Assembly (NCBI RefSeq): GCF_009730915.1
Contig: NC_052475.1
Coordinates: 30,627,016 to 30,691,015 of the forward strand
DNA length: 64,000 bases
Reading direction: 5' to 3'
DNA from: Dioscorea cayenensis subsp. rotundata
Taxonomy: Eukaryota > Streptophyta > Magnoliopsida > Dioscoreales > Dioscoreaceae
Under the pieces are notes generated by a model, which worked only from the letters and a program-made list of their open reading frames with translations, did not search any database and had not been told where the DNA came from. Position numbers and translations under genes: made by a program. Numbering within the stretch: the stretch's first letter is position 1; each line of letters begins with the position of its first letter. This document shows positions 1 through 64,000 of the stretch, in pieces.

Positions 1-604
1 CTTATCTAAAGAAAGCATGGATTCCAATTTCAAACTCGAGGAACTTGCCTATGCAACAGAAGGGTATTCTGGAAGTGATCTGAAGGTATGATGTTCTCAA
101 TTCTCATTTGATATGGAAACTATGCATACAATTCTAACTCTCTTCCTGCACAGAACCTATGTATTGCTGCAGCATATAGGCCTGTTCAAGAACTTCTTGA
201 AGAAGAAAAGAAGGTAGTAAAATTTTAGACTATATTCCTGCATACGAAATCAATGCTACATGCTTGCTTCTCTAATCAAAGTTGTAGCACATTTTAATAT
301 ATATATATATATATATATATTTATCTTGTAATCAGCAAGGTAAAACTAGTACAACTCCGCCATCATTAAGACCGCTTAATCTGGATGATTTCATCCAAGC
401 AAAATCAAAGGTAACAACAATCCCACTTCTCTTTTCATGATGTTCCATGAAACCAGTACTGTTTCACCTTCAAAAATATATTTCTTCTAGGTCGGTGCAT
501 CGGTTGCCTATGATGCTACTAGCATGAATGAGCTTAGAAAATGGAATGAGCAGTACGGAGAAGGCGGAAGCCGACAAAAATCACCATTTGGATTTGGAAA
601 CTAA
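1..604 (+). CDS. AAA-type ATPase, C-terminal exons (partial)
   Basis: Only the last four exons lie in the window: up to 85, 154-213, 336-410 and 491-604, all with GT-AG borders and consistent phase. The reading starts within the AAA lid (residues like LEELAYATEGYSGSDLK), continues with NLCIAAAYRPVQELLEEE, and ends VAYDATSMNELRKWNEQYG then SPFGFGN and TAA at 602-604. That tail is typical of the plant spastin/katanin-like (meiotic clade) AAA family that includes Arabidopsis At1g64110/At4g28000 proteins. These hexameric ATPases remodel protein complexes; the Walker motifs are upstream of the window. The 3'UTR probably runs to about 760. Family assignment is firm, exact orthologue not determined. 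Confidence 0.9.
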
Positions 605-3205
605 CATAATTAGATGATGGATCTCTTTAGTGCCGAGCTGGTTTTAGGGAAAAGGGCATATGGCTAGTAAAATCATTGTAAGGTTTCCTTAGACCCTCTC
701 TTTATAAAGTTTTGCTGAGCCACTCATCTTGTACTACTTCAGTCATTGTTGTTTGGGTCTTTTTTTCTTGATTTCTTTTTTCGTTTTCTTTTTTAATGTT
801 TACAATACTTAGTTCTAATTTATATTTATTATAAATTCTTCACAAAGATACTGATCAATATAATTTTAGAAAAATAACATATATTTTTCTAAAATGGTGA
901 TTTGTTTGCATTCTTATATCATTCTTATAGTTTTCTTGTTATTAGTGGTATTATTATTGACTGAATTTTTTTTTGTATTTTAGCAATACAATTTGATAGT
1001 GATAAAATATTGTGATTGTATCTTTCCAATTTAAAGTTATATGAGATCTAAATTCTTCTGTCCAATTCTGCATTTATTAGAAAATATTCAGTCTTATTTA
1101 TTTATTTATTTATTTATTTATTTTAAAAAAGGAGGCACTGCTCCATTTGAAATGATTAAAAAGTCTTGATGGTGTGCGCTGCATTCATATCATGAATGGT
1201 ATTGAAAAAAATGAGCCCTACCGGCAAAGACAATATCAGTTGGAAACCACTCAATTGCCATACCATCAGCAATGCTTCGCACTAGCGCTCTTTTGTGTAG
1301 ACTGTAGACATGCCCACTAGTATTATGCACGTGTAAAGCATATGCAAATATATATATATATATAGAGATATATTTTTTTTTTAAATAAATGTTGACTTAT
1401 GTTAGGAATATACATATGTTAATACTTCAACACACTTGTATTCTCATTTTGTGTCATGAGGTTTGAACTTATCTTCTCGGTCAGATATAAATACTCTATA
1501 CATCTTCTCGGTCAGATATAAATACTTTATACAATGAATTTAATGTTAATAAATTAAGAGATCGTTAACTTAATTAAATAATTTAAATAATTCAATAAGT
1601 TATTCATTAGTGATTTTTATTTTTTTGAAAATACAAAAGGTGAAAGCAAAGTTTATTTTCAGAAAACAAGATTGTATTTTAGGCTGGATAAATTCATTGG
1701 AAGTTCTCATGCTGTGAGCATATTAATATCATTAAAAATAAATGTGTTGCCATTTTTCCATATCAGAGCAAAACCATTAAATTGGAAATTTTTTATTTAA
1801 AATTATTATTGTTATTATTATTATTATTTGGTGGATTTATAAAAAATCTCATTTTTCTTTCAACCAAGAGGCCCAAGGCTTGATATTTTAATTTTAATAA
1901 AATATTGACAGGTGTCATGAAGTGATTAGCTAATTATTAGTTTATATTTAACATTGACTATATATTATATATACTAAATTTATATTTGAAAAAAAAAATT
2001 AAGAGTTTCAGTGTAACACAAATCATATGATAGAGTTGCCACAGTAACATCATAAGAGAAATTATTCAAGGCTCCAATAATACACCATTAATAAGTAAAC
2101 AACTTACTAGCAGTAGTAGTTTGTAATTAACAAGTTCCCATTCTCATCCTTTGATTTCTAGAATAAAATTAAAAGAAATTTTTTTTTAAAAAAAAATCAA
2201 ACTAATTAAGCTTTGCCGGCATGTTCTTGAATTAATTAATTAGCTAGTCAAACACTGGAGTGGTAGGTGCACTTTGTTTTGTTCTTGAGGAGAGCTTTCT
2301 CTCTTGAACTCAACTCAACCTCTTGATCTTTTTTCTTAAGCAATCAAGAAACAAGAGAATCAAAATTAATATAGAAAAAGCTTCCATGATGATGCATGTT
2401 GGTTATATACAAACCAAACAATGTGTTTATTATTATTATCATTATTATTATTATTATATTATTATTATTATTATTATTACTTTGTTTCATTACTAATAAT
2501 TATTATATCAAACTCTCTTCTTGATGTTTTCTTTTCATTGTTTGATTGACAATTATTAGACCAGTAATGTTTAATTAGATTAGTGGAGATAATAAAGCAA
2601 ATCAAGGACCACCCTACATGCACACATGCGTGCATGCATTAATTAATGGCCACCATTTTCTAATACCAACCATGCTTTTCTCCACTGAAACACTGCCAAA
2701 TTTGAGGGGTCTCTCTCCTCTTTTTGAGTTTGTGTCACATCATGCACCAGTAATTTTAAGGGCAGACATACCTTTGGACAGCTTTTAATGAGCTCTTGTG
2801 AATTATTCAAGTTCATTACTAGAAATTGAATGGGACACAATCTTGTGAGAAAGGGCAATGAATCCATGTCACTGCCTTTAATTGTGTTAAAGATTGGACT
2901 GTTACATTGGATGAGCATAACTTAATTTCCATTGAAATTTTTTGTTTGTTGGGGGTGTTGCTATGGATTGAAGTTTTATTTTTTTTATGGTTTTGTTTAG
3001 TCTTTCATCCACTAAATTTGGAAGATTTACAGCACTAAACTAATTTGGAGAAAAGTATTGACAACTTTATAAGAGAATGGGCTTCTCTTAACACCTAGCT
3101 GGTGTTTGTAAATTAAGATCTGAATTCAAAACCACTTGTACTATTTGAACCAAACCTATTAGTTAAAGTCTAATTATTTTTTTTTACTAATTTTGATGTT
3201 TATAT
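605..3205. other. Gene-free AT-rich stretch
   Basis: Nothing coding is supportable. After the ATPase 3'UTR there are (TA)n and (TTTA)n runs (for example 1098-1124), a 31-bp tandem duplication at 1471-1531 and (TTA)n at about 2425-2480. An open stretch on the minus strand at 2643-2918 is discussed under rejected items. Confidence 0.6.
1471..1531. repeat. 31-bp tandem duplication
   Basis: The segment starting ATCTTCTCGGTCAGATATAA at 1471 recurs at 1502 with one C/T difference near the end. Two copies only, in non-coding DNA, so a recent local duplication. Confidence 0.85.
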
Positions 3206-3542
3206 AAATAATGTTAGTTTTATCAACCATTAAATAATTCAATGGTATGACACTAAAATGTAAAAAAGAGGGCAAATGTTTGAATCTTTCTGCAGTAGTA
3301 CTATTCATGCAATGTACGTTTGAGATAAAAAATTATTCATCAATATTGTTCACGAGTCTTGGTGAGGTCCCTGTGGAAAAAATAGTAGTTTCACTCCTCA
3401 AGACTACAAGGCAGGGGATCTTCTTAGGACCGTAACTAGTGCACTTTCGTTCATATTTCATTTTTTGACAATTTTTTAAATGAGTGCTTGTCGCCTATCG
3501 GGCAAAATAAATAAATAAAAATAATGTTGGTTTTAAATCAAA
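3206..3542 (+). mobile_element. SINE-like insertion with imperfect target-site duplication
   Basis: A ~290-bp body (3227-3517) is flanked by near-copies of one sequence: AATAATGTTAGTTTTATCAA on the left and AATAATGTTGGTTTTAAATC on the right. The body carries a fair tRNA-type B-box (GTTTGAATC, 3278-3286), a weaker A-box about 36 bp upstream (from 3242), and ends in a simple AAATAAATAAATAAAA tail. Promoter boxes near the 5' end, an A-rich tail and a target duplication are the SINE layout. I do not recognise the family. The A-box is poor, so confidence is moderate. Confidence 0.5.
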
Positions 3543-3726
3543 TACAATCATGTAAAATCAGCAACAACAACGAAACAATCCATTAGAATCTATATAAATA
3601 TATTTTTATTTTTTAAAAAAAAAAAGAAAGAAGGGAATATATATTGAGAAACCATTTTTTGGAGACAAAATTAATAATTTTTTAAAGGAAAGAAAAGTTA
3701 ATTCTCATGAAAAAGAATGATGCCAG

Positions 3727-3780
<54 letters not shown>
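3727..3780. repeat. (ATA)n microsatellite
   Basis: About 18 uninterrupted ATA/AAT units in non-coding DNA. Confidence 0.95.
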
Positions 3781-6700
3781 GAATGATTTGATGTTTTACT
3801 GAAAAGATTAGAGAGAATTAATTCCAATCAAAAAAGGTGGTGAAGAAGATTGTCAAGGAGATGGTGACATTGGTTCTTCCAAATAGTTAGACAGTGATTT
3901 GGATGGTATGTATTTGTTTACAATGAAACAAAGGAATCCATGAATTTATGCAAAATTTCTCCATCCAGACTTGGACTTGTGTTCTTATCATATTAAGTTA
4001 GGTCACACTTCTTTTTCCATTTAGTTTCATTGGAAATTATTATTATTATTAGACATTGGAAATTATTGAGCTATAATTGGCATCATGTTTTTCTTTCTAA
4101 TTATTATAATTATTCACTCACAAAATTATTATATATTATAAAAAATTATAAGCGAATGGAATTGAAAAAATTTTGTATAATTAACTAAATATGCTAACTA
4201 CCTCTAGATTTATTGGCACTAGATCCCTTGTTTTGTTGAGAAGACGGAATTAAACATTGGCTCACTCAAAATGAGGGCATGTATTTATTGAAGGATTAAT
4301 TTTATATCTGTGCACCGTTCCTGGCTTGTTCATATTTTGTAAAAAAAAAATATATTAAAAAGTGGATATATGTCACAAATACTACTTTCATAGAAATATG
4401 CAAGAAAAGTTGATTAATTATTTGTAAGTTATATTATTCTTAATGATGAGGTTAATAAAGTTCATGTTATTGGAACATTAAAAAGGTAGGACTTATAAAT
4501 TTATAATGACAATGAGTAGAAGATGAAACACTTGATTGAAACTTAGAAATGAAGATTGATCATTAGGATAAAGAAAAGGAAAAGTTCCAAACTTGGGTGG
4601 CCTGTGGCCACCCATGTCCTCCTTAATCTCACCAAATATATGATTTTATAACTTAATTAAGATATATATTTTTTTCATTTCTAAAATGTCATTTATTAAT
4701 GAAAGAAAATAAACAAAAATCTTGATAGCTAACTAAACATGTTAGATAATTATACTAATATATAATATTAAAAATTATCAGTTTTATGCTCACTCATATG
4801 AGGGAATTATCTGTTTCGACTATAAATTTTTATTTAATATGAGACTATTTAGTTTTTTAATATATGAAAATTATATTAATCCAGCAATAAAAATTTTTGG
4901 AAAATAATTTAATTATGCATGAGATATTATTAAAAATGGTTTTAAAATTGACAACTTGATTGATTTAAGAGAAGGAAACAAACAGTGGACAGCTTGAAAG
5001 AATCTCTTAGAGAGAGAGAAAGGCTAACCAAATGGATCATTTTCATCTTTGTCCTTTGAAATCTTCTTCATTGAAAGGGATTATTTAAACTGGCATGGGC
5101 CACATGATAAAAAGAAAAATAAAAATAAAAAAAAAATTTTAAAAGAAAGGGCAATTAAGATGACCCACTGGATCAAAACCACATGGCCTGATCATACTTG
5201 AATTCTTATGTGTAAATCTTCTTTTGTATCACGGGATGTACTACTCATATTTTTAAAATTTATTATATTATTATATTTTTAATAAAGTGGATAAATCACT
5301 ATCCAGAGAATTTTCTTCGGAAAACTTCAACTCTACCAACTAAGCTCACGTTCAATCGCCATGCACCATCACCATTCATAATAGCTGGAAGTTAAAATTA
5401 TATTTCACCTAAGTGAAAGAGACCAATGCACTGCAGTTTAAGAATTTTTTGTTTCTTATATATATATATATATATTTGTAAAGAATTATGAATATATTAT
5501 TTATTAATAAAGCTAATAAATATTGATTGGGAAAAATACAAGTGGAGAAGTAACAACCAAACACATAAGATAACTTTTAGTTTGGGTTAAAGTTAATTTT
5601 CTATTAATTAATTAGTGATTTTATCCTAGTTGAATGCGGTCCATGTTGTTATGCAATTTAAGTTTGTAAAACGCGCCATTGATTTTGGGGATGCTCATCT
5701 TATTTAAGAGGACCTACTTTTTATTTATTATTATTATTTTTTATATATAAGCGTGTGTGGTGGCTTAACTCTCTTTCTATCACATTATATTGTTTTAATT
5801 TTCTTTCGTATTATTTTATTGTGATAAATGTAATTTGTTTATTTTATAAAAAATTAAGGTAAAAGACTTCGTTATCTATATATATATATATATAAAATAT
5901 TTTGAGAAATACAAATACGCAATGGATCAAATTTTAACTTTCTTAGTATATTTAATTACAAAAAAAAATTTCTAATATTTTTTTAAATAAATATGGACAA
6001 GTTTCAGATTGAATTTAAACACTTGATTTTTTAAGTTGGAATGAGAAAATAATATTTATTATCCTATTGGACAGATGGTTAAGTTAATAACTTTTAAATT
6101 AATTTTGTTTTATAAAAATAATAAACCTGGTTGAGTTGGGACGAACATGCTTGATTAGATTGCCTTAAAATTCAATTCACTGTAATGTTAAAGGTTGTTA
6201 TCAATATCTTTAATGTGACACTTTGGTTTTTCTTAAAAATGAAGAATTTACATACAAGTTGTGTTACAAACGAGAGAGACTTGTGATTTTGATGTCTAAA
6301 GTGTACCACAATACTCCCATGCATAAATCAACATTTTGAACAAATTTTGATATATTAAATTTTTTTGAAAAAAAGTGTGGATTAAACCACACGTCTGTGA
6401 TATAAGTTATTGCACACATATTTTAAATCTACAATTATGTTTTGAAACAAAGCCAAACTTTCGACTTTAATATGGGACTTATTGTTTCTTTTTCATAACG
6501 AAATGGTTGACAATTTGTTTAAAACTTCTTATATTTTAGGATAACATGTTGAATTTGGTTTGAATATAATATAAAAAGTTATTAAAATTATTTATCATAC
6601 TTTTATTTAAAATAAAATAAGAGATATTTGTGTCCACCATCTAACAAATTTTTTACTTTTTCAATATTTTCCTACAAATTAGGTGCGATAGTTAGCACAT

Positions 6701-7211
6701 TCACAAACTAGATATTATTCACTTCTTTTTCTAGTTAAATTTGATTTTTTTTTAAAAAAAATGGATAAACTACATTAATTCATTGATTTCAATATTTTAT
6801 AATTGTCTTGATTTTTTTCTTAAAATATTCATTCATGGTTATATTTTTTAAAATAATAATAATAATAAAATAATATTAATGAAAGTTTTTTTTCAAAAAT
6901 AATAAAAAATATATAAAAAATATAGGATAACTTGGAAGATGTCTCGACCTTTTAGTGAACCAATGACCTTTCTACATAACTACTATAATATATCTTGTTT
7001 TTCTTGTACTTTTTCGTTAGGATTTATAAATTTACTTTTATCTATTACGTATTTCTAATAAAGTTATTTTTTAAAAAGTATAGATTTTATTACGTATTCT
7101 AATAAAGTAATTTTTTAAATATTTTTTATTTGTAATAAAGTATTTTTTTTAAAGATTGATTTTATTACTTATTCCTAATAAAGTAATTTATTTAAAAATA
7201 TTGATTTTATT
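3781..7211. other. Gene-free AT-rich stretch with two LINE 3' ends
   Basis: No coding region supported. Two minus-strand copies of the LINE terminal signature are seen: AAGTGGATAAATCAC at 5285-5299 and ATGGATAAACTAC at 6761-6773, the second beside a poly-T/poly-A tract. They match the reverse complement of the end of the LINE at 21780-21816, so they are probably tails of truncated insertions. The rest is (TA)n and homopolymer-rich sequence. Confidence 0.5.
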
Positions 7212-7785
7212 ACTTTTTGGTTGTTGTTTTCTTTTATTATTATTGTTTTTTTTTGTTCTACCATGTATGTTATCATTTTTAATAGAATGCTTTTTATATT
7301 GTTTTTCATGCTTGTGATTTATCCACTTATATATATTAGATATTATCATTGTTGAGATATTTTTACCGATTTTTTAAAATTAAATTTCAGTCTATCTAAA
7401 CATGTTAATTAAAAAAAAAGGAAAAACAATATTTTTTTGTTGTTGTTTTCTTTTATCATTATTGCTTTTTTTTTTTGTTGTACCCGGTATATTTCCATTT
7501 TTAATATAATACATTTTATATTGTTTCTCATGCTTGTGATTTATCCACTTTTAAATATATATATATATATATATTAGATATTATCATTGTTGAGATATTT
7601 TTTTACCGATTTTTTTAAAAATTAAATTTCAGTCTATCTAAACATGTTAATTAAAAAGGAAAAAAACAATATTTTTGTTGTTCTTTTCTTTTATCATTAT
7701 TGCTTTTTTTTTTGTTTTACCCGGTATATTTCCATTTTTAATATAATGCATTTTATATTGTTTCTCATGCTTGTGATTTATCCAC

Positions 7786-7816
<31 letters not shown>

Positions 7817-8425
7817 TAGATATTATCATCGTTGAGATATTTTTACCGATTTATATATATTAGATATTATCATTGTTGAGATATTTTTACCGATTTTTTA
7901 AAATTAAATTTCAGTCTATCTAAACATGTTAATTAAAAAAAAAAAAGAAAAAACAATATTTTTTTGTTGTTGTTTTCTTTTATTATTATTGCTTTTTTTT
8001 TTGTACCATGTATATTTCCATTTTTAATATAATGCATTTTATATTGTTTCTCATGCTTGTGATTTATCCACTTATATATATATATATATATTAGATATTA
8101 TCACCGTTGAGATATTTTTACCGATATTTTTTAATTAAATTTCAGTCTATCTAAACTTGTTAATTAAAAAAAAAGGAAAAACAATAATTTTTTTGTTGTT
8201 GTTTTCTTTTATTATTATTGCTTTTTTTTGTTGTACCCTATATATTTCCATTTTTAATATAATGCATTTTATATTGTTTCTCTTGTGATTTATCCACTTT
8301 TAAATATATATATATATATATATATTAGATATTATCATCGTTGAGATATTTTTACCGATTTTTTTTTAATTAAATTTCAGTCTATCTAAACATGTTAATT
8401 TAAAAAAAAAAGGAAAAACAATTTT
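7212..8425 (+). repeat. Tandem array, ~235-bp unit, about five copies, LINE-tail derived
   Basis: The marker CAGTCTATCTAAAC recurs at about 7388, 7630, 7912, 8143 and 8378, giving spacings of roughly 242, 282, 231 and 235 bp. The longer spacing comes from an extra partial duplication around 7817-7890. Each unit has a T-rich part (TTGTTGTTGTTTTCTTTTAT), then TTTATCCACTTTTAA, an (AT)n run, TTAGATATTATCATTGTTGA and TTTTTACCG. The portion TTTATCCACTT followed by (TA)n and TTAG closely resembles the 3' end of the LINE fragment near 45026-45065, so the array probably grew from a LINE tail. It ends about 570 bp upstream of the beta-xylosidase start. Confidence 0.85.
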
Positions 8426-8832
8426 CGCACATAAAAAATATTTTTATCTATATATATATATATGTACTTTTCTTTTATTACTATTATATATTTTTTGAAA
8501 ACAACGTCCTACCATCACTAATTTAAAATATATTTCGACGGTACAATTACATTCAAAAATGAAAACAAAATTATATTTCCAAAAACAATTCAAATGAAGA
8601 CATGACAATCCATTGTTTTACTTCAGCAATATGTATGAAAATATTGATATTTTTCCATAAATATGTACACATAATTTTTTTTTAAGGTAATTATAATAAA
8701 CACAAAAACTAAGACATTTTAGAATGTCCCTTTTTCATATTAAAAAAACAAATAAAGAAAATTTCCCATTTTTTAATAATAATTAAAAAATAATAATTAT
8801 TTATAATTTTCAAATAAATAAACAAACATCTC

Positions 8833-8957
8833 ACACTCTCTCTCTCTCTCTCACGGGATACAGAGAGTATTCCACCATTGCTCTGTTTTCCTTTGTTTTT
8901 GGGTGTCACGGGTGGCAAGGAAACACTCCATGCAACCTCATCCACCACTCTATATAA
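8833..8957 (+). promoter_or_regulatory. Probable beta-xylosidase core promoter: CT tract and TATA box
   Basis: A CT-dinucleotide tract lies at about 8833-8853 and a TATATAA box at 8951-8957, 36 bp before the chosen ATG at 8993. If the TATA box is used, the 5' leader would be very short (about 10 nt), so transcription may instead start upstream at the CT tract. Confidence 0.4.
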
Positions 8958-8992
8958 CTTCCCACTACTGCCTTCCAAGCTTTCACCTTCCA

Positions 8993-11900
8993 ATGGCCTC
9001 CATGAAACCACCATCAAAATCCCATCTTTCTCATCTCTTCCTTGGCTTCTCCATTCTCTGTTTTCTGTGTTTCAATGCTGTTTTAGCTCAAACTCCAATC
9101 TTTGCTTGTGATATTGCTTCAAATCCAGCTTTGGCTGGTTTTGGATTTTGCAATACTTCACTGGATGTTGGTTCTAGAGTGAAGGATTTGGTGCAGAAGC
9201 TCACATTGGAGGAGAAAGTTGGGTTCTTGGGGAATGCTGCTGGGGCTGTGTCCAGGCTTGGGATTCCCAGCTATCAGTGGTGGTCGGAGGCGTTGCATGG
9301 GGTCTCATATATCGGCCCGGGGACGAAATTCAGTAGTTTGGTTCCTGGGGCTACCAGCTTTCCACAAGTATTGCTCACTGCTGCCTCCTTTAATAAGTCT
9401 CTCTTTCTGACCATTGGAGAGGTGAGATCTTGATCTTGGATTTTTCATTTTTCATGTCTTCATGGTTTTGTGTGATGTTCTGATGTTGTTTGAGATATCT
9501 ATTTGGAGTTGTTTTGAGTTCTCAAATCTGGTATGAGTTTTGGAGATGAACAGTGATTTCTCTCTTAGGAAAGTAAAAAAAAAAAAAAATCTTCGCCTTT
9601 CGTACCTTTATCTCTGTTTCCAGTTGGATTGTTGTGTTTGTTTTTTTCAATTTGATATTCAATTTGTAGTTGTTTGTTTTCTCCTGTTTAATTAGATGAT
9701 GTGTTGATGTTGTTTGATATTGGAATGATGTCTTCTGTTTTAAATATGATATTCATTTGGAGTTGTTTTGAGTTCTCTTATCTGCATTTGATTTCTGAGG
9801 TTGAGCTCTGAGTTCACTTGGATTATCTTTTCAAATACCACTTTTCAGAAAAGGGAAATATACCTTTCCTTTTAGATTAAATACATTTGTTCTTTTTCCA
9901 TCTAATGCTTTAACATGTGAAACTTAACCCAAAGTATCTTTTGATTTTTTCAATTCACATAGACATTATATTTGCTATTTGTTGATAGGCTGCATATATG
10001 TGAGTAAAAGTGAAGGGAATGCCTTATCTCATCATTAATTATCACCCAAGTTGGTAGTGTTTCTTTATCAAAAGATCATTCAAAGAATCAAAATTCAAGA
10101 TATGTAGCAACAAGTCTTCAATTTGCATCATAGCAAGAAAGAAATAATGCTTGGTTGGTTGGTTGGAAGTTAATAGCTTTCATATATATATATATATATA
10201 TATTTGATTATCTTTTTACCTTTTTTCTGTATGTTCATTTTAACTCCAAGTACTCCTACTTCTGGTTGGTTGGAGGTTTGCTGCTCATTTATGACCTGTA
10301 TTGCAGACAGCCTCCAATCTTGAAAACAATATCTTATTTTTAATTGAAAACATCCATTTAAATCAAAATGTCAGAGTTTGCATCTCTGGCCTGTGCTGTC
10401 CGTTGTTTGATAACTTAATTATAGTAACTAATGTGTGCATTAAATTGATGTTTGATTGAATGTCCATGTTGTGAGGGCAGGTGGTTTCAACTGAAGCTAG
10501 AGCAATGCACAATGTAGGATTGGCAGGACTGACATTTTGGAGTCCAAATGTTAACATATTTAGAGATCCTAGATGGGGCAGAGGTCAAGAAACTCCCGGA
10601 GAAGATCCATATCTTGCAAGCCAATACGCGATAATGTACGTCAGAGGTTTGCAAGATGCCGATAATTCAGATAAACTCAAGGTTGCTGCTTGTTGTAAGC
10701 ACTACACTGCATATGATCTTGATAATTGGAAAGGATTTATGCGTTTAACCTTCAACGCCCAGGTAAGTTTTATTATTAAATTTTACCGTGCACTAACCGA
10801 TACTTAAATGTGATTATACAATTATGGAAGATGAGGTCCTGATCAATTGTGCTTTGCTGTCATGCAATTGAATTGAATTGAATTGAATTGTTTATTTGGT
10901 TCTGATAGCAACTGGTCTGCTGATTAATTGCATGGATGTTAGGTAACACAGCAGGATATGGAAGACACCTTCCAGCCACCATTCAAGAGCTGCGTGACTG
11001 ATGGGAATGTGGCGAGCGTTATGTGCTCTTACAATCAAGTGAATGGAAAGCCAACTTGTGCAGACCATGATCTATTGGCAGGAATAGTCAGAGGTAGCTG
11101 GAAACTCAACGGGTGTGTAACTAACTGCAGTGTCTTCAATGCTGCCATTGTTGAGCTTAATTGCTTGTTCATGTGTTTGTTGATCTTGCACTATGTTTGA
11201 TTTTGTGAAGGTACATTGTCTCTGATTGTGATTCTGTCAAAGTGCTTTATGAAAATCAGCATTACACTAAAACCCCTGAAGATGCAGCTGCAATTACCAT
11301 CTCTGCAGGTAATGACTAAACTGATGTCCATTTATAAATGTATTCAGACCGGCATTTATATAAAGTGGATCGATAAAACAGGATTGGACTTGGACTGTGG
11401 TAGCTTCCTCGGAGAGCATACTGTTGCGGCGGTGAAAGCAGGTAAGGTTGCAGAGCCTAAGGTGGACACTGCTATAAGTAACAACTTTGCAGTCTTGATG
11501 CGGCTTGGATTCTTCGACGGAGACCCAAAGAAGCTCCCTTTTGGCGAACTCGGCCCCAAGGACGTGTGCACGCCGGAGAATCAAGAACTTGCTCGTGATG
11601 CTGCTAGGCAAGGCATTGTTCTTCTCAAGAACAACGAAGGAGCTCTGCCTCTTTCAACTAAAACCATAAAATCACTTGCAATCATTGGTCCAAATGCCAA
11701 TGCTAGTCACACCATGATTGGCAATTATGAAGGTATATATGTTCAAATTGCAATCAAATTCATTTGTATGATCAAATTAAACTTGACAAGATGAATATCA
11801 ATGTAGGCACACCATGCAAATACACAACGCCACTGCAAGGCCTATCAGCAGTGATCTCTTCTTCTGTGTATCAATCTGGCTGCCAAAATGTGGCTTGTTC

Positions 11901-12882
11901 ATCCAACAGTCTTCAACTTGACTCGGCGAAAAAGGCGGCGGCAGGCGCAGATGCAACCATCTTGATCGTCGGAGAAGACCAAAGCATTGAAAGAGAAGAA
12001 CTAGACAGAGTTAGTCTCCTCCTCCCTGGCGAGCAAACAACACTCATCACCGAGGTGGCGAAGGTAGCCAAAGGCCCGGTCATCCTCGTTATAATGTCCG
12101 GCGGTGGCTACGACATTTCCTTTGCCAAAAACAATGATCAAATACCCAGCATTCTCTGGGTTGGCTATCCCGGTGAGGCTGGTGGCGCAGCCATCGCTGA
12201 CATTATCTTCGGTTACTATAATCCAAGTGAGTTATATTATTACTCCATTCTCTCATTTACCATGCATGATATGTGTTTTTGATTATAACCGATTTCATCG
12301 ACACATGCAGGCGGAAAATTACCAATGACTTGGTATCCACAGTCATACGCCGATAAGGTGCCGATGAACGACATGCGAATGAGGCCAGACCCTGCCACTG
12401 GGTACCCTGGCCGGACATACAGGTTCTACACCGGCGAAGTTATATATAACTTTAGTGATGGTCTTAGTTATACCAACTTCAACCATCATCTAGTTCAAGC
12501 TCCAAAGCTGGTTTATATTCCACTTGAAGAAGGCCATGCATGCTACTCCCAGAGGTGCAAATCAGTTGATCTCGCCGGAAGCCGGTGTGAGAAGTTGGCC
12601 TTTGATATACACTTGAGAGTTGAAAATTCAGGAGAGATGGGCGGAGCTCATACAGTATTCTTGTTCACAACTCCTCCTGCAGTACATAACTCACCAAATA
12701 AGCATTTGTTAGGGTTTGAGAAGGTGTCCCTGAGGCCAAAGGCCATGGGGAATGTTGTGTTTAGGGTTGATGTTTGTAAGGATTTGAGTGTTTCTGATGA
12801 GGATGGGAATAGGAAGGTGCCATTGGGTTCTCATTTACTTCATGTGGGGGATTTGAAGCATTCTTTGAGCATTAGGGTTTAA
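8993..12882 (+). CDS. Beta-D-xylosidase, glycoside hydrolase family 3
   Basis: Complete gene of seven exons: 8993-9421, 10481-10762, 10943-11112, 11211-11308, 11382-11732, 11807-12226, 12311-12882; the phases join into 773 residues, the usual length. A hydrophobic signal peptide (about 1-35, ending VLAQTP) sends it to the cell wall, where the family removes xylose, sometimes arabinose, from xylan side chains. The GH3 N-domain shows [25 protein letters not shown] and the nucleophile segment YIVSDCDSV (Asp about 299). The second domain has [26 protein letters not shown] (candidate acid/base Glu near 505) and the [10 protein letters not shown] segment; a fibronectin-III-like C-terminus follows with GLSYTNF. 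ATG 8993 is the first in frame after the TATA box; 9002 is an alternative. It looks intact. By memory it fits the BXL3/BXL4-type branch rather than BXL1, without certainty. Confidence 0.95.
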
Positions 12883-15800
12883 GTTATTAGGGTTTCTTTA
12901 ATAATGGTTAATTTAGTTAGTTAGTTAAGGGTAAGTTTCCTCATAATAAAGGAATTAACAATTGGGTTCCATGGAAGTGCATGGATTGATTTAAATAATT
13001 GTAAGCATTTTTTTTTTTTTTTCCAAGTTTAATTTTGTCAATTGTATTCTGAATCTATCTGATTCATATCAATTTAATCAAGCAATTGTAACCATGGTTG
13101 TTGGAAGTTCTTATTGTTGTTGTTGTTGTGGAAGTTGATGCTGTTTATATCAAATTATGTTCATATTTCCTTTTCATCTTACTTGATTTGTGAGCTTAAA
13201 TAGTTAATTGAGTTGAGCTCGAGCTTCAAATTGCACAGCTCATTAAGGCTCAGGATTAGTTTAATTGCGGCTCATTAAAATTGTAATAATTTATACATGT
13301 ATGCTATATTACTAAAATTATTACAACCAAATTATTATAACTATGTTATTATAGCTAAAAAAATGGGTTTGAACTCTCTATTTTTTAATGAGCCAAGTCG
13401 CTTAACAAATAAAGTTTGAAGTAGACTCAATTCGAGCTCGAGCATGATTCAAATAGTGCCAACCCGAGCACGACACATCTCGATTGAGGTTTGGGTTGTT
13501 TAAGCAATTGAGTTAAAAAATTTGAATTTTAATGTATGAAAAAACATAAATTGAGAAAATCTATTGTTTATCCAAGCTCTTATAGGGCTTTTTATTATTT
13601 TTTCCTAGAAAAATTTACAACTTGTGTCTCATAACAAACTAATAGAAAAAGTCTAATAAAACTAAATAAATTTGTATAGTATATATGGATGTTAAAAAAG
13701 AAACATAAATATATATTATTGTGAAATAAAAATAAGCATATTTTAACAAGGAATAATGTCCAAAATTTTAGAAACAACTACCATTAGAAATTTTTATTTT
13801 CATATTTATTTGCATTAAAATTTTAAAAAAATGAAAGGGAAATGTAACGTGTATCATGATTTTCCAAACAGTGCACACAACATGGGATGTTGGCCAAATT
13901 AATTAAGGGTAGCACAGGGACCATGCACTCAAAACTTTGATTGTCACATTTTACATGCATAGAAAATCATTATTTAATAAATTCAATATTTACAAATAAT
14001 GAGTGAGAAAATATATTTATGTTTTTAATAAATTCAATAATTCAAAAAAAAAATTATGATTTTGATTCAGTTTTCTAAACTTACCAACTCATCTATTGTG
14101 ATTTGTGTGGCACAAACAAAATTAATAATATGGCATCCACCGTAAAACACAGGTTTATTTTCATATAAAATCATTTAAACGGTTTCAATAAATGTCAATA
14201 AAATATTTATATTGCCTATCAATAAAAAAAAAAACCTTAACAATCATCTTATAATAATTAATGATTTCATTAATTAAATAAAGATAATTTGTTGACATGT
14301 TGGGAAAATAAAATAATTTTATTTATGACTAGCATATTGAGTGACCCACAAAATTTAAGGGAAACATATTCCAAAAAATCCAAATCACATGTTCATTATA
14401 ACATGTCCCTAAAACAATCTAAATAAATAAATAATTGGAGTAACACACATATAAAAAATCTAGAGTACCAACAAATCATGAGTCCTCGTGACTCACCAAA
14501 CATAAATTTCAGCACAATTAAAATATACTTCTTTTTTTTTAAAAAACAAAAACAAAAACAAAAGCAATTGAAATTGAAAATTTGAAACCAAACAAGAGGA
14601 CCATAAACCAAAGCACACTTATTGAATTGGATGACCCACATGATCATGAGTCAGGGTTCAGAGTGGACAATTAAGAGATAAGCTTGACCTTACTACTCCA
14701 ATCCAACGTGGATACAACTAATCCCAACAGCATCTTGGAATGTACCCTTTCCCCACAATATGCTCCACTTGAAGCTTTATGTTTGTTTCTTCCTACTTTA
14801 ATATTCTTATATTAATTAATTAATTAATTAAGCAATCCATTATTTTATTATTAAAATCTTGTTTTAAGAAATCTAATGTTTTGAAATAAGTTCACCTTTA
14901 AAAGAAATTTCATTTGTTTAGTGTCTTATGTTGGTTTGTTTTGTACTTCAATGCAAAGTGATTATTTATTTTATTGACGATTTTTTTTAAATAATTATTT
15001 TTAACCATTTGAGATATTTTTGGTAACTATAATTTAAGTTTGTTACTTGTAAAACTGAAAGAGTTTTTTGTCAATAAAAAAAATCTTAATTTTATGAGAT
15101 TTTTAATTTTTGACTATGAGAGACTATCCATGAATTAAAATTAATATCAAAATTTCTATTTTTGAAATGCCTCATGATATTGTCTGACTATTTTAGTTGA
15201 GTTTTGTACTACTTTTTGTTTTATTTTGGTTGTGATCTTTTTCCACATTTGATGGATTTTATATTTTTTATATTATATATATATTATTTTTAAATTTGAA
15301 TAAATTATGATTTATATATTTTATAAAAAAAATTCTCGCTTCCATAGTTCCATTTTCTTCCTCCTCATGTATGTTACATAGATAATTAGATATTTCAACA
15401 ATGGAAGAAGGTAAACTATTATTTCCATCACAAAAAATATTAATTAATTTTTTTTTAAAAAAAAACCCTGTCATTATCCAACTTTTTTGATTTTTTTTTC
15501 CTTATAATTAACACTAGAACTTCACAAATAATGGACATCAATTGAATTCTAAAAAGTAAACCATTTTCAGAATATTTTAAGTTATGATGATGTAGCACGA
15601 GGACCTTTGAATAGTGTATTAGACTTTGTCTAAGACAATCTAAACCATTGAATATTAATCCTACGGCCAAGATCATAAGATCAAAAGATCAAAGGGTCAA
15701 AGTCATATGCTGTCTGCTGTTCAACGGTCCACAGCGTCAGATCACTCCACCAAACTCAGGTTGCTGACGTGGCATGGTTGTTGGTGCCGGCTAGGTGGAG

Positions 15801-16279
15801 CCCTACGTTCGCCCACCAACCCAAATTAACTTAAAATGTCTATAATACCCTCAGTCTTATGGATAAACCCAAATTTCTCGTCGATTAGCCAACTACCCCC
15901 TGAAGGCATTCCCGTAATTTCGCACATTAAAATAAGGCACCAAGAACGCGCTTTTCAAAAGAGACCAAAGCAACAGACCTTAATCATCGTATTAATGACG
16001 TGTTGCTTTTCTACTGGTTATAAGTTTTCAGTTAGCCATTCAAGAGATGCCACGTCAGAAGGTAGGATAGATTCAGTGTCTTTTTTTCATTGGTAAATTG
16101 ACAATTAGGCGATGATAATAAATACTCAAAATCGTCGCGCGTTCACCTCCCCTTCTCGTTCGCAGCTTCGTTTAGACTCGCCATTAAAGGACCTTGATTT
16201 CGAGGAGGAAATCTAGGGTTAGGGCTTGCTCTTCGATGAGGGGTTTGTAGATCTTGATCGGAGGAGAAGGCCACGAGGG
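12883..16279. other. Intergenic region between xylosidase and shikimate kinase
   Basis: The xylosidase 3'UTR runs to roughly 13000. A fold-back repeat lies at 13208-13450. The rest to about 15660 is AT-rich with no supportable gene. From about 15680 the base composition becomes more balanced; this is the shikimate kinase promoter and leader, with no clear TATA box and AGGGTTAGGG just before the start. Confidence 0.6.
13208..13450. repeat. Fold-back element, possible non-autonomous DNA transposon (MITE)
   Basis: The left part TTGAGTTGAGCTCGAGCTTC is mirrored imperfectly on the right by TTTGAAGTAGACTCAATTCG followed by AGCTCGAGC. Inside, GGCTCATTAAAA (near 13269) is mirrored by TTTTTTAATGAGCC (near 13381). 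Clear terminal repeats and a target duplication were not found, so the exact ends and class are open. Confidence 0.4.
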
Positions 16280-19189
16280 ATGGAGGTGACCGTTGGACTG
16301 AGTTCGAGATCGATTGGGCTTCAGAGGAGGGAATGGGATTTCTCTCGGTGTTTAGTGGAGAGGAAGAGAGTTCCGGCGCTCAGCTTGAGCGTTCGGAGTT
16401 GGAATGGAGCTCCGATTCGGATGAACAACGATTACACCCACCCCAAGCATAAGGTTTATTGTTCTACTAAGAGGACCGGAGGTGATTATTTGGCGTGAAA
16501 TTTTTATTTGAATTTTTCTTGATTCGATATTTGGGATTCAATGGATTCACAAAGGCCCTTTGTGACTATCGTTGTTTATTTTTTTGGAGATTTAAAAAGA
16601 TTTCATTTGTTGCAACCTAAGCTGTTTAGAATTCTGGAGAAATAACGATTCTTAGAATTTCAATTGTTCCGGGCATTGATTATTGTGGACAGTGTTGTTT
16701 TTTCGTTTATTTGTGTTGATTAAGATGGATAGACAACTGAACACTTTCACTGAAAGCAGTAAAGATCATATTGAAGCGGCATTGCAGCAGCATAACTGAT
16801 AAAAATAAGAATTTTAATCATATCCAAAATAGGGTTTTCCCTTGTACGAATTGTGCTTTGAAATCTTGTTTTAGTGTTGCTTTACTTGACTTTTGGTTGA
16901 AAATGGTGGTTTGTTATTTCTTACTATCTATAGGTTTCTGTCTTTTGGCATTTTATTGATTTAGTATGCAAGTTGACTTGTCACTCAGATGCACACTATA
17001 ACATCGATTATTTATTTATCTTTAGTATGCAGATTGCATTTCCACTCAGAAGCACACCAATAATATTAATTTGTTATTATATTTTGAGAGAACATGTGGA
17101 TCACAACTGAGGACTATTTTTATTCATGCAGGCCTGCTTAAATGTATGTTGATTTAGTATGCAAGTTGACTTTTCACTTAGAAGCATTATAATATCAATT
17201 ATATTTTTATCTTTAGTATGCAGATTGCATTTCCACTCACAAGCACACCGCAAATATCAATTTTTTACTTATATTTTGAGATAACATGAGAATCACAACT
17301 GAGGACTACTTTTATTTATGCAGGCCTGCTTAGATGTATGTTTCCATAGAATGATTTTGAATTCCTTTCCAGTTTTGTTAATTTTCTTTGATGCCTTATG
17401 TGAAATCTTGGATTCCAGATTGCTATAAATTTCTTTGTTGGTTTACTAAACTTTTTCCTCGTCCTCTGGATTCAGCTGGAGCTTCAGGGTCTGAGGATTT
17501 TCATAACTCTGTTGATGAAGCCCTCATCTTAAAGGTTGGGAATATTTTTTTGAATAACATTTATGATAATCATTTTGCAAATGAAGTTTGAATTTTGTGC
17601 CTTAATTTTTTACACATTGCAGAGAAAATCAGAAGACGTTGCTCCATATTTATGTGGACGGTGTTTATATCTAGTTGGTAAGTTCTCTTCTCGTATGAGT
17701 TGCAATCTGTGACTTGTTAGTGAGATTATTAATTGATCAGTTATCAATGTTTCAACTACAGGAATGATGGGTTCTGGGAAGACCACAGTCGGAAAGATCT
17801 TATCAGAAGTCTTAGGCTATTCTTTTTTTGACAGGTTTGTGTTCCACTTGGCGGCTTAAGTTTTGTCTGATTAATATCTTAAATTTACGCTTTTTATTTG
17901 CATTGCAGTGATAAGCTTGTGGAGCAGGCTGTTGGAATGTCTTCTGTTGCTCAGATCTTTAAAGAACACAGTGAGGCTTTCTTCCGGGACAATGAGGTAT
18001 TAATCCTTCAAATCTGAAAGATAAAATTGTATGGTTGTTTCAAATAACTTTTGTTTTCTGAAGTTATAATTACAGTTACCACTGGCCAATGAGTATAAAT
18101 TTATGTGGGTCTGATTTCTTTCTTTGTGGCCTTCAGAGTGAAGTATTAAAAGACTTATCATCAATGCGTCGGTTGGTTGTTGCAACAGGAGGTGGTGCTG
18201 TAATCCGTCCAATCAACTGGTATTGGAATTAACAATTATCAATTTTTCTTTCCCCAGTTCTTCATGCTTATTCTATTAGAACATCTTAATCTAATTCGAC
18301 CAACTTATTTCACTTGTGTCAGGCGATACATGAAACAGGGGATCACAGTTTGGTTAGATGTGCCTCTTGAAGCTCTAGCTAAACGAATTGCTGCTGTAGG
18401 AACTGATTCTCGCCCTCTTTTACATGAAGAGCCTGGTGACCCTTACACAAAAGTAGCTAGCCTTCTCCACCAGCAACTCCACTGTTTTCAAACTCTGTTT
18501 CTTATTGTCTAGAGAAATCATTGTGGCATACATGACTAACTTATATTTGTATCTAAATTGGTAGACTTTTAGATTCTTAGTAGGCAAAAGATGGCATTGT
18601 GCATATTTTCTATAGCCAGAGAAACCAACCATAGATGTGGTTTATAACCTTTTTCGCCTTCTCCCTGCAGGCATTTACACGGCTCACCACTCTCGCTGAA
18701 CAAAGGGGAGAAGCTTATGCTAATGCTGATGCTAGAGTTTGCTTAGAAAGTATGTTTCTAACTCTTTATTTACCATGAAAAATTAAGGATATCATACACC
18801 TGTCTATAATTTGCCAGAAATTCTTATATCCGTGCAATCATTTGATTTTAATCGTCCCTTTCAAGTGCTTGAAGTCCTGACCACTCTCATATTACAAAAA
18901 AATTGCAGTGATTGCATCAAAACAAGGTCACAGTGATGTTTGTACACTGACACCAATTGCCATTGCCATTGAGGTATCACCACCAACCTCCTCCTCTGGA
19001 TCATCTTTCTTGTGTATTCACTCAGTTTGGAATTTTCTTTCTCTTTTTTTTTTCTTATTTTATTCTCGCAATGTAGAATATATTGGTTATAATATGTCCT
19101 ATTTCTTTCCTTTGTAGGCTCTTATCAAAATTGAAGCCTTTCTAAATGAGAAAGCACCAATTACAAAGCGTGCATTTCTTCAGGGTTGA
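16280..19189 (+). CDS. Shikimate kinase, plastid
   Basis: Complete gene of ten exons: 16280-16481, 17476-17534, 17623-17677, 17762-17834, 17909-17996, 18137-18219, 18323-18452, 18671-18749, 18909-18973, 19118-19189; phases close to give 301 residues, normal for the plant enzyme. It phosphorylates shikimate with ATP in the plastid, the fifth step towards chorismate and aromatic amino acids. The first ~67 residues are Arg/Ser-rich, as in a transit peptide. The P-loop is GMMGSGKT (106-113); the shikimate-binding acidic motif is FFDSD (127-131); TGGGAVIRP includes GGG at 177-179; [11 protein letters not shown] is the lid region with its Arg. No key residue is missing. Intron 1 is long (994 bp) and holds a 193-bp tandem duplication. 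A LINE sits about 155 bp past the stop and may disturb polyadenylation. The exon 1 donor was chosen by phase and is the least certain border. Confidence 0.95.
16958..17342 (+). repeat. 193-bp tandem duplication in shikimate kinase intron 1
   Basis: GATTTAGTATGCAAGTTGAC starts at 16958 and again at 17151; both copies continue with TTTAGTATGCAGATTGCATT, ACAACTGAGGACTA and CATGCAGGCCTGCTTA (second copy slightly changed). The copies differ by scattered substitutions and small indels. Confidence 0.9.
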
Positions 19190-19344
19190 AGCATCAACCT
19201 GAAGAAATGAATATATATATATATATATATACATCCTTGGCAATGTATTGGATCCTTATATTGTTCACAGTACCAATCCAATGTATTTGTTCATTCAGAT
19301 TTAGATTTTGTCTGTAAATGAATATATATTCCTTTTAAAGAAAA

Positions 19345-21816
19345 GCGTCAAATAAAATGTGTTGCAACTTTCTTCCAAAAATATTGGTCCATCGTAGAAA
19401 GTGACATTCTCAATCTTTGTGCTAGATTTTACGATAGAACGGCTAACCTGGAAAGAATCAATTGGGCGAGCATTATGCTAATTCCTAAACTTGATAACCT
19501 GGAAAGCCCAAGTGATTTTCGGCCAATTAGTCTTATAAATTCTGTTCTTAAAATCCTCTCCAAAATTTTGGCAAATAGACTAAGCAAGATCATCGACTCT
19601 ATCATTGATCATTCCCAATCCGTTTTCATCAAAGGAAGATGCATTCTTGACAACATCATGGCGGCGGGAGAGCTCATCTTTAGCCTACAAAAGCGACGCA
19701 TCAAAAGACATATAGTTAAAGTTGACTTTGCTAAAGCTTTCGACATGGTAAATTGGGAATTTTTAGTGGAACTTATGCATGTTTATGGTTTTGGATCAAA
19801 GTGGATTGGGTGGGTCAAAGCAATTCTCCTGTCCTCAAAAGCTAACTTTATTATAAATGGAGAACATAATGGATATGTTAGATACCTTCGTGGGCTGAGA
19901 CAGGGAGATCCACTTTCACCCCTTTTCTTTGCCCTAGTTACTGACGTCCTAAGCCTTATGTTCAATCATGCTTTGAACTCAGGGATTTTGTATGGAGTAC
20001 CTATCGGGAATTGGGGCAAAATGTGCAATTTACAATACGCAGATGACCTGCTAATCGTGATAGCAGGCGGTGTTGAGGACTTGAGAATCATTAAACTCAT
20101 TATGTTGCTTTTTCAAGGCATGTCTGAGCTAGCGGTCAACTTCCATAAAACATGTTTATTTGAATCCTCAGGTATTCAATTACCTGATGACCATCTAGCA
20201 AGGACACTCAACTGTACAAGGGGTACTCTCCCGGCATTTTACCTCGGTGTGCCTATCTCTGGCAAAAGACCTCGTAGGCAAGACTGGGAGATTCTAATTG
20301 CAAAAATTCATTCTAAATTAACTTCTTGGAAATCCAAGCTTTTATCTCTAGGTGGACGACTAACACTCGTCAACTCTGTTCTTTCTGCCGTCCCAACCTA
20401 TTGGATGTCCATTTTTAGACTTCCCTCTTGGGTTATCAAAGCTATTGATAGGATTATGAGGGATTTCCTTTGGTCAGGTGCAGAAATTGATAAACCTAAG
20501 ATGCGTTTAGTCAGTTGGAATCGTATCTGCAGACCCAGAGAACATGGGGGTTGGGGAATTCTAAATTTAGATGACTTCAATCTTGCACTCTTAGGGAAAT
20601 GGTGGTGGAAATTTACCACCGGAGTACCTTGGTGTGGAAGAGAGATAATTCTTTATAATTATTTTCAAAATTCCCCGCTTTGGAATCTCAATAATCGCCC
20701 CCCACAAAGAAGGTCGTTTATCTGGAATGGCCTCTTACAATGTCTTCCTGCCTTTAGAAATTGTATTTCTTCAATTGTACACAATGGGGACTCCACTCTT
20801 TTTTGGCTCGATAAATGGGTGGAGAATTGTGCGCCAATGTTACTTTGGCCAGAGCAGTTCATCCTCTCCAATCGCCCCTTTGATACAGTTCAAAATCTGG
20901 CTCATTTATTACAATCTCCTTGCTTCGTAGAAGGGACTCACTCTACAATTGGGCTCTTAAGTAGCAGTGTCCCAAACACACATGGTTTGAGAGATAGCAA
21001 AAAGTTGAGTCTTACGGCAAATGGAAGATACACAGTCAAATCGTTCTACGGTTTTCTTAGACACGGGGGGGGTCATGTGTAAGACCACCAATTTGATTTG
21101 GAAGAGTCCTTGTCCAAAAAAAATTTGTGTGTTTAGTTGGCTAGCTTGGGACAATAGTATCCTCACTCTAGATAAGCTGGCAGCACGAGGATGTAACAGA
21201 CTCCCCACTGCGACATGTGTTATGTGTAACGCAAGCATTGAAACTGTTGATCACTTATTCTTTTCCTGCCCATTTGCCACGATTATCTGGAATTCTCTCA
21301 TTCCAATTTTTTTATTACCGTCACCTCCACAGTCGGTTCATGCTCTTTGGGGATCTTGGAGGCCCAAACTCTCTTCTCATGTGAAAGATGCGGGGGACCT
21401 CATTATCCTTGCTTTAATGTGGAACATTTGGCTAGAAAGAAATCTTCGCATTTTTAGGGAAAGAAATGCTCGCATTTAATGTAAATCTGTATTATGCAAA
21501 TGTATTCATATGTTTCTACTTTGGTTGAATGCAGTACCAGATAAAAAGAAGCCAAGATTGGAGGATTCAGCTGTGTCTGCTAAACGCAGCCTGGACTTCC
21601 TGAATGACCAGCCAGGATCCGGCGAAGAAGACAAAGCTGAGTAGTCAGTGATTTTTTTGACCCTAACCTTTGGGTGGGTTAGGGGTCTTGTTATGTTATT
21701 TTGTTTCGACCCTGTTATCTTTTACTTTGTTTTTGCTTCACTTCTAGTGGATATTGTTTGGACTTATTTTCAGTTAATGCATGTGGTTTATCCACTTTTT
21801 CAAAAAAAAAAAAAAG
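19345..21816 (+). mobile_element. L1-type LINE, 5' truncated
   Basis: Non-LTR retrotransposon in the same direction as the shikimate kinase. The 5' end is cut inside ORF2 (first readable residues FFQKYWS near 19365), so ORF1 and the endonuclease are missing. Reverse transcriptase motifs are clear: SDFRPISLINS, FIKGRCILDN, VDFAKAFDMVNW, GLRQGDPLSPLFF and the catalytic YADD (20037-20048). A zinc-finger RVT region follows (WKSPCPKKICVFSW, LPTATCVMCNASIETVDHLF). One frame change at the G8 run 21065-21072 separates it from the RT frame. A second C-terminal stretch ends KRSLDFLNDQPGSGEEDKAE and TAG near 21643. The element ends with GTGGTTTATCCACTTTTTC and a poly-A of about 14. Target duplications were not identified with confidence. 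Confidence 0.95.
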
Positions 21817-23267
21817 TATTTATAATTATGAAAGAAAACAACTTTATGTTTATGTAATTTAATTTGGTTTCTGTTATTGTTTTTTATTGTTTTAAAATAA
21901 ATAAATAAATCAATAAATAAATATTTCTTTTTAAAATTCTAATTTCATTCTATTGGTATATATATATATATATAATTTTTTTCTTAAAAGTAGTAATAAA
22001 AAATAACATAATTCAAATATTTCTATATCCCAAATACACAAATATTATTATATTCGATATATACATATGAATTTTTAAAATAATTTTACATAAATATAAG
22101 ATTGAAACTTACAAATGATCCACATAAACCCTAAAACTCTCCTCTGTTTATCTCCATCTCTCTAACTTGGGTATCATTTGGCCCGCGGCATTAATTTACG
22201 AATTAGATTTAGATATGCAAATGACGTGTTTGATTAAATGCCTGAGCCTAAGCGGATCCTTTGGGAAAAAAAAGGAAGCTTTGCTGAGTTGCTTTGTCAT
22301 TATTGGTCTTGACTGTTCTGCAATTGAATTTATTTCTTTGTTTAATTCCTGTTGATTCTTTCTTATTTTTTATATGATAGTCTAAACTGTTGAAAATTGT
22401 CTTTTTGGTAATTTGGTCAAGGAGGGAATAATCAAGTTCTTTTATTATTCAATTATGGCCAACAATTGTATATCCAAGAACATTTCATTTTTGATAGAAA
22501 TCATGAGATTTACGGTATTTTTAGGATGTGAGTTTCAGATTTGTTAGAGCTTTACAAGAAACCATGAACTGGGATGTATTTGGTGGATATGTTCAATATG
22601 TGTTGAGCTTAATAATTGTGTTCTTAGTGTCACCATTAGTTACTACTATAGAGAACAAAAGAAAAATTTTCAGTGTTACTGATATGAATAAAATGATGGA
22701 CTTGACAATCCTTTATCCTTTCAGGAAAGATCAAGTATATAGAAGACGAATCATACAAAATTTCTATGTAGAATACATCGGAGGAAACCAATGATTAATG
22801 ATAGATAAAAAGGAATTAGAGATAATCATGGCGTAAGTTTTGATACATTGGATGGTTGCTTATGGAACTTCATATGCAAGGAATATCTCCCCGATATGAT
22901 CTTTTTTTAATCTATCTTCTTTTGGATTTTAGCATAATTTTAACATTTTAAGTTACATTTGTTTTTCTTAAAAAAAATACGAATTGAAAACAAATCTAAG
23001 CTTCTTTTAAGAAAATCCGACAAAATATGATGAATATCTTTGACTAAACATAAAAAAAAAATAATATAAAAATTTCATCAGGCTAATTTCCTTACGGTTC
23101 CAAGATTCTCTTTTACTCATCCTTCCTTATTATTATTGTTTAATTGTCAACCTGTTTGTTTTTTTTAGCAATAAAAAGACATATCATATTTATAGCTTTA
23201 AGTTATCTTTTCTAATGATAATTTAATGCAATTTGCAGTGTTAATAAAGTAAAACAAAAGAAAGATA
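21817..23267. other. Intergenic region before the LOG pseudogene
   Basis: AT-rich DNA with (TA)n tracts. An 88-codon open stretch at 22528-22794 shows no recognisable domain and no splice partner. Nothing else supported. Confidence 0.5.
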
Positions 23268-25201
23268 ATGAGTACATCCAAATTCAAGACAATTTGTGAT
23301 TTTTGTGGTAGCAACCTAGGAAAGAAAAAGAGTTACCAAGATGTTGCCATTGATCTAGGCAAAGAACTGGTTTGGCTTCTTCCTTTTACTTAATTTTAAT
23401 TGCTCTTTTTATCACTCTTTCTTCCTTTCCATCATTTTTCTCTATTATTGTTCTTATAATCATATAGCCTATTCATTTCTATGTGCTCAACTAGAAATAT
23501 CTTAAATAACATAGCAAATTCCTTCAGGTGGTGAAAAACATTAATTTAGTATATGGAGGAGGCAATATTGTATTAATGGGCTTGATATCTTAAATTGTCT
23601 TTGATGGTGGAAGACATGTTCTTGGGTATGATATTTTTGAAAAAAAGTTATGGAAAGGCTATTCATTTAAAAAAAAACTTAAGATATTAACATTTTTTTC
23701 CCATATACTCAGTATCATTCCCAAAGCTCTAATGGATAAAGAGGTATGAAAAACAATTATTGAATTTTATGACAAACTCTTCAAAAACAAAAACTCAAAC
23801 CACAAATACCAATGCCTATTCAGTAATATATTGGTTTGTGAATTTGTCATATCACTGGCATCACTATAGGAGAAGTAAAAGCAATTGCAGATATGCATCA
23901 AAGGAAAGCAGAGATGGCTCACAATTCTGATGCCTTTATTGCTATACCTGGTTAATGCATAAATCGACATTTCAAATTTATTATATGCTCACTGCCATTG
24001 TTTTATTTTGTTATCATTATTTTATCATTCATTATGCAAAAAACGACAAATCCTCTGATCACAAATCATTATATTTTAATGTTCTTGACATAAATAACCA
24101 AAAATACAAAAAAAAATGTACTCATTAATTTCAATTGAAATTGTTATGCAGGAGGTTGTGGCACTCTTGAGGAACTTTTTGAAGTAATTACTTGGGCACA
24201 ATTAGGCATGCATAACAAGCCGGTAAGTCAACACCAATTGTACAATACACAATGGAAATTATGAACAAAATATGTCTAACTTATTCTTTGTTTTAGGTCG
24301 GATTACTGAATATTAATGGTTACTACAACTCATTACTTTCTTTCATTGACCAAGCTGTGGAAGAAGGTTTCATCAACCCAAGTGAACGACATATCATTGT
24401 CTCCGCTTCAAATGCAAAAGAGCTGATTGAGAAACTCGAAGTAATGTTTACAATTTTTTTTTAAATAATATTTACTAAGTGTTAGTTTTTTGACAATTAC
24501 TTTTAATTGTTTAGAATTCTATTGAAATTACAGGACAATGAACCATATCAGAAAGAAGTAGCATTAAAACTAAATTGGAACTCTAAGCAGCTCAGACACT
24601 CTCAAAACAATGTAATTTTTACTTACATATAAAGATAATGAAGAACAACATTATAGACAAATTTGACCGGTTGAAGACCTCAACCTATGTTTGAAAATAT
24701 CAAGTGAACTACAAATGCGTCTTGGCCTAGCTATGATTTATGGAAAAATAAAAAATAAAAAAGTAAAGTTTCATATAACTATAATACTTGCATATCGATT
24801 AATAAATACAAAATGAAATGCATAACAAATAGATTTAGTGTGATTATCATTGAGAATCTAATATAACAATAAATTATTTTATGTATTAGTTAGCATAGAA
24901 TAATTTTTTTTATATCATCTCAAATAACATCTTCACATGACTTACTTTGAAAAACATTCACTAATACATTGGTCTTTGACATGTCGAAAATACTACTAGC
25001 CATTAGAAGGGAGGCAAAGCATTGGCCCCAAACCATCATCAGATCCATGGAGTTGACTCATCAAAGAACAATGCCGGAAAGCCTCTCAAATCCAATTCAT
25101 CTCACAAAATCCCATCATTAGTTACTCTGATCGACCTCAACCTTCCTGTTGCCATGGATGATGATGTTAAACACTCCACTGACTTTGATGCACATCCATA
25201 A
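23268..25201 (+). pseudogene. LOG-type cytokinin riboside 5'-monophosphate phosphoribohydrolase, inactivated
   Basis: LOG enzymes release active cytokinin bases from their nucleotides. Exon-like pieces: 23268-23369 ([19 protein letters not shown]), 23528-23625 (LVYGGGNIVLMGLIS), 23713-23743, 23851-23950 ([20 protein letters not shown]), 24152-24222 ([18 protein letters not shown]), 24297-24440 ([18 protein letters not shown]) and 24534-24612. The PGGxGTLEE motif and its partner Arg are kept, with Cys where Tyr is common. Two lesions show loss of function: TAA at 23591-23593, where the family has Gln, and no AG in front of the fourth exon (the bases are AT). A possible eighth exon, 25007-25201, preceded by TTAG and in matching phase, adds a tail containing TLIDLNLPV. 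Without it the reading ends at TAA 24630-24632. The gene is otherwise well kept, so inactivation is probably recent. Confidence 0.85.
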
Positions 25202-25731
25202 TGACAACTATGAATGGAGTGGAACTGTTGCATTTTTTTTTCTCTATTGTGTGACTGTTTGGAGTTGGGGATGAGAACTTGAACAACTTTTTTTTGTGTT
25301 TAATTCAAGTGATTTTGTTTACTAATATTTTAATAATAACTTTTGAGTTAATTATGAAATTGAATAAATATGAAGAACATCTCAGTTAAATTGAGTAACT
25401 CTTCCTAACTTACTTGAGAATATAAATCAAATGGGTTAATCTATCACAATTCAACTTTTCGACCATGAATGTAAAACAAAAAATTATGTTGTAATTTATT
25501 AATGTATAAATAAATCCTTACTAAATAGATGGTTTTTTTTTTTTTCCAAACTTACGATATATCTTCTAACCATAAAAATTATCAACAAATGAAATATTTA
25601 TTACATTTTTAATTTTTAAAAAAAATAAAATAAAATAAGTAAAATAACATATAAATTTAAAATACATGTACAATAAAAAATTAAATGATTTTCATATATA
25701 CACCCGTAGCGTCAGCACGGGTCTCCCACAC
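25202..25731. other. AT-rich spacer between LOG pseudogene and hAT element
   Basis: No gene or clear repeat recognised; about 75 per cent A+T judged by eye, ending abruptly at the GC-rich transposon end. Confidence 0.6.
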
Positions 25732-26256
25732 TAGAGGTGGGCACGGGCCGTCCGGCAACCCGGCCCGGCCCGTGCCCGCCTCGAACCGCCCGCCGGGTTC
25801 ATTGACCCGTAATCGCCCAGATCGTAGACGGGCCGGTTACGGGTTGAGCTTCTTCAACCCGTGGCCCGGCGGTTGCCAAACCGCCGCCCGGCTCATTTAA
25901 ACAGGGGTTGCAACCCCGGCGGGTTGTAACTCGGCTTTCCAACCCGCCGAGTCAACTCTGCGGAGTTAGTCGTTAGCCCAGCTGGGCTTCAACGGTTAGA
26001 GTGAGGCACGGGCCGTCCGAGAACCCGGCCCGGCCCGTGCCGCCCGAACCGGCCCGCATGCAGACAGGGCGGAGTTACGGGTTGAGCTCTTCAACTCGTG
26101 GCTCGGCGGGTTGGCCCGCCGTCCCAACCGCCGGGCCAAACCGCGGGCCCGGCTCTAACTAAACCGGGTTGCAACCCGGTGGGTTGTAACTCGAGTTCCC
26201 AACCCGCCGAAAGTCAACTCGGCGGGTTGGGCCCTGTTGAAGCTCGATTGAGCTTT
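25732..26256 (+). repeat. Duplicated GC-rich left end of the hAT element
   Basis: TAGAGGTGGGCACGGGCCGT starts at 25732 and the near-copy TAGAGTGAGGCACGGGCCGT at 25997, 265 bp later. Both continue with AACCCGGCCCGGCCCGTGCC and later TACGGGTTGAGCT, then CTCGGCGG/CCCGGCGG blocks. Clustered CGGCCCG and CGGGTTG words may be subterminal transposase-binding repeats. Confidence 0.85.
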
Positions 26257-26331
26257 CAACGGCTATGAATTCAAAAAATTCATAGCCGTTGAAGCCAACG
26301 GCTATGAATTTTTTGAATTCATAGCCGTTGG
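26257..26331. repeat. Two adjacent palindromes
   Basis: 26257-26291 is an inverted repeat with arms CAACGGCTATGAATT and a short A-rich loop. 26296-26331 repeats the same arms with a T-rich loop, so the two are reverse complements of each other as well. Any transcript through here could form two hairpins or one longer one. Confidence 0.9.
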
Positions 26332-26689
26332 CTATTTTAATTTCAAATTTTTAAATTTTCGTAAATTTATAAATTCTTATAAATTTCTATATATACCCCC
26401 ACCCCAGAGATTATTTACTTTTTTTACCAATTATTACTCTTTTCCCAACCCTCTACTCTCATGCTCTCTTAATCTCCTACTTTCATTCTCTCATAATCTC
26501 ACTCTCTCAAGGCTTATTATTTGGATTCTTGGAGTTTAATTATCAAGGCTTAATATTACAAGTTGGAATCTTGGATACTTGGAGTGGTTCAACTTTGGTT
26601 TTTCTCTTATTTTTTAAGATTTCGGAAGTTCTCAATTAACAAGGTTGGTGATGATTTATTTATTTTTATGTTTAGTTATAGTTTCTTAG

Positions 26690-28640
26690 GCTTGTCTTAA
26701 TTTAATCATGCAAGTATTAGTTGTATTCTTTATATGTTTATTTTAATTATTAGTTTAGACTTGTGGACATATTAAAAATGCATGAAATTATTATTTGTAG
26801 TTTTTGACCTTTGGTTGATTTTTTTTATAAATATTTGGACGAAATTATTATTGTAGACATGAATAAAAGTATTTGTTGAAATTGTTGATATTTATTTTAA
26901 TTATTATTTTAGACTTGTGGACATATAAGAAATGCATGAAATTATTATTTGTAGTTTCTATAGAGTTTTTTTTTAAAATAATTGTATGAATGATTTTTGT
27001 AGGCTTGAACAAAATTATTAGTTATATTCTTCATATTTATTTTTATTATTAGAATGGATATGTGTTTTTTTTAAAAAAGTACATGAAATTAATATTTCTA
27101 ATTTTTGTAGGCTTGGTTTTCTTTAATATTTGCATGAAATTATTTTTTTGTAGAATTGAATGATTTTTTTTATTTTGCATTTATGATATTAATTTTTTTA
27201 TTATTAGTTTAGAGTTGTGGTTTTTTAAAAAAATGCATGAATGTATTTTTATGGACTTGTATTTGAAATTATTTTTTTAACTCGTGGGAATTTTTAAAAA
27301 GTAGACTTGGTTTTTCTTTAATATTTGCATGAAAATTATTTTTGTGAATGAATTTTTTTGTTCTTTGCATTTATGATATTAATTTTTTTATTATTAGTTT
27401 AGAGTTGTGTTTTTTTAAAAAAATGCATGAATGTATTTTTTATGGACTTGTATGAAATTATTTTTAACTTGTGGGTTTTAAAAAAGTACATGAAATTAAT
27501 ATTTCTAGTTTTTGTAGACTTGGTTTTCTTTAATATTTGCATGTAATTATTTTTGTAGAATTGAATGATGCATTTATGATATTAATTTTTTTATTATTAG
27601 TTTAGAGTTGTGGTTTTTTTAAAAAAATGCATGAATGTATTTTTTTATGGACTTGTATGAAATTATTTTTTTAACTCTGGGAGTTTTAAAAAGTAGACTT
27701 GGTTTTTCTTTAATATTTGCATAAAATTATTTTTGTTGACTTGAATGAATTTTTTTTTTGTTCTTTGCATTTATGATATTAATTTTTATTATTAGTTTAG
27801 AGTTGTGTTTTTAAAAAAATGCATGAATGTATTTTTATGGATTTGTATGAAATTATTTTTACCTTGTGGTAGTTTTAAAAAAGTAGACTTGGTTTTCTTT
27901 TAATATTTGCATGAAATTATTTTTTTGTGAATGATTTTTTTTTGTTCTTTGCATTTATGATATTAATTTTTATTATTAGTTTAGAGTTGTGGTTTTTTAA
28001 AAAATGCATGAATGTATTTTTTATGGACTTGTATGAAATTATTTTTTTAACTTGTGGGAGTTTTAAAAAGTACATGAAATTAATATTTCTAGTTTTTTTG
28101 TAGACTTGGTTTTTAATATTTGCATGGAATTATTTTTTTTGTAGAATTGAATGATGCATTTATGATATTAATTTTTTTATTACTAGTTTAGAGTTGTGGT
28201 TTTTTTATGCATGAATGTATTTTTTTATGTATTTGTATGAAATTATTTTTTTAACTTGTGGGAGTTTTTAAAAAGTACATGAAATTAATATTTCTAGTTT
28301 TTTTGTAGACTTGGATTTGCATGAATGTATTTTTTTATTGATTTGCATGAAATTATTATGTGTAATTTTTTTGTATACTTATTTTTTTCTAAATATTTGC
28401 ATGAAATTATTTTTTTGTAGACTTGAATGAAATTATTTTGTAGTATTCTTAGATATTTAATTTCATTATTAGTTTTTAGACTTGTGTATGCATTTTTTAA
28501 TATTTGCATAAAAATTATTTTTTTGTTGACTTGAATGAAATTATGTGTAATATTGTTAGATATTTAATTCAATTATTAGTTTTAGACTTGTGGTAAATAC
28601 TTGTTAGATATTATTTGTTGTAAAACTTGAATGAAATTAG
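26690..28640 (+). repeat. Minisatellite inside the hAT element, 185-204-bp period
   Basis: The word GCATGAATGTATTTT recurs at about 27235, 27425, 27629, 27821, 28006, 28209 and 28319 (spacings 190, 204, 192, 185, 203, 110). Units also share TTTATGGACTTGTATGAAAT, TAGACTTGGTTTTCTTTAAT and TTATTAGTTTAGAGTTGTG. More degenerate copies extend left to about 26690 and right to about 28640, ending just before the transposase ATG, so it occupies the leader or first intron. Confidence 0.85.
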
Positions 28641-28665
28641 TGGTTGTATTCTTAGATATTAAAAC

Positions 28666-30760
28666 ATGGCTTCACGGGGTGGATCCTCTCGAGGAAAAAG
28701 CGTTGTTGGATCGGCTTCCACTCCCACACCACCTACTCAAGAAAGCAATCCATTTCAAGATTTTGAGAGCCCAATAGAACAATCGGCACCCGGTTGATGT
28801 ACCCTCACAAACCGGACAAGCAACCAACTCCACGTAAATTACCCTCAAATCTAACATTTTTTTAAAACTCATTTTACAAAATTGTATAATAATGATGGCA
28901 TTGTAACACATGGTAAATGTAACTATTGTGGTTCCGAATTTAAACATTGTAAGGGTGGAGGGTATGGCACATTCAACGACACTTGGAGAAGAAGCACCCC
29001 GGGACAAGCTTGGACATGCCCGATCACAGATCACAAATTCGGTTCACTCGTGGATGAAGATACAGTGTTCTCGATCATCTCTATTTACATTTTCGCAAGC
29101 AAAAATACAGTGGGATAAAATTGCGGAGACAATTTCGTCGAGCGCTTGCGCTCAACTTCACGAACGGTGTCAAATTCAAGAATGCATCAACGACACACTA
29201 CAACCGGCATGCAAGAAGGTTTCACGAAGGACAATTCAAAGAACAATATTCAAAACAATACAAGTTTGGTAGAGAACAACTTTGTGAGTATTTTCGTACT
29301 TTCAACTCTTCGGTTTCTTTATGTTCCGATGTTTGGACCGATGTTTTTCATGAAAATTCTTTTATGGGTATTACGGCACATTGGGTTGATGACAAGTGGA
29401 ACATCCAAAAGCGTGTTCTCGCTTTTAGGGTGTTCAACGAGTCTCATAGTGCCGATAATATTTATAGACTTATGCGTGGAGTTATCGAAGAATTTGGTTT
29501 AATGTTTAAAATTTTTTCGATTTCTTTTGATAATGCCTCCGCTAATACGGCCTCAATTACACCTCTAGAAGATTTTTTGAGGCCTTCATGTGGTGGCAAA
29601 TATTTTCATATAAGATGTGTTTGTCACGTTTTAAATTTATGTGTGCAAAGTGGTTTGGAAGAGCTTAAAGAATTTGTACTCCCCGTTAGGGAGATCGTAG
29701 CTTATATGGGAAAAAGCATGACCCTCATGAAACAATGGGCTCGCTATTGTAAAGCACATAACATGAGGGTCAAAAAAATTCCCTAAAGATGTCAAAAACA
29801 AGATGGAACTCAACTTATCGGGCTTCTTAGTGCAACATTTCCTATAGGACATTGTCGACTAAGTTTGTTAATGATTCCTTAGTTGGTTTTTCTTTATATG
29901 AGTATAACCGGGTAATTATCGTCAGATATTGATTTGCTTGTGGTTTTTAACACATGTACTAATTTGTTTTCCCAAGTTTATTTTTCCTACTTCCCATTTA
30001 TTTCTATATGGTGTCATTGGACGCTGATCGAACAATTTTGAAGTTTAGATTAGATCCACAATTGTTTTGTGCGTTAATCACTATGAAAATGAAATGGTTG
30101 TCTTATTATAAAACTATACCTCCTATTGCTTTAGTTGCATTTGTTCTCGATCCAAGGCAAAAAGCTAGAAGGTTCTGCAGGAATATTTGGACGATATTAC
30201 AAATTCTTAGGATTCAATGGAGGACAAGATTCCCAACCGGTTCCCATGAGCTTGCCCATGAGCGACGTGGATACTCAAGAATCTGAACCCGGACTCGACG
30301 GCATCGTGGATGTCAATGAAATTGTTGTTGATACTAGAGTCAACTTGTTGAATTATATGATAGCTATCAGTATTAGATATAGTCATATAGTTCCACTGTG
30401 TCAGACAGGAGGCGAGAGGACAATCTAGTAGTGGTGGAGGAGAATCATTCCGGCAGAGACAAGCAAAGAAGAAACCAAGGGGATCACAATATACAGAGCT
30501 CGACTTGTACTTAAACACAACTTTCCGGGTTCTCGAAGAAATCAACACGTATACTGACTTTCAACGTCCTCAATCGGTGGCAAAGTAATGAAAAATCCAG
30601 TACCCCATTCTTTTCACTAATGGTAAAGGATATTTTTTTGCATGTCCCTATGTCTACGATGAGCTTATGCGAGCGCACTTTTTTAGCGCAGTGGAAACAT
30701 GTTGGATTCGACACATTTGCAATCGACCCCACAAAAATATTGAAATTCAAGTTTCGGACT
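28666..30760 (+). pseudogene. hAT transposase remnant
   Basis: Starts at ATG 28666 (MASRGGSSRGK). Recognisable pieces in order: a BED-type zinc finger (HGKCNYCGSEFKHCKGGG, near 28912-28965); the catalytic core with SLCSDVWTDVFHENSFMGIT (near 29310-29370), SISFDNASANT and IRCVCHVLNLCVQSGLEELK (29520-29670); VAFVLDPRQKA (near 30130); and a degenerate C-terminal dimerisation motif, LHVPMSTMSLCERTF (near 30640-30680). The longest clean stretch is 29121-29786. Several frame changes and stops separate these blocks, for example one between the zinc finger and its second histidine pair and the stop at 29784-29786. A likely intron lies at about 28836-28880. DNA transposon protein; not a host gene. Confidence 0.85.
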
Positions 30761-31490
30761 GACGACCCGGAAACGTGCTCAAGTTCGGCAACAAGAAGCT
30801 GTATGAAGGAAGTCCAGATGCTAGTGATTTCTTCTACACGTATAACATGATGAGCACACCCGCTCCGACAGTCATCGAGTCCCGACCAAGACCTAGATGG
30901 TACCGATTAAGTAAGTGAGTGACGATTATAATGCTGTAATAGAACCACGTGGGCTTTTGATTCCTCTTACACCCGTGAGGATACGTAGGCAACTTAATCT
31001 CGCATGTAAACGAATTAAGTCCAAGTCCCATTTATTTCCAAATTTAGTAGTAATTTCAATTTTTAGTGAAATTTAAATCAGAATACGTGGACATCTCTTA
31101 TTACTTCGAAACTCGTAGTCTTCATTTTTGTGTCTTAATTAATTCATTTTTTTATATGAAATTTTCTGAATTTTTTCTTGAATTTTCACAAATTTTCTCA
31201 TTTTTTTTTGAATTTTCTGTAATTTTTTTAAATTTTTTAAAAAAATTTAAGGTGAGCCACGACCCGCCCGCCGGGCCCCAGCTGCTGGGCTGACCCCGGG
31301 CAACCCTGGCGGGTTGGCCCTGCCGGGCCGGTTCCGGGCCCGGCTTCATGTGACCCGGACCCGGCGCGTCCGACGGGCCAACCCGGCCCGCCGGGTTCTA
31401 GACCCAGCCGAGCCGGGTCCGGGTCAGTGGGCCGATGAACCGGACTCGGCGGGTCGGGCCCGACCGGCCTTGTTACCCGGCCCGTGCCCG

Positions 31491-32261
31491 ATGAATTATT
31501 TCCCCTTGCAAATTCCAAGCCACCAACCGCACTAGATTGATTAAAAATCTAGGAATATGTTAACATCTATCAACTTTAAGTCTTTCTTGTGGACTCATTA
31601 AAATCTAGCCAATACCTAACTCCACCTGCCCAAAATAATAAATAAATAAATAAAACGCATACGCACGCCACCTAAGCTCCTACCAGTGACCACCGCCCAC
31701 GCATGTGACAGCTCTCCAAAGTCTTCCGAGCTCTAGCTCCATCAATTACTATTTACTTTAGGATAATATATTTAACAAATGTTCTTAAATGCTTTATATA
31801 TATATTTTTTTTTAAAAGGTGATCAACAAACTGTATTTACCAACTGAAACATCTCAAAATGAATGAAAAATCTTTAGGAAAATCAAATATCACAGATCTT
31901 GAACAAACACAACGTACAACAGCATAATTAACCTTTCAGTCCTCTTTATTTATTTATTTATTTATTTATTTTTGACTAATCTTTCTGTCCTCTATTCAAC
32001 ACTAAAACAAACAACACATATTCATATTTACAAGCTCTTATTTAATCGTAAAATCTAAGCCCATATAAACAAGACACACAAAAGCTCTCCAAAACTTATA
32101 CTATATATACACTAGAACACCAAACAGATCAACAAACAACCATGAAAACTCCACGTACAAGCAAGCACGTAAACATGTTTACACACATTACGTAAGTAGT
32201 ATTCCAAACCCATGCACACACGCATGCATGCATGCATGCATGTTACTGTATCTCAATGCTC
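31491..32261. other. Spacer with (TTTA)n and (CATG)n tracts
   Basis: No gene seen. It holds a (TTTA)n tract near 31950 and five CATG units at 32223-32243 immediately beyond the stop of the small heat-shock pseudogene. Confidence 0.5.
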
Positions 32262-32700
32262 CTAACGTTGCTCTGCTGCGGCGCGCGGTGTCTGCTTCTT
32301 GGTAATCTCAACATGGAGCACTCCATTCTCCATCTTACACCTGATCCCATCCATGTTCACGTTCTCCGGCAGCCGGAACCGGCGTACAAATTAACTTCCC
32401 TCGCCGCCGCTAGCTCCAGACGATGCCACGTGTCGCCCACGTTCTCCTCCTCCTCCTCCTCCTTCATGTTCTCCCCACTTATCTTCAGTATGTTCTCCTC
32501 CTCCAACTCCACCTTAACATCCTCTTTCTTCACCCCTACCAACAACATTATATTACATTTATTTATAACTTATATACGTTATAGATTTGAATTAAGAAAA
32601 AGGTACTGTTGGAGTTAATTAAACGGCAGGGCTTGCCACTTGGCAGGGAGTTCAGCGGTGAAGATCTGTCCCAGACCCATCTACGGTGTATGTCAAAAGG
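32262..32700 (-). pseudogene. Small heat-shock protein (HSP20), broken
   Basis: The minus strand encodes an alpha-crystallin domain in two frames. The first, from about 32535 down to 32385, reads GVKKEDVKVELEEENILKIS then TWHRLE. The second reads RRFRLPENVNMDGIRCKMEN, then GVLHVEITKKQ, to TAG at 32264-32262. They are separated by a one-base frame change around 32380-32390. Upstream a fragment IFTAELPAK (near 32645-32670) matches the start of the domain, but the join to the rest is out of phase and the N-terminal arm is not recognisable. Working members are holdases that bind unfolding proteins as oligomers; this copy cannot make a full domain. The Glu-rich loop is longer than usual. A sequencing error at the frame change is possible but would not restore the 5' part. 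Confidence 0.8.
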
Positions 32701-34485
32701 GTCTCACACGTCCACTGAAAAGGGATCCCATATTCCCATGTGCACGGCCCACTCCTGATCCAATCCAAGGTATCAAATCTAAGAAGCCATATATCTTCTT
32801 CTTTAACTTTCTTATTGTATATATCTGGAGATGTTGGTTCTTTGTTTGTTAACACGTGTGGGTGATGTCTGTTGGCATGGCAGTTTGCCACGTGCATTCA
32901 AAGGGACACGTAGAGGATGTATTGAGCTTTGTTTTGGGTGATGCCATGCATGCATACACGTAATGTAGGGGATATAGATCCACATGGCAGGTTGTTAGTT
33001 TTGATCATCTAAATGTATATATGCATACATATTCTCTCTTATTTTATTCCAAGGTCCAAACATATATATGAACGTCAAGTTCGCTTATGTGAGCCATGGT
33101 TAGTATGTGGGGGCTTTGCCAAACTTTGATGAAGAGAAGATTCGTTAGAGATATTATAAGTTTGTGAACCCTTAAATGAAGAACGTTGTTGGGCTGTAAA
33201 TTCTGGTGAGTCCTTCCAGCTAGACTTCCTTCTAGATCTTCTCTTCAACTTGAAATGCATGTCATGATTAATTCAATAGAATTTTGTTTAGATGTTTAGT
33301 CCATCCGCTTGTTTGTTGTGACATTAAAAAAAAAGAAAGAAGTGCTTTATTGATCTGTCAAGATATTATATGATTAATTAATTCATTTATTGGTTCTGCA
33401 ATCATCATTCATATTCATTTATTTGGTAATTAATGAATTATTCTCCTTGTACCTTTTTTTTCCCATTAATTTCCTAGTTTCTTGTGATGCCCATGGTTTT
33501 GATCTCAATAACTATGCGTACACGCACACAGCGGCACAGACACATATATACTTTTGCTGAGGAAAAATCAAACTCCCAGCTTTACTTTGTAATATATAAT
33601 GTACCATACACATTATATATATATATATTATATAATATGCTTTAGTGTTTTATGAGCATAGATCATAAAATCTCTGGATGCCATTTTAATTTATGCGCAC
33701 TAAATTTCTCTCTTTTATTTCAAAGTAAAATGATTTCCACCTGTGTCATCTATAATGAACAAGATTCTAAACTATAACAAATCTTTGTGGGGTTACCTTT
33801 GTTTTGTTTATATGAGAAGGCATATAAATAAACACTTTCATTTTCTTTTGTTTCTATTTTCCCTTGGCTATTTTATAGAAGAATAAAAAATTTTCCCTAG
33901 CTCGCTTTTTTTTCTTCTTCTCTCTTTTCTCTTTTATGGTATTTAATTATTTATTAAATGTGCTGTTGAACCGTCCTTTTCTCTCTGATTAATTTTTCTT
34001 TTCTTTTCTTTCCTTTTCGTTTTTATTAGGACGAGATTAATCATACCATTTCTTTTCACTTTATTTGATAACAAGAATGGTTAAAAAAAATCAAATGAAA
34101 CATAATGCATTATATATTTATATATATATATCAAACTGCTTTAAAAACACATCACGTACATACGTCCAAGAAACAAATACATGACATCTCTTACATGCAC
34201 CCGATCCACTTGAACATCCCTTATTAATTAAGAGCGGTACTGCTCTATTTAACAAAGAAAATCACTGATCACATGATCCACATCCAACAAGCATTATATC
34301 ATAAGATTCACAACCGAGCTTGAACATGAAAACACAAAGGAAAAAATGTACATATACAAAGCAAGGTAGTATTATAATAATCACACACAAACAAACCAGA
34401 CTTATAGAGAAACCCATCTGATTAATTTCCTCAACACCACTCTATATAGGAACTTGAGTCTGTTCTCCCATGGAGCAAATGCCTT
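32701..34485. other. Intergenic region
   Basis: No supportable gene. AT-rich with pyrimidine-rich runs (33900-34020) and (TA)n tracts. Confidence 0.5.
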
Positions 34486-34915
34486 TCAGTTGGTTTGAGG
34501 AGGAGGTCCATGAGACGGCTTTGCCATGTCACTCTGCTTCACAGTTGTTATTGATATCCCTCGGCTCTGCTTAAGTATATATAGATATAGATTAAAAATG
34601 AGAAATCAAGAGACAAAGAACAGAAGATGCAGTAGCATTCAATTAATACCTGAACATGAGCATGACTCATTTTGTGGTTATCTCCACCACCTGATCAAGT
34701 TCATATATGTAATTAAAGAGGAAAATTATGAACAAGATGAGAATAATAATTAAGTAGAGAACTGATGCACATATATATATATATATAGATACTATTAATT
34801 AAGCCATGCATGCATGTATATCACCTTTGTCTTTAGAGTTAGTGTTGTTAACACCCTTGACAAGATCAAAGAAGTTGAAGAACTTGTTTTTGAGCTGCTG
34901 GATGAGCTTGGCCAT
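34486..34915 (-). CDS. Small three-exon gene, candidate Pep-like peptide precursor
   Basis: Exons on the minus strand: 34915-34825, 34690-34650, 34566-34486. All borders are GT-AG and the phases close exactly, giving 70 residues; such agreement in small exons supports a real gene. The N-terminus MAKLIQQLKNKFFNFFDLVK could form an amphipathic helix; there is no signal peptide. The middle is polar and His-rich (GGGDNHKMSHAHVQ). The C-terminus reads KQSDMAKPSHGPPPQTN. This design (helix, polar linker, conserved basic-to-proline end) is that of PROPEP proteins, and GPPPQxN is close to the end of the tomato Pep peptide as I recall it (GSGPPPQNN). It also loosely recalls RGF/GOLVEN ends but lacks the sulfated Asp-Tyr and a signal peptide. 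An in-frame upstream ATG at 34984 would add 23 residues. Function is inferred only. Confidence 0.5.
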
Positions 34916-34984
34916 GAAAGAAGTTGATGCTCTTCTTTTTTTTCTTTTGATTTGAGTCTCAGTGAAGGTCAGTGTGGGGAACAA

Positions 34985-36619
34985 GAGCTTAGTAAGGAGT
35001 GCTTTTCATAATATATAAAAAAAATATAAAGTTGTGAAATGGATGCTTATAGTTTGTTATTCAAATAAATACATAAACAAATCAATTGTTTTGACGATCT
35101 GGAAAACTGGATCATGTCATGGGACACCACAAGTTTACCAAACATGAATATAATTAATTCAACTATAGATACATTATCTTTGCATCTGCAAATTACTATC
35201 AATCTTTTAAGTCAAATGTATTTTAAGTAAAAATATAAAAGCTTGAATAAGGTCTGAAAGATTGACTTCGTAGCTAGAATAATTAATTTTGTACATGTAC
35301 CAACAAATTACTAAGACTTGGAATAGTCTTTGGTCTTTTCCGGTCTTTTATTTTTTGTATATTTTATTGGAAAATTATAACGTTGATCAAGTAAAAGAAA
35401 TTAATTTTTGATATATCATTAAAAAAGTTCGTGATGATATATAAAATTACATATGTCTAAAATAATGTTGTTTTTGCACATAAGATTCAACAAAAAAAAA
35501 AAATGAAAATTTGTAAATCATCACGTACTTTGGTCTCAATATATTGCTTCTCTATTAATATTGTTATTGATATATATATCAATAACATAATGGAAAAAAT
35601 GGTATTTTGAGAAAAAAGAAAAGTTGATTCCTCATCGGAAGGAGGTTTTTTATTTATTTATTTTTACGGAGAAATATGTACAACCAACATGTAAGTGTAT
35701 ATGTATAAATTTGATATACACACTATATATATAGAAGGTATATTATCAAATATCAAGATTTTGATTTATAAATTGAGAATGAATATGAAGTCCCACTTCA
35801 CCAATTAAACACTTGAAATATATGTTTATATATATATAATTAACTGACTGACTTCTTCTTCCATTGACTCATACATCCAGCAGTGCATTCATACGAAGAT
35901 TGAGATGGTCAACACGTACTAATGCCTGTGTGTTTTGACCTTTCAACCAGCAATGAATTTGTCTGGTTTCTATGTTTGTCCAATGGGTGCCAAACTAAAC
36001 TTCTAATCAAACTAAATAAACAATTTCCTTCCCGTGCCTCTATTTGGTTTGATTAACATTTAACACTCATAAATCTAATGAAAGAGAAGAAAAAGAAGAT
36101 AAAAGAGAGAATTTATATACATATATATGTATATATACATCCTTATTATTTTAGTCACTGATATCCATAAACAAAGACATGCCATCAGAGTAAGCACATG
36201 CAGTGAGACTCCTTGTTCTTTGATATTCTATTGAGTACCTTAGTCTGTGTCTTAGTCTGACCATATGCTTGTGGTGTGCTGTGAGAGTTGTTGATCTTGA
36301 AATTCCAATGCCAAAATGATTCCATTTCCATCCTATGCATGTATGACCTTTTCCTTTTGTCATCTCTTCGGTCTTCACCTTTACCAAAAAAATTTAAGAA
36401 ACATATATAATTAATTAAGCTAATTAATTACATAAATTAATCTTCTTATTAATGTGTATGTACTTGATAATTGTATCAGCCTAGAAAAGTTCAAATCTGC
36501 CAAATTTATGACTTTTCTTAGTAGTAAATTTTAGTTGATCCATCTTATTAATTGGGGTTATAAAAATATATGGTTTGGTGATATTTATGGCCATGAGAAG
36601 GAGTCCAAGAACTTGCTAC
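34985..36619. promoter_or_regulatory. Shared upstream region of the two divergent small-peptide genes
   Basis: About 1.9 kb separates the two start codons. On the minus side a TATATA run lies at 35012-35017. No coding sequence is supported between them; a minus-strand open stretch at 36151-36387 was considered and rejected. Confidence 0.4.
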
Positions 36620-36834
36620 TATAAATACTGCTGGCTATAAGTGATGAAGATCTCTCAAGGCCAAGGTGCATTCAAGAAAGAGAAAGAGATCACATTATAA
36701 AGATTGATAATTAAGGTTAGTGTTAATTACTTTTTATATCTAATTATTTAATTATATATATAGTTATATCCTAACATAGATTGAGTTTCTTCATATATTC
36801 AAAGAGTTTCTTCATGTTCTTTTATTCTTCATAG
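36620..36834 (+). promoter_or_regulatory. TATA box and probable 5'UTR intron of the PROPEP-like gene
   Basis: TATAAATA at 36620-36627 is well placed for a start near 36650. The leader seems to contain an intron, donor AAG/GTTAGT at 36716 and acceptor CTTCATAG ending 36834, five bases before the ATG. Confidence 0.5.
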
Positions 36835-36839
36835 AAAAG

Positions 36840-37197
36840 ATGGAGGAAGATAATGGTAAGAAAGAAGTGGAAGATGGATCTTCAGTTAGTGGAGGGAGTG
36901 GCTTTTGTGATCCATGCTCTTGGATGAACTTCTTTATAACTTCTTTTCTCAGCTGTTTTGGCCTGTTGGATCATCACAATGATTCTAAGGACCTTGAAAT
37001 TGGAGCAAGAAATATTAATGTTAGTACTCTTTCTTTCTCTTTACCTTTATGTGTGTGTATATATATATATATCTTTTTGGTTTGATGGTATATATATATA
37101 CATGATTTTGATTCAGGCAATGATGGTAACAAGAAAAAGGCCAACTAAGCCTCCACCAAGCCCAGGAAGTGGTGGGAAAATCAACAAAGTTCTTTAA
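36840..37197 (+). CDS. PROPEP-like precursor of a Pep danger peptide
   Basis: Two coding exons, 36840-37019 and 37117-37197, phase 0, giving 86 residues. The N-terminus is acidic, then SWMNFFITSFLSCFGLL forms a hydrophobic/amphipathic segment as in Arabidopsis PROPEP1, with no typical signal peptide. The second exon ends TRKRPTKPPPSPGSGGKINK followed by VL. Monocot Peps have a basic, proline-rich stretch and a GSGGxxN core (maize Pep3: TRTPPWPPCPP then EEGSGGNGGSHN, from memory), which fits well. In known cases the precursor is stored inside the cell, cut by metacaspases on damage, and the C-terminal peptide is sensed by PEPR receptors with SERK co-receptors. Odd points: Lys-Val-Leu extends past the usual terminal Asn, and an exon joint separates the helix from the peptide. 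Good fit but not proven. Confidence 0.65.
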
Positions 37198-38248
37198 TCA
37201 ACTTGAAGAACAAATTAATAGTGTGGTTTGATGGTTTTGTGAATGGTGTTTTGTAGTTTGTGCTCTTTTTGGGAGGATTAGTAGATGAATTAAAGTAGAT
37301 TTAATTAATTGCATGTAAACTCAAGTCTCTGGTTTGGTTTTCCTTAATTTGTTGGCCTCCTGTTTCTCCTTCCTGTAATACTTGGCTTGAAAATAAGTTT
37401 CAAGTTTTTCCTTTATTTTTATACATGGAGTTCCATTAATGGTGATGAGTATGCATAATTAAGATAAGTGTATGGAGAGTCCTGAAAGGTTGGACTTGAT
37501 TGATGTGTTTATGAATGTGAAAGGTTGTACAAAAACAAAAGGGAAGATTCGTATCATGTCTTTTCTTTTCTATTTCAATCATTTGTGTTTGCAGATCAGA
37601 GTTTAAGTGAAGACACTAGAAGTAATTTCATTCTGGTTATCATTAATTAGGTTAGGCTATACAAAAGTAATTATTAATTTAAATATATGATATAGATTTA
37701 CTTGTCATTTATGTTTTATCCAAGTTAAAAAAGTGAAGTTTGTTTTTGTACTTCTACTCACAGAGATAATATTCAAAACTCATCCATGAGTATATATATA
37801 TATATATATATATATATTCATCAATTTTGCTGTCAATGTTGTGAGTTGGAGGTGGAAAGGCCTCCCTTAAATCAAACTTTTTTAATTGTCGGTTGTTTCA
37901 CTGACAAAGGAAGTACCGGAGAGGAAGAAGGGAAAAAAGAAAAAGTTTTGATGTAATCTTTCAATTATAAAAATATTAAATCAAAAAGTTTTGATCATCA
38001 GCTATATATATTGGTTGCCCCTACTTGTTAGCTGCAATTATTTAATTTTTAAACTCTCAATAATAGTTTTTACTTTTTATAAATATAAACATAACTTAGT
38101 AGAGATATTAATTAGTTAAACAAAAGTACATGGAAATACAAAACAAATGGTTATAATAAATTACATGAACAATTTTTTTAAAGAAAAGTGATATAATATT
38201 TATTTTCTATTAGTTAGGTAAGAGTCGCTTAATTTTTAATTTAAATGA
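37198..38248. other. 3'UTR and intergenic DNA
   Basis: The PROPEP-like 3'UTR probably extends to about 37440. The rest is AT-rich with a (TA)n tract at 37791-37816 and no recognisable gene. Confidence 0.5.
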
Positions 38249-38585
38249 TAAAAAGTGGATAAACCACATTCATTAAAAGGCAAAGAACCCACACAAAATA
38301 CAGCAAAACAAGTCTCAAGACCCACCAGAAGTGGGAGAAACCAATACAAAGCTACAGAAAAGAAAAAAAAATACAAGAAAAGGAGGCCCCAACACGACAG
38401 GCCTCAACAGCCAACAACCACCATCGCTAAACTTCTCCCGGTGATGAGGTATGCTCCGGAGGGTCATTGGGTTCCACCTCCCTAGCCGAAACGAATTCCA
38501 GGCTCCGCTTGATTTTCTTCGTAGGCTCCTCCAACTTTGCCTATTTAGCTTCAGGACTGCATTCCTCCAACTTTTTTAAAATTTT
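38249..38585 (-). mobile_element. LINE 3' end, truncated, minus strand
   Basis: The minus strand reads KKIKRSLEFVSAREVEPNDP and ends SSPGEV with TAG at 38429-38427, then about 180 bp of 3'UTR ending GTGGTTTATCCACTTTTT at 38249. The peptide block (KRSLEF) matches KRSLDF of the LINE at 21541-21645 and the terminal GTGGTTTATCCACTTTTT is the same. Only the last few hundred bases were inserted, typical of 5'-truncated LINEs. Confidence 0.75.
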
Positions 38586-39929
38586 GTTTAATATTAGTCT
38601 ATTGATATATAGACTTTTGTGTAAAGAGATATATTAGAACTTCAGCCTACATAGAGTGAAGGCACGGGTGTTATAAAACTTTTGTGTTTATACTCGATAA
38701 GTATACCTATCCCTAATACGTGGCTTAATTATATTGGTTACAAAAAATATTTTTTGTTTTAAATAAAATAAACATATATTTTTTAAAGAAAATAAACAAA
38801 TCACTAATTTAAAAAAAATTTACAACAGTTTCTTGCAAGAGAACGATACAGTAGCGTTCTAGTTATTAACTAAAGAAAGTGCAGAAGTTACAACATTAAT
38901 GTGAAAATCTATCGTTCACAATTCACATCTCATTTAATCAATATTCACTCAAAAATAGAAAAATACAATGTTAATGCAATGATCAATTTTAAACTTTTCA
39001 TAGTTTTCTACAATATATATTCTCCATAAATGAGGTGATGAGACCCACAAACTTCCCTTCTTTAAAGATAGAAAGCATGCCTTCTTTCTATATATATATT
39101 TTTTTTTCTCCTTTTCTATTTAATTGGTATGTAACAAAAGGATGATAATGTTGTAGATCACTTGTATATTATGCCCTCGCTGGGCAGTGCTGAATACTAT
39201 ACAGTATGTACTGCATTTAAATTTAAAGAAACATACAACATATATAACAAGGAATACAGAGATCGATATATCTAAACCTTAATGAGTAATTAATTAAAAT
39301 CTTCTCATGATTAAAGTTCATTCGCTTTTTCCTAATGAACTTCAAAACTTTCTTTTTGAACCACTTATTTATATGCTTATCATGTATTGAACTATATTTC
39401 TAAAAAGATATATATGTATATTATACATCAAATTGCACTGTATATGTTTAATCTTCAGAGATAGCTATATGTATACATAATCAATATACATACGTATCTA
39501 ACGTGGACCATGCCATGCATACATATTGTGGTTTTTGCACACTCACATCGATGCTTATGTATACTCCTTAAAATTTTGGTCTATGCAAATTAAAGCTATA
39601 TATATATATATATTATAGGAACTTAATTATTTCCATGCTTACATGCAAATCTGAATTGCTTAATTGATTTACTTACATATACCAATTCAGTATGAAAGAA
39701 TATGCTAGTTAATAACCTATTTGGAGAATTAATGCTAGGTTTGTTAACATTATATATATATATATATATATAAGTCTAAAGACTTTGATCACTTTCACAA
39801 AAGCCTTCATGAAAAAAAAAAGACAGATTTCATTCATAACAAAACTAACCTCATTTATAATTTTGTTCTTCTCAAGAACATAGCATTGATCCTCCAATAC
39901 AACATTGCAAGTGATCAACAACATGTTTA
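38586..39929. other. Intergenic region
   Basis: AT-rich; no gene or clear mobile element recognised. Confidence 0.5.
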
Positions 39930-40397
39930 TCATAGCATCGAAGATGAAGGAAATGCATTCGATTGGCGAAAACTCTGCAAAATGGTGGCGATAGTCATTG
40001 AATCATCGTCATCACCATCAACCAAATGACCATGATCTTCACCAATCTCCAAGTTATACCCAGAGCAATATTCCTTCTCCTCCTCCGAAGGAGAAGGTGG
40101 CGGAGGCGGCGGTGGAGGAGGTGGAGAAGGCATAGTAAGAAATGGATAGTAAAAATTAGTTTGAGCTCTACCGATGCCACTAAAGGTGATCGACGACATA
40201 TCATAAACTAATGCTGCTTCCTCCGCCGTATCAAATGTGCCTAACCAGTGTCTCTCCTTAGTATAAGGGTTTCTAATCTCCGCCGCATAACGCCCCCATG
40301 GTCTCCGCCGTACTCCTAAGTACTCCGTCGATGCTCTAGACCGTCTTCTCCTGTGACGAGGAAGGATCATGCATTGTAAGTGATCAGCCATGTCCAT
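39930..40397 (-). CDS. ERF transcription factor, AP2 domain (LEP/DRN-type group VIII)
   Basis: Single exon, 155 residues, first ATG at 40397-40395. A basic stretch [11 protein letters not shown] precedes one AP2/ERF domain (about 24-83): [40 protein letters not shown]. The Ala and Asp positions are those of the ERF, not DREB, subfamily, so a GCC-box-like target is expected. A proline run of about ten residues follows and then an acidic segment ([16 protein letters not shown]) that may activate transcription. The domain resembles the LEAFY PETIOLE / DORNROSCHEN / FRIZZY PANICLE branch, which controls meristem and organ outgrowth, but its end ([17 protein letters not shown]) departs from the usual AARSMRGxRARTNF. 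Orthology is therefore open. A TTAGGGTTT telo-box lies at 40498-40506, upstream of the start. Confidence 0.9.
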
Positions 40398-41881
40398 ATA
40401 TAGGTGCAATGATAATTGTTGCAAAGAGTGTTCAATATCCTATCTCTATATATAGTTACATGCAACAATATATATATAGTCTGGAGAAAGAGTTGCATTA
40501 GGGTTTGGTAGAGTAATTTGTAGGTGTTATCAAAGTGATGAAACACGTTGGTTTGGGAGTAGTCTAATTAAATAGGTAGGCTAAGTGGAAAGGTTAGGGA
40601 GGGGAGTAGCACTTTTTTATTTGGGCAGGTGAGATGAAGGAGGGCGTTGTTTATTAATTAGAGAAAGACAATGAGGAAGGTGTTGTAATTTGTTTCTGAA
40701 AGTGGTTGGTTAAATGGCTTCTTTTTTCCTTGTTTTCCTCGACATGATAAGACATTAATGGCCATTTTCCGCAATTCACTGAGTTCCATTATGCTTTGGT
40801 ACTTGCCTTTATATATATTATATATATAATTGAATCACTTCATGAACTTGAAGAATTTTGGAGTTTAATTGCATGTGTAGATTTACATATATATATATAT
40901 ATATAATTATATATAGTGTCAAACAAGATATTCATTTAGTTTACTGATCTATCTTGGACTGTTTACTTATAATACATCTTGATATGTTAGTCAATCTTTA
41001 TTATCGAAAATATTGATTGTATGTTACTTGATTGATTGATTCTCTATAATTAAAATTAAGAAGGAAGATCAAGTTTATAAACTTAGTTTCTTTTGTCAAG
41101 CATGACCTCAAATTCTTCCACAAAATAATTAATAAAATAGAGAGTGAGAATAATTGTTATCTAGCACAAAAAATAGATGAATGTCATTTCTTGTTTAAGA
41201 GACAAATGAATCTCACTTTGTATTAATTATAAAAGTGTGTGATTTGTGCCAATTGAAGTGTATAGAAAGTTTGTATGAAGATCACAATTTAAAAAGTATC
41301 TTAAGAAAAATAGTTGGATACATATATAGTCATGAAACATTAATTATATAAGGAATTATTTAGAAACATATATAGTGTTGCATATAATTGAATCCATTTT
41401 TTCAGTAAACTCTTGTTGATTATGCTCAAATCAAATGTTACAATCAAAGGAGTTTTATTCCATTGTCTTATCAAACCAGAAAAGAAGATAAAAAGTTGTC
41501 CCACTGATATGTCTATGCTATAATTAAATAAATTAATGGAGTACTTCATTAAGTTTAGAATTCATTAAAATAAATGAAGATAATACTTTGAAGAAGTGGG
41601 GAGCATACTTCTCTTCAAATGAGGATAGGAAAACTTTATACTATAGATGGAAACAGTTATATATTTTTCTTAAACCCTTCATCTTATGTACTTCCAAATG
41701 GCTGAAGATACATTCAGTGAACTTATAAAATTTTTTGCACCCCGCTCACAATACAAAAAGTATTATATTTAATACTTGATTTTGTCCATTCTCTCTCACT
41801 CTTTTCCTCTTTATTTTAAACAATCATTCAATATATATATATATAGACTGTCCAACATGGTGCTTTTCTTTATGTTGACAG
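40398..41881. other. ERF upstream region and spacer
   Basis: Contains the ERF promoter, with a telo-box at 40498-40506 about 100 bp before the ATG, and AT-rich DNA with (TA)n tracts. No other gene supported. Confidence 0.5.
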
Positions 41882-41992
41882 GCTGAAGTTGTGAGGAATA
41901 TAACATTAGTTGTAACAGGTGTTCTTGCCACAACGCGTGCTAATAACCCAGTGTTCAAGTATTTGACTCTTATTGAGGATGCGGGAGATTAA
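41882..41992 (+). pseudogene. Isolated exon-like fragment, unidentified
   Basis: Right after a good acceptor (TTGACAG) a 37-codon phase-0 stretch reads AEVVRNITLVVTGVLATTRA then NNPVFKYLTLIEDAGD and TAA. It has a protein-like composition unlike the AT-rich surroundings. No upstream exon was found within several hundred bases, so it may be the last exon of a lost or transposed gene. I do not recognise the family. Confidence 0.35.
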
Positions 41993-43076
41993 GAGTTTTA
42001 CTCTTTTAATAGATGATTAAGAGATAGTTAAAACATAATAATAAAATATGTGTATTTAAAACGACTTATCCAAATTATAAATAAAGAAGTAAGTCTTGTT
42101 TATATTTAAAAAAATTGATAATTTTGTGTTGTTTTGTTTTTCAGATTTTTTTCAAAAAAACAAAGATGAAAGGTTAGTTCTAGAGAAGTTCCAAGCAAGA
42201 ACAAATTAACATGTGAAACATGTATGACCATCACAGTGTGGTATCTCTTTATCTTTAAATATTTATGTAATTAGAAAAGTGAGTATTCATGGAATAATTG
42301 TTATTTTCTTCATCATTAAAAGTTCATTCCAATAAACTAGTGCTTGCAAAAGGAATGATATTCCCTTCTCACTTGTGAGTCATGTGAATTATTGCCTCAT
42401 TGACATGACAGGATCGGAGTTGATCAGTTAGCATGTTTACTATATAATAATAATTATATATTTCGTATATTAGGTAATAATAATACTCTATGGCAATAAA
42501 AAATACAAATGTTGTTTAAACCTGTAATATCACATGGGACATGAGTTATTTATTTTTCTCGTCTCTTGATATTAAGAATATATAAATGAATCAGAAGGCT
42601 CCCTAATATTTATATATATATATATATATGACACAAGTAGTGGAGATGCCCATTGGATCATGTCTAACATGACATGAGTGGCCACACAAGGTCAACTACC
42701 ATTTTGAGTTCCACCTTCATTTTATTACATCATATTGTTCTTGTTCAAATTGCCAACAATTTCAAAAGATCTCATCAGCACACTATGCACACTATACACA
42801 GATGCATTATGTATACATAAAGAGAAAAGAAGTTTAAAGATTCTCTTAAAGGAGAGAACTTCAAGAGAAAACAATCACACACAAAAACATTCATCTTAAA
42901 AGCAATTAATTAACACACATACAGAATAAAGAAAAAGGTAATAATTATCTTTAAAAACCAGAACATTATTGAAAGACAGAAACAAAGTCAAGAATAAGAA
43001 TACAGTACTATATATATATATATATCCATGCATGCATGCATCCATGCATGCACTGTTATTAGTGCGTCTATATGCA
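41993..43076. other. Spacer downstream of NF-YB
   Basis: No gene seen. CATGCATG (RY-type) repeats occur at 43028-43050, next to the NF-YB 3' end. Confidence 0.5.
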
Positions 43077-43625
43077 CTACCACTGAACTCCTCCATTAAC
43101 ATGACTGGAAAAAGCTCCACCACCATTTGCACTTCCACCTCCATGAAAACCACCAAACCCTAAAAGTTTACCATTCATGGTTCCACCCTCATCAGTACTA
43201 CTACTACCTTGCTTTGCCGGCATCGAGCTTTTATCATCTTCGGTCTCTCTATACTTATTGAGATATATCTTAAGAGGGGCAACATAGTTATCAAAACCAA
43301 GTGCTGTCATGGCAGAGAGAAGGTCATCTCCGTTGATGGTCTTCCTCTTTTCTCTCTGGCACTTGTCAGAGGCCTCGCCGGTGATGAAGCTTATGAACTC
43401 CGACACGCACTCCTGCACCGTCTCCTTGGCTTCTTTGGAGATCTTTGCGTTGGCAGGGAGGGACTTCTTCATGATTCTGCTCACGTTGGCTATGGGGAGG
43501 AAGCAGTCTTGCTCTTTGGAAGAGGTGGCTCCGCCGCCGGCTCCGCCGCCGGAGTCTGCGTCCGATGGAGGGCTGTTGGCAGGGCTCATGAGCTGATCAT
43601 GCTGGTGGTTCTTCCTTCCTTTCAT
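43077..43625 (-). CDS. NF-YB subunit of the CCAAT-binding factor
   Basis: Intronless, 182 residues, start ATG 43625-43623. The histone-fold core (about 38-128) is plain: [60 protein letters not shown], then [14 protein letters not shown]. The N-terminus is Ser/Gly-rich and the C-terminus Gly-rich. NF-YB pairs with NF-YC in the cytosol or nucleus, recruits NF-YA and binds CCAAT; some plant forms pair with CONSTANS-type proteins in flowering. It is of the common, not the LEC1, type, since it has Lys in SKEAK where LEC1 has the special Asp. Two positions are unusual: Cys41 where the family has Arg (QDRFLP) and Ser104 where the family has Trp (LLWAM). A telo-box (AAACCCTAAA) at 43653-43662 lies 28 bp upstream. 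Confidence 0.95.
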
Positions 43626-44654
43626 GGTGGAGATGGTGAGAGAGTTGAGGACTTTAGGGTTTGGTTTTATAGGTTAGAACTTAGAAGAACAAATTTAAGA
43701 AGATGGTGGGAAGAGTAGTGCAAGTGGAAAGACTGTTTTGATAAAACATAAAGTAAATTAATTATTTATATTTACCTCTTAATAAATTAACTTAAATAAA
43801 GAAATGAAAACTCAATTATATATTTAATAAATGAAGTAAATAATAAATTTTTTTATTATTTTTTTGTCTCTTGTTTTTCCCAATTAGTGTGATATATATA
43901 TACATATATAGAGCTCTAATTATAAGAAGATTTGAATATTGATTAAAGAAAAAAAAAGTAATATTTTGCTAAGATTCTCCTCCAATCACATCATGAAAAA
44001 AGGAATATATCACGCCGAAGGATGCAATTAAAGCCATTAACAATAGTTATTAAATTATAAATTTTGCCAATTAATTAATGAAAGAAATTTAAGGGATACT
44101 CAACATATATGGTTGTGCCAAATGTCTACAGTATGAACTAATATCATTTCATAAACACTTAAATGACCATTAATATATGTCTTCTCACTAGATTAAATGC
44201 AACTAAAATATAAATAGATGGTGATGTTGATCAAATAGGCATGAGTTATAATGACATGGATGGACTTGTTTATAGTTGTAGGTCAAATTAAGGGTTTGTG
44301 TGATCTTGCCTCAAGAGACATGTTCAAGTTTGGGAATGATTAAGCTTAAAAAAATAAATTATAAAAAGGGTGACTAATTAAAAGATAATGACAAGAAGCC
44401 AAAAGAAAGAAAAATTGATACCCAAAGACCATGCCATGTTTTGATGCCATGAACCTCCACATAGAGACACTAGATGCCCTATTTATTTATTTATTTATTT
44501 ATTATTTTTTGAGTATCTCATTGAGTTGGTATAACTTAAGTGTGTGTATCTTTATATATTGGAAAGGAACAATCGTATTTTTAATCTTACATTTACTTCT
44601 ACTGCATCTATTCTTATTAAAATTTATCATGTGTTAATTAATTGGTGCTCTGCA
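43626..44654. other. NF-YB upstream region
   Basis: Promoter of NF-YB with a telo-box at 43653-43662, then AT-rich DNA; (TTTA)n at 44480-44503. No other gene supported. Confidence 0.5.
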
Positions 44655-45037
44655 GCTAAAGATTCGACACAACAAGTTTCCAACGAGTCCATTGTGACTG
44701 TCAAGCGCTTCCTCGATTTCCTGAGCGCCAGATCTACGGATCTCGCCAGCAACTCACAGCCTCCTCAACCCCATGAGTGATCCCTTTGGACCCGGCTGAG
44801 CTGACCTCTGCTGTCTCTTGGTGGACTTCGTCTCCTCAGCTCCTGGTTGTGGATCTTTGTTTGGGTTTTTTTCTGTTGTTGTTTTTTTTTCTCGTTGTAT
44901 TGTTCTGTTACACCGCTGGTGTTGCATCCTCCTCTTTTCATTTTCCTCTGTTTTTTTCTTTTACTTGTTTGTCTTAGTCGTCTGTTGTTGTTTTCGGCTT
45001 TTTCCCTTTTTAAATAAATTAATAGTTTATCCACTTT
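44655..45037 (+). mobile_element. LINE 3' end, truncated, plus strand
   Basis: A coding tail reads VKRFLDFLSARSTDLASNSQ and ends PPQPHE, TGA 44778-44780. A T-rich 3'UTR follows and ends AGTTTATCCACTTTTATAAA with an (AT)n run. Peptide and terminus match the LINEs at 19345-21816 and 38249-38585. The body upstream is missing. Confidence 0.75.
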
Positions 45038-47243
45038 TATAAATATATATATATATATATTAGGGTATTATATTGTCATAATAAAAGTTGATAAAAAAGT
45101 TTTAGTAACTTGTTTGATAACTTTGTAGTTCTTGCCGGCCTTAAACTTATAAACTATAGGAAGCATCATACAAGCAAGCTACAAATATAATATATTAAAA
45201 CTAATGACAGAAAGATAGCAAAGAATTCTTTTTATTAATGGCAATCCAATATTTATCTAATTCATTTGTACATCACTATAATATCAATGCTTAATTTTTT
45301 TAGTAATGGCAACGATTGTTAATATCTTTGAATTGAAGTTTAATTAACAGAAATGTGTCTGTTATGAATGTTTATGGCATGATTTCTTTTTTCCTTTTGT
45401 TTGAACACATGACTCTTTCTTCTATGAGAAATTAAATTAGAACCTTGAAATATTATGATTTGTTTTTTTGTGGGTAGTTAATAGTTTGTTTATTTAGATT
45501 GTTTGGCACTGAATAAATAATTTAATTAAGGTTAGCAAAGTGGATAGCCTGTGAATTGAGTGTTGCCAAATAGACTTTGTTTGTTCATTGCCTTCCAAAT
45601 TAGCATGCCCAATCAAACTCTTCTAATTATACATATATATATACACACATTATATCCTGCAAAAAAATAATAAAATATATAAAATAAAATTCACGGAACA
45701 AAACTCAAGGAGTTCCATTTTTTTTTAAAAAAAAATTAATTAGATTATTAATTAAATTAATTGAATTTATCCAAACTCTAATGTTATATATGAATGCATA
45801 ATGTATGTATATTATATAGTATACATCAATAATATTTTTATAAAAAGCCTTTATTTTAATTTAAAATATTAAAGTATTCTAAAGTAGATTACAGGCTTTT
45901 AAAGCTTCATAATATTGTCTAGGTTTGAAGATCTTTGATTCTTTATTTTAACTATGTAGCCGGTTGTTTTTAATTTTGTATTTAATTTTATTTTTCAAAA
46001 TAAAGACAAAAAGTTTTCTTGCGGATAACATTACGTACACCCATGATCTTACAAGCTTCTTTAATTATTAAAATTTATATTATCTTGAGACATTTAATTT
46101 TACATACAAAACTAAATTTCTTTTTATATATTATATATATATATATTTTTTGACAAATAAACAACAAACAACTCCTATTAAAAAAAAATCAAGGATATGA
46201 AAAAAAAAATTAACACATATGTACTCTCATCTGACACAAGCTTTATGGTTTGATCTCAGACCCTCCTAAAAATGAACAACTTAAAACCTACACAAGAGAC
46301 TTAGTGTTAATAATTAAAAAAGCCGTTATCTATTATAATGTATTATATTATAACAATTCGATATCAAATGATATTGCAATAATATCAATAATTAAGACCT
46401 ATTTACATATTATTATTATTGCTTTGATGCACTTCCTCATACCCACGGTGACTTATTTATTATGTTATATATATTTTATATATTTATTTATTTATTTGGG
46501 TGATCGAGCCCATCAGCAAAAAGCCCAGCCCATTTAAAAAAAAAAAAATACTAACAAATGTTGTAATACTAATAAGTAATAACCGTTACACTGAACCGGT
46601 TTTCAGAGTCCACGTCACATTGTTTGACCTGAATGACGTGGCACATTGTGGACCCCATCTTGTCCTTTGACTCGAATGGCTTTCGAGTTAGGTCCCTTTC
46701 CACTGCTCTCAAGCGTGGGCGGGGGCTTTGACTACTCCCACCGGGCAACAACGGGCACCCTCCACGCGACTCCCCTGCCCGTTCTCATTCCACTATACTT
46801 ACTTCCTCACCATACGAACAATATTTCACCGTTCGATTAAAAACTATTGTTGATCTTGATGCACAATCAACGGCGAATAAGATGACCGCATGATAGGGAT
46901 GTATGTTTTTGTTTATTGTGGAGCCATGAGGACTCCCTCCATCTCTCTACAACACTTGCCTTCACTTCCCGAACATTAAAAGATTTTTCAGGGAAAGAAG
47001 AAGAAACCCGGCAATGAGAAGGTAAATCTTGCACGATTTCTCTCTGGATATACATTGAATCTCGAATCCTTTCTGGTTTTTGGAATTAGAGCTTGTTTTG
47101 GATCGGATCGGTTGTCTTCTTGATGGGAATGATGGGGTTTTGGAGGGTTTGCTGGGTTTGAGAGTGGTTGGGATTTCGGAGGTGAGGGTTTGGATGGATC
47201 TGAGAGTGTAGGTGGGTTTTGGAGTTTGGAGATTTGGTTTGTG
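45038..47243. other. Intergenic region and SERK upstream region
   Basis: AT-rich to about 46560, without a gene. From about 46580 the DNA is GC-richer and carries TGACGTGG (about 46635) and TTTGACC elements; this is the likely SERK promoter and leader. Confidence 0.5.
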
Positions 47244-47384
47244 ATGCTGATGGAGCGGGAGGGGATGATGGCGTGGTTTTTGTGGCTGATCTTGGTGTTT
47301 CAGCCTCTGGCTAGGGTTTTGGCTAACATGGAAGGTAAGGTTCGGCACTCTGCGTTGATCTTCTGTTCTTGTTTTCATTTTATT

Positions 47385-47457
<73 letters not shown>

Positions 47458-50400
47458 TTTTGTGGTGGGTGGGTGGGGAGGAGTGGGATTTTAGCTGAGA
47501 TAATGCTGGTTTGGGAGTGAGAGATCTGGATGATGCTTAGGTTTTTCTAGGGTTGCCAGAAACGGAGTGCTTGTTTTGTAAGTGGTTCCCAGTTGGTTTG
47601 TGAATAGATAGTAAATTCTTTTGCTGGAAAGTTTGGTGCTTTGATCTTGCTGTGTTTCTTATTGGAACTTATCATTGGATTCTTGGACACTTTTTCTTGA
47701 TTCTTAGAAGTTGCAAATGTTTTTTGGGCGACCAGTGCTTGCCTATCTTTATGCCTGATGTTGCATTGTCCACATGAACTTGAGTAGTATGTGTGCTTGG
47801 TTTTTATGAAGTGTGCCTATTTTTAATAGTGAAGGAAGAGTTTTTGTCATAAGATCATGTTGATATATTTGTGGTGTTGATATATTGCTGCTGGAGAAGT
47901 ATTATCTGTGCTGTAATAGATGCTTTTCTTTTTCTAAGCATAATGTGTGGAGTTGGTAAATTTTTTCTTTTTTTTGAGATAGACAGATATTGCTGAAAGA
48001 ATGAAGTTTACAAAGATGATTATATCTTGTTTGGTGATGAAACCTATTTATTTGTTTTTTCTTCTCCTTAAGTTCTTGATGTGTCATATATATATATTGT
48101 CCCTTTCACTGATTACATTTTTAATACGATAAATATTATTTCCATATATTTGCTAGCAGCCTTAAATTTTAGTGTTTGATTTGTGACTTTTTTTTTAGTT
48201 TATCATGACATTTCTTTTTGATTGCCAACAGGTGATGCGCTACACCAGTTACGAACCAATTTAAATGATCCTAATAGTGTACTTCAAAGTTGGGACCCAA
48301 CATTGGTCAATCCATGCACTTGGTTCCATGTTACATGTAACAATGACAATAGTGTGATTAGAGTGTAAGTAGATAGTTTGCTGCCTTAACATTGTGTGCC
48401 AGTTCAGGGCATTGCTATTCTTGTATCATGAAATCTGCCATGCTCTCTTTTCCTCTTTCAGTGACCTTGGGAATGCTGCGTTGTCCGGCTCGTTGGTTCC
48501 ACAGCTTGGTCAGCTGAAAAATCTGCAGTACTTGTAAGTTAGTGCTAGCTGAAGATTTAGTATTGTTTCTTGGCCTTTTCTAGTTGACACTTTTTCGCAT
48601 ATGAGGGGCTCTGCTGAATTTCTCATGAACAAAATCCTATTGACAAGTAAAAATTCATTATCATGATAGATCTCTTTGCAAATGGATTTATGAAGGTTAG
48701 TTTTAATCTTCGATATTGGACAGTCTATGATGTCTGCCTTACATCTGCAATGTCAGAATGTGGTTGTTTGGCAAAGAAACAGTAATAAGTAGCAAGTTAC
48801 TTGCATGCTGGTTTGTTATATTTAAGTACACCTTCAGCAGCTCCCTCTATATTAAACAGGCAGTGCTACTGTCTCACAGACCCAAACCAGTGTTCTTTGC
48901 AAGTTGAGTATGAGGTTTTTACATGCTTTTTCCATGAATGGCGGCCAAGTATAGATATGTCTAGTGTGCTCATGCTTGACATTTATACTAGTGAATATCA
49001 TGTGGTTCATGTTTAAAGTTTCAAATGAATTTTCCACAAAGCCAATTTTATATCATTTCGTCATTCCCATAGCCTGTTAGGTGAATATTACATATGGCCA
49101 TCTTTCCATTCAGAATTTTGTATGCTCAGTACTTCTGCAGCCATTACATGGTAGCCATCAATGTAGCTTGTCAGCATCCTCTTCCAACTTGTCTTAATTT
49201 GAGCAGGGAACAATTTCTGGTGGAGATTACTTGATAATCATACTTACTCCATTAATCTTTACAGGGAGCTTTACAGTAACAACATAAGTGGTACAATTCC
49301 CAGTGAACTAGGGAACCTGACAAACTTGGTGAGCTTGGATCTTTACCTAAACAATTTTACTGGCGTAATACCTGATACACTTGGGAACTTGTCAAAACTG
49401 CGCTTTCTGTAAGTTAATTTATCTCTTATCTCAGTTTTAATATCTCTGATGTGTGTAACTTCCTTTTCTTGCCTTAGCAATTTTGGTTGGCTTCAGGAAA
49501 CGCATTCTTTTGCTCAAATTAATCTGTTGATTATGTAACAAAGTAAACCTAGAGTCCAGGGTTGTGATTGAGAAATAGTGTTAGCTGGTCTGTTGTATAA
49601 ACTGAGATCAGTTGAATATTTTTTGGATAAATTTTGCAGTGATGAATGCTTTACTTTCTTCGTCAAATAATTGTGCGTCATGTTAGCTATAAAACTTTAA
49701 CAAGCTCTTGTTTCTTGAAATATCTGTGCAAGGATAGCCGGCTTAACAATAATAGCTTGACTGGTCAAATTCCTACATCATTGACAAATATCAATGCACT
49801 CCAAGTTCTGTAAGTTGCTCTGTTTCTGTTTTTAAAGAATCTACATTGTTCTATTTGTCTTATTTGTTTCCCTATGTGAAAATCATTTCTTGTGGAATAA
49901 ACATTGGATAATTAAACATGCAGTGATCTGTCAAACAACAATCTGTCTGGTGAAGTTCCATCCTCAGGCTCCTTTTCATTATTTACTCCCATTAGGTATT
50001 TTTATTATAAAACTTTAACCAGACTCAGATTTGTCAGATTTATATCTGCTGACGTCATATGCTGAAACTTTGCAGTTTTGGCAACAATCCTTTTTTATGC
50101 GGACCTGGTACGACAAAGCCATGTCCTGGTGCTCCGCCATTTTCTCCACCACCTCCTTTCCTTGCACCAGGACCACCATCATCTCAAGGTGATACCGGAT
50201 GTTATTCTAAGATCTTTCTTGTTTATCAGTTTCATTCTATTGTAACAACAAAGCTAACCTGCTTAAATCTGAATCTTAGTTCTGTAAAACTGCTGGAATT
50301 TTTTTTTTCCCTTTTTGGCTTGGATAGACTGTTTATTTCATTTCTTGATCCTGCCATCACTTAAAATTACTGCAAGTGAGCTGGAAATTGAAATCTCTGT

Positions 50401-52266
50401 AAGTGGTGCACCATTCTGTGTTATTTTCCTCCTCAAACCATGTATTGTAATATGTTTCACTCACAATATACGTAATTGCTAAACTGCTATATGCTGTTTC
50501 TTATGCCTGTTAATGTTATTCTGACAGGAAGTAGTCCCTCCAGTACTGGAGCAATTGCTGGTGGGGTTGCTGCAGGTGCCGCCTTGCTTTTTGCTGCACC
50601 TGCAATTGGGTTTGCATGGTGGCGCCGCCGCAAACCACAAGAACTTTTCTTTGATGTGCCTGGTTAGTGATATTGGCTCATTAGTAAAATTTTCAGGTGG
50701 ACAACATAAGTCATGGGTTGCATTTGTCTTCTACAGCTGAAGAGGATCCAGAAGTTCATCTTGGCCAGTTGAAAAGATTTTCTTTACGAGAACTGCAAGT
50801 TGCTACTGATACTTTTAGCAATAAAAACATCTTGGGCAGAGGTGGTTTTGGAAAGGTGTACAAAGGACGACTTGCAGATGGTTCCTTAGTGGCTGTAAAG
50901 AGACTGAAGGAAGAGCGGACACCTGGTGGTGAGCTTCAATTTCAAACAGAAGTAGAAATGATTAGCATGGCTGTGCATCGAAATCTGCTTCGTCTTCGTG
51001 GTTTTTGCATGACACCCACTGAACGTCTGCTTGTTTATCCCTACATGGCTAATGGAAGTGTTGCATCATGCCTGAGAGGTACCCATTTCCCTCATTATAA
51101 CTGTAGCAGGAAGAATCATACCTTAAAAACTGTGGGGTCATTTATCTATTTTTAGAACTTATTCTCAACTAGCAACTAGTATTTCTCAATTTTTCATTTC
51201 AGGAGAAATTAATTTTCTTGGGTAGTAAGTTTGCTTTCTCATGTATGTTTATTAATGCTTTTGTTGATCTTCCCCTAGAGCGTCCTCCATCTGAACCACC
51301 TCTTGACTGGTCAACTCGAAGAAGAATTGCATTAGGGTCTGCAAGGGGGCTATCTTACTTGCACGATCATTGTGATCCAAAGATCATTCATCGAGATGTC
51401 AAAGCTGCTAACATTTTATTAGATGAGGAATTTGAGGCAGTCGTTGGGGACTTTGGTCTGGCCAAACTTATGGACTACAAGGATACCCATGTGACAACGG
51501 CTGTCCGAGGAACAATTGGGCACATTGCGCCAGAGTATCTATCCACAGGAAAATCTTCAGAGAAGACTGATGTTTTTGGCTATGGAATCATGCTTCTGGA
51601 GCTGATTACTGGACAACGAGCATTTGATCTTGCTCGGCTTGCAAATGATGATGATGTCATGTTGCTTGATTGGGTAAGCATCATTTTCTTAGAATACTCT
51701 TTCCTGCATCATTTCATTATATAACTAGGCATGGTTATAATAAAAGCGCCAAACTAAGACGAAGTTTAACAGCTGTTTAGTCCTGCTTGCAGTCTTTGTG
51801 ATATGGTGTGTAATGTGTACATTTTTCTTACTTGGTGTCCAATGTTTGTGGGGATCCATCCATGAGTTGTCAGAATATTCAGAAGGAAGACTTTTTTTGG
51901 GCATTGTCAAATTCCTTTTTCCGCTTAATTTAATCTACTTGCTCTTCTCAGGTGAAAGGACTTCTCAAAGAGAAAAGGTTAGAAATGTTGGTTGATCCAG
52001 ATCTACAGGATAACTACGTAGAAGCTGAGGTTGAATCACTCATCCAAGTGGCCCTACTTTGCACCCAGGGCTCCCCAATGGAACGGCCAAAAATGTCTGA
52101 GGTGGTGAGGATGCTTGAAGGAGATGGTCTCGCAGAGCGATGGGAGGAATGGCAAAAGGTAGAAGTGGTTCGCCACGAAGTGGAGATGGCCCCACACCGC
52201 AGCTCCGAATGGATCCTAGATTCAACAGATAACCTCCATGCAGTTGAATTGTCAGGGCCAAGATGA
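47244..52266 (+). CDS. SERK: SERK-type LRR receptor kinase (SERK1/2-like)
   Basis: Complete gene with the classical eleven exons: 47244-47334, 48232-48364, 48462-48533, 49265-49408, 49738-49809, 49924-49995, 50076-50188, 50528-50662, 50737-51078, 51279-51673, 51952-52266; 627 residues. Order: signal peptide (1-30), LRR N-cap with CTWFHVTC, five LRRs on exons of 72 or 144 bp, the Ser-Pro-Pro hinge (PPFSPPPPF, about 205-236), one membrane segment (about 240-263), kinase with GRGGFG (311-316), Lys332, HRD (429-431, RD type) and DFG (448-450), and the tail ending [11 protein letters not shown], a SERK1/2 mark. SERKs are plasma-membrane co-receptors for brassinosteroid, peptide-hormone and immune receptors and act in embryogenesis and male fertility. 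All key residues are present. Start ATG 47244 is the first in frame; 47265 and 47268 are alternatives. Intron 1 carries a long (TTA)n tract. Confidence 0.97.
47391..47456. repeat. (TTA)n microsatellite in SERK intron 1
   Basis: About 22 perfect ATT units starting 57 bp after the exon 1 donor; likely length-polymorphic. Confidence 0.95.
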
Positions 52267-53029
52267 TCTCTTGCCCACAAGAAAGTTGCAGAAAAAGGAG
52301 CTTATGTCCACCCTTTTTATTAACCTCTGCAAGTTTGCAATCTGCAAAGCTCGATGTTTATCCGAAGTGGATCCACAGTGGTGCGTATTAATGCATGGGC
52401 ACGTTGTGTCATCGGCAGGAAATTTATTGATGTTGTATAATGATTAGTGGTGGTGGTGTTGTCGTTGTTATTGTTATTGTTATTATTATTATTTTTTATT
52501 TCATGGCGTGTTGCAGCTGCTTTCTTGGTGTACGCAAAAATTGCAGGCTTTGCAAGAAGGCATCTTATTTTCAGTTTATGCTGCATGGAAAAAAAAATGT
52601 TTGTGTTGACAGAGTAAGGAGAACAGTGTGTGACATCTTCCATGAAACTAACAAGTTGTTCATACCTGTAATAAACTGTAACATTGTTGTATTGTTCTAT
52701 TTCAGGTTCAACATGTCTTTTATCTCAATTAAACTGGCATGAATAATGTACTTGATCAGAGAACTAGGTTTCTATCGAATTTTGAATTGAATGTTGTTAA
52801 TCAGTGTTGAAAAGTTGACAAATTTAAAGGATCAGTTATTTTAGTTACACAGGTTATCCAATACATGTTGAAGAACATATATTCTCTTTGAAAGAAATGG
52901 ATCATCCCTGAGACTGAGCCGTATCCAAAATTCGACTTTATTGTTGATCTGGACAAAATGATATTTACATAAAGAAATGACAAAGTAATGACAAAGCACT
53001 TGAGTAAAAATCTACTCACATTTCCGATT
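52267..53029. other. SERK 3'UTR and convergent spacer
   Basis: The SERK transcript probably ends between 52680 and 52740 (AATAAACTGT, then AATTAAAC). The rest is the 3' flank of the ABC1K pseudogene, which points the other way. Confidence 0.5.
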
Positions 53030-56000
53030 GTTTTTCTTGTATCAGTGGCTCTTTGGAATGCTCTCTCAGACTCCTAAGTTCACACCCAGGCCTAAGATCA
53101 CCTTGCTCCCGCAAGAGGATGTAAATGCAGCTAAGGTACAACCATGATGCGAGATGATGAAGATTGTTAGACTAAGACATTACCACTCACTGAGCAATTT
53201 CAGCAAGCTTTTCAACTCTGTCAAGCTGTCCAAATAGATTGTAAAATGAGCGTGACTGTTGATCTAATCTTGATGAATGTCCTGTATGATAAAATAATTA
53301 ACAGATAATGGCAAATCCTGGCATTCAATTAATTAACATGCAGGTCCAACAGAAGAGCAGAAGGGTTGCCTTCACAACAACTTAGTAACCGGCCTTTTGA
53401 AATCTAAGTAATTCAGAGGCATAGCTGCAAAACAGTCATATAATCTTTCCATTAGATATTGAAGATCCAAAGAATGAGTAATCAGCATGAGAAGGTATAT
53501 AAAAGACTTCAGAACCAGACTCACAGTTTGGCAATCTCAGTGATGTCAAATCTTAGGTTAAAGACCTTGCCTATCCCGTCCAATACTACCCAGACAAAAA
53601 TTTACTTTTACGTAGAGTCTTCTTTTAAGGGGATACAAATATGAAACTAGTGATTTATTTGGTATTTCAATTAGAAACCTGAAAATGCCTTAACAACAAA
53701 TCAATGTGACTGTGGCAGGGAGTCGAAAAGGATGATCTGTGGCAATTGCCAAAAGGTCTTCCCTGTTACACTAGTTCATAATCATCACAACTATCGATAT
53801 TTTATATCTATTCTAAATTAGCACAGGGGAAAAAAAAACTAAACACACTACCTATTGCAGCTAATCGTTGCTTTTTTCTTCTCAAATCTTTCTTCTTTGC
53901 TTAGTTGCTTCTTAAAACCAAAGTTCACTAGTTACCATTTCCCTCTCTCTCCATTGTGCTGCAAGATGTTCTTTGAAGCTGCCGATGATATTGTTCCATA
54001 GGTTAACAAACACAGAAACTGAGACAGGGTAAAGAAGTATAAATGAAAATTCAGTTCTTGCTTTCTCACCTATTAACAAAGAACAAAGCAGTCATTCTCA
54101 CAGCTGTCATATCTCCAGAAGGAACAAGGACACCCATCTGGATCATTGCTTAAAACACCTACATGTAAGACTGATCAGTGGGTGCACATCTTCCCAATTT
54201 CAAACCATCAATAATAATACATCTTAATTATCTAGCATGTGACAGAACATAGCAACAAGATGATGAATCAGAGGACACTCAGTCATAAGTAGTTGATGGC
54301 AGAAATAAACCAACGTTGTCTGGATTTTTCTCATAAACACCTTATAATGTTTCAAGCATATTGGGACAGCAAAATTGCTATCAATGGATGGCGTGAAGTT
54401 GAATAACAAAAAATCAAGTAGATAGATAGATCAAATAACCAATAAGTTAAATGCAGCAGAGATAAAAGAACCAACCTCCCCATCATTCCAAAGTCATAGA
54501 AGATCAGCCTCCCACCACTGACATCATCCACAGCAATATTTCCAGGATGCTGCAGCACAATAAATGAAGCTAAGAAAATTTATAAGCCACCTGCTACAAA
54601 TTGCTCTCAAATACACAGCCTAAAAGTTGGTCACTTCCTCATTTAACTTCTCCAAAGCAGCAATGTTTCAAATTACAATATACGATCACTTTGTGGGCTA
54701 TTGCCCAATACTTTAGCGTCAGTTGAACAGTTTTCTGTTTGTCCATTTTAAGTGCAAATGCACTTGAGCTGGTGGCTGAAATAAATCCTACAGTCAAGAT
54801 AGAAACCTTTCAAAATCTTCAAATAGAGACAAGAAAATTTAAATTCATTTATGCATTACAGATTAAACAACTTGTGTTGATAATATAATATCTAACACAA
54901 ACCTTTAAAAGGATAAATAGTAAACCCTATATAAACTGATAGCCCATGAAGTGGTTCTGAAAAGGCTTTGCATGTATCTTATAATCTTACAGCAGTCAAT
55001 ACAAAATTTCCGTCTTTAGTACCTTTCTATATTTTATTAAAAAAGTGAATGCCATGATTTAAAATCTTGATTCATCTTAAAAAAATGTAGAAAAATAACT
55101 CACCGAGTTAACATGAAAAAAACCATGAGATAAAATTTGCTCCAGGTAGGATTCTACACAGCATACCGACCCAACCGACCCAGTCAATGATGTGAAAATC
55201 AAACTTGGATTAGCCATCAACTACTTAGACTAGAACCAAGCAATCATAGGCAGCTATTGAAGCGGTTACACGATATACATGAATCTATATAATCCCACAG
55301 AGAAACACAGTATCATGTTATCACTACCTCTGGCGATCAACACCCAACTGGTCTAATTGTTTTATCCTGTTTTATTCCAGGAACAAACACCATAGTAAAA
55401 ATGTATGTCCACACAAATAGCTGTTTTAAAGAAGGGAAGGACAGAGCACTTACTGTACAAGAAAATTTCCTAGGAAACATGCATCTAAACAGAATAGCCA
55501 ATGAACAAGACCAACAAGTGGGGTGATGTACTCCCAGAAGATATTTGGCACCATTGCATAATCCATAATTCCAAAGTTCTTGGAAAATTGTTTGGCATTA
55601 GCTGCTTCTCTGGTGCAATCTATCTCCTAAAGAAAGCAACGGTATTATCAAATCTAAAAGCAGATAAATGCATTTTTTAGTAGTGTTTACAGAAAATCTT
55701 TCTCGAGTGGTTCATTATACTGCCAAGTCTGCCATATGTGCTTTGGGCTCCAAATGGTGCTATCAGTTGAGGTTGGTATTTTTCCAAGTGGTCTAAGTTT
55801 TATTATGTAAAGTAGCAATTTTTATCAAGATAAAGAACAGTTCACCTAATTGGAAAGTAATCATGGGTCTACATATGAGAGTGCATCACACCAGCAAAAA
55901 CAGTGCCTGTGTGCCTCAGCAGTCATGATGCATGGGGAAAAGAGAGGAAAAAAAAAAGAGAACTTAATCATGATGCTTGCCCAATTAGCATTAAAAAATA

Positions 56001-56800
56001 TACATCAACTTTGCTGTATCGACTTTGGAATTAAAAAACCAGAACAGAATATGTTTGGCATATATCAGTCATTATCATTAACTTATCATTTAGAATTGAC
56101 TCAAACTGAAAATTTTTATCATTAAAGTGAATAATGTGGATCAATCACATCAATACTGATTCAATAATGGAACCATAGAGAAACATAACCTGATACACGA
56201 GGCACAATCATCATAAACTGCAACCCAATCTCTCCGACTTAGGATCCACCTTCTGGAGGTATTCAGCTATTACCTGAATATCAGAATGATGAGATAGTTA
56301 TGATGGTCAATGTTTTGCAAAGTGAACTAGCAGCCACTTTGCTCTGGATGCATAATGATTTACAAATATATATATATATATATTCACTGTTTTGCATAAG
56401 ATCAATCCTCAAGTTCTTCAAATCAATGTCAAAAGTTCTTTCAAACCAGGTCTCTACACTTTAATCACAATTTCCTGTCCCTTCAAGCTTGCATGATATA
56501 CCCGACCTGCCAAGAAGCAGATAAAACTGTCTTGATGAAACTAGGAAAGGAAGGCAAAGTTTTTCTTAGAAAAAAAAAAGTGCACAAATCATGTGGCTGA
56601 AAGAGAAAGCTAACCTGAAATTCAGAGAGTTGATCAACATATTCTTGTACAAGAATGTCCACCCTTGTAGAAAATTGCTGCCCAATTTTGATGAAAGTCG
56701 GGCCTAATCTCAAACTCTTTCTTTTAGTCATTTAGCAAGGTCTTTCAGCCTTCCAATTTTTTTCTCCTCTGTCATTTCCCCCTGTACTTATGAACTTATT
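53030..56800 (-). pseudogene. ABC1K8/OSA1-like atypical kinase, pseudogene
   Basis: Many exon remnants appear in order on the minus strand: RLKDLAK near 56750; [20 protein letters not shown] (56720-56640); [13 protein letters not shown] (near 56480); VIAEYLQKVDPKSE (near 56270); EIDCTREAANAKQFSKNF (near 55620); LDQLGVDRQR (near 55340); YLEQILSHGFFH (near 55140); HPGNIAVDDVSGGRLIFYDF (54545-54490); QMGVLVPSGDMTAV (near 54130); KEERFEKKKQRLAA (near 53890); VLDGIGK (near 53590) and SFYNLFGQLDRVEKLAE (near 53230). These match chloroplast ABC1K8/OSA1, which affects lipid and redox balance. Lesions include TAG for Gln after VIKV (near 56457), one-base shifts in that exon and near 56705, TGA for Trp near 56730, loss of bases before DWVAVYDD and a shift after GRYAV. 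It cannot encode a kinase. An open exon at 57515-57273 (MAKCLAIIPHFV) may be its old first exon, but this is unproven. Confidence 0.9.
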
Positions 56801-57528
56801 CATATTACTTGGTATTAAAAAAATAATAATAAAAAAATAACAAATAATGGTGCACCTTATCAATGGCCCAAAATGAGAAGATATGCAAATCAATATCAAA
56901 TGATAAATAAATGCAAACAAGTATGCAAAGCATTTTCAGACAGAATGGAGAATAATCTGTTACACTATTTCACAAATAACAAGCATGCATATATATTATT
57001 AATCATAATCCAAGAGAACATTGTGGCTAGATTCTGAAGTGTATTGGAAATAGAATACTTACTTTCCTTTATGGCCGTGTCATTACTTCAGGGAGCAATT
57101 AATGGTGAGATAATTTATCATTTTCGAAGTGAGTGGGAAGTAGTTTGCAGAACTTGAAAAAGCCAAACATGCAGTTCAAAGATAAAGCAGCAATGCAATG
57201 ATAATTACTTGTGCAATGTCCACAATAAAAGAAGCAACCGACGAAGCAAATAACTTCCAGGTTCTCACAGATTCACAATATCATCAAGCTCCCACCCGTC
57301 GATCCAATCCCACCAAAGTGCGCCTCAAAACCATCATTCTCATTCCCCAGCTCCATTTCATTGCCCAAACCCCTGGCATTGCCATTCCAAGCATACTCGC
57401 CCAGGGAGAGAACGGCAATGGCACCGAGGACGGAGGAAGGAGATTGGGTGGGAACAGGGCGGTTTAAGAGGACCACATGGACAAAATGGGGGATAATTGC
57501 CAGACATTTCGCCATTAGAGCTACTGTT

Positions 57529-57578
<50 letters not shown>

Positions 57579-58134
57579 GAAGAGGAGGATGCCAGACGTA
57601 GCAAAGAAGTTCTTAGTGCAAGACACAGCTCTCTATTTTGTTTACACAGTCCATGAGATTTTGCATATACACCCGCATAAAATTTGTAATTGCATGTAAA
57701 GACTTACAAATTTGCACTCTGTGATCTATATCAAACCACAGTTTAAGTAACATCACTAATAAATCAAAATCTTTGGCATAGATGTTACTCTCAAAGAGAG
57801 AGAAATATAATTAGCCTATCAATATCTCGCTGAATCAACAGTAAACAGTTTTCCTAATCTGATAATCCTGTGGAGATTTTCTTTTACCGAAGAGTATGGC
57901 AAGTAAAAGCTGAAATTTGTTGACTTGCAGTTCATCATTTGCTTGTTCATCCCAGCACCAGTTCTCACTAAACAAAGGAGGAATCTGAATTGCAAAATCT
58001 GCCATAGATTTGAATTGGAAAATCAGATATGCTTTTAACCATAGCTCAATTGATAAATTTTTAGCACCTTAACACTGAGTGAAATATGAGTATCTTGGTG
58101 TTTCTTGTGCAGCTTCAATTCCCGTCTAAGAATA
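56801..58134. other. Former 5' part of the ABC1K pseudogene and CAF 3' flank
   Basis: Contains the possible old first exon (57515-57273, minus) preceded by an (AG)n tract, and the 3'UTR of the CRM-domain gene towards 58134. Nothing else is supported. Confidence 0.4.
57531..57574. repeat. (AG)22 microsatellite
   Basis: Perfect dinucleotide tract; CT-rich on the minus strand, 16 bp upstream of the possible ATG at 57515, a common place for CT tracts in plant leaders. Confidence 0.95.
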
Positions 58135-60662
58135 TCATTCACTATCTGTACTTTGATCTGGTTCACTACCATCTGATGTGTGAGAGAATTGGTTATCATC
58201 TGAGCTTTGATCAGGAGAACAGTTGCTGTTGTCTGCATCAACATCAGATTCAGCAATTTGGGGGAATGATTTTACTTCCGAGTTTTCTTGTGTTGCACTG
58301 CTGTAGTTCTTTCCCCTCCAAACCACAATCTGCTCCTTGTCAAAGGTCACAGGAACGCACGGCACCAAGTCCTGCAATAATATGTGCATAAGCGAAACTC
58401 AGAAAACACATGTAAAAGAAGTAGAATCATTCTTCATGAAGTTCCTAACTAGAGAAGAAGTTTGCTTAAATAGTGAGATTACGAAGCCACACACAAAATA
58501 TTTTCCGCAAAAATTCTCAACCAAAAAATCATGGAGACTAAGTTCCTGTATAGGATGTAAGATCACAAGTTAATCATAACTAAAGATTATATACATCTAT
58601 ACATATAAGCAAACATACATAATTTAGATTTCAGAGCTTCAAAGGCAAAAAGAATTCATGTCTAAAGATTCTCAACAATGATATCACTGTCTAAGGATTG
58701 ATATCTTCGTGTATATGACTTAAAACAAGAGACAGGAACCTTGGCCAGTTGAGATTAATAACCCAATTGAGGTAGAGAAACATGCGCTGTAGTATCCATA
58801 TTTCTAACGAAAGCTTTCAGCACTTCAAATTGCAACTCCAGTCCTATGCATTAAGAACGAGATGGATAGCTAACATAATAATATATTTAAAGAAAATCAT
58901 GAGAAAGTTTTTCCAACAAAAGAAAATCTTAATTCAATGGTGTTAACAGTTAAATAAAAAAAATACAAGTTTCCATCAGTTTACATGTGATTCGTCCAAA
59001 GGGCATGATATCAAAATGGAAAAAGTGAAATACATTACTCACATGTTTCAAAATCTTAACATAAGTTGTCAGTCACAAAAAAACTTCAGTCTTGATATGC
59101 ATAATAAAGCATTTAATTGGCATTTGGCTTTAGAAAAGCAAGAGTATCACCAACAAAGTTTATATGTAGACCCCATAAATAGATGAAAAATCAAACACAT
59201 ACCCTAAGCTTAACACCAATTTTCTTGTAATCACTCTTTGGCAGGCCTTTGCAGTCTATACGAACTAGCTCATCAGTTAGAAAAGCATCTCGCACCATTG
59301 GCACAAGACTGGCATAGTAACCGTTCTTAGCTACAAAAGAGATAACTCAAATGAAAGACAATATGCATAACAGATACACTAAAAATTACCAAACAAAATA
59401 CAAACACGGATTACCCAGTTTTGTCAAAGCAGGAATAGCAAGTCCTCTCTTCCTCATTTCCTTAGTTTCTTCAACAGTTAATCCATCAATCACTGTTTTA
59501 ATCAACCTTGGATAAACTGGTTCATGAGGTTTCCATAACATCAATGGAATTACAGGCCTTTTCTTGGGATTATAATGTCTTCCTCGGTACAATATGATCT
59601 GACCACCATGTCTGTGGATAATTAAACCTTCAGTTTTTTCCTGAAAACATAAACAAGAAATCATCAGATCAATTCTGCTTAAACATTACATCAGATACTC
59701 AATAAAGACAAGGAGAAATACCTCAAGCTGAGTGCAGACATTCTTCATGTCAACAGTAGGTACACCAAGACACTTTATCCGAACGGCCTCAGAATGCTTC
59801 CAGTTATTGTGAATATCATTCAACATGTTATGGGTTAGTCCATCTCTCCCTATAACATACAGCACCTTATAAATGATTGTCCTAAGATAATAAAGATTTT
59901 TTTTTTCCCAATACATTTAAACTTCCAATTTATACTCTTCATTCATTCATGCTGTCTTTCCATTTCCCTCTATGTTTCCGCAATCTAAACACGCACTAGG
60001 AACATGAAAAGCAAATGGGTTTTAAAGAAAACACTCCTTTTAGTACAAATTCACTAAGAAAAAAGAACAACATTTAAAGCAAACCCCAAATTTTTCAATG
60101 AATTCATCTGAACGGAAAGGAAATTACCCAAATTGACTTGGCGCTTGGTCTTGTGCTTCTGGCACTTATCAATCAAGAAGCTCCGCTCCGCCAGCGTAAG
60201 CGGTTCTCCAAGAATCCTCTCCCTCCTTTCCTTCACCTCCTCCTCATCCACCTCCGGCACGCCCTCATCAACAGAATGCACAGTGGGGTCAACGGCGGGG
60301 GCACAGACGCCAGTCCAGGTGCGGTCAAGAGCACCAGGGCCAAAAGGCGAGTACTTGGGTTCCCGCAACCCAATAGGCTTCGTCAAGTGGTTGCTCTCCG
60401 TGTAACTGAACCGGAAGTCGAATGGCAAGTCGGAATGCACCGGCTTCCGGCCAGCGAGATCCAGGGAGGATGGCGGCTTGTACGGGGGCTTCTTCTTCTT
60501 CTTCTTCTTCTTCCAACCTGAATCCGCCGGCGAGCTAGGGTTTGGATCGGAGGGCACAAGGGAGGGTGGGGGAATGAAGCCGTAGCGATCCCGGAGATAA
60601 GACGACAGGAAACGCCTCGCCGGGGAAACGAATTCGTGGCGGGAAACGGATTTGAATATCAT
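58135..60662 (-). CDS. CRM-domain intron-splicing factor, CAF family, probably mitochondrial
   Basis: Five exons on the minus strand: 60662-60128, 59849-59722, 59640-59415, 59330-59203, 58371-58135; phases close to 417 residues. The first residues (MIFKSVSRHEFVSPARRFLS) are basic and Ser/Arg-rich, as in a mitochondrial presequence. A poly-Lys run and RFSYTESN follow, then KPIGLREPKYSPFGPG, a CAF signature. Two CRM domains come next: about 150-245 (GEPLTLAERSFLIDKC to GQIILYRGRHY) and about 275-365 (LTVEETKEMRKRG, AKNGYYASLVPMVRDAF to QIVVWRGKNY). CRM domains bind group II introns; chloroplast CAFs work with CRS2, while the short mitochondrial type (Arabidopsis mCSF1, At4g31010) is needed for many mitochondrial introns. 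Length and targeting favour the latter. The C-terminal tail is Ser/Asp-rich. The start is 180 bp from that of the divergent mTERF gene. Confidence 0.93.
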
Positions 60663-60842
60663 GAGGCCCGAGCCCGAACCCGACGAATAGCTTCTCCTCG
60701 GCGAGCAGTCAAGTCAAAATGAGGAGAAGAAGCTTATATAATTAAAGGTATGGCAATGGTTAACGGGTCGGATCTATTATACTAAACCCGAATCCGACCT
60801 GTTTATAACCCTAACACGTGTGAGAGAATCCGTTAAGCTGTG
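60663..60842. promoter_or_regulatory. Short bidirectional promoter between CAF-like and mTERF genes
   Basis: Only 180 bp separate the two start codons. It holds a telo-box AACCCTAA at 60807-60814 directly joined to a G-box CACGTG (60815-60820), a GGCCC element near the CAF start (60666-60670) and a TATATAA run at 60736-60742. Telo-box plus GGCCC (site II-like) elements are common at nuclear genes for organelle proteins. Confidence 0.6.
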
Positions 60843-61955
60843 ATGTTTCCCAAGCTCTCGTTCCGGCGCGGCTTCGCCGCCGCGACGGCGGCGGCGGAAG
60901 CGAAAGCGAAAGCTAAAGCTCGAAACACTAATTTCATGGCGGAATACCTCGTCTCCACCCTCGGGTTCTCCACAGTGGAAGCGGCGAAGGCCTCCAAATC
61001 TATCTCCCACCTGAAATCCCCTCAAAGACCCGATTCCATTGTTTCATTTTTCAAATCTCATGGTTTCGATCAATCCCAGATCAAAAAGCTCGTGTCTTGG
61101 CATCCCCGTTGGCTCTGCTTTGATCTCCACAAAACCCTAACCCCAAAGTTCCAGGCGTTCAAGGACTTCGGCTTCTCCGATGGCGATATCGTTCACCTCA
61201 TTACGTCCAACCCTGGAGCTCTCCACCTCAGCCTAGAGGGCAATCTACTTCCGAAGTTGAAGTTTTGGAGGGATTTCTTGGGTTCTGGGGAGTATCTGAT
61301 GACGCTGGTGAAGCGAGGGAACTGGATGATGACGACGAGCTTGACGAATGTGGTGATTCCCAATCTCACCTTTCTTCGAGAATGTGGCGTCTCCGACGAG
61401 CGTATCGTCATGGTTGTCTGCAAAACTCCAAGGTTCATCTTGCAGAAGAGGGAGAAGCTGGAGACGGCTGTGGAGCTCGTTGATTGCACCGGCGTACCCC
61501 GGAGGTCAGGGTTGTTCCTATGGGCTATCTGGGCTGTGTACTTAGCTGGAAAAGCCAAGTTCTATGCGAAGCTTGAGATGATGAAGAGCTTTGGATGGTC
61601 AGAAGCTGATTTCTTCATGGCATTCCGTAGGGCTCCGGTTTTCATTCTGGTTTCAGAGAAGATGGTGAGGGAAAAGATGAAGTTTTTATTAAAGGATGTG
61701 GGTTGTGAGAGTTCCTACGTTGTTGAGCATCCTGATCTCTTGATGTATAGTTTGGAGAAGAGGTTGCTTCCTCGGTATAGAGTAGTGGAGATTCTCAAGT
61801 CCAGAGGATTGCGCAGGAGAGACTATGACTTCCGGACGGTAATGTGCCGGTCGGAGAAGTATTTCTTGGAGAAGATTGTGTTGCGGAACATTGATAAAGT
61901 CCCTGAGCTTCACCAAGTGTACAATTGTGGAATCTGTTCTGGATTTGCTGTTTGA
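60843..61955 (+). CDS. mTERF family protein, organelle-targeted
   Basis: Intronless, 370 residues, from ATG 60843. The N-terminus (MFPKLSFRRGFAAATAAAEA) is basic, Ala-rich and lacks acids at first, as in a mitochondrial presequence. Repeated ~30-residue mTERF helices follow, each with a hydrophobic Pro-containing core: SFFKSHGFDQSQIKKLVSWH, AFKDFGFSDGDIVHLITSNP, FLRECGVSDERIVMVVCKTP, MMKSFGWSEADFFMAFRRAP and CESSYVVEHPDLLMYSLEKR. The C-terminal end, LHQVYNCGICSGFAV, is short. Plant mTERFs bind organelle DNA or RNA and act in transcription, termination or intron splicing. This is a member of the large intronless mitochondrial clade; its target is unknown. No disruption seen. Confidence 0.93.
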   Translation: MFPKLSFRRGFAAATAAAEAKAKAKARNTNFMAEYLVSTLGFSTVEAAKASKSISHLKSPQRPDSIVSFFKSHGFDQSQIKKLVSWHPRWLCFDLHKTLTPKFQAFKDFGFSDGDIVHLITSNPGALHLSLEGNLLPKLKFWRDFLGSGEYLMTLVKRGNWMMTTSLTNVVIPNLTFLRECGVSDERIVMVVCKTPRFILQKREKLETAVELVDCTGVPRRSGLFLWAIWAVYLAGKAKFYAKLEMMKSFGWSEADFFMAFRRAPVFILVSEKMVREKMKFLLKDVGCESSYVVEHPDLLMYSLEKRLLPRYRVVEILKSRGLRRRDYDFRTVMCRSEKYFLEKIVLRNIDKVPELHQVYNCGICSGFAV

Positions 61956-62957
61956 GATCTCTGCCTGATGTTCTTGAGATCTGATTCGATTCATTTTCTG
62001 AATGATAGATTGCTGTTTGGAAGATGAATTCTTGTTGTGATAGTTCTTCAATTACTGAACTGATTGAATTTGTTCTGTTGTTGTTCTTTCTCCCTGCTTT
62101 TAATTTTTGTTTGGATCTTCACAAACCTTTTGGTGATTGTATGACAGTTCATTAGTCCAAAGATTTGTGTGTTTCTTCCTTTCTTTCTTTCTGTTCTTTG
62201 AGCATTGAGCAGAGATGAACTTTGTTGTTCATGAATTTTCAGGTTGCAGCCTGCAGGTACTACATCAGATTGATAATTGGTTACAGAACTGTGTCTTGTA
62301 ATGTTTGCAATCTTTATGGGTAGTAGGATTTCCGCAAAAGGTTATGGCTTGAATATTTAATATAATTTACAAAGAACACTGTTGACACTTAATTAATGTT
62401 AATTAATTTTTAAAATTAAAATGTTATTTGTTTAATTAATAAATTTTATTTATTGATATTAATATTTTCAAATTAATTATTAATTATATTTGTCTAATTA
62501 CTTAAATCTTATGTAAAAAAAAAATGCTGACTTTAGTATGGGTAGAAGATCACAAACTGATAAAAAAAATTTTTCTAATTGTCTCTTTGGAGACATCTAA
62601 TAAAATTAGAGACTACCAATTCTATTTGGGAGTGTTTTAAAACATTCTTATTATAAAAAGGTACATGTTTAATGCTTATGAGCATACAGAAACACTTCAC
62701 ACCCTTGACGTTGAGATTAAGCTATATTACATTTTGAATTAAAACTCCACAGGACCACAACATTGAAAAAAGAAACAGCACCTGAGACAAGGTAAGGGTG
62801 AAGAAGAATACCTAAATAGGGCAAAACCCCCAAAACCAAACAGCATTACTCAGGTATTACATGCGCAATAGCAATTCCGACCATCGCTGAAAATGTAAGA
62901 GAGCAGACGGATCTATGATGCTGTTTCATCGCTGAAAATGTAAGAGAGCAGACGGAT
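61956..62957. other. mTERF 3'UTR and convergent spacer
   Basis: The mTERF 3'UTR probably reaches about 62350. AT-rich spacer follows; the minus-strand 3'UTR of the next gene, including a 45-bp duplication, lies from about 62830. Confidence 0.5.
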
Positions 62958-62971
62958 CTATGATGCTGTTT
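62882..62971. repeat. Exact 45-bp tandem duplication spanning a stop codon
   Basis: The unit starting CATCGCTGAAAATGTAAGAG occurs at 62882-62926 and identically at 62927-62971. On the minus strand the stop codon of the gene at 62958-63694 lies in the first-read copy, so the second copy is 3'UTR. Confidence 0.98.
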
Positions 62972-63694
62972 CGGAGAGTAAATAGGTAAAGACAGAGAGA
63001 GCATCCTGAAGATGACAAGACCGAATATCTTCTGGCATTGGAGCACTGAGCATTGTCTCGAAGCAGCTCATCTGAACTGAGGGTGTTGAGCTAACCCCCG
63101 GAGTGGATATCAAAAGATTGCAGAGCTCCTCCACCATTTTTGAATAGGTTACCCTGTTTCATCCAACAATGGAGTATTTATTTTGTAAGAGATTCTTCTC
63201 AGACTTCAGGTTTGTTGCGAATAATAAATCAAATAAAATCAAATGAAAGCCACCTCATGAAGTGAGAAGACTTAAAACATGTCTTGAGTTTTATGTGGTT
63301 TGGTGTTATACTCATAAAAAATCATATCATTGTGAAAAATCTATAAAAGGCAATCCCACAGAAACACAATTCAACAAAAAATACACAGATCCGTATCACC
63401 ATGTAGCATGAGGCATGTGAAGAATGTAGCACTGACAAACAAATCCTTAATATATACATTGGGTTGGCTATGTAAATCATCAGGAGAAATAGTTTCAGTT
63501 CACAAATATTGCATGGCAATTAGATGAAACTTTGGCAGAAGATTACGCCAGCATGCAAGGTGGTAAATATAAATCAAAAAAATAATGGTCATGTACCTGG
63601 CGTCAACGGGTAACCTTCTCCCCCATATTAATACCGATTCATTCAGGCGGCTAAAGAAATCTCTACATGCTTCATTTTTCTTTTCCAGTGGATC
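62958..63694 (-). CDS. Last two exons of an unidentified gene (partial)
   Basis: Exons 63694-63597 and 63153-62958 on the minus strand have good borders (ACAG/GATCC, CCAG/GTACAT, AACAG/GGTAAC) and matching phase. They encode DPLEKKNEACRDFFSRLNES, VLIWGRRLPVDAR and VTYSKMVEELCNLLISTPGV, then CFETMLSAPMPEDIRSCHLQ and DALSVFTYLLSETAS with TAG at 62960-62958. The composition is helical, without transmembrane segments or known motifs, perhaps the end of an alpha-solenoid protein. Earlier exons must lie beyond the window; I found none with confidence in 63700-64000. I do not recognise the protein. Confidence 0.6.
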
Positions 63695-64000
63695 CTGTAA
63701 TAACGTCAATGCATATCAAATAACTTCTTCCAATCATCTTTCAAGCTGAATCATAAAATAAGAACAAGCCACACCAGACATAAATCAACCACAAAACAAT
63801 AAAAACAAAACCAAAAACAAAAAAACAAAACTTAATATCTGAGGAAATTACTCAGACGCTTAAAGGATATGGTTAGAAAACACTCTACACTCATTCTCAA
63901 GGGCAGCATGTGTCATCAAATCTTATACAGGTGGTAATCTAAATTTTCTTTAACCAGGTTTTGTCAAAAGAATAATATGATCTACTGATCTACATAATTT

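What the first reader, a model, noticed from the sequence alone, without database searches (positions are those of the whole stretch)
34486..37197. Head-to-head pair of small peptide-precursor-like genes
The minus-strand gene at 34486-34915 has the same layout as the PROPEP-like gene: no signal peptide, short amphipathic helix, polar linker, basic/proline C-terminus. Its end SHGPPPQTN resembles Solanaceae Pep ends (GSGPPPQNN, recalled), while its neighbour has the monocot-type GSGG core. PROPEP genes cluster in Arabidopsis, so this may be one locus making two very different Pep-type signals, one of them an undescribed type in this lineage.
Basis: inference. Interest (0 to 1): 0.75.

Follow-up and report, generated by a model that had tools for sequence, protein, structure and literature searches.

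The report
Probable second yam danger-peptide precursor gene
Next to a recognisable plant danger-signal (Pep) precursor gene in what looks like a yam genome lies a second small gene whose predicted protein ends like the Pep signals of Arabidopsis and potato, which suggests that this non-grass monocot makes two kinds of Pep from one locus; this is a prediction from sequence that has not been tested in the plant.

Summary
The described pair is there. The minus-strand gene (three exons, 70 aa) has GT/AG introns, GC-richer exons than introns, no signal-like hydrophobic stretch, and ends KPSHGPPPQTN. That fits the literature Pep motif SxGxxxxxN and adds P19 and Q21. It matches the AtPep2 core at 10 of 23 positions (0 of 20,000 shuffles); SxGxPxQxN before a stop is expected 0.0026 times per 64 kb. 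The neighbour is a PROPEP by Pfam (PF17232, over cut-off); the minus gene has no Pfam match.

The neighbour is not grass-type: without its last three residues it aligns with AtPep3 (11 of 23) and pear Pep6 (10 of 23), and a second PROPEP 1.96 Mb away is built alike. The minus peptide is barely basic (net +1).

The genome fits a yam (dioscorin-like genes, 584 Mb), a non-grass monocot; the one review table I read lists monocot Peps in grasses only. PEPR-like sequences exist: three scaffold copies carry in-frame stops, and a more distant one on C4 has an open frame.

Best reading: a divergent, proline-type PROPEP (0.6). Expression, processing, receptor binding and homologues in other species are untested.

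The parts
34825..34915 (-). Minus gene, exon 1 (91 bp): MAKLIQQLKNKFFNFFDLVKGVNNTNSKDK and the first base of the next codon; amphipathic segment
   Evidence: open frame, donor GTGATA, GC 0.396; moment of residues 3-20 reached by 2% of shuffles
34691..34824 (-). Minus gene, intron 1 (GT..AG)
   Evidence: GC 0.254
34650..34690 (-). Minus gene, exon 2 (41 bp, polar linker)
   Evidence: AG before, GTATTA after; GC 0.439
34567..34649 (-). Minus gene, intron 2 (GT..AG), phase 0
   Evidence: GC 0.277
34486..34566 (-). Minus gene, exon 3 (26 codons and TGA) holding the predicted Pep
   Evidence: GC 0.494, reached by 1.6% of same-size stretches of 33500-38500
34489..34560 (-). Predicted mature peptide GISITTVKQSDMAKPSHGPPPQTN (residues 47-70, after R46)
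   Evidence: inferred from the Arg that leaves 24 residues to the end; core 34489-34515 found by motif scan
34916..36839 (.). Shared divergent intergenic region with 5 W-box cores (35210, 35262, 35864, 35907, 35935)
   Evidence: weak (6.4% of same-size stretches of the window have 5 or more)
36840..37019 (+). Neighbour PROPEP, exon 1 (60 codons)
   Evidence: PF17232 Pep1_7 match of the spliced protein over residues 8-79, 30.2 bits, cut-off 26.2
37020..37116 (+). Neighbour PROPEP, intron, phase 0
   Evidence: GC 0.247
37117..37197 (+). Neighbour PROPEP, exon 2 (26 codons and TAA): AMMVTRKRPTKPPPSPGSGGKIN + tail KVL

Best explanation
The minus-strand gene is a divergent, proline-type PROPEP. It makes a 70-residue precursor without a signal peptide; an amphipathic N-terminal helix probably holds it at a membrane (inferred). 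On wounding, a protease, probably a metacaspase, cuts after R46 and frees a peptide of about 24 residues ending in SHGPPPQTN (inferred). The free terminal Asn with S15, G17, P19 and Q21 would be read by a PEPR-type LRR receptor kinase with a BAK1-type co-receptor and would raise immune signalling (inferred). With its head-to-head neighbour, a PROPEP of the SxGxGGxxN type, it forms a two-signal Pep locus in a non-grass monocot. Shown: gene structure on the DNA, motif, alignment statistics, the neighbour's family, PEPR-like sequences in the genome. Not shown: expression, processing, binding, activity.
For: S15, G17 and N23 are reported critical for AtPep1, and P19, Q21 and H22 for the contact with BAK1 (PMC4526913); the peptide has S, G, P, Q, T, N at 15, 17, 19, 21, 22, 23. 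Last 23 residues against the AtPep2 core: 10 identical, 0 of 20,000 shuffles reach the score; AtPep1 8 (5 of 20,000); StPep1 7 (3 of 20,000) (letters from PMC4304247 and PMC12734062). S.G.P.Q.N-stop in any frame: 3 in 72.6 Mb simulated, 0.0026 per 64 kb, against 1 here. Both pair members end in an 81-bp last exon after a phase-0 intron. Neighbour over the Pfam Pep1_7 cut-off. No signal-like stretch, amphipathic segment. PEPR-like sequences in the genome.
Against: No Pfam match at E up to 10. 0 of 5 grass Peps match over 23 residues (p 0.14-0.62). Last 23 residues only +1. No homologue found: single copy in its own genome, none in viral contigs, so conservation of the C-terminus is untested. 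SxGxxxxxN-stop alone is expected 1.0-1.5 times per 64 kb, so the case rests on P19, Q21 and the extended similarity, to peptides that I chose after seeing the end. The source of the motif also says that S15, G17 and N23 may not be needed for Pep activity in general. From the core Asn, the last intron is 26, 23 and about 30 codons back in the three yam genes, so the equal exon size of the pair may be coincidence. The amphipathic helix is not shared by the other two yam PROPEPs by the same measure. The three closest PEPR-like copies have in-frame stops.
Confidence: 0.6

Rival explanations
1. A real small gene of an undescribed family, unrelated to PROPEP; its Pep-like end is convergent and its function (for example membrane binding through the helix) is something else.
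For: No Pfam match, three coding exons where the neighbour has two, low charge of the C-terminal peptide and an amphipathic N-terminus unlike the neighbour's, no similarity to PROPEP N-termini shown.
Against: Five literature-defined Pep positions met, extended similarity to AtPep2, StPep1 and AtPep1, and a Pfam-recognised PROPEP as the adjacent gene.
Confidence: 0.22
2. A peptide of another C-terminal class (CLE, IDA and the like) that ends in Asn and is read by another LRR receptor kinase.
For: GPxPxxN resembles CLE ends (recalled, not tested against a profile).
Against: No signal-like stretch, no Pfam match; the AtPep2 match extends beyond the shared GPxPxxN.
Confidence: 0.07
3. Not a functional gene: a chance open frame or a decayed PROPEP copy.
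For: No transcript evidence, single copy, no homologues available.
Against: Intact frame over three exons and GT/AG introns, exon/intron GC contrast, TATA-like box, ATGGC start context (by eye).
Confidence: 0.11

Closest known systems
AtPROPEP2/AtPep2 (Arabidopsis)
   Same: 8 of the last 12 and 10 of 23 residues of the core up to its Asn
   Different: AtPep2 as synthesised has a further tail after that Asn and a strongly basic N-terminal half; the yam peptide has neither
StPep1 (potato)
   Same: GPPPQ-N end, proline-type core, 7 of 23
   Different: StPep1 has Gly at position 15 and several Arg; the yam peptide has Ser15 and two Lys
AtPep3 and pear PdrPep6 (for the neighbour)
   Same: SxGxGGxxN core, 11 and 10 of 23
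   Different: the yam neighbour and the second yam PROPEP carry tails KVL and STHDQ
Grass Peps (ZmPep1, OsPep1/2/3/7)
   Same: neighbour's GSGG letters; with its tail the neighbour does match ZmPep1 (8 of 23, p about 0.001)
   Different: no significant match to the minus peptide over 23 residues; the neighbour scores higher in the dicot-like register

Membership tests
PROPEP/Pep | C-terminal SxGxxxxxN (S15, G17, N23; shown for Arabidopsis, not required in general) | tested here: met
   SHGPPPQTN before the stop; motif and its limits from PMC4526913. By itself expected 1.0-1.5 times per 64 kb
PROPEP/Pep | P19 and Q21 (BAK1 contact in AtPep1) | tested here: met
   both present; source; S.G.P.Q.N-stop 0.0026 expected per 64 kb
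PROPEP/Pep | H22 (BAK1 contact in AtPep1) | tested here: not met
   Thr at 22; AtPep2 also has Thr there, so not taken as defining
PROPEP/Pep | Similarity of the last 23 residues to known Peps beyond composition | tested here: met
   3 of 9 known Peps at p below 0.001 (AtPep1, AtPep2, StPep1), AtPep3 0.04, 5 of 5 grass Peps above 0.1; pear Peps 0.004 and 0.011
PROPEP/Pep | Match to Pfam PF17232 (Pep1_7) | tested here: not met
   0 families at E up to 10 for the minus protein; neighbour 30.2 bits over 26.2. Not taken as defining, since many PROPEPs share under 10% identity (PMC4526913)
PROPEP/Pep | No signal peptide; small precursor | tested here: met
   70 aa, maximum 12-residue hydropathy 0.72; hydropathy only, no dedicated predictor
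PROPEP/Pep | Basic peptide region (typical, not universal: OsPep3, active in PMC9055822, has one Arg against two acidic residues) | tested here: inconclusive
   net charge +1; OsPep3 letters and activity
PROPEP/Pep | Cleavage site for release of a peptide of about 23 aa | tested here: inconclusive
   R46 leaves 24 residues; cleavage after Arg/Lys is recalled, release by metacaspases is in PMC9055822
PROPEP/Pep | Perception by PEPR and induction by wounding | not testable with these tools
   PEPR-like sequences present; no expression or binding data
CLE and similar secreted peptides | N-terminal signal peptide | tested here: not met
   (hydropathy only)
CLE and similar secreted peptides | CLE 12-residue motif | not tested
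   resemblance GPxPxxN is recalled only; no Pfam family matched

The most novel reading that the evidence does not exclude
Two Pep sub-lineages, a proline type (GPPPQxN, GRPGQxN) and a Gly-Gly type (SxGxGGxxN), go back to before the monocot-eudicot split and survive head to head in yam, while grasses lost the first and re-shaped the second. Each type would have its own tuning of PEPR, so one shared promoter region would set the ratio of two danger signals.
Probability: 0.2. Interest if true: 0.7.

Novelty: new member of a known kind. Interest (0 to 1): 0.45.

Why it matters
In the review table I read (PMC11756074) the monocot Peps listed come from six species, all grasses, and grass Peps look so unlike Arabidopsis Peps that their homology was once doubted (PMC4526913). 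A non-grass monocot with both a proline-type and a Gly-Gly-type end would suggest that the dicot-like cores are older than the grass form, and gives peptides that can be tested at once in a staple tuber crop.

Tried and rejected
Grass-type register for the neighbour: with its tail it scores 24 (8 identities) against ZmPep1 and 27 (7) against pear Pep6; without the tail 52 (11) against AtPep3 and 45 (10) against pear Pep6. The register was chosen after seeing the sequence; the second PROPEP supports it, although read to its last residue that one scores 30 (8 identities, p 0.002) against OsPep1. W-boxes: 5 in 1,924 bp, reached by 6.4% of same-size stretches; the three-in-100-bp cluster had a 24% chance somewhere in the window; not used as support. 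Weak hits L007 to the minus protein (E 0.88) and L010 and L011 to PF17232 (18 and 16.9 bits, under the cut-off): no Pep core seen by eye in the frames shown; dropped. These genome searches go exon by exon, so further PROPEPs may be missed; the window's own neighbour scored only 19 bits that way. A partner beside the second PROPEP: no Pep-type end other than its own in 9.9 kb (L014). Viral contigs: 17 pattern stretches, none confirmed; genome contigs (prokaryotes) was not tried. PDB search with the minus protein and with AtPep1: no hits. Literature: 0 papers hold any of five strings of the yam peptides; 25 papers hold both 'propep' and 'dioscorea', of which 15 were listed and none of those titles is on plant Peps; searches listed no title on Peps of non-grass monocots (20 of 816, 20 of 168 and 12 of 265 papers listed). 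Papers: of PMC4526913 the abstract, passages, and sections 13 and 18 whole; of PMC11289955 passages and section 5 part 1 of 2; passages only of PMC5782389, PMC4304247, PMC9055822, PMC12734062, PMC8952307, PMC13148170, PMC11756074 and PMC5604175; other papers as search listings only. Tang et al. 2015 is not held, so the structure is cited through PMC4526913.

Full report
Where it lies. The window is G000:C5:30627016-30691015 of a genome of 584,211,761 bases in 2,249 contigs. Of contig numbers 1 to 20, sixteen appeared in my outputs with positions of 2 Mb or more, while C27 is only 121 kb; this fits 20 chromosomes but I did not see all twenty. White Guinea yam has 20 chromosomes and 570-594 Mb (PMC5604175). 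An independent check: 12 of 31 alpha-carbonic-anhydrase matches lie at C14:1.23-1.57 Mb, and the two exons from there that I tested match dioscorin, a yam storage protein, far better than any other solved chain (86 against 41 bits, 69 against 37 bits). I therefore treat the plant as Dioscorea, a monocot outside the grasses (lineage); the species is inferred.

The gene pair. On the minus strand, exons 34915-34825, 34690-34650 and 34566-34486 join to a 70-codon frame. Both introns are GT..AG; exon GC is 0.40, 0.44 and 0.49 against 0.25 and 0.28 in the introns. On the plus strand, exons 36840-37019 and 37117-37197 give an 86-residue protein that passes the Pfam cut-off for Pep1_7. Both last exons are 81 bp and follow a phase-0 intron.

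The end of the minus protein. The motif SxGxxxxxN is held critical for Arabidopsis Peps, and P19, Q21 and H22 for the co-receptor; the same paper says that S15, G17 and N23 may not be needed for Pep activity in general (PMC4526913). The yam end SHGPPPQTN has S, G, P, Q and N in those places, with Thr at 22 as in AtPep2. SxGxxxxxN before a stop is not rare by itself (1.0-1.5 per 64 kb), but with P and Q it is (0.0026 per 64 kb). Over 23 residues it matches AtPep2 at 10, AtPep1 at 8 and StPep1 at 7 positions; 0, 5 and 3 of 20,000 shuffles do as well. AtPep3 is marginal (p 0.04), and 5 of 5 grass Peps do not match (p 0.14-0.62). The pear Peps lie between (p 0.004 and 0.011). The peptides compared were chosen after the end had been seen. 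An alignment of nine Pep cores needs no gap over the last 23 columns and has G17 and N23 invariant; but I chose and trimmed its rows and left the five grass Peps out, so the invariant Asn follows partly from that choice.

The neighbour is not grass-type. Read to its last residue, its best scores are 27 (pear Pep6) and 24 (ZmPep1). Read to the Asn before KVL it scores 52 with AtPep3 (11 of 23) and 45 with pear Pep6 (10 of 23); 0 of 5,000 shuffles reach either. A second PROPEP 1.96 Mb away on the same contig (31.3 bits for Pep1_7) ends PGRGGQIN plus STHDQ; read to its Asn it scores 48, 46 and 37 with AtPep2, AtPep3 and pear Pep6 (0 of 5,000 each), read to its last residue 30 with OsPep1 (p 0.002). 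AtPep2 as synthesised also carries a tail. So both genes of the pair follow one register, with a proline core in one and a Gly-Gly core in the other.

Points against. The minus protein matches no Pfam family, its peptide is only +1 in charge, and its amphipathic N-terminus is not matched by the two other yam PROPEPs by the same measure. No homologue turned up in its own genome or in the one other collection tried. OsPep3, active in PMC9055822 and with two acidic residues against one Arg, shows that a basic peptide is not needed. The last intron lies 26, 23 and about 30 codons before the core Asn in the three yam genes (the last by eye), so the equal exon size of the pair is suggestive only.

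Receptor side. AtPEPR1's ectodomain has 117 matches at E 1e-20 or less, most of them surely other LRR kinases; I fetched and read five places. Three unplaced scaffolds (C404, C27, C1187) hold near relatives of each other at 38-51% identity by stretch, each with in-frame stops or frame breaks. A tandem pair on C4 is at 37-41%, and its first copy has an open frame of 1,104 codons. The second-ranked match, C1124 (35%, open frame), was not typed. For a C404 fragment and for the first C4 copy, PEPR1 is the highest-scoring solved chain with a single collinear stretch; GSO1 has a higher summed score without one. The letters RRxILR of AtPEPR1 are kept in the three scaffold copies and read RRFTLK in the first C4 copy; no match to the pattern in the second. 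That this stretch reads the peptide's end is recalled, not tested. Which of these is a working Pep receptor is open.

Verdict. A divergent proline-type PROPEP is the best explanation (0.6). It is a new member of a known kind, of interest because the review table I read lists monocot Peps in grasses only (PMC11756074).

Noticed in passing
window 50688-51724 (+): Kinase exons of a SERK/BAK1-like receptor kinase (first piece: PDB BAK1, E 4e-69; second piece: Pfam kinase), the co-receptor class of PEPR, about 13 kb from the Pep pair; probably coincidence.
   Followed up: partly
L014 (C5:28699000-28708900), gene on the minus strand near C5:28703791: A second yam PROPEP over the Pfam cut-off, ending PGRGGQIN + STHDQ; its full exon set was not worked out.
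   Followed up: partly
L024, L027, L028 (C404, C27, C1187): Three closely alike PEPR-like copies on unplaced scaffolds, each with in-frame stops or frame breaks.
   Followed up: partly
G000:C14:1234598-1567443 and G000:C801:14849-28438: Clusters of alpha-carbonic-anhydrase (dioscorin-like) exons, 12 and 5 of 31 matches; some matches run over stops.
   Followed up: partly
window 19322-21082 (+); 39930-40439 (-); 43077-43673 (-); 60837-61955 (+): Reverse transcriptase (RVT_1), AP2, NF-YB-type and mTERF domains.
   Followed up: no
window 36716-36833 (+): A possible intron in the 5' UTR of the neighbour PROPEP (GC 0.195; GT..AG by eye).
   Followed up: no
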